Of a DNA stretch of 64,000 nucleotides, positions 1 to 64,000 are shown piece after piece. This DNA is from Parietichytrium sp. I65-24A (lineage: Eukaryota; Sar; Bigyra; Thraustochytrida; Thraustochytriidae): positions 1-64,000 of the forward strand of contig BLSF01000096.1 of NCBI GenBank assembly GCA_012862575.1, in the 5' to 3' direction. Within the stretch, counting starts at the first letter, position 1, and each line of letters begins with the position of its first letter. A program made the translations under genes and the position numbers. The notes below the pieces were generated by a model, which saw nothing but the letters and a program-made list of their open reading frames with translations, was not told the DNA's origin and searched no databases.

Positions 1-889
1 TTCGGTCACTCTCGCATTGAGTCCAGTCGAGATTTCTCATTTTCGAGCATCCGGATGCTGTCTCTTTTCTGTTGTTTTCATGCTTGGACAGTCAAGTATC
101 CAGATACTTCGCTTATCAATTTCGAGTTACTCAGTACTCAATCCCAGGTGTTTAGTACTCGCAAAGATTTGCGCTTGCGCTATTCCCACTTGCTATTCAA
201 CATTTTTCTTGTTTTTCTACTTCTCAGCAGCGTCTGATTTTGAACTTTGAACTTACTTCGAAAAACGATGCGTTAACGGCCATAAGAACTACAATCTAGT
301 AGATGCACTATGCTTTTCTCTATCATCTACCAGTAACTGCCAGTAACGTCCTCTTATACGATGTGCACACTTACAGTTACTTATGAGGACTACTAACTGA
401 CACTTAATGCGGAAATGTAGCATATCTTAGTTGACATTATCTGAGAAGCCTTACTAGTAGATGACGGAATCAACTCTCCAAAGATCTCCAAAGCAGGCTT
501 ACCCGTGGTTAACAAACCCCTATGCCAGTGATTTTTGATTAAGACCAAAGTAACATGACTTAGCGTCGGAATGGTATCTATCAGTAATGTTAATTTTAAT
601 GCAGTTTCTGCTGAACTGGAGTAAGTCCCCATAGACGTCCAAGTAAAACTGCTATTGAATAGCTCCCTAATAACAGTAAGTAGCATTTCACATCAATTCC
701 ATCACCAGTATATTTCCCTAAACCCAAACCAAAACTTTCCGCGGCGTGCCAATTTATATAGCATTTAAAGTAAAAACGCCTCTATAGAACGAACGTGGAC
801 GAGATGTATATGCTCGAATCTCGCGGAGATGCAACTGATTATACGCGCTGACAGTGAGGTACAAAACACCACAAGAGAAATTGCATGTC

Positions 890-914
890 AAAGAAAGAAA
901 GAAAGAAAGAAAGG
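890..914. repeat. AAAG tetranucleotide microsatellite
   Basis: Tandem AAAG units, about six copies, in the flank upstream of the triple-Hint gene. Confidence 0.9.
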
Positions 915-937
915 ACCTGTCAAGACAGACACCATCC

Positions 938-968
938 ATACTTTCATACTTTCATACTTTCATACTTT
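938..968. repeat. 9-bp tandem repeat (TCATACTTT)
   Basis: Three to four perfect copies of a TCATACTTT unit, seen directly in the sequence. Confidence 0.9.
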
Positions 969-1027
969 GGTGCCCTCGCAGCGTCAACGCGCCAGCTTCA
1001 CAACGCCCTCACCATCATCATTGCCAC

Positions 1028-1226
1028 CTGCTTGCTGTTTGCAGTTTGCTGTTTGCAGTTTGCAGTTTGCAGTTTGCTCTTTGCTGTTTGTAGTTTGCAG
1101 TTTGCTCTTTGCAGTTTGTAGTTTGCTGTTTGCAATTTGCAGTTTTGCTGTTTGCTGCTTGCTGTTTACAGTTTGCATTTTGCATTTTGCTGTTTGCAGT
1201 TTGCTATTTGCAGTTTTCTGTTTGGT
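1028..1226. repeat. heptanucleotide minisatellite (GCAGTTT and variants)
   Basis: About 28 head-to-tail copies of a 7-bp unit, mostly GCAGTTT, GCTGTTT and GCTCTTT, with some 6- and 8-bp slippage. It ends about 45 bp before the ATG of the triple-Hint gene, so it probably lies in the promoter or 5' UTR. Similar 7-bp arrays occur at 27904-27990, 33566-33640 and 63466-63511, all on the 5' side of genes. Confidence 0.9.
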
Positions 1227-1272
1227 GACTGGTGTCGCTGAGAAGCAGTGAAGGGATAGTTGTTTGCGGAAG

Positions 1273-4200
1273 ATGCCGGGAAAGCGTCGGCCCGGAGCGG
1301 ATGTCGTTTCGCTGCTCTTTCTTGTGGCTTGGCTCCTGCCGTTCTGCGCGAACGGAGCAGGTTGCTTCCTTGGTCACTCCTTAGTCTCTCTCGCGAACGG
1401 AACTGCGGTGGCGATCTCTTCCATTCGCGAGGGCGATGTAGTTGTCTCATGGGACGAGCGCACTGGAAAAGGCGCTAATGCCACAGTCCGCGGCGTTTTG
1501 CGATTCCCGAATCGTCGCGTTTCACGCATTGCCACGTCCCTTGGTCGCGACATCTTCGCCACGCCAGACCATCCTTTCTACAGCTCCCGGACGGGCGGAG
1601 TGGTTTCCCTGGAGCGGGATACAACGCTGCAGAATTACCAGCTGCTGGCTACGGAGTTCCTGCACCAGGGCGAGGTCCTCGAGGATGCGGCTGGCAGACC
1701 GGTCTCAGCATCGGTGGCTGGCACCTACGACGCAACCCAACTGGCTTCGATGCTTGCAACAACAGATTTACACCACGGACTGGCCCGAACAAACGACGCA
1801 GGAGTGTCGCGAGAGGTTTTGGCCACCAATTTGCGGCAGGGTCAGAATGTCGTAGAGGAGTCGTTGTCGCGAGAGACCGAGACGGTTGAGACCCTGACGC
1901 TGTGCCTGGAGGGTACGCACTGGTTTTACGTAGAGGGCGTTCGGGTACACAACAAGGGGTGCTTTGCGCCGCAAACGGGCGTGCTCATGGCGGACGGGCG
2001 GTCCCGTGCCATCGCGGATGTGCGTGCTGGCGACCGTGTGCTCTCCTGGGACGACGAACGTGGCAAGCCGGTGAACGTCACAGTTCGTGCGCTAACCGAG
2101 TTTGAACGTCACGAGATGGTGCATTTGGAGCTCGCAGACTTTAGTTCCGATTCTCGCGCTACGGTGCTGGCGACTCCAGACCATCCGTTCTGGAGTCTCC
2201 GCTCGGGAGTGCTGGTGTCGCTGGACCCTGGTCGAACAATGGAGGACTATGGGCTAGAAGCGCAGGCGATGTCTCATCGGAATGAGACGCTGGCAGACGC
2301 CTGGAACAAGCCGGTGCTCGTCACGGTTGGCGGCGTGACCATGTCCGACCGCCCGATGAAGGTAATGACTCTGTGCCTGGAAGGCCCGCACTGGTTCTAC
2401 GTTGGCGACTCGGGTACATTCGTGAGGGCTCACAATAAGGGCTGCTTTGTGGGAGACACTATGGTGACCATGGACGACGGATCAAGCAAGGAGATACAGC
2501 AAGTGAAGCCTGGCGACGCAGTGTTGTCCTGGAACGGCGATGAGCATGTCATTTCACACGTTTCAGACGTTTTGCGATACCGGCGCAGAGAACTGGTGGA
2601 GTTGCACATTGACGACACGGAGGCCAGGCAGACGCGCACGCTTTTCGCAACACCGGATCACCCGTTCTGGAGCCCAAGAACTGGATCTGTGGCCAGCTTT
2701 GAACCGGCCCAGTCGGAGGCGTTCTACGGACTCGGCTCCGTTGGTAGGTTGCAGCCCCACGACAAGTACTTGGGATTGCACGGACACGCCGTCGATGGGA
2801 AGCTAGTAGGCCGCCTGGACCTGGATTCCCCGGCACAGGTGTACACATTGGCGCTGAACGGGACGCACTACTTTTTCGCGGAAGGCGTGTTAGTGCACAA
2901 CAAAGGGACAGTCAGCAGCTCTGGCGGGTCGTGGTCCTCTTCGACATCATCTTCCACGTACTACTCGACAAGCACAGGCTCCAGCTACTACAGCTCAGGA
3001 TCGTATTATTATGCAAGCGGGTATCAATACACGGCCATTGTGCTCTATCGGCCGTACTACTATCCTCACAGCCCCACGTGCTCTGCAAATCCAACCAGCG
3101 CAGGATGCACCTCCGAATCAGAGGACTCAGTCGTGTGTGGGTGCCCCGATGGCACGCAGGCGGCTAACGAGGACTCGGACACGCTTTCCGAACTCGGAAC
3201 CACTGTCAAGAACGAATGGGGGTACGTGTTTTGCAACGTCTCTGAATACGAGGGTATGTGTATTGCGACGGACCGATCCAGCCGCTGTGTGCCCAGTAGG
3301 TACACCAACAAAAGCTTGACCACCAGCGACCCCGAATTCGTAATGATCACAAGCATTGCGGAGACGGAGTGTGCTTCGACTTTTGCCAACTGTAAAGCAG
3401 AGACGCCTTGCGCGCAGGCCCTGAGTGATCCAGCTTTTCAAAGCTTGCTTTACCGAGAGATACCTGCGAACGCCACGAATATCACGACTTCCTCGGAACT
3501 CACGGCCTTTACTACCTGCATGAGCTCTAACGTCAACTTTTGCGAGTGCGAATGGGAAATCTGCTCGGAGGCAGAGAGCAACAATGTGGTAGTCTACTTT
3601 TTGATTGGCTTGGGCTCGATTTGCGGAATTTCAATCTGCTGTTGTTGTTACAAAGTTCAACAGGCAAATCGGAGAAACGAGGCCAATGGTAAGAACTGGA
3701 TTCCAAACGTCGTCAACCCTGATCAGACGAATCGCCAGGCTAGCAAGGCTCAACAGGCATGTAGAAATTGTCTGTTGGAACCGGAACACTTTCTCTCAGG
3801 CCTCCTTCCTTCAGAGGTTGCTAAGCGCACCGGCGATCGAACCTACTACGAGGGATTCATTTGCGACCTGTGCGGCGCAGACTTTCCCCCAAATACGAAA
3901 CTTTTTCGATGCGAGATTTGCAAAGTCGATTTTTGCGGTGGCTGTGCCCAAAAGAAGAACAGTGTGATGGCTGAAGCGGCTGCAGACATGGAAAACGGCG
4001 GAGCGGGTTCTCAAGTTCTGGCCAATGAGTGTGTACATGAAAAGGAGAGAACTGTTGCCGCAAATCTGGCTGCTTCCATGCCGGCGTACCAGAACGGTTT
4101 TACTTGTGACAAATGTCTGAGCGCGTTTTCCGCCACAAGCCCTCTGTATCACTGTGCATTGTGCCGTGTGGATGTTTGCGAAGGTTGCCAGAACAGAAGA

Positions 4201-4518
4201 TATCCGTGCCAAAGCACCGCGGAGTGCTTGGCGGCAAGGCACTTGATGCGAAGAACAACCGCAGGTGAGTTGTACCAGACGGACCCAGCCTATAAACTTG
4301 GTGTCACTTGCGACCAATGCAAAGGGCGTTTTGATCATTCCATCATGATCAGCCATTGCGATACCTGCGGTTTCGACTTTTGCGACGGTTGCTTGAACCC
4401 TCTTGGGAGCGCCCACGCAGACGTTCCTGGCGCGCTGCCTGTTGCCGCGGCCTACCCTGTCGAGGATGACGACGACAGTAAGTCAAAAGCCGACGACAAG
4501 GCGCTGGCATATTACTAG
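1273..4518 (+). CDS. triple-Hint transmembrane protein with three cytoplasmic cysteine fingers
   Basis: A 1081-residue single-pass membrane protein of no family I can name. Residues 1-30 form a signal peptide. Three Hint (hedgehog/intein) domains follow back to back: C31-N227, C230-N388 and C391-N543. Each starts with Cys, has a TPDHP block (T97/H100, T301/H304, T460/H463, the TxxH motif of Hint folds) and ends in HN-K-G. Next come a Ser/Tyr-rich stretch (about 546-597), a Cys-rich region, a membrane segment (about 772-792) ending in four cysteines that may be palmitoylated, and a cytoplasmic tail with three C-x2-C-x12-C-x2-C-x4-C-x2-C fingers (864-891, 945-972, 1013-1040) resembling ZZ/DC1-type zinc modules. 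The open frame extends to a TTG at 1264, but the ATG at 1273 is the sensible start. By Hint precedent each leading Cys could form a thioester and cut the chain; which cuts occur is unknown. No intron is needed. Confidence 0.9.
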   Translation: MPGKRRPGADVVSLLFLVAWLLPFCANGAGCFLGHSLVSLANGTAVAISSIREGDVVVSWDERTGKGANATVRGVLRFPNRRVSRIATSLGRDIFATPDHPFYSSRTGGVVSLERDTTLQNYQLLATEFLHQGEVLEDAAGRPVSASVAGTYDATQLASMLATTDLHHGLARTNDAGVSREVLATNLRQGQNVVEESLSRETETVETLTLCLEGTHWFYVEGVRVHNKGCFAPQTGVLMADGRSRAIADVRAGDRVLSWDDERGKPVNVTVRALTEFERHEMVHLELADFSSDSRATVLATPDHPFWSLRSGVLVSLDPGRTMEDYGLEAQAMSHRNETLADAWNKPVLVTVGGVTMSDRPMKVMTLCLEGPHWFYVGDSGTFVRAHNKGCFVGDTMVTMDDGSSKEIQQVKPGDAVLSWNGDEHVISHVSDVLRYRRRELVELHIDDTEARQTRTLFATPDHPFWSPRTGSVASFEPAQSEAFYGLGSVGRLQPHDKYLGLHGHAVDGKLVGRLDLDSPAQVYTLALNGTHYFFAEGVLVHNKGTVSSSGGSWSSSTSSSTYYSTSTGSSYYSSGSYYYASGYQYTAIVLYRPYYYPHSPTCSANPTSAGCTSESEDSVVCGCPDGTQAANEDSDTLSELGTTVKNEWGYVFCNVSEYEGMCIATDRSSRCVPSRYTNKSLTTSDPEFVMITSIAETECASTFANCKAETPCAQALSDPAFQSLLYREIPANATNITTSSELTAFTTCMSSNVNFCECEWEICSEAESNNVVVYFLIGLGSICGISICCCCYKVQQANRRNEANGKNWIPNVVNPDQTNRQASKAQQACRNCLLEPEHFLSGLLPSEVAKRTGDRTYYEGFICDLCGADFPPNTKLFRCEICKVDFCGGCAQKKNSVMAEAAADMENGGAGSQVLANECVHEKERTVAANLAASMPAYQNGFTCDKCLSAFSATSPLYHCALCRVDVCEGCQNRRYPCQSTAECLAARHLMRRTTAGELYQTDPAYKLGVTCDQCKGRFDHSIMISHCDTCGFDFCDGCLNPLGSAHADVPGALPVAAAYPVEDDDDSKSKADDKALAYY

Positions 4519-4782
4519 CTTTTGGGCAGAGAAGGCCCGGAGTCGCAGCGCCTTTCTTTCCAAACTGTTGTCCGTCCTGCTTGTGGCGAAAGCAAATATT
4601 TGCTGCTTGATCAAGATCAATTTGATTGTGCGATACATTGATTTTTTTTGGAATCGTGAATTAAGAAAAGCCACGGAGAGATTATATTTAAAATGAAATG
4701 AATGTCGATCGAGAAATTTACTATCACATTTTTTTTTCAAGTATATATAGAAGAGAGAGAGGCATGTCCAGCGCTCTCCTAA

Positions 4783-5931
4783 CTAATTTTCATTAACTAG
4801 CACAGCGGCAGCTTGCTTCTTCGAAAAGTGCACCGAGGAGACTCTTTTGAAGCGGCTAGGAAATTGCACCACCTTGAGAAATTTGTCCGTCTCGCGCACG
4901 ATGTGGGTGGGGTTCTCGAGAATTGTGAAATGCGTTGAGAACCAATCAGGCTTGTGAACTGCGTTTGGCATAATCTGGGCCATCTCCTGCATCGCCCAGC
5001 TCGGAGTGAGGTAGTCCAGCCGTCCACTAAGTAGGAGAGTTGGGTGCTCGATTGTGTGCAATAGGTGTTTCACAGAGTGGGCATGCAATTCCTGGAAACC
5101 ACGAAGCCAGTTGAGCGAGCTGGTGTCGTTGGCGGTGATGCCCCCAAAGTAAACGCGAAACATGTCTCCGAAATACGTTGGGCCCATCCCCTCGCTCCAG
5201 CTCTCGTGCCCAAAGTATCTGCCGAAAGTGTGAAGCATGCTGGTCACCGGTTTGCTCAGCGCTACGGAGCGAAGAGACTTGACCACAAAGGACGGGTCGC
5301 TGGTCACCAGAGTGTGGACGAGCCACTCTGCAAATTTGCCTGCGAATGGGAGGCGGGTAAACGGCTGGAAAGCCTGATTAAACACAGTTCCATAGCTGCC
5401 GTTCATGAGCACCATTGCGTCGGCGCACTCTGGATACAAGAGCACAAACTCCAGCGCCACCTGCACGCCCATGGAATGCGCCATGAGCACATCGGCGCGA
5501 TCATAGCCAAAGTACGCCAACACTTCTCGCAGGTCCTCCGCATGATCGCGAACGCTGACCCTTCGCGGTCTCTTTGGCACTTGCGACTCAAAGAATCCGC
5601 GATATTGGAACGAGATGTACGTATATTCATCGCCAAAATGATTGATGAGCGGCAAATACGACAGCATATTCTGCTGCCCCAATGGCGCCACCAGCAGCAT
5701 CACCTTCTCCTTCCCGTATTCCAACGTCCTTCCGCGTTTAAGGAATACCTTAAGCATCGTACCGTCCCTGCTCGTCTCCATGAAACAAGACTCCGCGTCA
5801 AGCACGCTCTTCTCCAGCTCGCCCATGCTCTCCTTCAAAGCCGCCTTCCTCACTGCGCGACTCGCCGCGTTAGCCTCCTCGTCCTGAGACTCCCCGCCCC
5901 ACATCCACCGCCACAGATCCCGCGCCGTCAT
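4783..5931 (-). CDS. alpha/beta-fold hydrolase
   Basis: A 382-residue alpha/beta hydrolase. The nucleophile elbow is A-H-S-M-G with Ser153, the likely acid is Asp306 (in SGRLDYLTP) and the likely base His334 (THFTILENP), an order and spacing typical of the AB-hydrolase-1 fold. A 60-residue N-terminal stretch rich in charged residues precedes the core, and there is no signal peptide, so it is probably cytosolic. The substrate cannot be told; esterase, lipase or epoxide-hydrolase-like activity are all possible. The frame opens at a TTG (5938-5940), but ATG at 5929-5931 is used here. It converges on the triple-Hint gene with a 264-bp gap. A 327-codon frame on the opposite strand is a shadow without motifs. 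Confidence 0.85.
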   Translation of the reverse strand: MTARDLWRWMWGGESQDEEANAASRAVRKAALKESMGELEKSVLDAESCFMETSRDGTMLKVFLKRGRTLEYGKEKVMLLVAPLGQQNMLSYLPLINHFGDEYTYISFQYRGFFESQVPKRPRRVSVRDHAEDLREVLAYFGYDRADVLMAHSMGVQVALEFVLLYPECADAMVLMNGSYGTVFNQAFQPFTRLPFAGKFAEWLVHTLVTSDPSFVVKSLRSVALSKPVTSMLHTFGRYFGHESWSEGMGPTYFGDMFRVYFGGITANDTSSLNWLRGFQELHAHSVKHLLHTIEHPTLLLSGRLDYLTPSWAMQEMAQIMPNAVHKPDWFSTHFTILENPTHIVRETDKFLKVVQFPSRFKRVSSVHFSKKQAAAVLVNEN

Positions 5932-6432
5932 CTCTCCCAAGTGTCCGCGCGGACACTTTGCTGTGTGTATGTATTACGTGTATTCGTGTATGTATTACGT
6001 GTGTGTACTTGGTGCGCGAGCATTCAGATGTGCTATGGAAGGCTGTGATAGTTGCAAGTTGTAAAGCGTTTTTGTTCTTTGTCTGGTTTTGGGTTTTGCA
6101 ATGTTTTGCAATTGTTTTGCAATTGTTTGCAGTTTCCGAATTCCGATTTTTTTGTGTTTGTTTGTTTGTTTGTTTGGGGAAAGAGAATGGACTCACAGTC
6201 AATTGACTCGTTCACTAACAGTGTAAGTTTATGATTTACTCGTTGGACTTTCGACACTCAGTCTATTGGTTATGATAGTTATGATAGTCAATCACAAACG
6301 GGAGGCTTAGGAGTTACTGTACATGTACATCGTGTGAGGAGCAGCTCTAGCTAGTGGAGTTTTCAATAGTTGATGGATGGATGAGATAGTCTAGCTAGCA
6401 CTATTAGTATTATTAGTATTATTATCTCGGGG

Positions 6433-6530
6433 TGGAGAAAAGGCAAAGAAAAAAGAAAGGAGAAAAGAGAGAAAAGAGAGAAAGAGAGAAAAGAGAGAAA
6501 AGAGAGAAAAGAGAGAAAAGGGAGAAAAGA
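6433..6530. repeat. purine-rich tract (GAGAAAA units)
   Basis: Almost pure purine on the plus strand, made of GAGAAAA/GAGAGAA units, 500-600 bp upstream of the hydrolase start. Confidence 0.85.
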
Positions 6531-6559
6531 GTCCTTTCCGAGAGAGCTCTGCTTTCTCT

Positions 6560-6606
6560 CTCAATCAATCAATTGACTGTGAAATCAATCAATCAATCAA
6601 TCAATC
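6560..6606. repeat. TCAA tetranucleotide microsatellite
   Basis: Tandem TCAA units in two blocks separated by a short spacer containing TTGACTGTGAAA. The same unit returns near 20860, 21730 and 23708-23738. Confidence 0.85.
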
Positions 6607-7309
6607 ATGATCAACTATGTGACTGCGGTGGACATAGTGGGCAGGGATCAAAGAAGCTTAGCTCTAACTATTTCCAAAGAAGAGATTGTTCTCCAGTTTC
6701 CTCCTTCCGCCCTTTCGGTTTCCGCGCTGTCTAAGCTCTTCGCTTGCGGCACTTGCCTTCATTGTGAACACTTGCGTCGCAGGCGACAGGGTGGTGACAA
6801 CATTTCACTCACTCCACTCATTTCACATCATTTCACTCATTTCACTCTCTAGTAGGCGCTGTGGGGCTCGTGTGTTTTCAAATGTTGAGCTCCCACAGTC
6901 AAACGTAACGGAACGAGGGTGTGGAATGATGTGGAATGTGTGGAAAAGAAGGGCAGCAAATGCAAATGCAAAATGCAAAATGCCAATGTACTTGTACTGA
7001 CAGTGACTGGGTACTGAGTACCTGGTACTGAGTAATAGCAATCGTGCAGTGTAGTTGCTGGACGAAAGAGGCGCTGGGTACTCGAGTAGGCATGGACTAG
7101 GAGCACGAAAGCGTTTCGGAAATGCTGGAGCAGCCATTTCATTAAAATCATACCTTCCAATAGGGTTTGTTTGCGCTTGCACTTGGTGACTCAACTTGCA
7201 TTTCATGTATGCAGGCTGTCGTCGCATGCATGTGCATCAAGCAGGCCGTCTCTGGCCGTCGTTCGTCACGATGACGAACAAAGTCAACGTCAACGGCATC
7301 AACGGCATT

Positions 7310-7376
7310 GAGGCCTTGATGGCCTTGAGGCATCTTGAGGCCTTGCATGGTCTTGAATGGTCTTGAATGGTCTTGT
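7310..7376. repeat. imperfect ~10-bp tandem repeat (GGTCTTGAAT / GGCCTTGAGG)
   Basis: Degenerate 10-bp units, best preserved as three copies of GGTCTTGAAT near the right end. Confidence 0.75.
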
Positions 7377-8499
7377 TGTTCTCTTGGGAAAAGAGCGGAA
7401 TGACTTTCATCAATAAATTCGCTTTGAGTGAAGTGCCAGGAGTGTCTTGCTGCTCTTGCTGTCTTTTGTTTTGGGTTTGGGTTTGGGGTTTTGGAAAATA
7501 GCAAAAGGTAAATTGGTTAGTTGAAATGGACCTGGCAGAGGTTTTCGTGGGACGTTCGTTGTTGAAGGGCCTGAAGCTATTCGCACCAGTACAAGTACTC
7601 ACTGTCAGTACCAGTACAGGCTGTGACAAAATAGACTTGGACGGCGCTGCTCTCATCAATCAGTCTCAGGTCGGCCTTCTTGGGAGCCAAGAGAAGATGA
7701 GGGGCACTTACAAATCAGTCAAAAGTGAACAAGTAGGCGCAGCGATTGCGAAACAATGGCAATGGCGCCAGCGCCCCAAGAAACTATTCAGAAAAGAGGT
7801 TTGAACGGACCGTGACTAAACAAATCAGAAGTCAGTTTAGAAATAATGGTAGGCGCCGTGGTTTGTTTGCCAAATGCCAGTAATGCCAGTGAAGGCTTTG
7901 CGGTCCCACCTCGAGCCAGTGAAACGAAGATCCTGGTAATCCTGGTCTCGGAACTTTGCGGCTGTGCAAAACTTTAGTGAAGAGTTTAGATCGCCGTCCG
8001 TGGCTCAGCGGTGGGTGCGCTGTTGGTGCGCTTGATCATGCTTGATCGCATAAACACGCATGCCAGCAGTACGTGTGATGTCGAAATGAAGCACTCTTCG
8101 CGAGTCCCGTAGTTTCTGGGATCACCAGCACTTTCATGCGAGCCATGACGATCTGTGCTGTGCGTGTGTTCAACGGGATCTTTCACTTTCAGAATGCCAG
8201 TCTCGCAGCACGTTAAAAAGAAGAGCACAGGATGGCGTACCAAAAACAAAAACAAAGCGCTCTGCAAGCTTCCATGTAGCGATCGTGTTTCCAACGGAAG
8301 CTTTGCAACTTTTCTTCCACCCGCCTTGGGCGTCTTTGCGCGATGCGGGGCACTTGCTCGCGGCCACCGTGGCAAAACGGAATCCGCGGTCAAAGCAGGA
8401 GCAACAAATCCATTTCTTGTTATGTGTACAGTACAAAGTACCAATCATCAAATTTCTGCACTGCGAAGACAGCGAGAGCCGCGACTCAAGCCGGCAGAC

Positions 8500-8751
8500 T
8501 CATCCAGAACTCTGTTTCAGCTTCGCGATATATTCTTGGGCCAACTTATTCGATTGTGAAGTGATCCTATCAATCGCCTCCTTCGTGAAATACGAAAACT
8601 GCACATTCTCACCGTCTCCGCCAGATGCCCTCAAATGTTGCTGTTGCTGCAACTTGTCTCGCAACAAAGCCCTGCTTTCCGCCGCAGAACATTCGCTTAC
8701 ACCTGCCAGCGCTGCCAAAAAAACTGTCAACGAGCTTGTCCAAACACGCAT
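8500..8751 (-). CDS. possible small secreted or membrane-anchored protein
   Basis: An 83-residue frame from an ATG (8749-8751). Residues 1-22 look like a signal peptide or membrane anchor (MRVWTSSLTVFLAALAG, then polar). The rest is a charged, Gln-rich helix-prone region ending in AKLKQSSG. A TACTCAGTA motif (8759-8767 on the plus strand) lies 7 bp upstream of the ATG. No family is recognised. Support is only composition: a hydrophobic start followed by a plausible soluble segment. It may also be a chance frame or one exon of a longer gene. Confidence 0.35.
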   Translation of the reverse strand: MRVWTSSLTVFLAALAGVSECSAAESRALLRDKLQQQQHLRASGGDGENVQFSYFTKEAIDRITSQSNKLAQEYIAKLKQSSG

Positions 8752-10373
8752 TCTTCTGTACTCAGTATCTGATGCCTCTCTCTCTTCCACCTTGTTTTAT
8801 CTTTGGAACTATTATTATCTCAAAGATCTGATCTGATCTCGAGCTAATTCCTTTCTCACTCCGTTCCGGAGTCTCCTCACAACAATCGATTCGCTGTATG
8901 TTTCCTACTTTCTCCCTCCGCGTACACTTTGCGTATGTATGCATGTATGGTATGTCCTCGAGGACCGAGGGTACTACTACTTGCCAGGTTAGGTAACTCC
9001 TAGATGTAAATGTGGAGAGTCTTAGAGCTGGCGCATAGCGACGAGATCGAGTTATCGGAGGCTGTAAAGTTCTTGGGTGTTGTTCATATTTGTTCTCTTT
9101 TATTCGGTGAGATGACTAAGAGTATCTACTAAAAAGGCTAAAGTCTCTTATTTAGAGAGAGTAATAGCTCAATAGGGGGTGAGGGATGAGAGGCAGTAAG
9201 ACTTTTTATAGGTGTTTAGTATTAAGAGTATGCTAGAGTTCGTGAGTTTTCATGTTCATTAGTTGAGGGTAGCAAAATTCTATGAGCGCACACCATTGCG
9301 CAACCAGTGCAGAGAATTAAACCATGCCGCCCGATCTGTATTGACAATACGAGAATAGTTGCCCTTCGACCTTAGCTCACTCCCTTCGCCAACAACGCTT
9401 TTAGGTGCTCCTATCCCAGTCCTACGCCTCGACTTTGTTTTGCCAAAGAGAAGAGTAGTGCGCTTTTATTTTCAACCTTTTGTTTCAATTGATTTCGATT
9501 AATTGATTGAGATTGATTGGAAAAAATCGATGCAGTCAAGATTAACAGTAAGTTCATTTATTCATCTTAATACTAAAAATCATTCGAATGAATAACTTCG
9601 TTTATAAAAACATTGCTCTTTTCTTTGTGTCTGTCTCTATTTAAAGCTTATGTCTGCGAGGGCTTTACGTCATCTTCCAGTGCTACTAGCAGTATTCAGT
9701 GAGAGCAGGTAGGCCTCGAGGAAGGGAGAAACTGCGAAAACGAAAAGTGAAAGAGGAGACAGGTACTGAGTTCTACCACCCTTGTACCACTGGCAAGTTA
9801 GAAACCGCAACAAAGCTCTCTTCTCTATTCGCAGAAACCTTTTCATTTCATCATTCACAACCTATTTATTTACGTAATTTTTTATTTGTATTCGCCGAAC
9901 GAAACAAAATAAAAAACAAAGTAAAACTAACTCTTACACCAGTAAGTTATTGCAAATGCACTCGACTCCTACTATACCAAATACCCAAACCTTAAGCACC
10001 CTATACCACAGCAGTTACTCTCGTGGGTAGTAGTCGAGACAGTTGATTGGGCATGCACTCCCACTATCGTTTTGTGTAGCGGGGCGGTAGGGTCAAGGAC
10101 AGGTGTGCAAGACGTGGCGGGAGAGGTGCGGGTACGCGCGGCATACGTAAGGCGGTTTCAGCGCGTACTGCGGTATTATATTAGCGAACAAGTGTACTCG
10201 GTGACTCAAGGCGTCGATCGCGGTGCTGACGAAGCGCAACGGCGCAGGATTGACCTCGGACGAGCCCGCGGCGTGTGGTTGAGCTCCAAAAGATCTCTCT
10301 GAGGTAGCAATTTTTCATTGTGGTTGCGCAGTTTTGCACGTGGTTTCCTGCGCTTTTGGAAAAGTTAGCGAGG
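8752..10373. other. intergenic stretch upstream of LCB2
   Basis: Nothing coding was recognised on either strand. AT-rich to about 10 kb, then more GC-rich close to the LCB2 start, which fits a promoter/5' UTR. A near-match to the TACTGAGTA motif is at 9764-9772. Confidence 0.55.
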
Positions 10374-11967
10374 ATGGGGAAAAGTGCACACGGCGGCTTG
10401 CCGCAGGATGCGGAGGCGCAGTCGATGTTCACTGCGTTCACGACGTATTTGGGGTACTTGGTGCTGTTCTTCTTCGGGCATGTGAGAGACACTTTCGCCA
10501 GGCTCACTGGCATTTCCAGGTTCTCGGACGAGCTTTTGCCAAGGGTACAGGGCTTGGCGCCTCTACTTGACCCTCGCGGTCCTGCGTTCTACGTTCGGCG
10601 TCTCAAGCACCGCATTCAAGACTGCTGGGACAGGCCGATTTCGTCGCGGCCTGGGGCGTGGATCGATGTCATGGATCGCAAGGTCGCCGAAGACGGAACG
10701 CGCATGGAGATTACCGGCACCACGACGCACTGCTTAAACTTGGGAAGCTACAATTATCTTGGCTTCGCGGACGACTGGGAGACCAGCTGTGGCAAGCCGG
10801 TGCGGGCGGCCTTGAAGAAGTTTGGGGTCTCGTGCCAGTCTTCGGCATCGGACGCAGGGTTTATGTCCGTCCACGAGGAGCTCGAGGAGTATGTGGCCAA
10901 GTTCATTGGCAAGGAAGCGGCGGTGGTGTATAACATGGGCTATGGAACCAACTCTCAGACCATTCCTGCTATCATGGGCAAGGGGAGCCTCATTATCAGC
11001 GACAAGCTCAATCATACCTCTCTTGTGAACGGCTGCCGTAAGTTGCTTTGCTTTTGTTGTTGCTATCCGTATCTCTGCTGATTCCTACGCTGACGATTTT
11101 TTACCATTTTGTTTTGGCCCGAATCTTTGCTTAGGCGATGCCGGCGCTACTACCGTCTCATTCGAGCACAACAACATGGAACAGCTGGAGAATATTATTA
11201 AAACCTCCATCGTGCAAGGTCAAAACAAGTCTGGGCCCCACAAGCCATGGAGCAAGATCTTAGTCATTGTAGAGGGAATTTACTCCATGGAAGGCGAGAC
11301 TTGTAACTTGCGCGGAGTTGTCGACGTCGCCAAGAAGTACAAGTGCTACGTTTTTGTCGACGAGGCCCACAGCATTGGCGCTCTTGGCGCCACTGGCCGA
11401 GGCATTTCCGAGCACTGCGGAGTGGACCCTAGTGAGATCGATATCATGATGGGCACCTTCACCAAGTCTTTTGGTGGCATGGGCGGATACATTGCTGGCG
11501 ATCGAGCGCTCATCAACTACCTTAAAAGCACGAGCGCCGGGACCTTATTTGGAAGCAACCTCTCTCCAACCGTTGCAGAGCAGATTCTCACAGCATTCCG
11601 CGTTATCAACGGAGACGATGGAACCACCATTGGGCGTGACAAGCTTGCCGCCATCAAGGAGAACAGCAACTATTTCCGAGAGCAGCTGAAAAAGATGGGC
11701 TGCAGTGTGCTCGGAGACGCGGATAGTCCTGTTATTCCAGTTATGTTGTTCAACCCAACCAAGATTGCAGCATTCTCCCGAGAAGCGCTCAAGCGTAACT
11801 TGGCTGTCGTTGTTGTCGGCGCCCCAGCCGTCCCAATTTATGGAGCCCGTATTCGATTCTGCATCTCTGCGGCGCATACCCGTGAGGATCTCAAAGAAGG
11901 CCTCAAAAAGATCAGGGAAATTTGCAAAATTCTCAACCTTCGCTACGAGAGAAGCATATTCGGATAG
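10374..11967 (+). CDS. LCB2: serine palmitoyltransferase, catalytic LCB2 subunit (two exons)
   Basis: PLP-dependent enzyme that condenses serine with palmitoyl-CoA to 3-ketosphinganine, the first step of sphingolipid synthesis at the ER, normally as a heterodimer with LCB1. Exons are 10374-11037 and 11135-11967, with a 97-bp GT-AG intron (GTAAGT...TTGCTTAG); joining restores the reading ...VNGCRDAGATT, as in LCB2 proteins. The product is 498 residues, normal for the family. An N-terminal membrane segment (TTYLGYLVLFFFGHV, about residues 22-36) is followed by the aminotransferase fold, with NLGSYNYLGFA, the VDEAHSIGALG Asp/His site and the PLP lysine K332 in GTFTKSFGGMGG. The frame opens upstream at a GTG; ATG at 10374 is used. 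No LCB1 gene lies in the window. Confidence 0.95.
11038..11134 (+). other. spliceosomal intron in LCB2
   Basis: GT-AG intron of 97 bp with donor GTAAGT and acceptor TTGCTTAG. Removing it restores the conserved VNG...GA segment of the enzyme. Confidence 0.93.
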
Positions 11968-12511
11968 ACTCTGGGTTCCTTCTTTTCCAACTCTGTGTAA
12001 AGCGTATCGCATGTTCCCCTTTTCCCCGGCATAACACAAAAGGCTCAATTCAAGGTTGCATCCTCGTGCAGTTTCCTCGATCGTGTCAAATGTGAATCGT
12101 GCTTCGGAGCAGGAACGAGAATTGCGACGACCAACGAATCAAAACGCAACAAAAACTCCAAACATTCACCCTACGACCACGCTATTTCTTTCATAAGCAA
12201 AAATAAAAAATTAACGTGAATTGAAAGAACTCGCGTTTGCTTCACTGATCTCTTCTAAAGTGGCCTTTTAAACAAAAGGTCTGCATCCAGACCACGGTGA
12301 GAAAAAGGCACAACCGTGGTACACAAAAGGAGTTCGTTAAAAAAAAAATACACTATCACCCTATGGGCAGGCAACATCTTCAATGCGCCGCAAAAATAGC
12401 TATTCGCGATATTGTGAGCTCACAGTAATTTAGTGCTCCAGTCGATCGCTCTCGCCGTCGAGTTGGGCCAATAGTTGTTTGTTTTTTTGGTGGAAATATG
12501 CGAGATGAGAT
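11968..12511. other. convergent 3' intergenic region
   Basis: 3' flank shared by LCB2 and the facing coiled-coil gene. AT-rich stretches suggest 3' UTRs; no gene seen. Confidence 0.6.
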
Positions 12512-14788
12512 TCACAGGTCCTCTACCGGGAACAACACTCGGCCTAGTGCACGAAGTGCAGAGTCCCTCGTGATGCGCGTTTTAGGCGCCCGAGTACCCC
12601 ATGCCCAAGATTCGCCATCCGTCTCCAGATCTTTCTCAATCTCGTCCACAGTAATGATTCCAGCGCGGAGAAAGCCCATAGCCAAGTCGGCAAGAATATC
12701 AGAAAACTGTTTGGGCGTCAAATACGTCATTCGTTTTGCGTGCTTGGCCAAAAGGACGTCCAGATCAGCAGGGAGCATGTTTGGCGGCAGGAGCTCAGAC
12801 TGATGTAAAAACGTTCTTATTCGGATTGTTGGAACAAACTCGCTCTTTGGGGTCGTCTCTGAGCCAGGAATCCCTGCCAACAGCGATTCGTATATCACCT
12901 CTGCTGGTCTTTGCCATTTGGGGAGGCTCAACTCCGTTGAGCGAGGAAACTCTTTCCGTGCAGCAGTTTCTTGAGACACGTGATCTTCCTTGGATCCCAG
13001 AGCACGAGTACCGCTCCGCGATGCGCCAACCTTCGAGTCGGAGGATGGTGCTCTGGATCGAGTTTTCGTCACCGACGACACCGGCTTTTTGGCACCCTTT
13101 GGATCTCCTGTCCACCACGGCATCGGGGGCGGCGAGGGCGGTGTGTTGGGAGAATCGAGGAGGGGCTCATCGTCTCCAGGTGAGACCGGTGCCTCGTCGC
13201 GCATGTTTGCTGCAGAGCTTGCAGTTGCCATAGAAGGCGGCAAGGAGCTAGTCGAAGAAGGCGCTTTAAAAGTCGAAGAAGCTTTCCCTGCGGTCCCTTT
13301 AACACGGATCTTTGGCGGGGTCAGAAAGGATGGCGATGTTGGTTTCGAGCTCCCAACCTTGTTATCTGAAGGCGTCTGTTTCACTGCTGCTTTCCCTGAC
13401 TCGGGCTCGCCTCTTGCTTTGTCCGCGCCGTTCCTCTTGGACGAGTCGGCAACAAACACATAATTTTCATTCGCTCCAAACCGTGGTTTTAAATCGGGCG
13501 CTCTGTACTCCAAATTGTACACATTCGACTTGGCTGGCCGGGAGCCTTTGACAAACCTGGGAACGTTGACTTTTCTTTCCGCCCAAAGGGAGTCTATTTC
13601 CGCAAGCGCCATCGCGGTGCGCTCCCTTTCTTCTTGAAGCTGCAATTGTATGTGCTTCACCTTGAGCTCCACTGTGTGCACCGCTCGACCCTTCTCCTCC
13701 AGTAATGACTTGACTACCAGACGAAAGTCCGAATCCATTTCCTCGCGAGTTTGTGCCACCGCCCGGCGAACCATCTCCCTTGAGGACTTTTCGCACGCCT
13801 CCTTCTGCCGTTTCGCCTCGCGAAGTTCTATGATAAGTTTGCGCATGGCTGATTCCGCCGCAGCCGATTTCTCCACATGGTCGTTGCCACCGCCTTTGGA
13901 AACGCTGGCGGTGGACTGGCTCGGTCCAAACCAAGAAGGTGCGCGAGGCAGCGTCTTGCCATTTCCCGCGCCTTCTGACCATTGGGAGCTGTTATTGTTG
14001 TTGTTGTTGCTGTTGTTATAATTATTTGCCCCGCTCCCTGTATGAACCCCGTTCGTTCTTCTCGACGGCGGTGTAGACAGGTACGACGCCGGTGACGGCT
14101 GTTTTCCAGCAGCTTTCCGCCCAGACTCCGTTCCACGCCGAACCGGAGAAAGACGGTGACTCCCGTCGCTGGACCCGCTCAAAAGACTGGCGCTAGGCGA
14201 GTTCAGCTGCGAAACAGACGTAATGGGCTCAAGTTCCAGAGCGTCCAACATAAGCAGCTCATCGTCGCTTCCTCTCTCCCGCCCATCCAAACCCGTGCGA
14301 CCTCCTCTGCCATAATCTCCTAAATCCCCACCATCTTTCGCATCTCTTGAATCTCTCAAATCTTCTTCCGCAATCCTCCCTTTTCCACCAACATCATCAT
14401 CATCATCATCAACATCATCATCATTATGACGAATCCGCCCATTCGCTGCATAACCATCTCCCCAGCCAGACCCAGCAGTCCGTCGTGAGCCCCACGCATT
14501 TGCGTTTATTCTCGCCGATTTCCCATCACCATCATCTCCATAATCATCTCCATCATCATCATCATCGAGCCTCTGCAAATTGGCATTTCGCAAGCCATTT
14601 CCGTTCAAATAGTGCAAATCCGCGGCGTCGCCGAGCCCATCTCGGCAAGATTGATCAGCAAAAGTAGACCGAATGTCGATCCGATTTCGCGCCAGGCTGG
14701 AGGAACCGTTGCCGCGCGGACTTCCTTCGTCGCTACTGAAAGACGTGTGGCGCAGGGCGCGTTCTATCTTCTCTTCCAGCGACTCCAT
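12512..14788 (-). CDS. low-complexity coiled-coil protein of unknown function
   Basis: A 758-residue protein from a true ATG. The N-terminal half is disordered, with Asp runs (about residues 75-90 and 122-137), Gly-rich and Asn-rich tracts and many SP sites. A charged coiled coil follows (about 325-415), then a Ser/Pro/Lys-rich linker. The last 110 residues are better ordered (FVPTIRIRTFLHQSELLPPN, then a helical segment) and may be a small conserved domain. I do not recognise it; a scaffold or cytoskeleton-linked role would be a guess. A 25-bp CT run lies about 50 bp upstream of the ATG, and a 200-codon frame just upstream on the same strand (14794-15396) looks like open 5' UTR rather than coding. 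Confidence 0.75.
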   Translation of the reverse strand: MESLEEKIERALRHTSFSSDEGSPRGNGSSSLARNRIDIRSTFADQSCRDGLGDAADLHYLNGNGLRNANLQRLDDDDDGDDYGDDGDGKSARINANAWGSRRTAGSGWGDGYAANGRIRHNDDDVDDDDDDVGGKGRIAEEDLRDSRDAKDGGDLGDYGRGGRTGLDGRERGSDDELLMLDALELEPITSVSQLNSPSASLLSGSSDGSHRLSPVRRGTESGRKAAGKQPSPASYLSTPPSRRTNGVHTGSGANNYNNSNNNNNNSSQWSEGAGNGKTLPRAPSWFGPSQSTASVSKGGGNDHVEKSAAAESAMRKLIIELREAKRQKEACEKSSREMVRRAVAQTREEMDSDFRLVVKSLLEEKGRAVHTVELKVKHIQLQLQEERERTAMALAEIDSLWAERKVNVPRFVKGSRPAKSNVYNLEYRAPDLKPRFGANENYVFVADSSKRNGADKARGEPESGKAAVKQTPSDNKVGSSKPTSPSFLTPPKIRVKGTAGKASSTFKAPSSTSSLPPSMATASSAANMRDEAPVSPGDDEPLLDSPNTPPSPPPMPWWTGDPKGAKKPVSSVTKTRSRAPSSDSKVGASRSGTRALGSKEDHVSQETAARKEFPRSTELSLPKWQRPAEVIYESLLAGIPGSETTPKSEFVPTIRIRTFLHQSELLPPNMLPADLDVLLAKHAKRMTYLTPKQFSDILADLAMGFLRAGIITVDEIEKDLETDGESWAWGTRAPKTRITRDSALRALGRVLFPVEDL

Positions 14789-15776
14789 CTTCGCTATGGC
14801 TCACACTCTCTTGCTCTCTCAGTTCCAAACATAGCTATGTTTCTCTCTCTCTCTCTCTCTGTTTCTGTTTCTTTCTCTCTTTCTTGTTTGGGCAAAATCA
14901 AATACATTTTCTTCATACATTCACACAACGCTTTCTTCGCTCCGCGCAGTACTGAAGTGTATTGAGGTGTATTGAGAGTCAAGAGTGCGTTCGTAACGGG
15001 AGCGTTGGCGTGACGAGTGGCTTGGTGGGGTGGTAGCATGAGACTAGTCATGGACGGTGAGACGCGCCGAGGAAAGGAGTAACGGAAGAGGGTATGAGAC
15101 GCAATGGGGTGAATTTTGAGAGTCAAGTGTGTAACGGGGAGGTCTAAGTGACGGCGTGATGGGTGTGTGAAAAGGAAAGATCCGTTCACTGCTAAATGGC
15201 CAAAGTGAGTTGGAGGTGAAATTTGCGGCGGAGAGCTCGAGTAAACTGGCAGTGAATGGCAATGCCGAGGTCGAGTTCGGAGAGGTTTCATCGACCATCC
15301 ATCGAATGAAATGAGATGAAATGATCTAAAATGCAATGACAAGAAAGGAAATGGTCTGAAGAAAATAATGGCAGCTCGAGTCATCAAAGCATTCATTCAT
15401 TCATTCATTCATTCGTTCTTTCCATTTTTCTTTTTAAAACACCAAAACATCAAAACATTCAAGCTTCAAAAATGCCAAACTTCGCTCCGAGCAGCCCGCT
15501 CAATGGTCAGTGCTGCGACCAATGTGTTGTCATGTGCGGTTTGCTTGGGTCCATCTTCTTCCATACATCCATGCCACTTTTCAGAAACGCAAAAGGCATA
15601 TACCACTTCACATCTATCTAGTCTCCTCCTTCGATAATAATCTTGAGCCTGGCCTCGCGGCAAAGTAGCTAAGTTTCAAAGTTGCAAAGTAGCAAGCACA
15701 GCGAGCACAAGTTGGCTTTGGATGGGCTCGTTCGGTGGCGGCGAACGAAAGTGGGAGATCGCCATCGCGGGAGAAG
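14789..15776. other. divergent promoter region
   Basis: Flank between two divergent genes. It contains the CT run at 14838-14862 and TTCA tetranucleotides near 15390-15415. No gene seen. Confidence 0.6.
14838..14862. repeat. CT dinucleotide run in 5' flank
   Basis: About ten CT units on the plus strand, so GA on the sense strand of the gene starting at 14788, about 50-75 bp before its ATG. Confidence 0.85.
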
Positions 15777-17141
15777 ATGCCGCGAAGTTTCACGAATCTG
15801 CGGACACAAGGCATTGGACAGCACGATGCGGCCGCGCGCAAGAAGCTGTTCGCCGCGGAATGCGGCGTGTGGAATGTAAAGTTTCAAAGGCGCCCGGCAA
15901 GGTATAAAAAGGCGCTGATACAGGCGCCATGGATGGCTCCGATGGTGGCGATCCACATTGCGGCGATCGAGCTGCAGCGCGTTGCAAGAGGATACATAGC
16001 GCGGAGAGCGTCGGAGCCCAAGAACTGGAGCCGCTTGTCTCATGCGCGAAGGATTAGCACTCCAAAAGACGCCTCCAATCGTCGTCTGCAGTTCCAAAGA
16101 TTCAGCTTTTATCAAGTTGCCGCGACGCAAATACAGGAGACGTACCGCAGGTACCGCATGGTCAAGCTCGAGGCGATGGTGAAATCCATGCAGCCAATGT
16201 CCCTTCACCTCGCCGCATTCAAGATCCAGAGGCTCTGGTGGTCCTTTAGCGATCGGAGGGTGTACAAGCGGCGGGCTCAGCTTCTGGCGTTCAGAAATCG
16301 GCAAAACCCTGCTCTCTTGTTGAAATGCATCAACCCTGCCGAAGCATCTCTCTTCGATAAAGCAGCTCAAATCACTGTGCGCTTTCGCTTTGGAGGTGTC
16401 GAGTTCCCGCCAAACATTTATTACAAGGTCTTCACGCACGGGCCACTCTGTGACGTGGGGGCATTTGCACCGAGAAACTACACGAGGTACAAACGCTGCG
16501 AGGCTGCTCATGTCAACAACAAGACGTCTCCTACAACGCAGCAGCAGCGAGACAAATTTATGTCCATGTGCTCTACTTCGCAGAGTGGAAGCACCTGGAC
16601 ATCGACCGCGAAAAGCATCCGGATCGGATCGTCCAGTTTTTCTACGGTCTACACAAAACAGAGTGAGCTCGAACTTCTCGGCGACAATGGGGATTCTGGG
16701 TGGTACCGGCGATGGGAGAACAACGGCTGGCGCAAAGTCACAGCGAAAACGCTCGCCGAAGCGGATGAGGACCCCGTCACCAAGCGCACGAAAGCGCTCT
16801 CGGTTCGTTTTCACTATTCTAAAGTACAGAGAGAGTCGGAGAAGATCTCTTTGCGCAAGCAAAAGAAGAGGGACTGGATGATTAAGCTGTACGCCAAAAA
16901 GGAAGGCACAACATCAGCCGCGAAGAGCCGAGCGCTACAAGAGTCCAAACTCGGGGAGGAGAGCGAGTCCAAATATGACAGATGTGAGCAAAAGTCTGGA
17001 GAAGATACCTTGCTTTTTGAAGGGAAGGAATGCGATCGCGTCAGCGACGACGAGGATGAGGAAGAGCTTTTGAGCTGGTCTTCAAACCTCAACTATGAAG
17101 AGTATGTGGACGAATGGGGGGCAATTGGTACATCGTTTTAA
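15777..17141 (+). CDS. IQ-motif protein of the MFI (C11orf65) family
   Basis: A 454-residue protein related to human MFI/C11orf65, described as an inhibitor of mitochondrial fission factors. IQ-like helices (IHIAAIELQRVARGYIARR, AATQIQETYRRYR, AFKIQRLWWSF) would bind calmodulin. The family core follows: CINPAEASLFDKAA, VRFRFGGVEFPPNIYYKVFT, then SGWYRRWENNGWRKV, the FHYSK segment and, near the end, LLSWSSNLNYEEYVDEW. These match remembered human blocks in order. The frame extends up to a GTG at 15735; ATG at 15777 is used. Oddity: between the FAPRNYT and SGWYRRW blocks the annotated frame is unusually Ser/Thr-rich, while a neighbouring frame reads like good protein up to 16663, suggesting two compensating indels or a splicing/assembly problem. 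Confidence 0.85.
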   Translation: MPRSFTNLRTQGIGQHDAAARKKLFAAECGVWNVKFQRRPARYKKALIQAPWMAPMVAIHIAAIELQRVARGYIARRASEPKNWSRLSHARRISTPKDASNRRLQFQRFSFYQVAATQIQETYRRYRMVKLEAMVKSMQPMSLHLAAFKIQRLWWSFSDRRVYKRRAQLLAFRNRQNPALLLKCINPAEASLFDKAAQITVRFRFGGVEFPPNIYYKVFTHGPLCDVGAFAPRNYTRYKRCEAAHVNNKTSPTTQQQRDKFMSMCSTSQSGSTWTSTAKSIRIGSSSFSTVYTKQSELELLGDNGDSGWYRRWENNGWRKVTAKTLAEADEDPVTKRTKALSVRFHYSKVQRESEKISLRKQKKRDWMIKLYAKKEGTTSAAKSRALQESKLGEESESKYDRCEQKSGEDTLLFEGKECDRVSDDEDEEELLSWSSNLNYEEYVDEWGAIGTSF

Positions 17142-17406
17142 AGACGAAAAGACTATAAGCATTCTGTAAGCTAAAGATCCCTTCTTTGTTGTTCTCATCT
17201 TCAGAGCAGGCCGGATAAAATGCCTCGCTGTTTAGCTCTGAAAATCTCTCATTTTGGTAAACAACGAAAGAAAAGAAGAGAGAGATAGGGAGGAATCAGA
17301 AATTTGCCATCATTTGTTTTTGCTTGGTCTACGTCATTATTTTTGAACGGGAGTTTTCTTTTTTAATATAGGAAAAGACGCAGAAACTATAAACACGCAC
17401 TTGCTC

Positions 17407-19242
17407 TCAGATATTACCCCGCCCCCTGGCGGAAAGAGCCGAATTGTTCGGATGGCCGACCCGGATTGGACGACTAGCAGAAGATGGCCAAGGAGCGACG
17501 GAATTTACGGCCGCATTTGAAAACGCAGAGCCGTTTGATCCTAAGGCTACCTGCCCAGCACCAGAACCCTCCGCGTTGCTTTGGGCCCGGCTGAACGCAG
17601 ATCGTGGACTACTGATGCAGTCTACCCCTTTGGACGGGTCAAGACCAAATGAGTGCTTCACGTACTCGATGTGCTGATGCTGAATCTTCGTGGCCACGGG
17701 CGGGTTCATGTTATGCAGCCGCGCACGTGTAATAAAGTTGATGTTGCCAGGAGATCTGCTCAGATTGGACATGTGATCATTTATTTGTTGTACGATCATC
17801 TCCATTGATGTCTCTCCATCTGCAGAGACGGGAGTCCCGCAGTTGGAATTGGTGGAAGACGGACTTATGTATCCAGACGCATTCTTATCACAGCTCTTAA
17901 ACATCTTGGAAGCTGGTGCCCTGCTGCCCGGGTGGTCCTCCAAATTGAATTGGTGGTACGACTCATAGTCATCCATGCTCCCAAGCACACTCTCGTCCAT
18001 GTCGTCAAACAGACAATTTCCGCTGTTGCATCGAGACGGTGGATGGGGAGGCGCGTAATCGCCTTCCTGGCCGCGCTGCACAAGAAATTCGTTCTCTAGA
18101 TGAGCTTCAAACTCGTACGCTGATGAAGGAGTATTGCCCCGAGATGGCCCAACCTTTGGAGGTGTTCGACAGTCCAAGGTACTTGGCGCAGCTGCTGCCG
18201 CGCCGTCGCCCATTACGCGCTCCCGCAAGAGCTGCAGTTTATAGGCGTTGAGCATTCGCTCCAACTTGAAAACCTCTTCGAGAGACATGCCACTGATCGA
18301 GCCAACCGGGAGGGATTCGTCCTCGCCGGGCTGCTGTTGCTGGGACTGACTGCTCTGTTGGCGATTTGCATAGTCGCGCGAACGCTCCGTGGAAGCTGCA
18401 GCCGAAGGCTGTGTCTGCTGCGATGCTTCCTGTTGAAACAGCATTTGCTGTTCGTACTCATGTTTTTGTTGATACTGCTGGAGCTGAAACTGCAGATCAT
18501 GGCGCTTTTGCATTCGGATCTGTTCCCGGGTCTGGGAGGCTTGAAATATTTGCATATTGGCTGTGGAGCTCAAGTTTTGATTTTGGGAACGGCGACTGCG
18601 AAGAGAGTCCCAACTACTGGAGCGAATACGCCACCTCTGCTTACTGGACATGCGCCCTCGCATTTCCACGTCACCGATCCCAGCTTCAGCCCCCTCTGCT
18701 CCTTGGAGCTCCTCCCCTTGCTCGACGGCAACCCCAAGAACCGGCGTCGCTGATTCTTCGCCAGTGAAAGCCATTGGAGATGTGCCTTCACCTTCAACCG
18801 TGCACGACGAGCGCGGTCGAAGGCTGTCAGGATCCTTAGGGTTCCGTCCAGAGCTCGCGCTGCTGCTTGAAGGTCTTCTCCTTCCGTTGGCAAACGACCC
18901 GAAGACGTCTTCCCCGCGTCGAGAGGAGCGCTCGCCATAGTAAATGAGCTCATTGTCGCTTCCGAATCCCGCGTCGTCCGAAAACTCGTCGTCCCTACTT
19001 CCCATAAGAAACTCCAAGTCCCTAGACGTCGGATCTTGCCTTTTGCGACTTGGGTCTGCAAATCCATCCTGGTCTGCGGACAACTCAAACTTTGGGCTCG
19101 TTGTTGGCACCGCTGTTCGCGCAGCCGCGACTCCGGATACTGAAACGGGGCTCCGAGAGTTCCGCGACGTGGAGTTTGACTGCTTACCAATCTCGCTTTG
19201 CTGGGTAGCTCCGTGCTGGGCTTGCGTTTGCGCCTGTTGTTG

Positions 19243-19273
<31 letters not shown>

Positions 19274-19758
19274 ATTTGGACCTGTTGTTGTTGTTGTTGC
19301 TGCTGCTGCTGCATTTGGACCTGCTGCTGTTGATAATTTCTATGCTTGGATGATTTTACCTTGTTGAAGGCGCTCTTGTTTCGCACCACAGAAGCCGTGC
19401 TCCACCCGGAGCCGACTGGCGATGCACGGGGAGAGCGAAAGTGGTGCGGAGAAGGGCTCCGACCATGTGCAGGAGAATTTCCACGGTTTGGCAGCGGACT
19501 TGTTCGGGGCGAGCTTCGCGGCGAAGCCTTGCGCATGATTGGCACAGGAGACCCGCCCTTCTTTCCTCCGCTGCCACTCATGGAAGGAATAGACATATTG
19601 GAGCTGCCGGCGGTCTGATCTTGGTCAAAGTTGTGAATTGCTCGGATTGGGTTCCTTCCGGCGTGTCGAGCGCCAGGGACCTTGCCAGTCGAGTTCTCCA
19701 TCGCCCCTTGCGCGACGTCTTGTTCAGCGGTGTTTGACTCCATCGTTGCATCCTCCAT
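17407..19758 (-). CDS. polyglutamine and SP-rich protein of unknown function
   Basis: A 783-residue, mostly disordered protein from an ATG at 19756-19758. Residues about 70-120 are rich in SP/RSP dipeptides, likely sites for proline-directed kinases. Two polyQ blocks joined by VQM (19232-19332 in DNA, CTG/TTG on the plus strand) follow, then acidic Ser-rich stretches, a Gln-rich helical segment (about 400-450) and a short leucine-rich helix (EEVFKLERMLNAYKLQLL). The C-terminal 150 residues are Ser/Asn-rich. No catalytic motif is visible. Such composition is common in RNA-binding or transcription scaffolds, but no family can be named. It converges on the MFI-like gene (265-bp gap). Confidence 0.75.
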
Positions 19759-20217
19759 GGTCTCTGACCACCCAATTTCCCTTCCTGCGAAAAACGGAGC
19801 AGGTGCAAAACCACCCTTTGAAGCAAGAGTTCACAGCGTCGTCTTTTTGCAACTGAACCGGAATTCGAGACTATATCACCAGTACAGCTATCTTCGAGCA
19901 AGCTTGCACAAGTCCACTGGGCGGAAATAGGCAGCTCTCGCTGCTCCTTGGAACACGATCAATTTCCAAATACCTTTCCGTTCGCTGCAGGACAATCTCA
20001 CTTCTCCAAGTCCAATTTTGACAAACAAACCCCACACAATCGACCAGACCACTCCTGTCTCTTCTTCGCCGTGGAGATATCAAACCTCACCCTTCGCCTT
20101 CTTTCGATTCAAGATGTATACGTACACTGGCAAATGATGTGCAGGCGCAATGTATCGCGATATATCAATATCCCTTTTCGCACATGTGCATCCAGCGCGC
20201 GGAATGAGTGTGGTATT

Positions 20218-20219
20218 CG

Positions 20220-20257
<38 letters not shown>

Positions 20258-20258
20258 T
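20218..20258. repeat. TA dinucleotide microsatellite
   Basis: About 19 TA units with one TG interruption. Confidence 0.95.
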
Positions 20259-20419
20259 TTCGCCTCCTCGGCTGACCAGCCAATTCACAGCGCGTTGTCG
20301 CGGCAGTGGCAGTAGCAGTACCCGCAGCACACCAGAGAGACTGCTCGTCTTTGCCCTTCTTTCAGTATTGAAATTCAAGACTCCCTGTGCCCGGAAGGTG
20401 TCCTCGGGGACACTTCTGT

Positions 20420-20443
20420 GGTCTCTCTCTCTCTCTCTCTCTT
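20420..20443. repeat. CT dinucleotide microsatellite
   Basis: About eleven CT units, GA on the sense strand of the polyQ gene, about 660 bp upstream of its ATG. Confidence 0.9.
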
Positions 20444-20568
20444 TTTGGCTCTCTCTACTCTATTATCATCATCATTTCCCTCTCCACTATTTATCTACCC
20501 CAAACGATAACGACCTTGCGGCCGTGACGGACTTGAATGCTAGTGTTAGATGTAGACGCAAGGATACC

Positions 20569-20632
20569 GTGAGGGTTCTAACCTCACTGAAAGTAAGGGG
20601 GGAACCCGACGCCCCCGGGTTCTTCCCCCGGG
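20569..20632. other. two adjacent GC-rich stem-loops
   Basis: First stem: GTGAGG (20569-20574) with CCTCAC (20582-20587), 7-base loop. Second: GGGGGGAACCCG (20597-20608) faces CGGGTT and CCCCC (20616-20629) with a small bulge. The block stands out from AT-rich flanks. It may be a structured RNA, a terminator-like element or a remnant of a small repeat; the function is unknown. Confidence 0.5.
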
Positions 20633-22157
20633 ATTGGAGAATGGCGGTTGCCGAGTCTGTAGCGCTGCTAGCGGGACGCGGTAGGGGGGAGGAACGGGTT
20701 CGTTGTTCTTAATAGGACTTGGTAGCTGGCTGGGCGGGACTTGCGAGTCGTTGATTGGCGAGAGTGCTAGTGAAATGTATGGTGGCGCCGCTAATGGTGA
20801 TCTTAAGTGGATCACATGAAATCCTACGAATGGGAACGCCATAAATGTTTCTTTCTCTCAATCAATCAACTCGAGTTGGGAAAACAAAAGAAAAGATTCT
20901 TTCTGGTGCTCATTGCAACTCATTGCTCGATGAAAACCAAGTGAAAAACAAGACGTTGTGTTGATTCATCTTCACTCATTGATCGTCAGTGAACGAAAGA
21001 AAATGAAATTGAAAATGAAAATGATCGACCGGACCGTGAACAAACTTGGACGACCTATAAAACTACGAGCAAGAGCGTTACTTTTCAGAGCCGCACTGAC
21101 TGCACAAGCCGCCACTTCGCTGTTGGGGTTGGCACGCGAACGAATGAACGAATGAATGAATGGAAGTTTCACAGTTCGTTAGCGGCTGTTCGCTCAGCCA
21201 TTCGATAACTCCAATCGTGGCGTGTGCTGTTCGTCTCCACGATCCCCGAGAGGTCGGTCGTCTTCTTCTTCTCTGTCTTGTGTGGTTCAACAATGTTTAA
21301 TCAACATTCATTTCCGAGCCTAGCTTTTGTTGTACTCACAGTCAGTACCTGGTGCTGAGTAATGGTGTGACGGTGCTGATAAACTCAACAACGACGTGTT
21401 GCGTCTAAAACTTATTGCGGCGGGAAGGTGTTCGCTCGGAACGAACTTGAACGCAAGTTGAACCGCGACAGGTGGAGACATTTGGACAGGTCTGCTAGCC
21501 CGAGCGGATATCGCAAAGCTTACGGTGGGCTCTCGCCGCCTGTCGCATGCGCTGCGCAAGTCCCATCCTGAGTCCTTCGAGTTGGGATCCTCAAGACTTG
21601 TGAACGATGATAATGTGAAATTTGATAATCTTGCGAGGGAATCCAAGTCTCTCGTTGTCGAAGGCGTCGGATGGCTGGCTTTGTTATCGTGCTTTCATTC
21701 ACAGTCAATCGATTGACAATGAGCATTGTTCAATCAATCAATCTTGATTTCTCAATCAAGAAACAATGAACAAAAACAAGATAATAAATTCAACATTCGT
21801 TCGTCGTCATCTTTTCATGACCAGAATGAATCAATTATTTCGATTTCGCGAATGCGTTCACTGAATGAATGTTGAGCCTCTTGGTGTAGTCTGTTGTAGC
21901 CAACATTAGTCGATGGGACACTGTCCCAAACCCATAAAGCGTTCCTCAAAACGAAGCCCTACCAAATTTAACTAACCTCTAGCTAGCTTTAGTCAATACA
22001 CAGCAAAGCACTACCACCCCAGCGTCTGGGGAACGCATTTCACCACCACACACACACTAAACAGACATAGATTACACAGATAGAGAGAATTAGAGAGAGA
22101 TAAAGAGATAAAGAGACAGCATGGTCTCACCGCGAAAAGAGTACGCGCGCATATGCC

Positions 22158-22230
22158 TGAATGTATGAATGTATGAATGTATATGAATGTATATGAATGT
22201 ATGAACGTATGAATGTATGTGAACGTATGA
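22158..22230. repeat. degenerate ATGAATGT tandem repeat
   Basis: Eight- to ten-bp units (ATGAATGT, ATATGAATGT, GAACGTATGA) directly upstream of the EAPP-like start. Confidence 0.8.
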
Positions 22231-22296
22231 GTGTGCGAGTGTGTGGGCAGATATCGGTCTCTATTGGTTGAGCAAGAGAACAAAGGGAGAAACGGG

Positions 22297-22878
22297 ATGC
22301 AGGAGTTGACTGCGGAAGAGCTGACCGCACTCGACAACAGCGACGACGAAGATGTCGATGTGAATGATTTGGATGATTTGGATGATTTGGATGATTTGAA
22401 TGATATGGATGATTTGGAACTGCTCGCCCAGGCACTCAAGCTGGAGAAAGTGAGCAAATGGTGGCCTGAAAGCTCGGGGTCTGGCGTTGGGAGTGGCAGT
22501 TTGCAAGTGCGCGAAGGTGCAAATGGGAATGGGAATGGGAATGATGATGAACCTGGGGCGAGTGCGCGAGGCAAAGGCGTGAGGTTTGCTAAGGGTGAAG
22601 GCGTTGAGAAGGAGGACGGTTTTGCCATTGATCTGAACGTGCTGGAAGCGAGAATGAGGAATAGAAATTCTGATGCACTCTTGAGCTGCCCGGGATGCTT
22701 TGAAGCGGTGTGTTTGGAGTGCAAACGCGTGACGGATACGACGTACAAGTCGTCCGGGTCCACGAATACCGTGTCGGAGGCTGGCACCGTAAAGTGCTTG
22801 GGCTGCTCGACGGTTGTTGGGGAGAAGCTTGCCGATGGGACATATCTCTTCTCGCACGTGCTGCCTTCAGCTATTTGA
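22297..22878 (+). CDS. EAPP-like (E2F-associated phosphoprotein family) zinc protein
   Basis: A 193-residue nuclear-type protein. An acidic N-terminus contains DLDD repeats encoded by a GATGATTTG tandem. The C-terminal half has the EAPP signature: DALLSCPGCFEAVCLECKR, then VKCLGC and a final YLFSHVLPS, giving three C-x2-C pairs that probably bind zinc. In animals EAPP binds E2F factors and modulates the G1/S programme; the role in a protist is unknown. It is shorter than animal EAPP, mainly in the disordered N-terminus and between the Cys pairs. The frame extends to a GTG at 22231; ATG at 22297 is used. Confidence 0.85.
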   Translation: MQELTAEELTALDNSDDEDVDVNDLDDLDDLDDLNDMDDLELLAQALKLEKVSKWWPESSGSGVGSGSLQVREGANGNGNGNDDEPGASARGKGVRFAKGEGVEKEDGFAIDLNVLEARMRNRNSDALLSCPGCFEAVCLECKRVTDTTYKSSGSTNTVSEAGTVKCLGCSTVVGEKLADGTYLFSHVLPSAI

Positions 22879-23249
22879 CGATTCGTCGAGAGAAATCCTG
22901 TCCTTCTGTACCTTCTCTCAAAGCGCGCGCGTGTGATTGATCGGATCGAATTCGCAATCGCAGTCCCAGCGCACTCTTTTGCGGAAAACTGGAATGCTGC
23001 TCGGTGAACTAGTTAGTGTTGTAGTTGAAAAGGAAACTGCGAGTCCTTGAAATATTTGCCCTTCTCCGCACCCCTTTAATCTATATGCTATGTTTTTGTC
23101 TCCTTTACAATCACGCCTCGATCAAAACCAAGTTGTTGCCTTTTTAACTGCAATCACTGGCCTTGCTGAACCAACTTGGAAAAAAGCAAGGGAAGCCTTC
23201 TAACGAATCTCCAAGCCTCTAAACTGATCTTTTCCCCGCAGGTGAGCAG

Positions 23250-23620
23250 TGCAAATCTGCTATCAGCTCCTCCAACCTGTGCGAGGCTCGACTTTCCAAA
23301 GGAAATCTTCCAAATCCACAGTTAAGACAGTGGGCGGCTCAACGTTCGTCACGACCCACGACGTTCGAAAGGTCCTCGTGATGCTCTGCAGAGAAACATC
23401 TTCGATGGCAACTCCTCCCACTTGCAAGCCAATGATCGAGGACTCAACTTGAACATCTGCGTTGAGCATGGTTCCAACGATCTGGTTTGAAACATCCTCA
23501 TCATGCTCTGCAAAACACTCCTTCAATGCCTACTCCTCCAACTCACTTGGCATCCAATCACCAAAGCATTCAACGTGAACTTCTGCGTGGAACACCGTTC
23601 CAACAACTGAGGCCCACTAA
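23250..23620. repeat. diverged ~122-bp tandem repeat
   Basis: Two clear copies share TGCTCTGCA (23382 and 23504), ACTCCTCC, TCAACTTGAACATCTGCGT versus TCAACGTGAACTTCTGCGT, and GTTCCAAC. A third, weaker copy precedes them. On the minus strand the middle copy is open (23263-23526) and reads VGGVAIEDV, while the next copy reads VGGVGIEGV but has stops, so this may be a decayed repeat-protein gene. Confidence 0.65.
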
Positions 23621-23707
23621 CCATTGAATGCTTCGAGACGTGCCAGCTTTGCAAGCAATGCTTTCAACTGCCACAGATACTATAATCACACAGTCCAACT
23701 TGCACGG

Positions 23708-23738
23708 TTGATTGTTGATTGATTGATTGATTGATTTG
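23708..23738. repeat. TTGA tetranucleotide microsatellite
   Basis: Tandem TTGA units, reverse complement of the TCAA repeats seen elsewhere. Confidence 0.85.
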
Positions 23739-23925
23739 GGTGTTTACAAAGTGTTTACAAGTTTTTCAATCAATGATTGAACAGACGCCATACAACAGCG
23801 TCCATTCCGCGGCGAGCGAGGCGCATTTTCGCTGTAGATTTCTGGCAGACTCGCGTGCGAAAGAGCGCAGTTGGCAAGGCCGCCCATCTGGCAATGCGGT
23901 TTGCAAGTGTCGGTCGCTGGGCGCC

Positions 23926-25683
23926 ATGTGTGTGAGGCGTGGTGTACTGCCGTGTTTGAGGTTGGGCTTGGCTTTGGCTTTCATATGTGCGAACGCTGCC
24001 GCTCACAGCACGGGAAGCGATGGCGGCGTGGAGCGAGTAGGCAGGAGAGCGAGCGACAGCTTGCAAGATGGCGGCAGCGTGGAAGTCTACGGCGTGGGAG
24101 TCTTCTTCGTAGATATCGGAGATGTGGACCTACGCAAAGGTACCTTTAGCGCAGACTTGCAGATCTTCTTGCTGCGTTATGCTGGCGCTTTCGAGGAGGC
24201 CGAGACGGCGATAGAAGAAAGCATGCAGGGCAACCGTGCGTGCAAAGAGGTGGCTAGCGGTAGCAACAAATTTGACTTTATTAGGGGCGCGTCTGCCTCG
24301 GATTTGATCTATAAGCTTAACTTCGTGAATGCGGTCGCCAAACCGACCCCGGAGCTACACTTTGCGGCGCATGATGACACGTTGTTTGATCATTACCGCG
24401 TCAGATCTGTCTGGCGCTTCAGTCCTGAGACGGAGTTTTATCCTTTCCAGTCACAAGAGCTCCCTATTCTGATCGAAATGGCCGGTCAGTCGGTGTCCCT
24501 AGAGCCTACAGCGCTCATCTGCACACTGGAAGCTTACTCTGGCTTTGCGCATAACCTAACTTCTCTTCGAGTTCAGGCCGCGCCGATTACCAGGCAGGGG
24601 CCCACATATACGGCGAGATTTACGGTCTCCGAGGAGCGGCACTGGCCACCGCTTGTCGGAGACTTCGTTCCACCCTACCGCTTTCCGCATAACTCTCATG
24701 TGGCGCGGCAAGCATCTCGCAAGTCCTCGCGGCTAGAATGGATAGTCACTCTGCACCGCCCGAGTATGATTGGGGTCCTGGAAGTTGCACCTGCAATGTT
24801 TGTTGCCACATCCGCTCTAATTACTTACGTTCTTCCGCCCGCGGAGTTTCGGGCTAAAATCACGGCGTGTACCACCTCCATGCTTGCTGCAGTGGTGCAG
24901 CACTCCTCAATCAGAAGTCGAATTCCAGAGAGGGCGGTAATCACGATCGCCGACCAAGTCATGCTGGTTGTATATGGGTTGATCCTGCTTGCGAGTCTCG
25001 GTGCCGTGTTTCTCACAACAATTGCGACCCATCGCAAATACGGAATATACAGTCAAAGGCTCAATAGCCTTGTCCGGGTGTTTGGTTTGTTGAGCCCGAT
25101 GTTGTTTTTCGTGTTTCTCTCTGGCAGTGGGCCAGACATATCTGCCTGGCTGACGACTATACTTGCTCACTTTTTCACTGGCCTTTTAGTCGACGCCTTC
25201 CTGGTAGGCAACAATTCGTTGGTATGCGTAATGGCGCGTGGCTCACGGCCACGTCTCGGCCTTGGCCAATCTTTGATGTGCGAGCCAATCAGATATGGAC
25301 TAATTCATGATGGTCTCGCGGTCGCGCATTGGTCCGCAACGCAAGTCGCGGATTGGGTTGAAAACCTGGACTTGCCGCGAACGACACCTCTGGAACTGAA
25401 GCTATACGGGGATATTTTTTTCCGCGAGAGAGTCGACGGTGCTTGTCTCGTAGACTTGAAGCCTGACTCCTTCAAATCCTTCGGAATTCCGCTCGGGCAC
25501 TGCATCAAAATTCAGCAGCGAATACAAGAGCTGTTGCGCGAGGAGAGTGAAAGGTCGGAGCGGGGCTCAGAAGTGCAACTTGACGAAGAGACGGAGACTG
25601 AGGACAGGAGTACCGCTCTGATCGCGGGCCGTGAGGACCAAGCATTCTTGCGTACGAAAGAAATCGAGATGCGAGTGACTTAG
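23926..25683 (+). CDS. pentameric ligand-gated ion channel (Cys-loop-like) with C-terminal SAM domain
   Basis: A 585-residue membrane protein. Residues 1-26 are a signal peptide. The ectodomain (about 50-280) resembles the ligand-binding domain of bacterial-type pentameric channels: YGVGVFFVDIGDVDLRKG at its start and SPETEFYPFQSQELPI, the counterpart of the PFDxQ loop. The canonical Cys-loop disulfide is not seen, as in prokaryotic members. Membrane segments follow: M1 about 282-303, an M2-like helix 309-327, M3 343-366, then two hydrophobic stretches (384-400, 405-427), of which one is M4. A SAM domain (about 468-538; WSATQVADWVENL ... GIPLGHCIKIQQRIQEL) sits at the C-terminus, an unusual addition that could cluster channels or recruit partners. 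Ligand and ion selectivity cannot be inferred. The 23926 ATG was chosen because it puts the signal peptide at the N-terminus. Confidence 0.85.
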   Translation: MCVRRGVLPCLRLGLALAFICANAAAHSTGSDGGVERVGRRASDSLQDGGSVEVYGVGVFFVDIGDVDLRKGTFSADLQIFLLRYAGAFEEAETAIEESMQGNRACKEVASGSNKFDFIRGASASDLIYKLNFVNAVAKPTPELHFAAHDDTLFDHYRVRSVWRFSPETEFYPFQSQELPILIEMAGQSVSLEPTALICTLEAYSGFAHNLTSLRVQAAPITRQGPTYTARFTVSEERHWPPLVGDFVPPYRFPHNSHVARQASRKSSRLEWIVTLHRPSMIGVLEVAPAMFVATSALITYVLPPAEFRAKITACTTSMLAAVVQHSSIRSRIPERAVITIADQVMLVVYGLILLASLGAVFLTTIATHRKYGIYSQRLNSLVRVFGLLSPMLFFVFLSGSGPDISAWLTTILAHFFTGLLVDAFLVGNNSLVCVMARGSRPRLGLGQSLMCEPIRYGLIHDGLAVAHWSATQVADWVENLDLPRTTPLELKLYGDIFFRERVDGACLVDLKPDSFKSFGIPLGHCIKIQQRIQELLREESERSERGSEVQLDEETETEDRSTALIAGREDQAFLRTKEIEMRVT

Positions 25684-26295
25684 CTTGCGGTGTTCGCAAG
25701 GCGTGGAAAGGAACACAATGTTATGAACTGTCTTGCTGACCGACAGTGAGTCGAGTCAGCTCTGCACGTCTGTCTCGATTCATAGCCAACACGACGCTTC
25801 CAGAGGAAATGGTACGGATTCCGGCTTTGAGCACGACTGTCGTGAAGTCACTCGGCCTCTGCTACGCCATTGTAAAGACCAGCCGTGACTACAATTTGGC
25901 TTGTGGCCAGCAGAAATGTTTGGCATTTTGAACGTCAAGCTTGGAGCTCGACGCTGTCTTGGTTTCTTAAGGTACAAAATCTGCACCTTGCCAGTAAACA
26001 GTAAGGCTCTGGTCGACTCAATAAGTGTGGGACTCTCCATAGTAACGGCGCGTTTTGCAGCGCAAAGAATACAAAAGTCGAACTATGCATTGATTTTAAA
26101 GCGTCGCCCTTCCGAGTATTAAAGATTAGTTTAGACGAAACAATTAGAATTCATTTACGATAAGGCTTTTTGGAAAAAGGAAGAGCGACAAGAGCAAAGC
26201 ATCTAACAACGTAGAAAAAGTGTTTGACCCGCAGTGGTCGTGATGCTGAAGGAGAAGCCCCTCGCCAGTAATCATCTATTTCTTTGGAAGCCTGA
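25684..26295. other. convergent 3' intergenic region
   Basis: 3' flank between the channel and the MFSD1-like gene. Short frames on both strands lack protein-like composition. No gene supported. Confidence 0.6.
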
Positions 26296-27852
26296 TTATG
26301 TGCTACTCACAGTGGCTGAGTTCATGCCAAACTGGTGGTAACGATTATCGCCGCGCAATTGGCTATTCAGCGAGATCTCTGTGTTATCATCAGTGCTTTC
26401 TCCAAGAGGCTCCAAGTCATCTTGAGAGCCAGGTGAGAAGGTTGAAGGGCGGTCTGATGCAAAGCGGTTCAACACGTCTCTTTCCTTGGTGTGATCAAAA
26501 AAGTTGAGCGCTATTGTGCATAAGAACGAGAGGATGGCTGTGATGACCAGGAGAATGTTGGACTCCTTATAGTTTCCATAGGCTTCACGGAGAGCAGCCA
26601 TGATGAGAGGAACGATGACCCCGCCGAGATTCTCAGAGACGAGCATAATACCAAATGCAAGTCCGTGCTGTGAGTCAGGAATAAGAATCGGAACAGATGC
26701 CCAAGTCGGCACGAAAAAGAAAGCATAGGTGAGCCCAAGCAACACTCCTATTATGTACAGCGAGATGTCAGAGTACACCACCAAGACGTGCGAAACGACC
26801 ATCCCAATGCCCCCGAAAAAGCAAAAGACGCCACGCAAGCCGATCTTGTCTATCAACAGGCCGACAATAGGCGCAAAGCCAGCGAACGCCAATACGATGG
26901 AGAGAAGGAAATAGCTTGAGTACTGCGAAGCCTCCTCGTACAGCTCGCAAATGTCGTCCGCAACCTCACAGCACTCGGGCCCGCCGCAATAGTTCTCGAC
27001 GAATAGTGCAGACGCGATTTGACAGAACATGAGATACGTTGGGTTGCCGACAAAAATTTGGGCAACCAAAACCCAGAATGCAGCGGGGAATGCACGCATC
27101 GTCGCGCAGACGTAGAACGCAGAGGAGGCTTTGACCTCGTCCTCTGCGTCGTGCTGTAGTTCTGGCTCCACGACCTGGAGTCTAGACCTCTGCTTGGACA
27201 TGATGATAAGACCGGTGCCGGATACAAGGAAGGCCAGGGTAAGCACGATTGCGCCGGACCCGAACGCGAGAGCGACATTGGAGTGCAGTGCGATGAAGGA
27301 GCCAGTGAGCGCAGTGGTCACCTGTCCGACGCGCACGAAGCCAAGCATGATGCCCATTGCAACGCTGAGGCGCCCGAGAGAGAACCACTCCGCGATAATG
27401 GAAGACACTGCCGTCAGCACAACCTCTGACCCAGTCCCAGTGATGAATCGTCCGATGATCGCCATGGCAGGGCGGCGCAGCCAGATTCCGACGGCAAGAA
27501 AAGACTGCCCGAACATCATCAAGCACAGGCAGCCGAGAACGACGACTCCGCCTCCAAACTTGTCCACCATCTGACCTCCGAACGGCGGCACGACGAGATT
27601 TGGCACACAGAAGAAGACATACAGGCACATGTAGAACACATCGAAGTCCATGCCAGAATCCTTCTCCATCCACTGCCGGAGCTCCTCATACAGAACCTCG
27701 GGAGAGTCCGTGGCATAGTTATTCGCGAAGGACGCAAAGCAGCACAGCGCCAGAACCGGCCATTTTGTCTTGCTTAGAAAAGACCTGTAATTCTGCGAAG
27801 GCAAATGCAATCCCAGCGGCACAGGGATCTTTTCCACTTCCAGTCTCTCCAT
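26296..27852 (-). CDS. major facilitator transporter, MFSD1-like
   Basis: A 518-residue MFS transporter with about twelve membrane helices. The first loop (FANNYATDSPEVLYEELRQW) and the following FGGQMVDKFGGG motif resemble animal MFSD1, a lysosomal exporter of dipeptides; FAPIVGLLIDKIGLRG is the matching motif in the second half. A Cys-rich luminal loop (CGGPECCEVADDIC) may carry disulfides. The C-terminus is acidic and Ser-rich. A lysosomal or vacuolar location is inferred from the family. ATG is at 27850-27852. A 7-bp minisatellite begins about 50 bp upstream of the start. Confidence 0.88.
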   Translation of the reverse strand: MERLEVEKIPVPLGLHLPSQNYRSFLSKTKWPVLALCCFASFANNYATDSPEVLYEELRQWMEKDSGMDFDVFYMCLYVFFCVPNLVVPPFGGQMVDKFGGGVVVLGCLCLMMFGQSFLAVGIWLRRPAMAIIGRFITGTGSEVVLTAVSSIIAEWFSLGRLSVAMGIMLGFVRVGQVTTALTGSFIALHSNVALAFGSGAIVLTLAFLVSGTGLIIMSKQRSRLQVVEPELQHDAEDEVKASSAFYVCATMRAFPAAFWVLVAQIFVGNPTYLMFCQIASALFVENYCGGPECCEVADDICELYEEASQYSSYFLLSIVLAFAGFAPIVGLLIDKIGLRGVFCFFGGIGMVVSHVLVVYSDISLYIIGVLLGLTYAFFFVPTWASVPILIPDSQHGLAFGIMLVSENLGGVIVPLIMAALREAYGNYKESNILLVITAILSFLCTIALNFFDHTKERDVLNRFASDRPSTFSPGSQDDLEPLGESTDDNTEISLNSQLRGDNRYHQFGMNSATVSST

Positions 27853-27903
27853 TCAACTCTCTCAACCTTGCCACTTGCGCTTATTCTGCTGCCAACCGCG
27901 GCC

Positions 27904-27990
27904 TCTGCGATCTGCAATCTGCGATCTGCAATCTGCGATCTGCAATCTGCGATCTGCAATCTATGATCTTCAATCTACGATCTACGACCC
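27904..27990. repeat. heptanucleotide minisatellite (TCTGCGA / TCTGCAA alternating)
   Basis: About twelve 7-bp units, alternating GCGATCT and GCAATCT for most of the array, decaying at the right end. It lies 50-140 bp upstream of the MFSD1-like ATG. Confidence 0.9.
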
Positions 27991-29235
27991 TCTCTGTGAG
28001 ACGAACTTTGTCACAAGTTTTGTCACAAGTGAGACACCGTCCCAATCCGTATCTCTTCTGCGAATACCAATACCAATACCAATACCCGCTCACTAACGCC
28101 GCCACCTAATTAGCCAATGTATACACTTCTGCGCACAGTCCCGCAGCTAGTATGTGTCCCCGGAACGCTTTTTTATTTGCCGATCGGCGTTTTGACTCTC
28201 TCTCTTTGTCTCTCTCTCTTTTTGTTCGCGTTCCACCTTCGCCTCCACAGTAGAAAACACTACGCTCTCCTAACTAGGGTCGGGCTATGTGCGACTACCT
28301 TGAAGCGTAGGTGGCGGGGTCAGAGGAGCCCAGGAGCGGCGAGACGATACAGGACCCAGAGCATGACAGTGTGCTTGGAAGTGGGTCCCCGACGGAGTCC
28401 GGTGAGGTGGGACGTGGCAGGAAAGTGTTCGACGTTGACAGTGTTGACAGTATGGAAGGTTTGGAAAGTGGAATTATGCTCAACTATGTTTTTGACGCTC
28501 AATCCACACGTCAGAATTTAAAATTTAAAACTTTTAGATCAACGAAAGCGTTTCGTTGCATGTGGCTCGCAGCTCAACCAACTTGGTATAATTCTTGTCC
28601 TCGCCTTTCTAACTTGGTCGAAATTCGTTGCTTGCGTACTTGAGCGTGTCACTGCTAGGCGACTTGGAGTCGACGCAGCTGGCCCTTTAGGTCGTTTACC
28701 ATAAACTGCTAAGAATCTCGAGCCACGGAGGCCAGTCCGCACCGTCTCTTGATCGCTGCACCATCGTGGCTCTCGCAAAAGGTACTCGAATTTCGCGCAC
28801 GGTGGGTACGATAAGTGGCTTGACTGTGTGCTCACGACGCGCTCACTCGTTCCCCGTTCATTCATATTTCTCATGCTGACAGTGGATTCTGAACTGCAGA
28901 AACAAGCAGACGCATTGGCAATCAGGGTAGGAAGACAGACAGCAGACAGACATCTGATATGTTCATCGCGTTCATCGATTCATGACCAGCAAGTTTAAGT
29001 TACAAGTTAAATCATTGACGATGGGCCACCAGCGGATAAGCTTCACGAGACAACTTTTTAACATCTTAATAATTTAAAAGTTAAAAGCTCAACAGACAAC
29101 GTGACTAAACCTGGAAACCTGGCTGTGCTCTTTCAATGAGCCTGCGAAGACGAACAAGTTCCACAAAAATACAGTTCAGCTGCACCAAGTTACCTGACTT
29201 ACCTGACTTCATGAACAGTAAGTCATGTAGTACAC

Positions 29236-29260
29236 TTACCTGGTACTGAGTACCGGTAAG
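29236..29260. promoter_or_regulatory. imperfect palindrome containing TACTGAGTAC
   Basis: Outer arms TTACC and GGTAA and inner arms GGTACT and AGTACC flank a single G, with one extra base on the left. The core TACTGAGTA and its CCTGG prefix also occur near 7021-7034 and, with one change, 21348-21361. It lies about 450 bp upstream of the P2X start. A role as a factor-binding site is inference. Confidence 0.4.
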
Positions 29261-29709
29261 TTATGGCATGTTTTGTTTCACGTGGTTGGTTGGTTGGCTG
29301 GCTGGCCGTCTAATGCACGTGGTCTAAAGATTCAGTCCCACGATGGCAGAAATGGCAGACTGAACAACAACAACAGCAACAGCAACAACAACGACAACAA
29401 TCATAACCACAAGAGCTTTCAAGTTTTCATTTCTTGCCTTTGAATGCCTGCTTGTGCAGTAGCACAATGGAAGAAGGAACAGCTCTCTGTCAGCGAGGTC
29501 ATTGAGATGAACGAAAACAAAACTCGGAGGTAACAAAAGCTCAATTTGTACACATTTGTACACATTTGTACACTCGCACACGTTCGATCAGAGACAGTGG
29601 GACCATCCAAGTAGCTAATCCGAGGGCCACGGGCGGCAAGCGGCAAGCGGCGTTGCTGGGTGCTGGGCAGGCGGGACAAGGACCGTCGAGCAAAGCAGGA
29701 GCAGGTAAA

Positions 29710-31062
29710 ATGAGCGGCGAGCAGAGCAGCAGCCTTGCGTCGCGAGCCGCAGGGTTCACTGGTGCAGTGTTCTGTCCTGGCGAGTACCAGTCAGTCAAGT
29801 TCGTCCGCGTGAGAAATGTGTACCTGGCAGCTTTCCACCGGCTGATCTTCTTCGCGATTCTGGTGTACGTGGTGGTGTACCAGCTGGTGATGGACAAGGG
29901 TTATCAGGTGAAAGACGCGTTTTCGGGCACGCCGGACATCAAAGTGAAAGGAGTCGCGCGCAACCTGCACACAGGCCAGGTGTTCGATGCAGTGGATCTC
30001 ATCCGCCCCACGCTGGAAGAGTCGGCAGTATTTGTGCAGACGAACTTTTACGAAACTCTTGGGCAGCAGCGCGGCTTTTGCTCAGGCGTGGACACAGTTG
30101 GCGCTGCTCCAGCAGCTGTCAACGAAGTGTGCAATTGCGGCTCTGATCCGGTGGAATGCGCGAACGGGTTCTGCGTCGCCAACGTGCCCACGGCGAATGG
30201 GTTTACGACGGGCAATTGCATCAACACTGAAGCACCGGAGAACCAAAATGGTTCAATGGTGACACGCGAGGGTATGGGGTGGATGTGCGAGGTGGAGGCA
30301 TGGTGTCCCATAGAAGACGAAAAGCATCCTGCCTCTGCGCAGAGGAACGCACTCCCGCAGGTCGGAAATTTCACTATCTTTGTGCGTGTTGACGGCCGCT
30401 TTCCCACGCTAGCCCCGAACACAACGTTCTCCAATTTTAACGACGGAGAGCTCGTTTGGAACCAGAATCTCTTCTACTTGAGCGACCTTGTGGCCGCGGC
30501 AACGAACCAGAAGCCGCTCATTACCGCGCCCGTGACCAGTGGAGCCCCCCCGGCAAGGCTTCCCGAGGAATACTTTCACTCCATCGTCAAGCGCGGGGCT
30601 GAGATCGTGGTGGATTACACGTGGGACTGCAACTTGGATCACGCCGAAGACTGTGTGACAGAACTCAAGGTTCACAGAATTGACGAGGGAAAGGGCTTCA
30701 ATTTTAGAGCTTCCAATGAATACAGGGATTCGAGCTCTGCAACGGGTGTGCTAAAACGCGATCTGACAAAGTATTATGGCCTCCGAATCGTATTTCGAGT
30801 CGGTGGCAAAGGTGGCAAATTTGACGCGGTGCAGCTCGGAATGGTGCTGGGATCCGGCCTCGGTTTGCTGGGTATCGCGACAGTCGTGGCAGATTTGCTT
30901 CTCTACACGAGCAAGCGCCTCGCTGTGTACATGAGAGCAAAGTACGAGGAAGTTCAGGACTCTCGAGAGGTTGCAACTGACGACCTCGAGTACTCAAGAC
31001 TTGAGGCAAGTGAAGATCACAGTGTTGCGCAGACAGTGGGCTCTGCAACGACATCGACATAA
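29710..31062 (+). CDS. P2X-type ATP-gated ion channel
   Basis: A 450-residue P2X receptor, a trimeric ATP-gated cation channel. TM1 is about 44-60 and TM2 about 378-398. ATP-site residues are present: K78 and K80 in KVKG, the NFR motif (331-333 in GFNFRASN) and K354 in the LTKYYGLR segment. The intracellular YxxxK motif that stabilises P2X at membranes is YTSK (399-402). The ectodomain is Cys-rich (C-x-C at 141-143, C150, C155, C170), although the pattern differs from vertebrate P2X. In Dictyostelium such receptors sit on the contractile vacuole; the location here is unknown. The frame opens at a TTG (29566); ATG at 29710 is used. Confidence 0.92.
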   Translation: MSGEQSSSLASRAAGFTGAVFCPGEYQSVKFVRVRNVYLAAFHRLIFFAILVYVVVYQLVMDKGYQVKDAFSGTPDIKVKGVARNLHTGQVFDAVDLIRPTLEESAVFVQTNFYETLGQQRGFCSGVDTVGAAPAAVNEVCNCGSDPVECANGFCVANVPTANGFTTGNCINTEAPENQNGSMVTREGMGWMCEVEAWCPIEDEKHPASAQRNALPQVGNFTIFVRVDGRFPTLAPNTTFSNFNDGELVWNQNLFYLSDLVAAATNQKPLITAPVTSGAPPARLPEEYFHSIVKRGAEIVVDYTWDCNLDHAEDCVTELKVHRIDEGKGFNFRASNEYRDSSSATGVLKRDLTKYYGLRIVFRVGGKGGKFDAVQLGMVLGSGLGLLGIATVVADLLLYTSKRLAVYMRAKYEEVQDSREVATDDLEYSRLEASEDHSVAQTVGSATTST

Positions 31063-31403
31063 CAAGGCTGATTGCCAGAAATTCACTCCCCTAGGACTGA
31101 TATTTATTTTCACATTACTCAATCAATTGTCACATACTAGAGTAGCTAGAGTCGTAAAAGAACAGACTGGCGATAAATGATCGCAACTTTTATAAAACCA
31201 GCACGTTTGATCTTGCTCCTCTCCAAGGTCTCTTGGTTCGCGTGTGAGCGAGAAACATTTTTGTCGTCACGACGTGGCCTATTTACACTCTTTCGCCCAT
31301 GGGTCGGAGGAAAAAGCAACTTGTTTCGAAAGAGCTCTTGCTGTTGCACCAGCACCGTGAGTTTTCAAGAAAACTCAGACAAGGCCCTGTAAGACACCTA
31401 GCA
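31063..31403. other. convergent 3' intergenic region
   Basis: 3' flank between P2X and the NFACT-R gene. No gene seen. Confidence 0.6.
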
Positions 31404-32354
31404 TCAACTCTCCTCTGCCTCGCTTGGCGCACGAGAGGGCGTCCCAATCATCGAAGGCAACTCTTGGAGCACCCGGACTGCTCCAGCTGGAGCCCCTTTG
31501 GGCTTGCGAAGATGCTGGGCCAAGCTTACAGTAATCGGTACAGTTTCCGAACGATCACCCACCTTGCAATGCAGCGCGGCCAAGTCTGCTGCTTTTTGCA
31601 ACGTTGGCTGTGGAATGTCCTCCATTTTGCCATTCACCGAGCGAACAATCACGTGTGACCCGGAACAGCCAGCCGCGTGCATCCAAACGTCGGTTGGCAA
31701 CGCGAACCGCATCGAAAGCTTATCGTTCTCAACTCTATTTTTGCCAACCCAAATAATTGCACCGTTCTCTCCATTGAACCTTCGGAATGGCTTCACTTTC
31801 GCCTGCACGCGCTGCTTCGCATTGGGTTTCCTACCCGCACCTTTCGCTGGCCCAACTTGCTCCTCGTTTGTAAAGACAGGGATTCCAGATGCCTTTAGTA
31901 TGACATCCCGTCTAGCAGCCGCCCAAATCTCGTCGATGTCGACGGTCTCACCCTCCAAGTCCTTAATAGCCAGCTGAATGATATTTTGTGCATCGATTGC
32001 CGAGTCCAGGTGCGCTTTCACAACTTCAGGTGTTCGCTCGATTTTTTTCGCCCTGCGAAACATGTCACTGGCTTGTTGGTCCACCGAGTGAAACTTGGCG
32101 AGATCTACCTCAATCTTGTGCGAAACTGCATTCCCGCTGTCGTCAAAGCCATCGAGCACCAGGACGCTTTTCACTTTCCTCTTAAGCGCCAGGTCTCCGT
32201 TGTGGAGCCTGTGCATGTGCGACACCAAAAGCTGCGCTTTCTCACGGAGATCAACTGCTTGCTCGGCCGCCCTGAGCTGAGCTTGGAGGGAATTCTGCTT
32301 GCCTATCGTCCTTCGCAGCGCCTTTTGCGCCTGAGCCAACCATATCTGCCGCAT
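31404..32354 (-). CDS. NFACT-R domain protein, bacterial RqcH/FbpA type, lacking the N-terminal half
   Basis: A 316-residue protein matching only the C-terminal half of RqcH/NEMF proteins, which act in ribosome-associated quality control. It begins in the coiled-coil middle domain (KALRRTIGKQNSLQAQLR ... VDLAKFHSVDQQASDMFRRA) and continues into the NFACT-R RNA-binding domain (IWVGKNRVENDKLSMRFALP, TDVWMHAAGCSGSHVIVRS) and the bacterial-style tail HLRKPKGAPAGAVRV. No NFACT-N or helix-hairpin-helix region is encoded upstream in any frame. The frame opens at TTG 32424-32426; the first ATG is at 32352-32354. The bacterial-type tail suggests organellar or horizontally acquired ancestry (inference). 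It could be a 5'-incomplete gene, a split gene or a stand-alone derivative. Confidence 0.82.
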   Translation of the reverse strand: MRQIWLAQAQKALRRTIGKQNSLQAQLRAAEQAVDLREKAQLLVSHMHRLHNGDLALKRKVKSVLVLDGFDDSGNAVSHKIEVDLAKFHSVDQQASDMFRRAKKIERTPEVVKAHLDSAIDAQNIIQLAIKDLEGETVDIDEIWAAARRDVILKASGIPVFTNEEQVGPAKGAGRKPNAKQRVQAKVKPFRRFNGENGAIIWVGKNRVENDKLSMRFALPTDVWMHAAGCSGSHVIVRSVNGKMEDIPQPTLQKAADLAALHCKVGDRSETVPITVSLAQHLRKPKGAPAGAVRVLQELPSMIGTPSRAPSEAEES

Positions 32355-32487
32355 AACGCCAATTCCACTCCTCACTTCCGAGTCCTTTTCTTCTGCTCCG
32401 TCTCGCGCTGCTCTGCACCAACCCAATCACAATACGCTTCGCGTCACGCCGGATTCTCGCTGCTTTTCAATTGAAATCAATCTACAT

Positions 32488-32529
32488 CAACAACGACAAC
32501 AACAACAACAACGACAACAACAACAACAT
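32488..32529. repeat. CAA trinucleotide run with CGA interruptions
   Basis: About fourteen CAA/CGA triplets upstream of the NFACT-R gene. Confidence 0.85.
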
Positions 32530-33433
32530 CAAGTGTGGACAACACTCTGCATACTATTCCAACTATTGTTGGATCAAAGGTTGAGGCGAACGTCCCGACG
32601 ACGGCCTTGCAAGTCGCAGCATGAACACGTCCGTCACTGTTCGTCTGCCATTGGCATTGTTTGTTCGCGACCGATGTACGTTGCTTTGTACTTTGCTTTG
32701 ATCAAAAGCAATCCATTCGTTGTCTTCCGTCTGTGTCAGTATGTGTGTCAGTCTCTCTTTCTCTTTGTCTTTCTATGTCTTTACACTGTTAATGTCTTTC
32801 TCCACATCTCTCTACGATCTCTACGTCTCGCGCCATTGGTTAGCCATGGTTGGCCCAGCGACTGGTTCAACTAGCCAAGAGGTAAATCTTTAAGTAGGAT
32901 CTCTTATCACCATCGTTTTGCAGGTTTATTTGGGGATGGAATTTTCGTTTGACTGAAATTTCGGGATGACGTCAAGCTTTCTCTCATTGGCCGCCTACTA
33001 ATTACATAGGAGGTTTTGAGATTACTTACGTACTTACGTAATCCCGTACTAATTGTGGACTCTATGGATTCCTCTAAGTTGGTAATGAAAATAGACTATG
33101 AAATACGAGGAACAACGAATCGATCCTCGTAAACGGTTGCAACGGTCAGTAAATCAGTAAACAAACAAACGTTCACAATTCACAATCACTTTGCTATTTT
33201 AGCTATTTCCATTCAGAATATTCTTTCAAGATCAACTTGCTGCGCATTTTGAGAGCCATTTGCCACCAAAGACAACAAACATCAACAACAAAAAACCATC
33301 CAACCAACAAGCAAAACATATATTGTCAGAGTAAACGTAAACGTAAACGTCCCATGCGAAACGAAATAATTAATCCATCACCCAAAGCAAACATAAAAAA
33401 GTATAAAGTAAAACAACACCAACACAAGCAACC

Positions 33434-33466
33434 AAGCACAAGCCACAAGCCACAAGCCACAAGCAG
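33434..33466. repeat. CACAAGC tandem repeat
   Basis: Four copies of a 7-bp CACAAGC unit in the DNAI1 5' flank. Confidence 0.8.
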
Positions 33467-33565
33467 CAGGAGTGAAGTCTCATCAGCAGTGGAAGACGAA
33501 GACTTGGCGAGCAAAGCTGCGTCCAACTCGCAGTGCATCGGCCAGTGTCTTGACTTTCGCCTTTC

Positions 33566-33640
33566 GTCTGTTGACTGTTGACTGTGGACTGTTGACTGTT
33601 GTCTGTTGACTGTTGATTGTTGACTTTGACGCTGTTGTTG
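33566..33640. repeat. heptanucleotide minisatellite (TGTTGAC)
   Basis: About ten 7-bp TGTTGAC-like units, ending about 75 bp before the DNAI1 ATG. Confidence 0.88.
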
Positions 33641-33711
33641 CATTGAAAGAAAGGGCTGAGCAGGCCTGCAAGCAAGCAAGGGAGGAAGGGAGGTCAGGGC
33701 TGTGACGAAAG

Positions 33712-35766
33712 ATGGGGAAAGGCAAGGACAAAGGGAAACGCAGGGAAGACGGGGAGAATGCCGGCGAGCATCACGATGGAAACCACGATTCGGAATGGGG
33801 CATGGGCTACGAAGAGCCTCGCGTGGAATGGGTGGCCCCCGCGAACCAGCTCAAGCTCTCGGAAGAAGAGCTGAACGGACCCGCGGAGCCGATCATTCTG
33901 AGGAACAAAAATCCGAACGTGCCCTCCAATTTGCAAAAGTACGACTACACAAGGTGCCAGTTCATTGAAGAGCCCCCTCTTCAGTACCAAGAGCTCTTGG
34001 TGCACCTGGATCTGCGGGGCAGCAAGCTTCACAAGGAGAGCGCTTTGGCAAAGGCCCAGAATGCTTGGATAAAGGAGAGCATCGAGAAGCAGCGCGAGCA
34101 GGAACGGAAGATCGCAGAGGAGGATGAAAGTATTCAGGGCAAGCCAGGCGCACCAGACGCAATTTCTGCTGGGAGCAAGCCTGAGGCCGTCATAGTGAAG
34201 GAAGTTGCGAAGAATCAGTTCAACTACAGCGACCGCGCCGCGCAAACTTTCAACAATCCCAAGAAAATTCGCGGAGTATCCACGAAACCACCTGAACTCC
34301 GCCATTACCAGGACTCGGTGAGCCAGTGGGAGATTTATGATCTCTATGTGACCAAATTTGTAGAGAATATCAAGGACCAGGAGATCATGAACGCTGCAGC
34401 AAAAAAGAAAAAGAAGGTAGGCCGGTCTCTCACCAATACGCTGGCAACAGAAGAGACCCTCGAAGGCGGCCAAGAAGGCGACAAAAAGAAGAATGCAAAG
34501 GACGGGGACATTGTGCACGGCGAGGATATGAGCAAATCTCTCAAGATCTTGGAGCGCATGGTCAATCAAAATTCGGAGCTCGAGATTTATGAGGACTTTA
34601 AGTTTTGGGAAGATCAGAGTGACGCCTTTCGCGATGGGGAAGGTAGTCTGCTACCTTTATGGCGATTTACACATGAGCGCGTGAAGCGCAAGCAAGTCAC
34701 CGCTATTGCTTGGAACCCATCCCTCCCAGACTTGTTCGCGGTGGGATACGGGAGTTACGATTTCATGCGCCAAGGGTCCGGAATGATATGCTGCTATTCC
34801 TTAAAGAACACGGCCTCACCAGAATATACCTTTACGACGGAGTCCGGGGTGATGTCGTTGGACTTCCATCCGCAAGTCGCGAGATGTGCATTGCTTGCAG
34901 TTGGATGCTATGATGGAACAGTTATGGTGTACGACGTGCGCAGCAAGCTCAACAAGCCAATCTACATTTCGACCATTAAAACAGGCAAGCACACCGATCC
35001 AGTATGGCAAGTCAGATGGCAAGAGGAAGACATTGCCAAGGAGCTCGGTTTTTTCTCCATTTCCACTGACGGGCAGGTGGCAAATTGGACCATGAGCAAG
35101 TCAAGTCTCAAGATGGAGCCTATGATGCAGCTCAAGCTCATCGCGAACGAAAAGGACGAGCCTGACGAAGAGGCTACGCTTTCTGGACTCGCAGGGGGTT
35201 GCTGTTTTGATTTCAACACTAAGAGCGAGCATCTTTTTGTCGTTGGGACTGAAGAAGGCAAGATTCACAAATGCAGCAAAGCATACAGTGGACAATACCT
35301 TGAAACATATGAGGGGCACCACATGGCTGTGTATGCAGTAAAGTGGAATAAGTTCCATCCGAGGGTCTTCCTGAGCTGCAGCGCGGATTGGACAGTGAAG
35401 CTCTGGGATCACAACGTTCCACACCCTATTATGTCTTTTGACCTTGGCAATGCTGTCGGGGATGTGGAATGGTCCACATACTCTTCCACGGTTTTTTCTG
35501 CTGTTACTAGCGACGGCAAGGTCCATGTTTTTGACCTCAATGAGAACAAACACGAGCCTCTTTGTGAGCAAAAGGTTGTCAAGCGAGCAAAACTCACACA
35601 CGTTTCGTTTAACCCTGGTGCGCCTATACTTTTGGTCGGCGACGATCGCGGTGGAGTCAATTCCCTGAAGCTTTCCCCAAATCTTCGCAAGCCAGTCGCC
35701 GATGAAGACCAGCTCCCGCGCATTGAAAAGTTATTAGCCGCTTCAGACGCAACCCAGTCCTTTTAA
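33712..35766 (+). CDS. DNAI1: outer-arm axonemal dynein intermediate chain (DNAI1 / IC78 / ODA9)
   Basis: A 684-residue intermediate chain of the outer dynein arm, which docks the motor to flagellar doublets. The N-terminal half has the family signature KNQFNYSDRAAQTFNNP followed by a segment ending in QWEIYDLYVTKF. A lysine-rich stretch (KKKKK) and an acidic linker come next, then a WD40 propeller from about residue 325 (VTAIAWNPSLPDLFAVGYGS, DPVWQVRWQ, VYAVKWNKFHPRVFLSCSAD-WTVKLWD). The length is normal for the family. Its presence shows that the organism builds motile flagella. ATG at 33712. It converges on the USP gene with a 340-bp gap. Confidence 0.95.
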   Translation: MGKGKDKGKRREDGENAGEHHDGNHDSEWGMGYEEPRVEWVAPANQLKLSEEELNGPAEPIILRNKNPNVPSNLQKYDYTRCQFIEEPPLQYQELLVHLDLRGSKLHKESALAKAQNAWIKESIEKQREQERKIAEEDESIQGKPGAPDAISAGSKPEAVIVKEVAKNQFNYSDRAAQTFNNPKKIRGVSTKPPELRHYQDSVSQWEIYDLYVTKFVENIKDQEIMNAAAKKKKKVGRSLTNTLATEETLEGGQEGDKKKNAKDGDIVHGEDMSKSLKILERMVNQNSELEIYEDFKFWEDQSDAFRDGEGSLLPLWRFTHERVKRKQVTAIAWNPSLPDLFAVGYGSYDFMRQGSGMICCYSLKNTASPEYTFTTESGVMSLDFHPQVARCALLAVGCYDGTVMVYDVRSKLNKPIYISTIKTGKHTDPVWQVRWQEEDIAKELGFFSISTDGQVANWTMSKSSLKMEPMMQLKLIANEKDEPDEEATLSGLAGGCCFDFNTKSEHLFVVGTEEGKIHKCSKAYSGQYLETYEGHHMAVYAVKWNKFHPRVFLSCSADWTVKLWDHNVPHPIMSFDLGNAVGDVEWSTYSSTVFSAVTSDGKVHVFDLNENKHEPLCEQKVVKRAKLTHVSFNPGAPILLVGDDRGGVNSLKLSPNLRKPVADEDQLPRIEKLLAASDATQSF

Positions 35767-36106
35767 ATTTGTCAAGCTAGCTATCTTACTTTTCGAGAGC
35801 TCGTCTGTCCTTTTCAAATCCAGAAACAGTCGACAAAAATCACATAAATATCTTTTAATGTGTACACTGCCTTCACTATTCCCGAAAAGCTCGATTTTTC
35901 GAAGGCCGACGAAATGCAGCGCTTCGTGTCTATCGTCGGTGCGGGTTTCGATTAGGTTAGAAGTGAGCACCTTCGACCAACGCTTGGCGAGAATAGCTCG
36001 AAAGAGATGAAACAAGAAAAGAAGAAAGAAAGCCGAGATGGAAAAGACTCTTTTCGGTTCCAATTAAGGCCTGACTATTGGCCGCTGTCACCTATACCAC
36101 TCATAC
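35767..36106. other. convergent 3' intergenic region
   Basis: 3' flank between DNAI1 and the USP gene; no gene seen. Confidence 0.6.
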
Positions 36107-39100
36107 CTAGTCACTGGTTTTTGAAATCTCTAGCTGCTCCATCACTGCATAAAATGTGGTGCTCAAATCACGAACAATGCTCGCCGCAATCAAGGCATCA
36201 GAAAGCTCCTTTTCAGTTTTCGATTTCTCGTCGTCCGCCGCATCCTGCCCGCTACTTTGACGGCCTGAATCCTTCGCTGCTTCTGCAAGCGTATCAACCT
36301 TTGCAAGAGCGGCTTCGATTCGAGCTTTCCAATCACCTCCTTGAGTCAAAGGACTGCCTTCTGATTCAGTGCAAATATATTGAATGACAGAATCGTTCGT
36401 TGTCACAAGCCCGAGGAAGCCTTCCAGAAGATGAAGGTGAAACAGCAGACTAAAATTGCCTCCCTCTATGGTGTGGGCATCTGCGATGTTCTCGAGCCTG
36501 GAAGCTCGAACGTTCTGAGGTTGGTCCGTCGAAAGAGGGGCTTCACCTCGCCCAAAGACGAGCGAGATTCTCGCCTCCTCGAACTCATCATTAAGCGAAA
36601 GTAACTTCCTCAAGACCTTCATGTACACAGCCACACCCTTCCAAGACGACATGTTCAACTCTTGCAGCACTAGCTGAACAGCGTGTTTTGAAAAGTCTCC
36701 ATAGTTAAAGGAAATGTGAGCGAGAACGGTCGCCACGGAGTCCACAAAGTGAAGCCGCCGCTCCGGGTGCGAGTTCCAAGCCGCCAGGGCAAGTGCGCCT
36801 TCGTAGAATGGCCTGCTAGAAAGGGCCTTTTGATTCTCCTCGCCAACTACGAATGGGCCTTTCTCATCGACAATCGTCGGCGGCAACTGCCCAACTGTTT
36901 TTTGACACTCCGCGACAGGCCATATTGAGCACACGAGGAGCTCGACTAGTCGGAAGGAATTGTCCCACAATCCTTCTTGGCCGAATGGGATGGATGAAAG
37001 CCGCGCTCGGCGCCTTGCAGGCTCCGTGCCGCCACAGAATGCCACAAACGACTGAATGAATTTCGGGACAATCTGAAGAATCAAAAGACCATGACGAATC
37101 TCCGGCGAGATCTCGGCAAGAGATCTCAGAATATGGCAATAGGGATAGTTTACTATCCACACAACTGCATCATTACTTGTCGACGAGCAGACAATTGTCA
37201 AGAGCTCGCTTAGTCGGCTCCACTGCGAAGGTGCGCTCCTCAGCGCATGATTGAGGAGCCCAACAAAGTACGTGGCAAAGGATTCCCGGGTACTATTGGC
37301 AGCCTGTAGAAAGAGAACACCGTGCAGTAAACCGCTTTCGATGGTTCGGTCCAGAATCATTGAGAGCACATGCAGGGACTCGGGCGCGGGGAGCGAGGCA
37401 AATATTCTGCCAAGAGATTCAAAGATTTGCGATACATGATGACTGTTGGAAGACCTCGTTACAATGTTGACTGCATAATTTGTGATCTCGTGCATCGACC
37501 GAATCATTTCTGGAGACGAAGTCGAGCCTGCTACAAATTTGTCGCGAAGAACCAGTAGTACGTCAGCGCAGAAAGACTCCAAGCTGGGGCTAAAGCTTCG
37601 CGAGAGTTTTTCAAACATCGCATTTTCTCCTACCATGTCAGAGTAGATACTCGGAGGGAAGATTTGCTCTCTTTGCTTGTTGGTAATATTCAGCCCACTC
37701 GCGAGCTGCTCACATATGTGATGCCTTTCCTGCGCAGAAGCCACAGCGGGGTTCAAGAAATCGTCTCCCGTTTGTTGCGGAACAACCTTTTCATACACAA
37801 GCATGTAAGCATTGTTGACGTTCTGGATCTCTACACCGTAGCTTGTGTGCTTCAACCCTCCACCAAAAGCTGCTTCTTCAATCTTAGAAATGTCAAACGC
37901 TCGGACGGTGCGATCATTGAACTCAAACCACTCTCCCTTGTTCTCTCCAAGCTTGGAGATGATGTAGGAGTAATAGTGCCCGCTGTTTAAGGACGCTCCT
38001 GAGTGAATCACAACCCCAGACAGTCGGTACTGATAGAAAGCCTTTCCACTTGGCAGGTACTTTTCGCCGGCACCTTGTCCTTTTCGAACTTGCTCGTCCC
38101 ATTCAAGGCCCTCTTTTGTGTACGGAAACATATCTAGCTCGAGCGGAAACTCGAATCTCGAGTTAATTTTCTCGGTCATCAATGTCTCCCAATTCAACCG
38201 AAATCGTTTCAGGTGAATGAAAAGAGTGTCCTGGAAGCTGGCAACATACTGGCGCTTCAGCGTTCGAAGTTCCTTCCCTCCACATTCCTCCCACTTGTAG
38301 TCATTCAAGACTTCACCCGCAACAAAATTCTCGAGGCTTTCTCGTAGGTTGGTGCTCTTGGACACAATTTCCTGTGTGAGACAATACTCAGTGACTGGAG
38401 CATTTTCCTTCTTTAGCTGCTCGTAATCGGCTCCCTCTTCGAGGCAAATTAGCTGGTTTGCAATCCCTACACCAATGCATGACGACAGTAGCTTGCCCTG
38501 CGCAGTCTCCTTCAAAGTCTCGTCGAGCCGATCGCACAGAGTGTTGAAAAACTCATGTGCGTCCTGCTGCTGCCAGACATTCACTGGCTGGCCGTTTTCA
38601 TCCTTGTACACCTTGCACCACCCCGTTGGGTTGTATGCTTGCTTAATAGTCAAGTCAAGAGCCGCGAACATTCGCTGCAGCTCTAATAGAAGCAGGCTCT
38701 CCTCGCCCTCCGGTGACGAAGCTCGCGCTGACAAAATACCATAGCGAATCCGGGGAACCATGAACAACTGCTGGATGAGACTGTTCATATAGCATATAAA
38801 GCCCAAATTCTGAAGGCCTGCAAAGCCGCATGATGCTCGCAAGTCCCCACCAGCCTCGACATTCCAAACTGCATCATAGCGTCTCTTCATTTGCGCAGCT
38901 TCTTCTAGTTGAGTTGATCCCGGCTGCGAGTCCTCTGACAAGTCTGTATCTGACCCAAAAACCGGCTCCTCACGACGCAGCAGGTATTTGCCCACTTCGC
39001 TAATTTCAAGGGAGTTGCATTTCCGCAACACCTCTGAGACCTTCCGCCAAGAAACTTCGTTTTCGGTGTATTGTAGCACTTTCCCAACAAGCGCAAAAGC

Positions 39101-42100
39101 CGCAGCCCGAGAAAACGCTCGTTGACAAAGTACTTGTTCAGACTCATCGGTGCCAAAGAGGCAACGATCAAAGGCCAGTTCGACCAATTCGTCACACACA
39201 TCAGCGGGCATGGCCTGGTCAATCAGGCCAAGATCTTCTGCGGCGGCTAAAATGATGAGCATCAATTTTAACCTTCGGGTCAGATTCCAGTCGACACGCT
39301 CGGGACCAGCTTGAATCGGCTGTTCCACGGTAGGGCTGCTACGAATTTTTTCGCGCAGAACACCAAGAAGAGTGCGAGACATGCGCACAAACGCCTCGCC
39401 CTTCAATCCGCATTGCCTGAACAAACTTTCACAGAGGGAAAAGTAGTCGGAGGTGACCTTCGCTTGATCTTGCGGAGGATCAACATCTCTCACCAACGCA
39501 CAAATGAAGTTTTCCCGCCCCATCTCATTCGCAGCGCTGAATGAAGCAAGGATACCATTCCGAGACGTTTGGCGCGTGAGCAGCGGAATGGGCCCACTTT
39601 GTTGGAAGAGACCTTGCAAAACCAGATCAAAGAGAAAACCATTTTCCTCCGGTTCTCCATTGTCTGACGCCGGCTTCCTCTGCGCAGATGTGACAACCCA
39701 AAGTCCCATTGTCCAGGCACAGAGCGACAGCAGCCTCGTTTTCGTTTCAGTTTCCCACTTCCCAGTAAGGTGAATCCACTCATTTGCATTGAAAACAAAC
39801 TTTGTGAGCACACCTTCGAATAGTTTGCATAACTCAGCATTCTCTGTGTGTCCTTTCGGTGAGCTGTGTAGTCCGCTTAGCTGCGCAAGAAACGCTCGAA
39901 ATTGGCGGACACTCTGAACAGCAACAAGAGCTTCGGGGGAGGCAGCTGTTCTTTTCTGGTTACTAGGGCTTGCCTCTCCATCGTTCGTTTGCTCGTCAGC
40001 GAACTTGACACCACGCTGATCTTTTCCTGGTGATTTCTGAACAGCTTCGGGTTTGTCCAAGCAACTAGGATCTGAGGCATACGGATAGAGCAAGCGCAAG
40101 TCTGCAACGTGATCACCCGAGAGCTCGATTTCTCTCTGGATTCGAAAAAACTGTGGCATACAAGGAAAGGTTTGCATAACCGCTCGCGCAATCAAGTCGC
40201 TCGCTGGATCCGAGTTGCCATCCGGAAGCCTGGAGAACACTTGCGCCGCAACGCCTTTGTACAGCAAATTAGCCACGGTTTTCACAATCTCTATGCGCTT
40301 GCACAGCGTGAACCCAGATGCAAGTTCGCCTCCTACTGACTGCCTCAAATACTTCTCCAACAAGGCGAAGCCGCCAATGCTCAGAAAACGAGAGCACCAC
40401 TCCTCATCGAGAGGTGCGCCTTGATCTTCGATTTCGCCGTGCAAGCCTGACACAAAACCAGTTTTTGCAGGCAGCCAACTCAGCTGAGCGTCAATCATTT
40501 CTAACAAGTAGAGGAACTTGAAAGGGGACGGATCATTCCCGCTCAAAAGGCTTGTTGCGGATTCAGAAAGTGTGTCAACAGCATTTCGGAGGGTCTTGTC
40601 AGAGGGAAGCTTTTCGAGTAGAAGCCAAATTTCCTCAGCGATGGACTCAGCAACACTCTCTGGGACGCCTGAGGACACACTTGCATAAGCCTTGAGGACC
40701 TCAAATAATTGCTCCACGTTTTTCGGATTCGATGCAAAAGTAATGTGAGGGAGGAGCTCCAGCTTGGCACGCGCTTTAGAGACTTGAGCGTCATGGTCTA
40801 AGCTTGGCGCAGACGCATCAGAACCCGCAGAAGGCTTTTCGACTGCGATTACAGTAACGCCAGAGCTAAACCCATTCAGATCTTTGACCAGAACGGCCCC
40901 ATATTCTCGCTTTATCTCTTTGCCCCCGGCAAAGAGTCGAAGCCGGTCGCTGTCTCTCTCCAACCCAATATATTCAGCAATGGTGGAGCGAAATTTCCAG
41001 ACTGGGTCATTCCCGAATATGCGCATCGCGGAACGCTCTCCGTTCCTAGGACTGCTTTTAAAATTGATGTTCACAGATACGCTTAAAAGGTCGCCCTTGC
41101 TACATGCAAAATGTGGTCGCAATTGAACCCATGCCTCCTCATGCAAAGTGTTGCAAACCCACGAAGCTTCAGCCTGAGTCATTTCGAACAGCGGCCGCAA
41201 CAAAGAGAGGCATCGGAGAATGCGCTTCCCTTGTTCCGCCATCTTTTCGGAGGCGCTTTTGGCCACAGTTGCGGCCTCTTTGATCCTTCCCATGCACGTT
41301 TCGATGAACTGTCGCCTCTCCTCCCCGATACGCTCTCTCAGCGAAGCGGAAAACAGCATCTGAATTCGGCTAAGCATGTTTGCCGCGCTCTGCGCAACGG
41401 CACGATCTTTGGACTCTAGTGCCAAATTCCATAGCTCTTGGTTTCCAATAAGGGGCAGCTTGATGACCTGCAGATTTTCAAAGGTGAGCGGAGAGTCATC
41501 CGCTTCCCGAAAGTTCACACTCATTGGACTATGTTTTGCCGCTGCGACTGACTTGGTGTAGCACAAGTTAGACTGTACAATGTTCACCCGTTCGAAGTAG
41601 GCCTGAAAGCAAACAAAGCCGGCAGCATTGAGATTGGTCTCTCCGGAAAGTCGCTCCAGAAATACCCTTTGGAGTGTGTCAGTAGTAATTGCCGCGCTTG
41701 AGCCTGGGGAGCTTGATTCTTCTAAAAAAGCTCCTTCAGTCACAGTAACAGTTTCTGCGCAATGAGAGAGAAATCGGAAACACGCGACGCGGCTCGCCTC
41801 TGGTGCCCCGCCCCTGGCCACAAGCGCTTCCCATATAGCATCCACTTGATCCCACGAAAGGACCAGCTGCGAAGCAGAGACAAGAAAACTAAGCCACTCG
41901 AGGCGAACCATCAATCCAATGGAAACATCTTCAGCACCTTCATCGCCGTTCGATTTAGCATAGTGAATAAGCTCAGAGATACACGCGTCTAGCACGGAGT
42001 GCTCATCTTGCAGCCAGAGTATCACCGCCTCCTGACTCTCGGATCCCGCTAGATGATGGTCTTCGGCTTTTTTGACTACTTTGCTCTCTGAAGATGGCAG

Positions 42101-44923
42101 TTCTGATTGTCTTGGAAAGCTTCGCAGAACGCACTCCAGGGTTTGCAACGTTGGTGTCACATTAATCGATTGCCCGATATTTGTCAAGCACTTTTGAAGA
42201 AGATACTCTCGCAACAACTGGCCCTTTTCATCAATTGCCGGGCCCTTTTGAGCCACCTCGTTTGCAAAATTCAACATGTTCAACACCAATGAAACTTTCT
42301 CAGGAGTGATGGTCGAGGTGGCACCCAATGTATGATCTTCAGTGCTCGGCACGCTAGGCTCAGGAAGCTTCTCTTCAGTTGGATTTGCTGCACCGGAGAA
42401 TGAGCGCATCATATCAAGGCTCGCGAAATATCGAATCACCTCCTCAAGCGTACTTTGCGACACTTCCCTTGCCCGGTCGTCAAGCTGGCCCTGATTTTGG
42501 ACAACGTTCCACAAAAGATCCAGGCCACGGACCGCGGGAGGTCGGATTCCGGGAGGTACGAGAGACCGCTGACTCTTGCAGATCTCCCCCTGCAAGCGGA
42601 TGGTGCCGCACACGTATTTCGAAAGGGGAAGACTCTCCAGGAGATCCACCAAGTATCCGAGTTGATCCACGCCAAGGTTGCGCGTCGTTTCTCCGAGAAG
42701 AGTAAACAACGCGTCCACCATCTCCTCGTCTGAACCTCTCGCCGCAGCGAGTCCTTGCCAGATGAGATCAAGGAGCTTGTTTCCAACTCTACCAACTTTG
42801 GCGAGCATTTCCAGTGGCTTGGAGCACCTTTTTGCAAGCTCGTGGTGACAAAATGGGCCAATGACAGCCCTCTCAATTACATTTGCCTCTTCGATCCACT
42901 CAGCGAGCGATTCAGCAGTCAGCCACATGGCAATGGGCATCCGAACATATACCTTATTCTTGGCTTGGTCTGCAGCAACTGCAAGAGAGTCTTTTTGAGA
43001 CAATTCCGTCTCTGCCTGCAGAACGTTGTCGTCTTTAGCTCGGCTTTCTCCAGCGGGTTCTTTCGAAAGCAGTCCGACTAATTTGGCGGCTTTGTTCGCG
43101 ACCGCAGATGACACTGCACTGAACGAAGCTTCTAAGGAGCCTTTTGTTTGTGGGCCAAACACATTTTCTGCGGACATTGATCTGTGCGATTTGGTCTGAG
43201 AACCGTCCACACGCGTGGTAAGCCCAGTCGGGTGTTGCTCAGCACTATTTACTTTTTGAATCCACTCCAAGAGGCTATCCATGCCGTCTAAGCGTTGAAT
43301 GATTGCCTGTGATTCTAACTGCTTGGCGGCGAGCAAGAGGGCGCACAACTCCATCTCTTTATGCGCCTCGCGTCGATACGCTACTCGAACTTTGAGCCGA
43401 TATATTCCGTCCGTAACATCATGGATAGCAGCCTTTGTGAGAAGACGAACTTGAGCTGAGTCAAGGGCCTTAATGCAATGAGATATACAGGGCAAAAAGG
43501 TATCGGAGATATTGCGCATTGTCTCCCGCGTGTACAGTGGGACACACCTCGCAACCAAAATAATAGTTTGGCGGAGAAACTGAACTGTCACTGGTCCCTT
43601 CGTGAGCTTCTCGCGAAGCACGGAGAATCCCTCAAGCTCCGCGAATGCATTTAGCAGCCCGACAATATATTTGGAGGTGGAGATTTGCTTGTTGTATCTT
43701 GCAACAGCGATTACGTCACTCGGGTCTTCGGCGTCGTCCACGAGGCATTCACAATATGTATGATCTACGCTTCGCGGCGGCAGCGGTCCTCTTAACGCGT
43801 TTGAGCGAGTATTCAACGGGGCTAGTCGTAACTCTGAGGCGCGAGAAATTGACTCATCTTTTGCAGCTGAGAATCCTACGTAGGAAACGACCAAGACGTC
43901 CGTCAGACTGTTTTCAATATCCAGTTTTTCCACGTCGACAATAACAGCTTGAAACCACTTCCCTTCCGCCGTCCGCGCATCGCACATGTCTCCGGCTTGT
44001 AAGCAAAATCGCCAGTCCCGTTCTTCCTGCGAAAGGGCATCCCAATCCACCATTTTCGAGTTCTCTAAACACAGTATTTTCTCCTCCTCTCTCCTCGCTG
44101 CAACCTCGGCCTCACTAATTGTGACCGGAGTATCTCCCGTTTCTACCACGCCGCCACCTGTCGGGTCCCGAAACGATTGGGGCTCTTTCGCAAGCCATCT
44201 AGACTCAAGAATTGCAAAGGATGACCCCATCTCTTCATTACTCTCCAAGAATTCCTTGAACTTTAGCACGCCAATGTCAAGTACGTCCACCTCTATCTCC
44301 GTATTTGTGGGTGACACTTGGTTCACTCTGCACGGAAGCCATTCGTCCCTGTCCGGCATACGAACGAAAGCATACTGACCTGGGCCCAGCTCCTCTAACC
44401 ATGGATCAACAGTGCAGTCTGACTCCGAGTCTGAGCAAGCCGATGGAGCGCAGACAGACACCAAAGGATGGCCATAAAGGGTGAAGAAGTTGGTGCTGGG
44501 ATTGAGTATGGCAAGCAGCAAGTCCCACTCTCCTTCCGATATCAAGGCATCTTGCAGTCGCTTCGTAAGTACCTCCAATATTTTGAAGAGAAAGGACGCG
44601 ACAACATCTGCTTGCTCTGTTCGATAGTGCTTGGCCAGCACCGCTGCTCCAAATTCGGGTATCGCCGTGGTGAAAAAATACTGTTCGTGCTCAGCAGTGC
44701 CGTTTCCTTGCAAGACCCATTGAATCCAGGTGCCAAAGTTCTCCAGCGTCATGACCAAATCAACATTGTGAGTCTTCAAAACGCTCACATATAGCCTGCA
44801 GTTGCCTTTGAACTCCTCCAAGGAAGCGGCCGAAGCCTTGCTGCGATCAGCATGTGAGTCTTCTTTCCTTGACGCAATTGCATGGTGCTCACTATGCTGA
44901 CCAGACCAATCTCCAGACTCCAT
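36107..44923 (-). CDS. giant ubiquitin-specific protease of the USP9X/USP24/USP34 type
   Basis: A 2938-residue deubiquitinase. The USP domain lies at about 2036-2378: Cys box GLQNLGFICYMNSLIQQLF with catalytic C2044, and His box NSGHYYSYI with H2316. The Cys box has Ile where most USPs have Thr (GFIC for GxTC). A ubiquitin-like module is seen at about 1275-1350 (RIFGNDPVWKFRSTIAEYIG ... LRLFAGGKEI), as in USP9X and USP24. Most of the remainder is helical and probably forms ARM/HEAT-type solenoids. Near the N-terminus a Tudor-like strand-rich segment (YAFVRMPDRDEWLPCRV) occurs. The frame extends to a TTG at 45022; ATG at 44921-44923 is used. No intron is required over 8.8 kb. Confidence 0.92.
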   Translation of the reverse strand: MESGDWSGQHSEHHAIASRKEDSHADRSKASAASLEEFKGNCRLYVSVLKTHNVDLVMTLENFGTWIQWVLQGNGTAEHEQYFFTTAIPEFGAAVLAKHYRTEQADVVASFLFKILEVLTKRLQDALISEGEWDLLLAILNPSTNFFTLYGHPLVSVCAPSACSDSESDCTVDPWLEELGPGQYAFVRMPDRDEWLPCRVNQVSPTNTEIEVDVLDIGVLKFKEFLESNEEMGSSFAILESRWLAKEPQSFRDPTGGGVVETGDTPVTISEAEVAARREEEKILCLENSKMVDWDALSQEERDWRFCLQAGDMCDARTAEGKWFQAVIVDVEKLDIENSLTDVLVVSYVGFSAAKDESISRASELRLAPLNTRSNALRGPLPPRSVDHTYCECLVDDAEDPSDVIAVARYNKQISTSKYIVGLLNAFAELEGFSVLREKLTKGPVTVQFLRQTIILVARCVPLYTRETMRNISDTFLPCISHCIKALDSAQVRLLTKAAIHDVTDGIYRLKVRVAYRREAHKEMELCALLLAAKQLESQAIIQRLDGMDSLLEWIQKVNSAEQHPTGLTTRVDGSQTKSHRSMSAENVFGPQTKGSLEASFSAVSSAVANKAAKLVGLLSKEPAGESRAKDDNVLQAETELSQKDSLAVAADQAKNKVYVRMPIAMWLTAESLAEWIEEANVIERAVIGPFCHHELAKRCSKPLEMLAKVGRVGNKLLDLIWQGLAAARGSDEEMVDALFTLLGETTRNLGVDQLGYLVDLLESLPLSKYVCGTIRLQGEICKSQRSLVPPGIRPPAVRGLDLLWNVVQNQGQLDDRAREVSQSTLEEVIRYFASLDMMRSFSGAANPTEEKLPEPSVPSTEDHTLGATSTITPEKVSLVLNMLNFANEVAQKGPAIDEKGQLLREYLLQKCLTNIGQSINVTPTLQTLECVLRSFPRQSELPSSESKVVKKAEDHHLAGSESQEAVILWLQDEHSVLDACISELIHYAKSNGDEGAEDVSIGLMVRLEWLSFLVSASQLVLSWDQVDAIWEALVARGGAPEASRVACFRFLSHCAETVTVTEGAFLEESSSPGSSAAITTDTLQRVFLERLSGETNLNAAGFVCFQAYFERVNIVQSNLCYTKSVAAAKHSPMSVNFREADDSPLTFENLQVIKLPLIGNQELWNLALESKDRAVAQSAANMLSRIQMLFSASLRERIGEERRQFIETCMGRIKEAATVAKSASEKMAEQGKRILRCLSLLRPLFEMTQAEASWVCNTLHEEAWVQLRPHFACSKGDLLSVSVNINFKSSPRNGERSAMRIFGNDPVWKFRSTIAEYIGLERDSDRLRLFAGGKEIKREYGAVLVKDLNGFSSGVTVIAVEKPSAGSDASAPSLDHDAQVSKARAKLELLPHITFASNPKNVEQLFEVLKAYASVSSGVPESVAESIAEEIWLLLEKLPSDKTLRNAVDTLSESATSLLSGNDPSPFKFLYLLEMIDAQLSWLPAKTGFVSGLHGEIEDQGAPLDEEWCSRFLSIGGFALLEKYLRQSVGGELASGFTLCKRIEIVKTVANLLYKGVAAQVFSRLPDGNSDPASDLIARAVMQTFPCMPQFFRIQREIELSGDHVADLRLLYPYASDPSCLDKPEAVQKSPGKDQRGVKFADEQTNDGEASPSNQKRTAASPEALVAVQSVRQFRAFLAQLSGLHSSPKGHTENAELCKLFEGVLTKFVFNANEWIHLTGKWETETKTRLLSLCAWTMGLWVVTSAQRKPASDNGEPEENGFLFDLVLQGLFQQSGPIPLLTRQTSRNGILASFSAANEMGRENFICALVRDVDPPQDQAKVTSDYFSLCESLFRQCGLKGEAFVRMSRTLLGVLREKIRSSPTVEQPIQAGPERVDWNLTRRLKLMLIILAAAEDLGLIDQAMPADVCDELVELAFDRCLFGTDESEQVLCQRAFSRAAAFALVGKVLQYTENEVSWRKVSEVLRKCNSLEISEVGKYLLRREEPVFGSDTDLSEDSQPGSTQLEEAAQMKRRYDAVWNVEAGGDLRASCGFAGLQNLGFICYMNSLIQQLFMVPRIRYGILSARASSPEGEESLLLLELQRMFAALDLTIKQAYNPTGWCKVYKDENGQPVNVWQQQDAHEFFNTLCDRLDETLKETAQGKLLSSCIGVGIANQLICLEEGADYEQLKKENAPVTEYCLTQEIVSKSTNLRESLENFVAGEVLNDYKWEECGGKELRTLKRQYVASFQDTLFIHLKRFRLNWETLMTEKINSRFEFPLELDMFPYTKEGLEWDEQVRKGQGAGEKYLPSGKAFYQYRLSGVVIHSGASLNSGHYYSYIISKLGENKGEWFEFNDRTVRAFDISKIEEAAFGGGLKHTSYGVEIQNVNNAYMLVYEKVVPQQTGDDFLNPAVASAQERHHICEQLASGLNITNKQREQIFPPSIYSDMVGENAMFEKLSRSFSPSLESFCADVLLVLRDKFVAGSTSSPEMIRSMHEITNYAVNIVTRSSNSHHVSQIFESLGRIFASLPAPESLHVLSMILDRTIESGLLHGVLFLQAANSTRESFATYFVGLLNHALRSAPSQWSRLSELLTIVCSSTSNDAVVWIVNYPYCHILRSLAEISPEIRHGLLILQIVPKFIQSFVAFCGGTEPARRRARLSSIPFGQEGLWDNSFRLVELLVCSIWPVAECQKTVGQLPPTIVDEKGPFVVGEENQKALSSRPFYEGALALAAWNSHPERRLHFVDSVATVLAHISFNYGDFSKHAVQLVLQELNMSSWKGVAVYMKVLRKLLSLNDEFEEARISLVFGRGEAPLSTDQPQNVRASRLENIADAHTIEGGNFSLLFHLHLLEGFLGLVTTNDSVIQYICTESEGSPLTQGGDWKARIEAALAKVDTLAEAAKDSGRQSSGQDAADDEKSKTEKELSDALIAASIVRDLSTTFYAVMEQLEISKTSD

Positions 44924-45686
44924 AACGTTCACAGGATTCGCCGAACACGCTGTCAGTTCCACTACGCCAACCTTCGAGAGAGCGAATTTCGGGTTTGAAA
45001 CCGTCGCCTGACAGTGAGCCAAAATGAGATCAATCCAAAATCACTGCAGTCGACTTGCTGGCCTAGTTTAGTAATTAAGTGCGATCGAACCACCAAAAAT
45101 CACTACAATCACTGCAATCACCCACGAAATTATGAATCTCCGTCGCACTTTGCTCCACTTTCGGCCCTTTCTCTCTCTCTTTCTCTCTCTCCTATCTGCG
45201 CTGCCAACCTCAACAAAACCAAACTACTTTTCCATCCATCAAGTTGGTCAGGATATACTTTCTCCCCACACACACACACAAGTGCCCAATAAGATCAAGA
45301 TCATCTCCCAAGAACTTACGTGCCGCTAGAGTAAACACTATACTCAAGCCTAACACCTCATCAAAACAATGCTCCAAGTATGTATGGGACGTACGTGTGC
45401 GTATGTGCGAGGACCCCGTGACACAAAGGAATCGTGAGCGAAAAAAGATATAGACCTCAACTACAGTAGGAGCGAGCTACGAGTGGTAGTAGGACTCGAA
45501 GATCTCGAGGAACAGGAGCTTGTTCTTCTTATTAGAACAAAGAGCTGTTCGTTTTGGTATTAACATACCACCGGTATCTGGTACCGGTAAGGAATTATCT
45601 TATGCTGAGGGTAGGAGTTTATGACGAGAATTACAGTTGACAATGTTGACAAATGTTGACAATGTTGACAAAGTATGATTGAATAA
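44924..45686. other. intergenic region between two co-oriented giant genes
   Basis: Contains the USP 5' flank with a CT-rich tract (about 45164-45192), a CACACA run near 45270, a TACCGGT palindromic stretch (45571-45590) and TGTTGACAA repeats (about 45636-45673) near the calpain 3' end. No gene seen. Confidence 0.6.
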
Positions 45687-48600
45687 CTAGGGGAAAGGAT
45701 TCCGCGAAGGGATCATCCTGACACCTCGGATGCCCTGAGTTGCAATTCCATGATGGCGGCTGTCTTTAGAAAGGCAAACCAGAAGATGGTCAACGAAATC
45801 ATCAATGGAAATGATGTTGTTTCCGGCAGTATCAAAGTGTGTCAAGAGCAGCTCCATATCAGCAGCCTTGATGGTGATTCCAAAGTTGAGAAGCGCGTCT
45901 TGGAACTCACTTGCAGCGATACCGAGATCAGCCTGGTTTGGCTTTGCATTTGCGACCAAAACTTGCTCTAATGAGCGGATTGGCTGCTCTGGTTTGTCTG
46001 GGCGACGAGTAGAAAGCTGCAGTTCGATGGCTTTCACGCAAGCATCCAGCTCCGACTTGTAGGTCGCGAACTCCTTGCCTAGGCGATCTTGCAACCATCT
46101 TTCACGTCGCTGACGCTCCTTCTCGCGTTCCTCCCGAGGGCGACCCATCTTCTCACGATATTCTGTGCCTGAAATTGGACGGAGGGATTGCTTGGCAGAC
46201 TGCGCCAAATTCACATGTGCATCAATGTTTGCTTTCTCTACCTTCTTAAGAAGCTCCTGCCTCTCGGAGACCTCTAAACGTAATTTCAACTCTGCCTCTT
46301 CGAGTTGGGATCGAACCCTCTTGAGATCGCTCTGCAGTCTCGTCTCTCTCGCATCTGTCACGCCCTTGAGCCTCTCATTCTCTACCCTAAGCGACTCAAT
46401 CTCCCTAATTTTGGCCTCATGGGTCTGCTGCAGTTTGACGAATTCTTCATAATCTTCATACCTTGCAAACCTTTTCGGGGGTTTTGGCTCCGATTCACGC
46501 GTCAACGCTTCGGCTTCATCCAGTTTGCGACGCTGCAGTTCAATCTCGGACCTAGTGTTCCTCAACCTCTCTTCATTGCTCTTCACTGTATCCTCTAGGC
46601 CGCGTCTTGCACGTTCAGATTCCGCGAGTTTGGCTTTCGTGTCCATCACCTCTTCTCGTAACCTGGACGCCAGAAGACTCAAGTCTCTTGCAGAACTTGC
46701 GTCTCGGAAAGCCAGATCAGCAGGGTCCCTTTGAACAGCAGTTTCCCTGGAAGCAATTTCCGGAGGAGGCATGCTCTCGTCTCCATTCTCCGTCTTAAAG
46801 AGGTCTTCCTCCACTGCGCTTTGCTCAGTCTCTACAGTGCTCTTCGAGTCGTCAAATCGTATTGAAAAGTGAAACTTGCCCACCTCGACCATCTTGTTGT
46901 TTACTATAGAAAGCCACCGATCAGCCGTGCGCCCTGGGCTATCCGTGATTGCAGAAAGCGGAAACTTGACAGATCCGACGACCTCTCGACCTTCTCCGAT
47001 CTTGGTGCGCGTTGTGTTAAGAACAGTGAACTCAACGTGCGGGGTCAAGCAATGGCTGAGTTGCAAGTGACCAAGCACCTTATCCCACGCGTCCTCGTCG
47101 TTGTATGGAAAAGAAGTTCCGATTTTGACGGTTTCTTTTTCCTCATGAATTGGATATGACTTCAAGATTCGCAATGTTTCGCTTTCGTAAATCATCTCCT
47201 CCGGCAGATCCTTTTCCTCAAGCGGCGCTTCATGCTCCATGAAGAAGGTCATTCCAAGAGCCGTGGCGCGAAATTTCCTCTTTGACACCCCTTGGGGCAC
47301 AAGATGAGATAGCTGGCCATGCTTTTTACCCTGATAGCCGAACTGCCGCCGCTTCGAGAGCTTCAGGCGATCCCTCTTTTTCACTTTGAGGGAGAACTCA
47401 TCGTTTGAGCGAGGATCGTAGGCCACTAGCCCAAATTTCGTGGGGTCATCGGCTAGGTGATGGACAAAGAGGATCACATACGTGTTCTGAACTTTGCAGA
47501 CCCGCGTAAGTACCAAGTTCCGGTTCGCCATTTTCACAGGTGTATACGGCATACTGAAGACGGCATTGAATGCAGGGTTCAGACCACCATCCCGTGCTAC
47601 TTGGCTGCAGAACTGCTCTTTTCCAGGCAAAACTTTAGCTTGCACAAGAGTGTGTCTCCTCTCGGAGATGTACGCAACAAACTCATTCCACGACATTTCT
47701 TCTCGAAAGTTTCCGTGCGTTTGCTCGAATACGACGCGGAGGATGCTTTTGATGGAGCAAAACGAACGCGTCACACGATTTCCCTGAGCTGCCCGAAGGG
47801 CTTCAAGAACCTGATTTTTGCAGTCCTGCAGATTGCCTTGATCAACGAGAAAGCGAATATTCCGCTCCGACACCTGGTAGAAGAACGGCAGTCCGCTACA
47901 AGAGTCGAGCGTCTTACGAATAAACTCAACTTTTGCAGGAGACTCTTTGATTGTTAGCGCCAAACGATCTCCTCCACTCCTCACGTCCTTGTTCAGTGAG
48001 AGCCTCTCAACAAGATCCTCTAAGAAGTGGCCATACTTGTCGCTTTCTGGCGCCACCCAGGTCGCACCAATTGGAGGCAAGCTGGCCAAATCTTCGTCAG
48101 AGATGGCGATTCCACAGAGCTCGAGCAATCGGCCATTCTCAGGATTATAGGCCTGGATATCAAGCGACGCCGGCTTTCCGGGGGAGTTGGCGTTTTTGTA
48201 GTCAAATTTTGGCGGGTCGTGAGCGAAAACATCGACCAGATACAGAGCCGGTTGCTCGCCGGTTTTGTGTCTCTGACGCAACATGTACCGCAGTTTGAGT
48301 TCAACGGCTGTAACGTTGTCGGGGCGAAGCATCTGGGCAAGAGTAGAGCGATTCACTCTCTTTGCTTTACAGAAAATCAGTGCATCGTCGACCAGCATCC
48401 TCATTTGCTGTGCAAGAGTAAGCTGAATGACTGGAGCACCAGCAACCGCATTATGCGTCGGCTCCACATTCGTGTTGAAGTCTTCAAGAATTTCTTCCAG
48501 CCGTTTGGCCTCCAGCTTTTCTATCTCCTCGGGAGACAAGCCAGGTGTTGGTGCGCCTTTAGGCTTTTCCTCTGCAAGCTTCAGCTTTGCGTGTGATCTC

Positions 48601-51600
48601 AAAATCGATTCCGAGAATTCACTTGCTTTCACGCCGTCGGAAGAAATGTCGCGGCGAACGCCCAACACTTCTTGCACAAACGCCGGAAGGGCAGCCATGA
48701 CCTTGTCCAAGTCAATTTTGGAGGCATCCTCCCCAGTGACCGTGACTTGAGTTGCTCCATTCATGGTGGAGAGAATTGATGCCAAAACCTTGCGCGCCGC
48801 GTCTGGGCTGTCGATTGCAGCCCCTGGAAGATGGTTAGCCCTTTCCAAGAACGTGTTCAGCTGTGCGGACTTTTCGAAAAAGTGAGCAACACGATAAACT
48901 CTAGGAGCAGCGACCTTCGCATCCATCGCAAACATAGTTCTATCCTCGCGGTTTGCGCAAGTTTTAGTGAGCAGGCGAAGCTGAGTTGCAAAGTCCCGCA
49001 ACTTGAACCAGTCTTGGCCAATTGACCAATCCTCCGTCACCTTACTTCTGTCTCTGCTTGGGCTAGCAATCGCTCCGAGCAACCTCGTCAACGGAATGTT
49101 CTCTTCAGCAATGCTTGCCGCATCCGTGTCTGCCTGGATAAAGTCGACGAACTCTGCGTGTTCGATGAACCCATCCCCATTTTTATCTAAATGAGTAACA
49201 AGGTGGTCGAGCTCGTCATCTTTCAGCTGCAAACCGAGAGTCTGGAGCGCTTGCCGGAACTCAGAACGGTCAATCATGCCAGTATTGTCCTGGTCGAACA
49301 TGCGAAACCAACCCTCCAGGTCCATGGAGCGCGATAGCTGCTCCTGTAATACTTGCGCTTCACCGCCGATTGGGACTACTCGCGAAAACACATGCCGAGC
49401 ACCCTTGGAGTTCTTGCGCTCAACAATTTCAAGCTTGGCTGTGGCCATTGCCGAGATGCTAGCATCGGTCTCCTCGATCCAGGCTCCAGGCTCTAAGTTG
49501 TCGCGTCCTAGGGTTATGGTCTGAAAAACAGTTTCAAACACGGTGGGAAAAATCAGGTCAATCAACTGCTTTTCGCCGAAAGCTGGATCTGCAGGGTGAA
49601 CCCAAGCATTCGGATTAGCCGGCAAAGTCGATGGAATTGGAGGCCCGGCAGGTGCAAGCGATGAAGATGAGCCAGCAGCAGCCGCTGCTCTTTTTGCTGC
49701 AGACTCTTTCTTCATGTTGTCGTATTCATCGTTTTGGAAACCAAAATCATCAATGACGGTGGCCTTTGCGAGATGCTTGAGTCGATCTTTTCGCATCTCC
49801 TTGGACATTGCCTTCATCTTTAAAAACTCCTCATTTCTCCTGCGATCTATTTCCAGCGCCGGGCTTGATGCGGGATGGACCACATTCACGACTTGGCCAA
49901 GCACATCGTCAAATTCATCGATCAGATCGCGTGGAGCTGCTGAGGGCACTCCCTTATCTGGCCCCGAGTTTGATGATATTTTTTGAAGAAATTGCTTGTC
50001 ATCAAAGCCCAAAGCTTCTTGTCTTTTGAGAGTTGGGCCGCTGTATGTCGGGAAATATGTCTTCAACACTGCGTCAATATACGCAATGCGATTGGGTACG
50101 TAAGCTGCAGAGTTGTTTGGCTTGACCGAATGGTGCGAATACTTTTGCTCTTTCACAGTGTTTTCTAAAGCATCTGGAGCGAGCGTAAAGGTGTCACACC
50201 AGATTTTTAGCTGTTGTTCCCAAAACATGGGCTGCTCAATTTGCGTTTCGTCGACGCGAACATAAGGAGCATCGACAAATCCAAAGTCTTTTCCAGCAAG
50301 TAGATCGTACGCGATTGGAATGCACGGGAGCTCAGGGTGCGAAAAGTACTGCCATGCCCGAACGATAACCTTGCGCGAAGAGATCTCCACAATAGGGCTG
50401 GTGTACACAGCATTAATTTTCCGTCGGTGGTAGTCTGTGTGAAACCATGATCGCGACTGGTCCGAGTTAGAAAGCATAAGATCTTGAGCTTCCAATGCAC
50501 TTATGTTGAGAACGCCTATGGCTGTTGCAGGCGGCCTGTACACCAGGTCATCCACTGGGACGGGGGGTTTTGAAGCAAAAAGCGACTCTCTGAGCATGTC
50601 CTGCTCAAATATTGAGCGAATTTTGTCACTGGCGACGGTCGACTCTGGGTAGCAAAGTGTCTCAAACTCCTTATCCGGAATCTCCGATACGCTGAATCCT
50701 AACGAGACCATCCTCTGTTTGAACTCCATTCGCGAAAGACGGGAGCTGTCCCTGAAAGTCTGCAGCGCGCGCTGTGTGTTTAGCCCCTTAAGCTTGGCTG
50801 CATCAAGTAGCTTCTCTTTAATTTCTTCGGCCTTGATAGCTTTTGCCTTGCGCTCTGTCACAACGTTCGGGTCGGTTTCAACTTCGCCTGGCGTGGTTCC
50901 AAGAGCCGGAGCTTCACCTGAAGCCGGGGCACCACTATCATTATCATTCGCGGGGTTTTTGGAAACTTTTGAGGCCCACCTGGCTGCCCCAATCAATGGG
51001 TTCCAGAGGCGCTCAAAGTCCACGGGCTCCTTTGCGTCATACCCGTGTAAGGAAAGCGCGTTTTCGATGAAAACTGGCTTGTCGAAAAACACAAAAAATG
51101 AAAACGAGTCCGTCACACCCCTGTCCAGAGTATGGGGAACAAGAAAGTAGTCCCCGACGTTCAGCACCACATCCCGGCTACATGTGGGGTGGAAAGTATA
51201 AGATGGCTGGCTCGCTCGCGGATTGCTTCCAGGAATAAAGTCCCTCGAGCTGGGCTTGGCCGGAAGTAAATGGTCTGTTGCATCGGCTTCGCAGATGGAA
51301 AAGGAGTACAACGTATCGTTGGCATATTTGCTGTTCTCCATGCGCCGATCATGTACAAAAAGGTGTATGAAAACGCGGGTCTGTGCATCGCGCACTCGAA
51401 ATCGAAATCGAGGGTTAAGAAACCAAGTTTCCTTATCAACGCTTCCACCAGCGGTCTGCTCAGACCATTTTGATGTGCCAAAATATCCACCTTTCCAGAG
51501 AGAAGTGCGATCTTTCGCATTTGGATTGCTCTGCGTTGCGGATATCAAAGAAGAAAAGCACTCCAAAAAGTCATTGAACCCCATGAGAAAATATGCAGGG

Positions 51601-52844
51601 CTGCTGATTTCTGCTGGCAAGAAGAGACTCTCTATTTCCTTGATGTTGTCCTTGTACTCCTGGCTATTTTCGCTCCACGGGCCGAGCCATTTCCCGAAAT
51701 TCCACGGATTGCGCATCAGCAAGACTTTCTTTCCTCCAATAAGTTTCGCCCCTTTAATGCAATAAGCATGTCGGCGCTCCAACCCCTTGATAGAGCTCGG
51801 CAGAATTGTGGACTCCGCATGGCTTAATACATCGCTTCTTATTGCTGAGCCACGGCCAAAACTGGCCGCGCGAGAGAAACTCCCGGGCTGGCTAAACAAA
51901 CGCGAGTCTGCCCTTCCAGTTTGCTCGATTTGCGAGTTAAGTGCTAACAAATCTTCTGGTTGGGAGATGCACCCCAAAACCGACTCATAATCCAACTGCT
52001 CTCGGATGCTCCGCCAGACATGATCTGCTTCGGGTAGACTTGGGTTTGTGATCTCATGAGAATTAAAGTGCAACAGAGTTCTTTCTGCACAAAGCCCTGT
52101 CAACTCCCGAAGGGCGACGTCCGCCTGGCCACCAGCAAGGCTGTCGTAACTGAAATGGAGTTTGGCGTATGCCTTCTCCAAAAGTGGCAGCCAGAGCTCG
52201 CTTTTATCTGTACACCTAGCAAAACAAGGCATGCCGTCTCCCGAGTCGAAGACTGGAATGCGATCATCAATCACCACATAGTGCCAAGAGCCATTCTTGA
52301 AAAATCTGCAAACGAAGATCCCATAGGACTTGAAATCATCCAGCCTCCAGAAGCAAGACTTTATAAGGTCTGCATTGTCCGAGGCAATCGCCACCGCGCT
52401 AATAAACCAGCAGTTCCCCAACTTTCCTTGTATAAGCGCGTTAGAGGCGATTTCTTTCTTGAATAGCTCTCCATTATTGCAAAAAAATCCCTCCTTCCCA
52501 GTGTCGGTGTCCATGCCCTTGATGCCCCCACGATACTTCGGGCGAGCCCATCGAATCTCGTTCATCTTCGGATACCCGGGCACAGCCGCTCGGCCATTAC
52601 GATATATTGACCTTTCGCCGCTGGGGTCGGATTTGGTTGGCCCAAAGTCCGGGTCCTCCCAGCGCTGCAAGCGCTGCTCGTTCATCGTCTTTATGGCACC
52701 TTCCACAAACGTCTTTACTTCGTCTTCCACCATCTTGAGCAGGTCTTCCGCATCCTTTGGATGTTTTTCGCGGCGTACGTCATTGGAGCAAATCACCGTT
52801 CTCCGCTTCAAGTGTACAATATCATCTTGACTTGTGGGCGCCAT
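45687..52844 (-). CDS. giant calpain-type cysteine protease with EF-hands
   Basis: A 2385-residue calpain. The protease core is complete: QGKLGNCWF with C145, RHAYCIKG with H359 and RNPW with N379. A calpain C2-like domain III follows (NPRFRFRVRD ... FLVPHTLDRGV). Two EF-hands lie at about residues 1175-1245 (DQDNTGMIDRSEF and DKNGDGFIEHAEF). Near 1910-2010 is a C2-like segment (VKIGTSFPYNDEDAWDKV to FHFSIRFDD), then a long coiled coil (about 2050-2220) and a degenerate C-terminal EF pair (about 2310-2370). Calcium control of proteolysis is therefore likely. It is several times longer than classical calpains (~700 residues). The frame extends to a TTG at 52880; ATG at 52842-52844 is used. Confidence 0.93.
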   Translation of the reverse strand: MAPTSQDDIVHLKRRTVICSNDVRREKHPKDAEDLLKMVEDEVKTFVEGAIKTMNEQRLQRWEDPDFGPTKSDPSGERSIYRNGRAAVPGYPKMNEIRWARPKYRGGIKGMDTDTGKEGFFCNNGELFKKEIASNALIQGKLGNCWFISAVAIASDNADLIKSCFWRLDDFKSYGIFVCRFFKNGSWHYVVIDDRIPVFDSGDGMPCFARCTDKSELWLPLLEKAYAKLHFSYDSLAGGQADVALRELTGLCAERTLLHFNSHEITNPSLPEADHVWRSIREQLDYESVLGCISQPEDLLALNSQIEQTGRADSRLFSQPGSFSRAASFGRGSAIRSDVLSHAESTILPSSIKGLERRHAYCIKGAKLIGGKKVLLMRNPWNFGKWLGPWSENSQEYKDNIKEIESLFLPAEISSPAYFLMGFNDFLECFSSLISATQSNPNAKDRTSLWKGGYFGTSKWSEQTAGGSVDKETWFLNPRFRFRVRDAQTRVFIHLFVHDRRMENSKYANDTLYSFSICEADATDHLLPAKPSSRDFIPGSNPRASQPSYTFHPTCSRDVVLNVGDYFLVPHTLDRGVTDSFSFFVFFDKPVFIENALSLHGYDAKEPVDFERLWNPLIGAARWASKVSKNPANDNDSGAPASGEAPALGTTPGEVETDPNVVTERKAKAIKAEEIKEKLLDAAKLKGLNTQRALQTFRDSSRLSRMEFKQRMVSLGFSVSEIPDKEFETLCYPESTVASDKIRSIFEQDMLRESLFASKPPVPVDDLVYRPPATAIGVLNISALEAQDLMLSNSDQSRSWFHTDYHRRKINAVYTSPIVEISSRKVIVRAWQYFSHPELPCIPIAYDLLAGKDFGFVDAPYVRVDETQIEQPMFWEQQLKIWCDTFTLAPDALENTVKEQKYSHHSVKPNNSAAYVPNRIAYIDAVLKTYFPTYSGPTLKRQEALGFDDKQFLQKISSNSGPDKGVPSAAPRDLIDEFDDVLGQVVNVVHPASSPALEIDRRRNEEFLKMKAMSKEMRKDRLKHLAKATVIDDFGFQNDEYDNMKKESAAKRAAAAAGSSSSLAPAGPPIPSTLPANPNAWVHPADPAFGEKQLIDLIFPTVFETVFQTITLGRDNLEPGAWIEETDASISAMATAKLEIVERKNSKGARHVFSRVVPIGGEAQVLQEQLSRSMDLEGWFRMFDQDNTGMIDRSEFRQALQTLGLQLKDDELDHLVTHLDKNGDGFIEHAEFVDFIQADTDAASIAEENIPLTRLLGAIASPSRDRSKVTEDWSIGQDWFKLRDFATQLRLLTKTCANREDRTMFAMDAKVAAPRVYRVAHFFEKSAQLNTFLERANHLPGAAIDSPDAARKVLASILSTMNGATQVTVTGEDASKIDLDKVMAALPAFVQEVLGVRRDISSDGVKASEFSESILRSHAKLKLAEEKPKGAPTPGLSPEEIEKLEAKRLEEILEDFNTNVEPTHNAVAGAPVIQLTLAQQMRMLVDDALIFCKAKRVNRSTLAQMLRPDNVTAVELKLRYMLRQRHKTGEQPALYLVDVFAHDPPKFDYKNANSPGKPASLDIQAYNPENGRLLELCGIAISDEDLASLPPIGATWVAPESDKYGHFLEDLVERLSLNKDVRSGGDRLALTIKESPAKVEFIRKTLDSCSGLPFFYQVSERNIRFLVDQGNLQDCKNQVLEALRAAQGNRVTRSFCSIKSILRVVFEQTHGNFREEMSWNEFVAYISERRHTLVQAKVLPGKEQFCSQVARDGGLNPAFNAVFSMPYTPVKMANRNLVLTRVCKVQNTYVILFVHHLADDPTKFGLVAYDPRSNDEFSLKVKKRDRLKLSKRRQFGYQGKKHGQLSHLVPQGVSKRKFRATALGMTFFMEHEAPLEEKDLPEEMIYESETLRILKSYPIHEEKETVKIGTSFPYNDEDAWDKVLGHLQLSHCLTPHVEFTVLNTTRTKIGEGREVVGSVKFPLSAITDSPGRTADRWLSIVNNKMVEVGKFHFSIRFDDSKSTVETEQSAVEEDLFKTENGDESMPPPEIASRETAVQRDPADLAFRDASSARDLSLLASRLREEVMDTKAKLAESERARRGLEDTVKSNEERLRNTRSEIELQRRKLDEAEALTRESEPKPPKRFARYEDYEEFVKLQQTHEAKIREIESLRVENERLKGVTDARETRLQSDLKRVRSQLEEAELKLRLEVSERQELLKKVEKANIDAHVNLAQSAKQSLRPISGTEYREKMGRPREEREKERQRRERWLQDRLGKEFATYKSELDACVKAIELQLSTRRPDKPEQPIRSLEQVLVANAKPNQADLGIAASEFQDALLNFGITIKAADMELLLTHFDTAGNNIISIDDFVDHLLVCLSKDSRHHGIATQGIRGVRMIPSRNPFP

Positions 52845-53099
52845 ATTGCCCTTTCCTGCGGCGTGTGGCAGATTCGCCAATCCAATTACTCTGCCGGTCG
52901 ACCAACCGTCCTTCCTGGCGGAAACCTAGTCCCTTCAAACCCACTCGAGATTTCAACTCTGGCGCTGACTCTGCAGAGCAAAGCCGTCCCCGTTGCGATG
53001 CAGAGTTCCTTCCTTCCTTCCTTCCGCTGGTCTCTAAGCACTTTTCCGCGCCCCAGAGAGTTGCAAAGCCCTTTCCCGCGTAACTTCTTTCGTGGCCAG

Positions 53100-53504
53100 A
53101 TGCTTGAAATGATGGCGTTCGGGTCGCAGCTGACAGACTCACCGCACGGTCTAAGCCTCCTGCCTGCCTCTTTCTTGAGTTCTGTTGGCGGTACGGATGA
53201 CTTTGTCGACTTGTTCTTCACAGGGCTCCTCCTCGTCGTCCTTCTTCTTAACGCGATAGCAACCCTGCGGTGTGCTATCCGCCACGGTCTGGGAGACAAT
53301 AGCAAGTTGATGTTGGAAGTTGAACTGGCAAGCAGAGCAAGTGACAAAGGACATGAAAGGTTACAACAGGCGATCGAAAACTTCGAAAAAGCGTCCGTCA
53401 TGAGACATAAAGTCGGGGCGAGAGAAAGAGAGAGAGAAGAGAAGACGCAAAGTCAATCTTGGCAGTATTTTTGTTTTACAACTTGCGCAGCATGTATTCT
53501 ATAG
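53100..53504 (+). CDS. possible small single-pass membrane protein
   Basis: A 134-residue frame starting at ATG 53100, divergent from the calpain gene. One clear membrane helix (DLFFTGLLLVVLLLNAIATL, about residues 34-53) is followed by a charged helix (LMLEVELASRASDKGHERLQ onward). The topology loosely recalls Get1/WRB (one helix then a coiled coil), but the sequence match is weak. The C-terminal part becomes simple sequence (AREREREE), so the true 3' end or an intron may lie near 53415. No family is assigned. Confidence 0.4.
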   Translation: MLEMMAFGSQLTDSPHGLSLLPASFLSSVGGTDDFVDLFFTGLLLVVLLLNAIATLRCAIRHGLGDNSKLMLEVELASRASDKGHERLQQAIENFEKASVMRHKVGAREREREEKTQSQSWQYFCFTTCAACIL

Positions 53505-54415
53505 TGTTAAACGATTCGTATTGGCTTTTATTCCATCTCGCATGGCTGTCACGGTGATTGTTGTTCTCACGCGCACTGCCACCGTTGTCCTTCATTGTTG
53601 AACAATGACTGTGAGTATCCGTGAGTTATTGATTATTATGTCCACTCCCATACTCCCAATGCAATTGATTCACTGTCACTTCCAAGTCAAAGTCCTTCAA
53701 CCGGTAAACGGTCATTTGTCGACCCTGGCTCAAGAAATTCATGTTTTAATTTAGTTTGCCACGTATAAATGGTTATACATATATTAATAGCACATATTTG
53801 AAATCAGCAGATAGACGTATGACTGCAAGCTCCGCTCAATGCTACACCAGTCCCATGCTTGCAAGTGAATGGGAGATAATTCTATCGAAGGGGGTAGATG
53901 TTGGAGTAAGATGCCACACCCATTGGAAAAATGTGGAGATGTAAAAATGTGAAATGGAAAGAAATGGAATGTGTCTTGCACATACAACACTTCCGAATAC
54001 CTCTCCAATACTTTCAAATACTTCCATACTTCCAACATCTTCCAACGAGTCACTTTGCTCTAATCATAAAAAGCGTTCCGAGAGTCTATTCTTCCGATAG
54101 TTCACTCGTTCGTTCGTTCATTCACGGAGCAAAGCGGAGAACTTTGTTGATGGGTGCGAAAAACGCACGTGCACGAGGCTTCGTTCGATCCAAGGCATGT
54201 ACTTGATCATCAAGTTGCTGGCAAGCCTCGCTTGACTTGACTTTGGTCTTCAGAGACTCTGAATGCATTGTTGCTTCTTTTGCACGAATAGTGGTGGAGA
54301 CTTTGGCAAGCCGTAAAAAGGCTCAAAGGCTCGAAAGAAGGATCAAGGCTTCAAAGTTAGCGCACGAGGAGGTTGCGGCATTTGCATTCCAGGTTGAGCA
54401 GGTCCCACAGCGGAT
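53505..54415. other. intergenic region
   Basis: No supported gene. A 66-codon frame (54237-54437) overlaps the next start and was not accepted. Repeated ACTTCCAATAC-like words occur near 53990-54040. Confidence 0.55.
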
Positions 54416-55735
54416 ATGGACAGCGGGGTGGCCTTGAAACTTGCGCAGACCAGCGACAATGAGCTCGTGGTGGCGAACGCTCTGTTAACGCTGGCTTTCG
54501 AGGCTGCGAAGAGTAAAGAGGTTGCTCAAAGTTGCGTGCAGATGTTCAAGCCGCTGCTGGCGCACAAATCTAGGATTGAGAAACACACAGACGCCCTGGT
54601 CAGGTTATACGGCTCGTGTACCGGGCATGAGATTTCGCTGGAGGAGTTTGACGTGGCTCTCGCGAAGCTTTTGCTCTCCGGTTTGCGTTCAAACGACAGT
54701 AAGGTTCGCCAGTTTGCTGTGTTTGGGTTGGGGAACTTATGCTGTGACAACAGACCCGCACGAGATGTGGTAGTCGCTTCGAGCGAGTTTGCTGAGTTAT
54801 TGGGCGAACAGAACAAGGACGACAACCTTTTCGGGTTGATTGCAAACATAAGCGTAGACTATCCAAGCGAGGAAATTGCCGCTGTCGTGATACAACATGC
54901 CGCGTTCAACGCAAACGCGGCTTTTTCTCTCGCAAACTGCGCTCGCAGCAAATGTGTAGTCGTAAAACGAGACCTGGTGGAGGAGATGTTGAGATCCACT
55001 GACAAAGTCATTCAAGCCAGTGCGCTGGACATTGTGGCTTCTAGTCCCGCTTCACAGATAGGGCCTTCTCCTGCGCTGTGCTGGATGACCGAACACGTCG
55101 ACGGAGACGTCAAGAGGAAGGCCCAGCGGCAAGTGAATCGTTTCGTGGACGACGATTTGCTGGCCCTGTTAGAGCGCGGATGCGTTCCCGTGCTATGGCA
55201 GCTGTCGATCTCAGCCAAGGCCATCGACAAACTGTCTCAAACCTCTTTCGCGGGATCCGCATTGAAAGCCCTGAGAGAACGGCTGACGGCAACCGTTCAC
55301 CAACTTCTTCTTCGCACCATCTCTATGGAGGGAAATCAAGCCCTTCGTGGCCATGTTGCGACGGCTCTAGTCCATCTCGCCCCGAGCGTCATGGCCAACA
55401 AGGAGCCACTCACGAAGATAATAGACATGCTAGACACTCCGGAGGGCCGTCAACCTGCTCTCATCTTCTTCTCTGCAATTCACGGCAAGATGGTGCTTGG
55501 GTATGGCGAAGGAAACAATGCTACGGAAGGGGAGGGCCCTCTGCTCGATGAAAGCGTCTCCATCCAGGAAATCTGTTTGCTTTTAGGAACCAAAAACCCT
55601 GAGCAGAAGAAAAAGCGAGACGAAGCTTTCAGTTTGCTCTTGGATCGGTTCGATGAGCTCTACTCGTCCAAATCTAAGCAAGGCATCCACAAGGCGTTGT
55701 TTGAACTGTGTACCCTGGAGCTTGCGCGAAGCTAA
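54416..55735 (+). CDS. ARM/HEAT-like helical repeat protein
   Basis: A 439-residue all-helical protein from ATG 54416. Repeating hydrophobic helix pairs such as NELVVANALLTLAFEAA, KVRQFAVFGLGNLCCDN and ALRGHVATALVHLAP are typical of ARM/HEAT solenoids, which bind protein partners. No signal peptide, membrane segment or catalytic motif is seen. The C-terminus (KKKRDEAFSLLLDRFDELY) is a charged helix. The specific family is not recognised; candidates would include assembly chaperones and armadillo adaptor proteins. It converges on the Siw14-like gene (304-bp gap). Confidence 0.8.
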   Translation: MDSGVALKLAQTSDNELVVANALLTLAFEAAKSKEVAQSCVQMFKPLLAHKSRIEKHTDALVRLYGSCTGHEISLEEFDVALAKLLLSGLRSNDSKVRQFAVFGLGNLCCDNRPARDVVVASSEFAELLGEQNKDDNLFGLIANISVDYPSEEIAAVVIQHAAFNANAAFSLANCARSKCVVVKRDLVEEMLRSTDKVIQASALDIVASSPASQIGPSPALCWMTEHVDGDVKRKAQRQVNRFVDDDLLALLERGCVPVLWQLSISAKAIDKLSQTSFAGSALKALRERLTATVHQLLLRTISMEGNQALRGHVATALVHLAPSVMANKEPLTKIIDMLDTPEGRQPALIFFSAIHGKMVLGYGEGNNATEGEGPLLDESVSIQEICLLLGTKNPEQKKKRDEAFSLLLDRFDELYSSKSKQGIHKALFELCTLELARS

Positions 55736-56039
55736 TGTATGTAGTGATGCGGAGACGAGGTGGTCAACCAGTCTTTGCACGTTTTCGGGCTACTCTTCGA
55801 GCTTGAATTGACGCGGAGGTCAGCCTCCAGCCCCAGGGGAGCTCGGGGTAAACCATGTGTACTAATTTAACTTTCAATCACTTGATTTGTACTTTATGTC
55901 TATTTAATTTACTGTTCTGTTGTTGCACAACAGAATCTGGAAGGAAGACAGAAAGCTACGTCAAGGCAAGGACAAATTGTGCAGATTACATACATTCACC
56001 AGATCTAACTCTCTTGGTTGCGGTCACACGGACGACCTC
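55736..56039. other. convergent 3' intergenic region
   Basis: Short 3' flank, no gene seen. Confidence 0.6.
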
Positions 56040-56720
56040 TCATTCTTGTGCTGCTCTGAGAGGCTCAAGCGCCATTGCAACATTGCCGATTTCCTCTTCA
56101 TCTTCCTCCACAGACTCGAATACTTGTTGCTGTTGCCGAGAGTTCCAAAGAGCCTCCTGCGAGGACCTCTCGAACACGGAAGGCAGCCATGTCGGCGCAT
56201 ACTTCTTCTTGACGCGGACTCGGTTCACATCGAATAGCTCAATAAACTGCTGGTCCATGAATCGCGCCTTAGGCTCCGACGCCTTCCTGTATTCGTCCAA
56301 CGTGGAGCAAAGCGCCCAGCCGCAAGACTTGCGCAGACATCCTACGAGGCACCCCGTGCGATGTTTTCCCTTGTTGCAGTGGATCAGAATTGGATGGTTG
56401 CGCGTGTCGAGCAAGACCTCGAGGGCCATGCGAATCATATTCTCCGGGATATCAACAAAAGGCTCTTTATTCCCCGGCACTCCAAACTGGAACAGCTCGA
56501 TGCCATTCTCCTCATTAAACTTCTGGTTCGCCTCCGGATACTCCTCCAGCACCAGCGTCAGGATGCTCTTCAGGCCGATGTGAATCAAGAACGGCAAGTT
56601 CTTCTTCTTCGGAAACCCTGACCTGTACACCCCAGGGAACACCATCGCAAAATTTTGCGGCGGGATCAGCGTCTCTTCTGGGTGCGTCCCGTCCTTGCCA
56701 TCTTTATGAGACGCTGCCAT
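56040..56720 (-). CDS. Siw14-like atypical dual-specificity phosphatase
   Basis: A 226-residue phosphatase of the plant-and-fungi (PFA-DSP/Siw14) family, members of which remove the 5-beta-phosphate from inositol pyrophosphates. The family opening PPQNFAMVFPGVYRSGFP is followed by SILTLVLEEYP and the P-loop HCNKGKHRTG with C115 and R121 (CX5R with the KGK insertion typical of Siw14). The C-terminus beyond residue 180 is acidic and Gln-rich. The frame reaches a TTG at 56726; ATG at 56718-56720 is used. Probably cytosolic; no targeting signal is seen. Confidence 0.93.
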   Translation of the reverse strand: MAASHKDGKDGTHPEETLIPPQNFAMVFPGVYRSGFPKKKNLPFLIHIGLKSILTLVLEEYPEANQKFNEENGIELFQFGVPGNKEPFVDIPENMIRMALEVLLDTRNHPILIHCNKGKHRTGCLVGCLRKSCGWALCSTLDEYRKASEPKARFMDQQFIELFDVNRVRVKKKYAPTWLPSVFERSSQEALWNSRQQQQVFESVEEDEEEIGNVAMALEPLRAAQE

Positions 56721-57992
56721 CTCCAACGAATGTATGACCCAATCCCACCGTCCCTTTCACGTTAAACGCGATCTCGTGCACGACTACTCCATACATACAC
56801 ACATACAAACACATACGCACATACACAATTGCCCCTTTCAAAGTTCAATTACGCGCCCCACAGCTCTTGCGCGTACTGAGTACCATCGCTTCCTTCTTTT
56901 CATCCCATCTCTCTATATCTCTCTCCCCGGACCGAAATCACGCCTCCCACCGGCCAACGACTACTATCAGTAGTAGCCGCACAGTAGGAGCGGCCTCCCG
57001 ATCGGCGGCAAGGCGCGAAAATAGTGTCCGCCACTCTCTCCCAGTCTCACTGTCACTGTCATTGTCACACAGTTAGTATCAATCAATTATTGGTCAAGAG
57101 GAGAGAGAGCGATCGTCAGTGTTTGCCGTAAGGTGGGCACTAGAGTTCTGGTTGTTGTGGTTTGAGTCCAATGAGTGCATTGAAATGCATTGAATGTGAA
57201 TGTGAATGTGAGTGAGTGCAATGCAATGAAAGCAAGAGAGAGAAAGACAAAGAGAGAGACAAAGAGAGAGAATTTGGAGACGCAGGTGGAGGGGCGAGCG
57301 CGGAGAAGTAGGGTTTCGTTCGGATTGGGTCAGGCTGGTCTAGGGCGGCTGGTCACCGTCCCTACGTGGTGCGCGCACTCAGTGCAGTCAGTGTAGTTAG
57401 TGCAGTCAGTGCAGTCGGTGTGGGTTGTCACTCGCGGATCCAACTCAAGAAGGTGTCTGTGGCTCTGACTTTGGCTTTGTCTTTGACTTTGACTTCGGCA
57501 TTGTCTTTGGCTTTGTCTTTGTCTTTGGTCTTTGTCTTTGTCTTTGTCTTTGTCTTTGGCTTTGACTTTGGCTTTGCCTTTGGCATTGTGTTTGGCATTG
57601 TGTTTGGCATTGTGTTTGGCTTTGACTTCGGCTTTGGCTTTTGACTTTGGCTTTGGCATTGTCTTTGGCATTGTCTTTGACTTTGGCATTGTCTTTGACT
57701 TTGGCTTTGACTTGACTTTGGCTTTGGCTTTGACTTTGGCTTTGACTTTGCTTTGGCTTTGGCTTTTACTTTGGCGTTCAGGTGAATGTTAGTTGCTTGA
57801 TTGGAGAGCTGGGGAGCGCGAAGCTTGGCCGTCGTTGGCCGCGGAGGCTGCGCAGGTTCCTGCGTTTGCGGTGCGGTTGTCGGTTGTCGGTTCTCGGTCG
57901 CGATTGGGGTGCAGGAGTGTTGGCGAGGTTGCATTGTGGTGATCATTTCTTTTGGTGGGATTTGAGTGTTCTGCGCTCGTGAGAAGGCCGAG
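56721..57992. other. divergent intergenic region dominated by simple repeats
   Basis: Contains a TACTGAGTAC motif (56874-56883), GA-rich tract (57234-57272), GTGCAGTCA repeats (about 57380-57420) and a long CTTTGGCTTTGA array (57455-57775). No gene supported. Confidence 0.6.
57455..57775. repeat. hexanucleotide-type array (CTTTGG / CTTTGA / CATTGT)
   Basis: About 320 bp of 6-bp units built on [GA]-C-T-T-T-G, with higher-order 12- to 18-bp phrases. Because the unit is a multiple of three, all frames stay open, producing spurious Lys/Ala-rich or Leu/Ala-rich frames on both strands. Confidence 0.92.
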
Positions 57993-60496
57993 ATGGAGGT
58001 GGGGGTTCGGGTGGTGGTGACAGGGAATGGAGGGGCGGGGACCTCCCCGAGCATAGTCGTCAAAGTTGACCATGCAAAGTCGTTCATGGCATTGGACAAG
58101 ATTTTGGCGTCGGGAAAGCAGAGCGATGAGTTCAAAATGTGGTATAAGTATGCCGCAGGAGCCGCAGGTCAAAGCTGTGTGTGGGCCGCAGTCGTAAACG
58201 CCGGAGAAGGCACACAGCGGTCGGCTTGCCAATTTGGATGGCTTAGGGGAACCAAGGTGAAGGCCATGCTTGCCACGCAGCTCGAATACTGTGGGGGGCT
58301 CGCAGGGCTGGTATTCGGACTTGGAGAAAGAGGGAGCGGCACTCTAGCGGTTCGCGGTCCCACTGGAATGGAGGAATACGTCAAAGCCTTCGGTAGATTT
58401 GTGAAACGCGACTGGCCCAAATTGAACGTCAAAGTCTTGCAGAGCTCAGATTGCCATCGGGCCAAATTCGAAGACGACGGTCTGGTGGAGATCCTCACCG
58501 TCACTCTTACCACTGCAAACGTTGCTCCAGAGTGCCCACTCCCTAACTATTGCCACTGGTGTGGTCTGGACGCTGCTCAGCACCAGTCCGATGAAGAGGT
58601 TGAGGAAGGGAGTGACGACGAAGAGAGTGAGGAGGAGAGCGACGATGAAGAAAGCGAGGAGGAGAGCGACGACGAAGAAAGCAATGAACAGAGTGACGGG
58701 GATGATGACTTGCAAGATGAAAAGGAGGAGAAGCAGTTGGGTGCACTTTGTTACATTCTCCGCTGCTGGAACAAGATTACTTATGACGGGAAATCTCGCG
58801 CAAAGGACGCTGAGGTGTGCGGTTTTTTCGCTGTTGTTGACTGTCCAACCGTTGCATGTATTCCAAGCCTAGTGAAGAGCGTTCACTTTCAAGGCGGGAG
58901 GAGCTGCACACACTCTCTTCAAGCAATCTTTCATCTTGGGCCACGAACTGTTATTCAAGACCAGCGATACAAAGAGTGGATGGCTTCCCTCGCGACAACT
59001 AGACATATTATGGTCCGTCACAATTCCGAGGATATGGACGGCTGTGCAGATCCTTTCCCGTCGTCTCTTCGCTGGGCTGCCAGGCTGCGTACGGGAACGC
59101 CGCAGATGTTTCCGAAGGAGGACACCATCGACCTGAGGCACGCTGATAGAAGAGAGGAAGAGAAGATTGTTCAGCTCGGGGAAGGGAATGCGCACTATTT
59201 GAATGGCAGTCTGAATGTGCAGGTCGAGTTTCGCGCAGCTGTGGATGGGTCCACGGTTATACTCGTCAACAGTTCCGAGGCCGAGACGCCCGTTCGCCAA
59301 GCAAAATCAATTCGCGAAGTAGAAACCGAAGCCGCAAATTTGGCCGCACGAATATCGGATTCCAACGAGATTGAGATTGAGGACGATTCGGGCTCGGCAA
59401 GCCCAATTACGAAGAGAGCGAAGACATCTAGCCTACGACGCAGTCCTGCGCTCACGTTCCTTGGGACAGGTTCTGCAAAACCATCAAAGTTGCGAGGTTG
59501 TAGCGCGATTTTGGTTCATTTTCGCCATGGGTTCGCCCTCTTAGATGTTGGGGAAGGGACATACGGGCAACTCTTGAGGCTCTACGGCCCAGAAGACACG
59601 CGCGAAATCCTTCGTGGACTACAGTGGATTTGGGTCAGCCATAAGCATTTGGATCACCATGGCGGAATTGGATTAATCATTAAGGAGCGTGCAATGCTGG
59701 GCTGCCAAGATCCTCTTCCGGTAATCGCTCCTCCGGAAATGGCCCTATTTCTGTCAGAGCATCTTGAATTGCTCTTTTCGTCAACCGAAGCTGCAAAGTC
59801 GTCGTACCGGTTCAGAGACTGTTTGGGGGTTGACAGGGACATTCACGGCGCTCGAAGCTGCCCAGTCTATCACTGCAAAGACGCGTATGCCGTTGGGTTC
59901 CCGCTTCAGCTGCAAGATTTGAGTTGGATCTGGCTAGTTTATTCGGGGGATACACGCCCCTGCCCAAATATGTGGGCACATCTAGGCAAACCTTCTGCGT
60001 TCTTGGCATCGCCGTACATATGTTGGCGATACGCCGCTCTTATTCACGGTAAGTGTTGGTACTGAGAAGCGACGATGTTGCAGTTTCATCCAATACCGCA
60101 AGTGATGTGTTTCAACTGACAACCTTTTCTTCTACGTGGTGAAAATTATCCTTTGTGTTATACTTATATAAAATGCCAAAAGAGGCAACCTTCGATGATA
60201 GCATGATAAAGCATGCCAAGGCGAAGAAGCACAGTACAACTTCAGAAGCGCTCAAAGCTGCAGGGGCGATGGGCTGCGACGTTGTATTCTTGACTCATTT
60301 CAGCCAACGTTATCCAAGATTTGGCGCGACCGACAGTCGGTCGGGTCACGAGCGCATCCCAACGATCGTTGCGTCCGACCTCATGGTAGCGGATCTTCCG
60401 GTGGACATTTCGTCGCTCTATCTTACAGCTGGGCAAATGGCAGAGGCTGCGGCTCGACTGGAGGAGTTTCAACTGGGGACAAAAGAGGCCGTCTAG
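57993..60496 (+). CDS. long-form tRNase Z (ELAC2/Trz1 type), two exons
   Basis: Zinc endonuclease that removes 3' trailers from precursor tRNAs. Exons are 57993-60048 and 60183-60496 with a 134-bp GT-AG intron; joining gives ALIHEATFDDSM as in the family. The product is 789 residues. The N-terminal half is the degenerate metallo-beta-lactamase copy (GEGTQR, then GGLAGLVFGLG). The catalytic half starts at FLGTGSAKPS, with the metal motif HKHLDHH at 550-556, LVYSGDTRPCP and LTHFSQRYP. Two oddities: an acidic DDEESEEES repeat in the N-terminal half (DNA 58590-58710), and about 15 extra residues between CPN and ALIHE. The frame opens at GTG 57966; ATG 57993 is used. Its last 74 bases overlap the facing gene. 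Confidence 0.92.
60049..60182 (+). other. spliceosomal intron in tRNase Z
   Basis: GTAAGT donor and AAAAG acceptor; 134 bp, AT-rich toward the 3' side. Removing it restores the conserved IHEATF motif. Confidence 0.9.
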
Positions 60497-62819
60497 AGGC
60501 TTGGTCCACGAGTTCTGCGTCCTGGGAGAAGCCAATGATGAGACTAGTCGTCGGGTCACGGATCATGCAGTTGTTCCGCACCCTGACGTGTCCATGATTC
60601 CAGCCGTTAAAGCGCTTGAGCGCTTCCACTGCCCGAGACGAGCCGAAGAAGGGGTGAGCAACGCAGTCATCCGTAAACCGATGGCCCATTGTCACACAGC
60701 AAGTGTCGTTGATGACCATGGAGTGCCCCTCGTCTAAGCAAATGCTAAATATGGCTTGCAAGGGCATAAGTTGTGCTCGGCACAGGTCGATGGGAAATAC
60801 CCATCTTCCCTCCACGAAAACGGGGTGATACGGGGTGATGACAAGCCCTGCCTCAAGTGTTACCATATGCGTTCCCGTTTCAAAATCCAGAACTGTTTCA
60901 AGCACACACTTCACCTCTGCCGTACCTGTCGGACTGTGAGGCGAGTGCACTTTGTCACCTCGCACAAGGGCCCCGACAGGCTTTAGAGAGCCGTCGGCCA
61001 TTCTGGCGGTGCAATGGCTGGCAAAACATGGATTCATGCTGTTCAAGAAGAATCGGGCCATGTCATCTTGCACAATTTGCGCTGTGGGTACGCTCCCCTG
61101 GCCATATCTTCCGGTTTCCTTGATCGAGGGTGACGGCGCTGGGATAGTGATGAATGCTTTCTCTGCGTCTTTGCGGAAGTTGTCAAACAATGCTCCATTG
61201 CCATACATTTGAACACCAGGGTCCTTAAAGTTGTTGCAGTACTGAAGTGCATGCGCAAGGAACAGGGAAGGAAGGTAGTGTCTACCCCATTTTTTCATAT
61301 AATCAGTCCTCTGTCCTGCAATGGAAATCTGACCCTCAACATCCTTGATGAGCCCTTCTATTTGTTCCTTGTGCGGGGCCAGAGCGGCTGCGGTCTTCAG
61401 TTTTTCAAGTTCTGCTAGAGTTTCAGCAAAAACGGGTGCTTTCACCAACCCGGGGTAGGTGTTTATGATCTTCTGTACACAGTCAAGCAGTTCGTCGCGG
61501 GCTCTTGTAACCTTGACGAGGCCGCCTAACTGCACAGACAGCGTCTCTCCAGGTTGAATGTAGCAGCTCTGACGCACACGTCTGGCGCTGCTATCTCGTG
61601 CGCTGAACCGGGCGGTCGCTTGTAGTATGGGCTCGTCCCATGCGGAGTCCAACTCCATTGTCTCAACGTCCACGATGAAGGAGCGAGACTGGCCAAAGCA
61701 CACAGAACCAATCCTCACCTCCAAAAGTTCCGACTCGGACAGCGTGGTTGGAAGCTGGGACAACACCGGGGTTCGTGAGCTGATCTTGGCCCCTCCAAGC
61801 GCTTGCACATCTATTATCGTGCTTTGCGAGAACGCCGTTCTTGCTCTCGCATATGCGTGGATGAAGGTGGTGCCCACCATCCCAATTTCTGGAATGAATG
61901 AGAATGCTCCGTCTCCCTCCATGGCAATCGAGTACAGGAGATCGGTGTCTAGAGAATATCCGAATCCAAACGTGCTGATGCTGAAAGGAGGTGAATTTTC
62001 TCCAAACTCTTGTTGAAGGTACCCTTTGAGAGTCTCCATGTGTCCTCGGGGCGGCTCGATGTTTGGTTCACCATCTGTGAGCAAAAAAATGTGGTTCATC
62101 GTCCCTTCACATTTGGAGGAAGTAACAACCTCCATTCCGGCCTTGAGTCCCGCCCAGAGGTTTGTCGAGTTTTTCGGCTCAAGACTCTCGATTCTGTCAA
62201 GAAGGGTGTTTTTGCCTCGTTCTGTCGTCAAAGTGGGACTGCACACCACAGATGCATTTGTGTGGAACGACACAATGGACATGCTGTCGTCCGGTCCCAT
62301 CATCGCAAGAATTGCTTTCACAGAGTGCTTGACAATATCCAGTCTGGTGAGTCCGAAAGACTCGCTCGTGTTGCCTCCATTTTGAACTTCAGCTTCGAGG
62401 CCCATCGAACCGCTGATGTCAATCACGCAGCAAATATGCGCTGGCTGCAAGTTGCCGACAGCGCGCTGCGAGGGCGGCGCGACATTCACCAAAAAGCTCT
62501 CCACATTTGGCAGCATCGAATATTTGGAGTCCGAACGAGGCAGAGCTGCGACCATCACCTTGAGCGTCGTTTCAGCTGGCAACAAGGAGTCGGCCTCGAC
62601 GAAGGACCCCGTGGGCGTCCGGGAGCCATGCTCCTTTAGATAGGTCTCAATACTCTCCCTCTCGTACACGAACCCTTTGCGATCGATTACAGGCTCTCTT
62701 GCGCGCTCTCCCGACATGGAGCAGTAGTACATGGACTCCTCTTCACACTCTGTGTTGTCTGGAGAGCCCGACAGTCGGCGTGGCACCGACCGCCTTGCAA
62801 TGTTGCGCAAGAAGTTCAT
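60423..62819 (-). CDS. U-box / VWA / Hint (VWint) protein
   Basis: A 798-residue intracellular protein. A U-box (about 30-95; SMSGERAREPVIDRKGFVYE) predicts E3 ubiquitin ligase activity. A von Willebrand A domain (about 128-320) has the MIDAS motif DISGSMG (D134, S136, S138). A helical linker leads to a Hint domain of the VWint type from C598 (CFASHCTARMADGSLKPV), with TPYHP near 660, then GHRFTDDCVAHPFFGSS and a closing RDPTTSLIIGF segment. VWA-Hint proteins occur across eukaryotes, and in most the Hint chemistry is untested. No signal peptide. The frame opens at GTG 62834; ATG at 62817-62819 is used. Its 3' end overlaps tRNase Z coding sequence by 74 bp. Confidence 0.92.
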   Translation of the reverse strand: MNFLRNIARRSVPRRLSGSPDNTECEEESMYYCSMSGERAREPVIDRKGFVYERESIETYLKEHGSRTPTGSFVEADSLLPAETTLKVMVAALPRSDSKYSMLPNVESFLVNVAPPSQRAVGNLQPAHICCVIDISGSMGLEAEVQNGGNTSESFGLTRLDIVKHSVKAILAMMGPDDSMSIVSFHTNASVVCSPTLTTERGKNTLLDRIESLEPKNSTNLWAGLKAGMEVVTSSKCEGTMNHIFLLTDGEPNIEPPRGHMETLKGYLQQEFGENSPPFSISTFGFGYSLDTDLLYSIAMEGDGAFSFIPEIGMVGTTFIHAYARARTAFSQSTIIDVQALGGAKISSRTPVLSQLPTTLSESELLEVRIGSVCFGQSRSFIVDVETMELDSAWDEPILQATARFSARDSSARRVRQSCYIQPGETLSVQLGGLVKVTRARDELLDCVQKIINTYPGLVKAPVFAETLAELEKLKTAAALAPHKEQIEGLIKDVEGQISIAGQRTDYMKKWGRHYLPSLFLAHALQYCNNFKDPGVQMYGNGALFDNFRKDAEKAFITIPAPSPSIKETGRYGQGSVPTAQIVQDDMARFFLNSMNPCFASHCTARMADGSLKPVGALVRGDKVHSPHSPTGTAEVKCVLETVLDFETGTHMVTLEAGLVITPYHPVFVEGRWVFPIDLCRAQLMPLQAIFSICLDEGHSMVINDTCCVTMGHRFTDDCVAHPFFGSSRAVEALKRFNGWNHGHVRVRNNCMIRDPTTSLIIGFSQDAELVDQASRRPLLSPVETPPVEPQPLPFAQL

Positions 62820-64000
62820 CTTTTCTCTGCACACCAGCCAACAATCCTCGAAGTCTGCCTCTTGTGCAGTTTTGAGTCTGCTTTCACTTTCTCACGCACA
62901 ACATCATACGATTGGATTGCACACCCTTCCAATGCTCAGTACAGTAAGGGAGCTCGTACTAATACAACTAATACTGCCCGCGAATTTTTATTGGAAAAGT
63001 TTGATTGACTAACCACGTCAGAGCCTTTTGCCTGAAATTGCCTGAATCTGAAGAATCTGAAAATAATCTGAATGAAAACAGTTAGAATTTACAGTTTAAG
63101 TTAGTCCAGCTTTGTGGTAATCTGGGTTGTCCACGTGACGCAAGATCTGCATCTCTTGTCATCTCTTGTCCTCTAAATCCTCTAGACTCTTTTCTGTGAA
63201 GGACTACAGACTTTTTTTCATTCCAGTACGGTACTTGAGTACAGTACCGATCTTAGTGCGAGTATCTATATCATTTAGCGAGTACTAACATACCTCCCCG
63301 AAAGATTTCGCTTATGCGTTGGAGTAAAAGTCTCGTGGGTTGCCGACCCTTAGCTGCGCTGTACATCGCCCTATGTTCGATGGCCCCAAAAAAATAACAC
63401 GACGGTCACAGGATGAGTGATGACATGTTATCATAATTCGTGCAAGTGATTTAAAGTTTGCGTTTCAGAAATCCAGAATCCAGAATCCAGAATCCAGAAT
63501 CCAGAACCCAGATGATGCCGTGGCGGAATTTGGAGTTCAGAATTCAGGATACAGAATTTCACTGGTTCCATGTTTGCACGTGCTTTAGAGTACCAGTATA
63601 CATATCGGTACCGTTGTAGGGGCCAGGAAAGTTTCGTGATGTCCCGCATCTCCCGTGATCTTGAAAAGGACAGAACGTTCGACAAAATTGAGGAATCTTG
63701 CTGGCTGGTCTGTTCGCTGAACTTGTAGCAATGGCGTCATGTGTGGACGAACTTCTCCTTGAACCATTGGACTGTAGTACTAGGAAGAGCAACCTGATTT
63801 GCTGAGTTCAAAGTTCTCTGATTTGGACTACTTCGTAAGCAGCCTGGTTGTGAACATTGTGAAAGGCGTGAAGCCACGGGGTGCAGCGTAAACAAACCCT
63901 ATCGGAAGGTGGGGTGGGCGAAATCACTATATTTCCGGAAAGGAACCCATCGATAGCAGTATGCATACAGAATAGAGTCAAATAGAGACATGGTCTGTTC
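62820..64000. other. 5' flank of the U-box/VWA/Hint gene, no supported gene
   Basis: Contains a GGTACTTGAGTACAGTACC palindromic stretch (about 63230-63247) and a 7-bp ATCCAGA array (63466-63511). Short frames were not accepted. Confidence 0.55.
63466..63511. repeat. heptanucleotide minisatellite (ATCCAGA)
   Basis: About six 7-bp units, with decayed copies to about 63555. Confidence 0.9.

What the first reader, a model, noticed from the sequence alone, without database searches (positions are those of the whole stretch)
1273..4518. Three tandem Hint domains on one membrane protein with a finger-bearing tail
The sequence shows a signal peptide, three full Hint domains back to back, a Ser/Tyr- and Cys-rich stalk, one membrane helix and three cytoplasmic Cys fingers. 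Known Hint proteins (hedgehog, VWint, BIL, inteins) normally carry a single Hint at the end of another domain. Here the Hints themselves are the ectodomain of a receptor-like protein. If each leading Cys can form a thioester, the ectodomain could shed in steps or become attached to a nucleophile such as a sterol or a matrix amine, signalling through the tail. That mechanism is inference.
Basis: partly seen in the sequence, partly recalled or inferred. Interest (0 to 1): 0.85.

Follow-up and report, generated by a model that had tools for sequence, protein, structure and literature searches.

The report
Triple self-cleaving-domain membrane protein
A gene of an unidentified microbial eukaryote encodes a probable membrane protein whose outer part begins with three back-to-back domains of a self-cutting (intein-like) kind, which suggests that it cuts or re-joins its own outer part, although no activity was tested here.

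Summary
Window 1273-4518 is one open frame of 1081 residues: signal-like leader, three complete Hint domains (C31-G229, C230-G390, C391-G545), Ser/Tyr-rich then Cys-rich stalk, one membrane helix, three Cys fingers. A search found one copy in the 42.5 Mb assembly. A model of Hint 3 (pLDDT 94.1) matches best the BIL2 domain of the Tetrahymena BUBL1 locus, ahead of inteins and hedgehog. All three Hints keep Cys1, TxxH, F-block His and terminal His-Asn; the next residues are Lys-Gly in 3 of 3. Best mechanism (inferred): self-processing at Asn|Lys and Gly|Cys bonds that cuts the array from the stalk. Bolder, open reading: transfer of the upstream chain to the +1 Lys or an outside amine. Tandem Hints are not unique: four viral contigs carry them. 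What looks new is their place, as the ectodomain of a finger-tailed membrane protein. No eukaryotic protein collection could be searched.

The parts
1273..1356 (+). Leader with hydrophobic core (aa 1-28), signal-peptide-like; likely cut after G28 or G30
   Evidence: hydropathy; cut site by the -3/-1 rule, recalled, no program run
1363..1959 (+). Hint 1, aa 31-229: C31, T97/H100, H216, H226-N227, K228-G229; carries an insert of about 45 aa before the F block
1960..2442 (+). Hint 2, aa 230-390: C230, T301/H304, H373, H387-N388, K389-G390
2443..2907 (+). Hint 3, aa 391-545: C391, T460/H463, H532, H542-N543, K544-G545
   Evidence: model pLDDT 94.1; best PDB match BIL2
2908..3078 (+). Ser/Tyr-rich stalk (aa 546-602)
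   Evidence: composition; aa 546-770 match no Pfam family at E<=0.1
3079..3570 (+). Cys-rich region (aa 603-766), 14 Cys
3583..3651 (+). Single membrane helix (about aa 771-793), ending in CCCC
   Evidence: highest hydropathy of the protein
3760..3945 (+). Cys finger 1 (aa 830-891)
4024..4188 (+). Cys finger 2 (aa 918-972)
4207..4392 (+). Cys finger 3 (aa 979-1040)

Best explanation
A type I membrane protein whose ectodomain begins with three tandem BIL-like Hint domains that process themselves in the secretory pathway or at the surface. Shown: three Hint domains with unchanged Cys1, TxxH, F-block His and terminal His-Asn, each followed by Lys-Gly; in the first two cases the next Cys1 follows directly. 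Inferred: each Hint makes an N-S acyl shift at Gly|Cys1 and cyclises its last Asn, cutting Asn|Lys. With Lys instead of Cys, Ser or Thr at +1, ordinary splicing is not expected and cleavage is the default. The decisive cut would be N543|K544, which parts the Hint array from a 538-residue stalk, helix and finger fragment. The array may leave, or stay bound and be removed later, as the self-cut GAIN domain does in adhesion GPCRs (analogy). The fingers would be the cytoplasmic signalling or trafficking end.
For: Matches to Hint, PT-HINT, Vint and intein models over cut-off for the whole protein. Model of Hint 3, pLDDT 94.1, pTM 0.88; PDB ranks 1-4 are BIL2 chains (best E 1.7e-12, TM 0.79-0.89), rank 5 the C. 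thermocellum BIL; the sequence profile agrees, BIL2 E 1.3e-23. The six catalytic columns are unchanged in 3 of 3 domains that are only 36-42% identical to each other (chance 1.9e-4). A-type BILs are described as often lacking the +1 nucleophile and prone to C-terminal cleavage (PMC5874633, passages). NxS/T sites: 9 in aa 29-770, 0 in aa 794-1081.
Against: No activity, expression or proteomic data. Scored alone, Hint 3 passes no Pfam cut-off and no segment passes the intein N-terminal cut-off. The F-block Asp of class 1 inteins (recalled) is Thr in all three, as read. Full processing leaves little upstream cargo, so the need for three domains is unexplained. Leader and orientation rest on hydropathy; the sequon test is weak (ectodomain count reached in 3.9% of shuffles; 0 or fewer in the tail in 22%). 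An oxidising lumen could block Cys1. The full-length model failed (pLDDT 33.9).
Confidence: 0.55

Rival explanations
1. Covalent transfer rather than simple cutting: the thioester at each Cys1 is attacked by an amine, either the side chain of the +1 Lys (isopeptide bond) or an outside amine on matrix or partner, so that the array joins chains.
For: +1 Lys in 3 of 3, whereas the 4 plasmid PT-HINTs read have C, Q, S, S. The best structural match, BIL2, is reported to form a Lys isopeptide bond (PMC8616854, passages).
Against: The Lys reported for BIL2 lies in the following ubl5; whether it is at +1 was not seen. Basic +1 residues also occur in the viral arrays (R in four, K in three), so Lys may be a packing preference. 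Before Hint 1 only about two residues remain to be transferred.
Confidence: 0.17
2. The Hints are an adhesive or structural ectodomain that no longer reacts; the residues are kept for folding.
For: No cargo domain upstream; weak single-domain scores.
Against: All six catalytic columns are unchanged among domains that differ at most other positions.
Confidence: 0.18
3. Self-excision: all three Hints splice out, leaving a stalk protein that begins with the short linkers.
For: Both intein-like ends on every domain and two-residue linkers; A-type BILs splice in some cases (PMC5874633, passages).
Against: +1 is Lys in all three; only a few residues would be saved.
Confidence: 0.07
4. Assembly artefact that joins unrelated pieces.
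For: The gene lies near the end of its contig (C96, 107,511 bases).
Against: One open frame of 1081 aa, with domains joined in frame at matching borders.
Confidence: 0.03

Closest known systems
BIL2 domain of the BUBL1 locus, Tetrahymena thermophila (PDB 6TMM, 6Y75)
   Same: Best structural and profile match to Hint 3; a eukaryotic BIL in a multi-domain precursor
   Different: Flanked by ubiquitin-like domains (PMC8616854); here Hints abut one another before a stalk and membrane helix
Tandem Hints of four viral contigs (L005; L023/L045; L046; L047)
   Same: Two clear Hints in a row, preceded by a degenerate Hint-like stretch ending in His-Asn; His-Asn, a linker of 2-5 residues, then Cys
   Different: They form the C-terminal end of another protein; the first stretch has no Cys; Pfam counts three PT-HINT stretches only in L005
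Bacterial polymorphic-toxin HINT (PT-HINT)
   Same: Sequence similarity: Hints 2+3 as query match 68 of 72,556 plasmid records, 62 of them Streptomyces; 22 of the 30 listed rows are annotated polymorphic toxin-type HINT
   Different: One Hint in each of the 4 stretches read, before other C-terminal sequence; +1 is C, Q, S, S
Hedgehog Hog domain and protist Hog proteins (PMC2362128)
   Same: Secreted Hint proteins of eukaryotes
   Different: Hint is C-terminal; hedgehog structures rank 19 and 24; no terminal His-Asn in Hog (recalled)
Other eukaryotic Hint architectures: VWA-Vint; AIG1-Hint and CARD-AIG1-Hint; secreted HINT of chromerids, Cryptosporidium and Gregarina
   Same: Hint combined with other domains in eukaryotes (PMC2362128, PMC8778642, PMC12373286, PMC4501334; passages)
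   Different: No tandem Hint array is described in the passages seen
GAIN domain of adhesion GPCRs (analogy only)
   Same: Self-cutting ectodomain of a membrane receptor (abstract starts)
   Different: Unrelated fold and chemistry (recalled)

Membership tests
Hint superfamily | Hint fold, motif A Cys and motif B TxxH | tested here: met
   fold for Hint 3; Hints 1 and 2 by sequence only
A-type BIL | Terminal His-Asn without Cys, Ser or Thr at +1 | tested here: met
   HNKG in 3 of 3
A-type BIL | Self-cleavage or splicing | not testable with these tools
   needs biochemistry
A-type BIL | Lies in variable parts of bacterial proteins | tested here: not met
   the assembly holds eukaryotic 18S ends; called BIL-like here, not a BIL, though the eukaryotic BIL2 carries that name
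Intein | Cys, Ser or Thr at +1 | tested here: not met
   Lys in 3 of 3
Hedgehog/Hog | C-terminal Hint after a secreted domain, with sterol recognition region | tested here: not met
   Hints are N-terminal; the sterol region was not searched for as such
Vint | VWA and Vwaint before Vint | tested here: not met
   no VWA or Vwaint among the 11 families at E<=1
PT-HINT polymorphic toxin | Toxin domain after the Hint | tested here: not met
   another Hint or the stalk follows; no other family over cut-off
BUBL | Ubiquitin-like domains beside the BILs | tested here: not met
   none among the families listed
ZZ zinc finger (tail) | Match to a ZZ model | tested here: not met
   none at E<=1; C1_2 24.5 and FYVE 23.5 bits are below cut-off; profile matches 6tly E 1.1e-5 and HERC2 ZZ 0.0012, so ZZ-like at most

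The most novel reading that the evidence does not exclude
A receptor-like protein with a built-in triple acyl-transfer device: each Hint loads the chain before it as a thioester and passes it to the conserved +1 Lys or to an outside amine, so that the surface protein forms isopeptide-linked branches or covalent bonds with matrix or neighbours, and the state is read by the fingered tail.
Probability: 0.12. Interest if true: 0.88.

Novelty: new variant of a known kind. Interest (0 to 1): 0.6.

Why it matters
If the array is active, a microbial eukaryote uses intein-type chemistry three times over to remodel the outside of a membrane protein. That would tie inteins and BILs to surface-protein processing outside hedgehog, give a natural test of whether Lys at +1 acts as a nucleophile, and offer a compact ligase-like tool.

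Tried and rejected
Full-length structure without an alignment: useless (pLDDT 33.9). Relatives: viral scan with the whole protein, 2 stretches, none confirmed; with the Hint alignment led by Hint 1, 69 viral stretches, 7 loci confirmed, and 63 genome contigs stretches, none confirmed; led by Hint 3, 65 genome contigs stretches, 2 confirmed, and 81 viral stretches, 18 loci confirmed, some on contigs already held. Several of these read like ordinary inteins in phage enzymes (reading only). Scan with the L005 Hint: 9 stretches, 1 locus, itself. Phage records with Hints 2+3: 1 of 50,697, 26.8% identity, E 3e-4. Tree of 19 Hints: Hint 1 with Hint 2 at 84/89, Hint 3 unresolved, 10 of 16 inner forks open, long branches; no origin drawn. 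A Cys1-C211/C368 disulphide lock: considered, not testable without coordinates. Organism: 18S searches gave only 3' ends; not identified.

Literature: eight completed searches; seen were listings with abstract starts (capped) plus passages or one section of eight papers. None of what I saw describes this architecture. The phrases 'tandem hint', 'multiple hint domains' and 'three hint domains' occur in none of the 27 papers.

Full report
What is there. The frame 1273-4518 (+) encodes 1081 aa. The whole protein finds only itself in the 42,540,916-base, 172-contig assembly at E <= 0.001, and the finger region only itself at E <= 0.1; these six-frame searches score the best candidates only, so divergent copies may be missed. 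The Hint family finds only this gene's three domains there. The Vint family finds these three and one more gene, the VWA-Vwaint-Vint protein at 60423-62891 (-) of the window.

The Hints. Each runs from Cys to HNKG: C31-G229, C230-G390, C391-G545, so that in Hints 1 and 2 the next Cys1 follows Lys-Gly directly. Pairwise identity is 36-42%, with 37 invariant columns of 146 ungapped ones. Invariant are Cys1, the T and H of TPDH, the F-block His, the last His and Asn, and also the Lys and Gly. Which six are catalytic is taken from recalled intein motifs. The chance that six given columns are all invariant is 1.9e-4; adding Lys and Gly after the fact gives 9.2e-6. Single-segment scores are modest and Hint 3 passes no Pfam cut-off alone.

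Structure. An alignment of 14 rows, 3 from the window and 11 from fetched loci, gave a model of Hint 3 with pLDDT 94.1 and pTM 0.88. Foldseek against the PDB gave 54 matches at E <= 0.001: ranks 1-4 BIL2, rank 5 the C. thermocellum BIL, then inteins, hedgehog at ranks 19 and 24 (50 rows shown). The sequence profile search ranks BIL2 first too.

Relatives. Four viral contigs (L005; L023/L045; L046; L047) carry two clear Hints in a row. L005 and L023 are 36% identical over 661 alignment columns, so they are one protein family. Before the first clear Hint lies a degenerate stretch that ends in His-Asn-Ala-Pro and has no Cys, as read; Pfam counts three PT-HINT stretches in L005 but one or two in the other three, so a third Hint there is likely in L005 and not shown in the others. 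The second joint reads HNR, 2-4 more residues, then Cys; three of the four proteins end at HNK. P0001 and L023 also share phrog_21587, of unknown function; L005 does not reach it. In plasmids, Hints 2+3 match 68 records; 22 of 30 listed rows are annotated polymorphic toxin-type HINT, and the four that I fetched have C, Q, S and S at +1. The passages of PMC8616854 state that BIL2 sits between two ubiquitin-like domains and splices with formation of a Lys isopeptide bond; that BUBL proteins hold several BILs is recalled.

The rest. Residues 546-770 match no Pfam family at E <= 0.1. The membrane helix, about 771-793, ends in four Cys, which could be palmitoylated (inference). The fingers share the spacing C-x2-C-x12-C-x2-C-x4-C-x2-C (Cys positions). 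Their profile matches 6tly (E 1.1e-5) and the HERC2 ZZ domain (0.0012); no Pfam cut-off is reached. NxS/T sites are 9 in aa 29-770 and 0 in aa 794-1081 (a stricter count gives 8 in all), which fits the topology but is weak.

How it may work. Two scissile bonds flank each Lys-Gly linker: Asn|Lys and, for the first two, Gly|Cys. Lys at +1 argues against ordinary splicing and for cleavage or aminolysis. The cut after Hint 3 has the largest effect. A cut before C31 frees about two residues if the leader is removed after G28 (recalled rule). Whether the outcome is shedding, a held heterodimer or transfer is inference. Sterol attachment is weakened because these domains are BIL-like.

Limits. No eukaryotic sequence collection was at hand, so whether other protists share this order of domains is unknown; novelty is judged against eight literature searches and the collections named. 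The organism was not identified.

Noticed in passing
window 60423-62891 (-): A VWA, Vwaint, Vint protein of a known eukaryotic family, with a U-box match below cut-off (16.5 vs 21.4 bits): a second Hint-superfamily gene about 56 kb from the first.
   Followed up: partly
L005, L023/L045, L046, L047: A family of viral proteins of 744-784 aa with tandem Hints at the C-terminus and an N-terminal part of about 450 aa, including a degenerate Hint-like stretch, without Pfam match outside the Hints; three end exactly at HNK.
   Followed up: partly
window 1032-1224 and 937-968: A 7-base tandem repeat (TTGCAGT, 27.4 copies, 79% matches) just before the gene, and CATACTTT x4.
   Followed up: no
L016, L017 (own assembly): 18S rRNA 3' ends; in L016, at the end of contig C16, preceded by what reads like the end of a retrotransposon polyprotein (reading only).
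   Followed up: no
window 45687-52925 (-): A 2412-residue frame with calpain and EF-hand domains.
   Followed up: no
window 1363-2907: Hints 1 and 2 have a second Cys (C211, C368) at matching columns where Hint 3 has Ala; a possible redox lock on Cys1.
   Followed up: no
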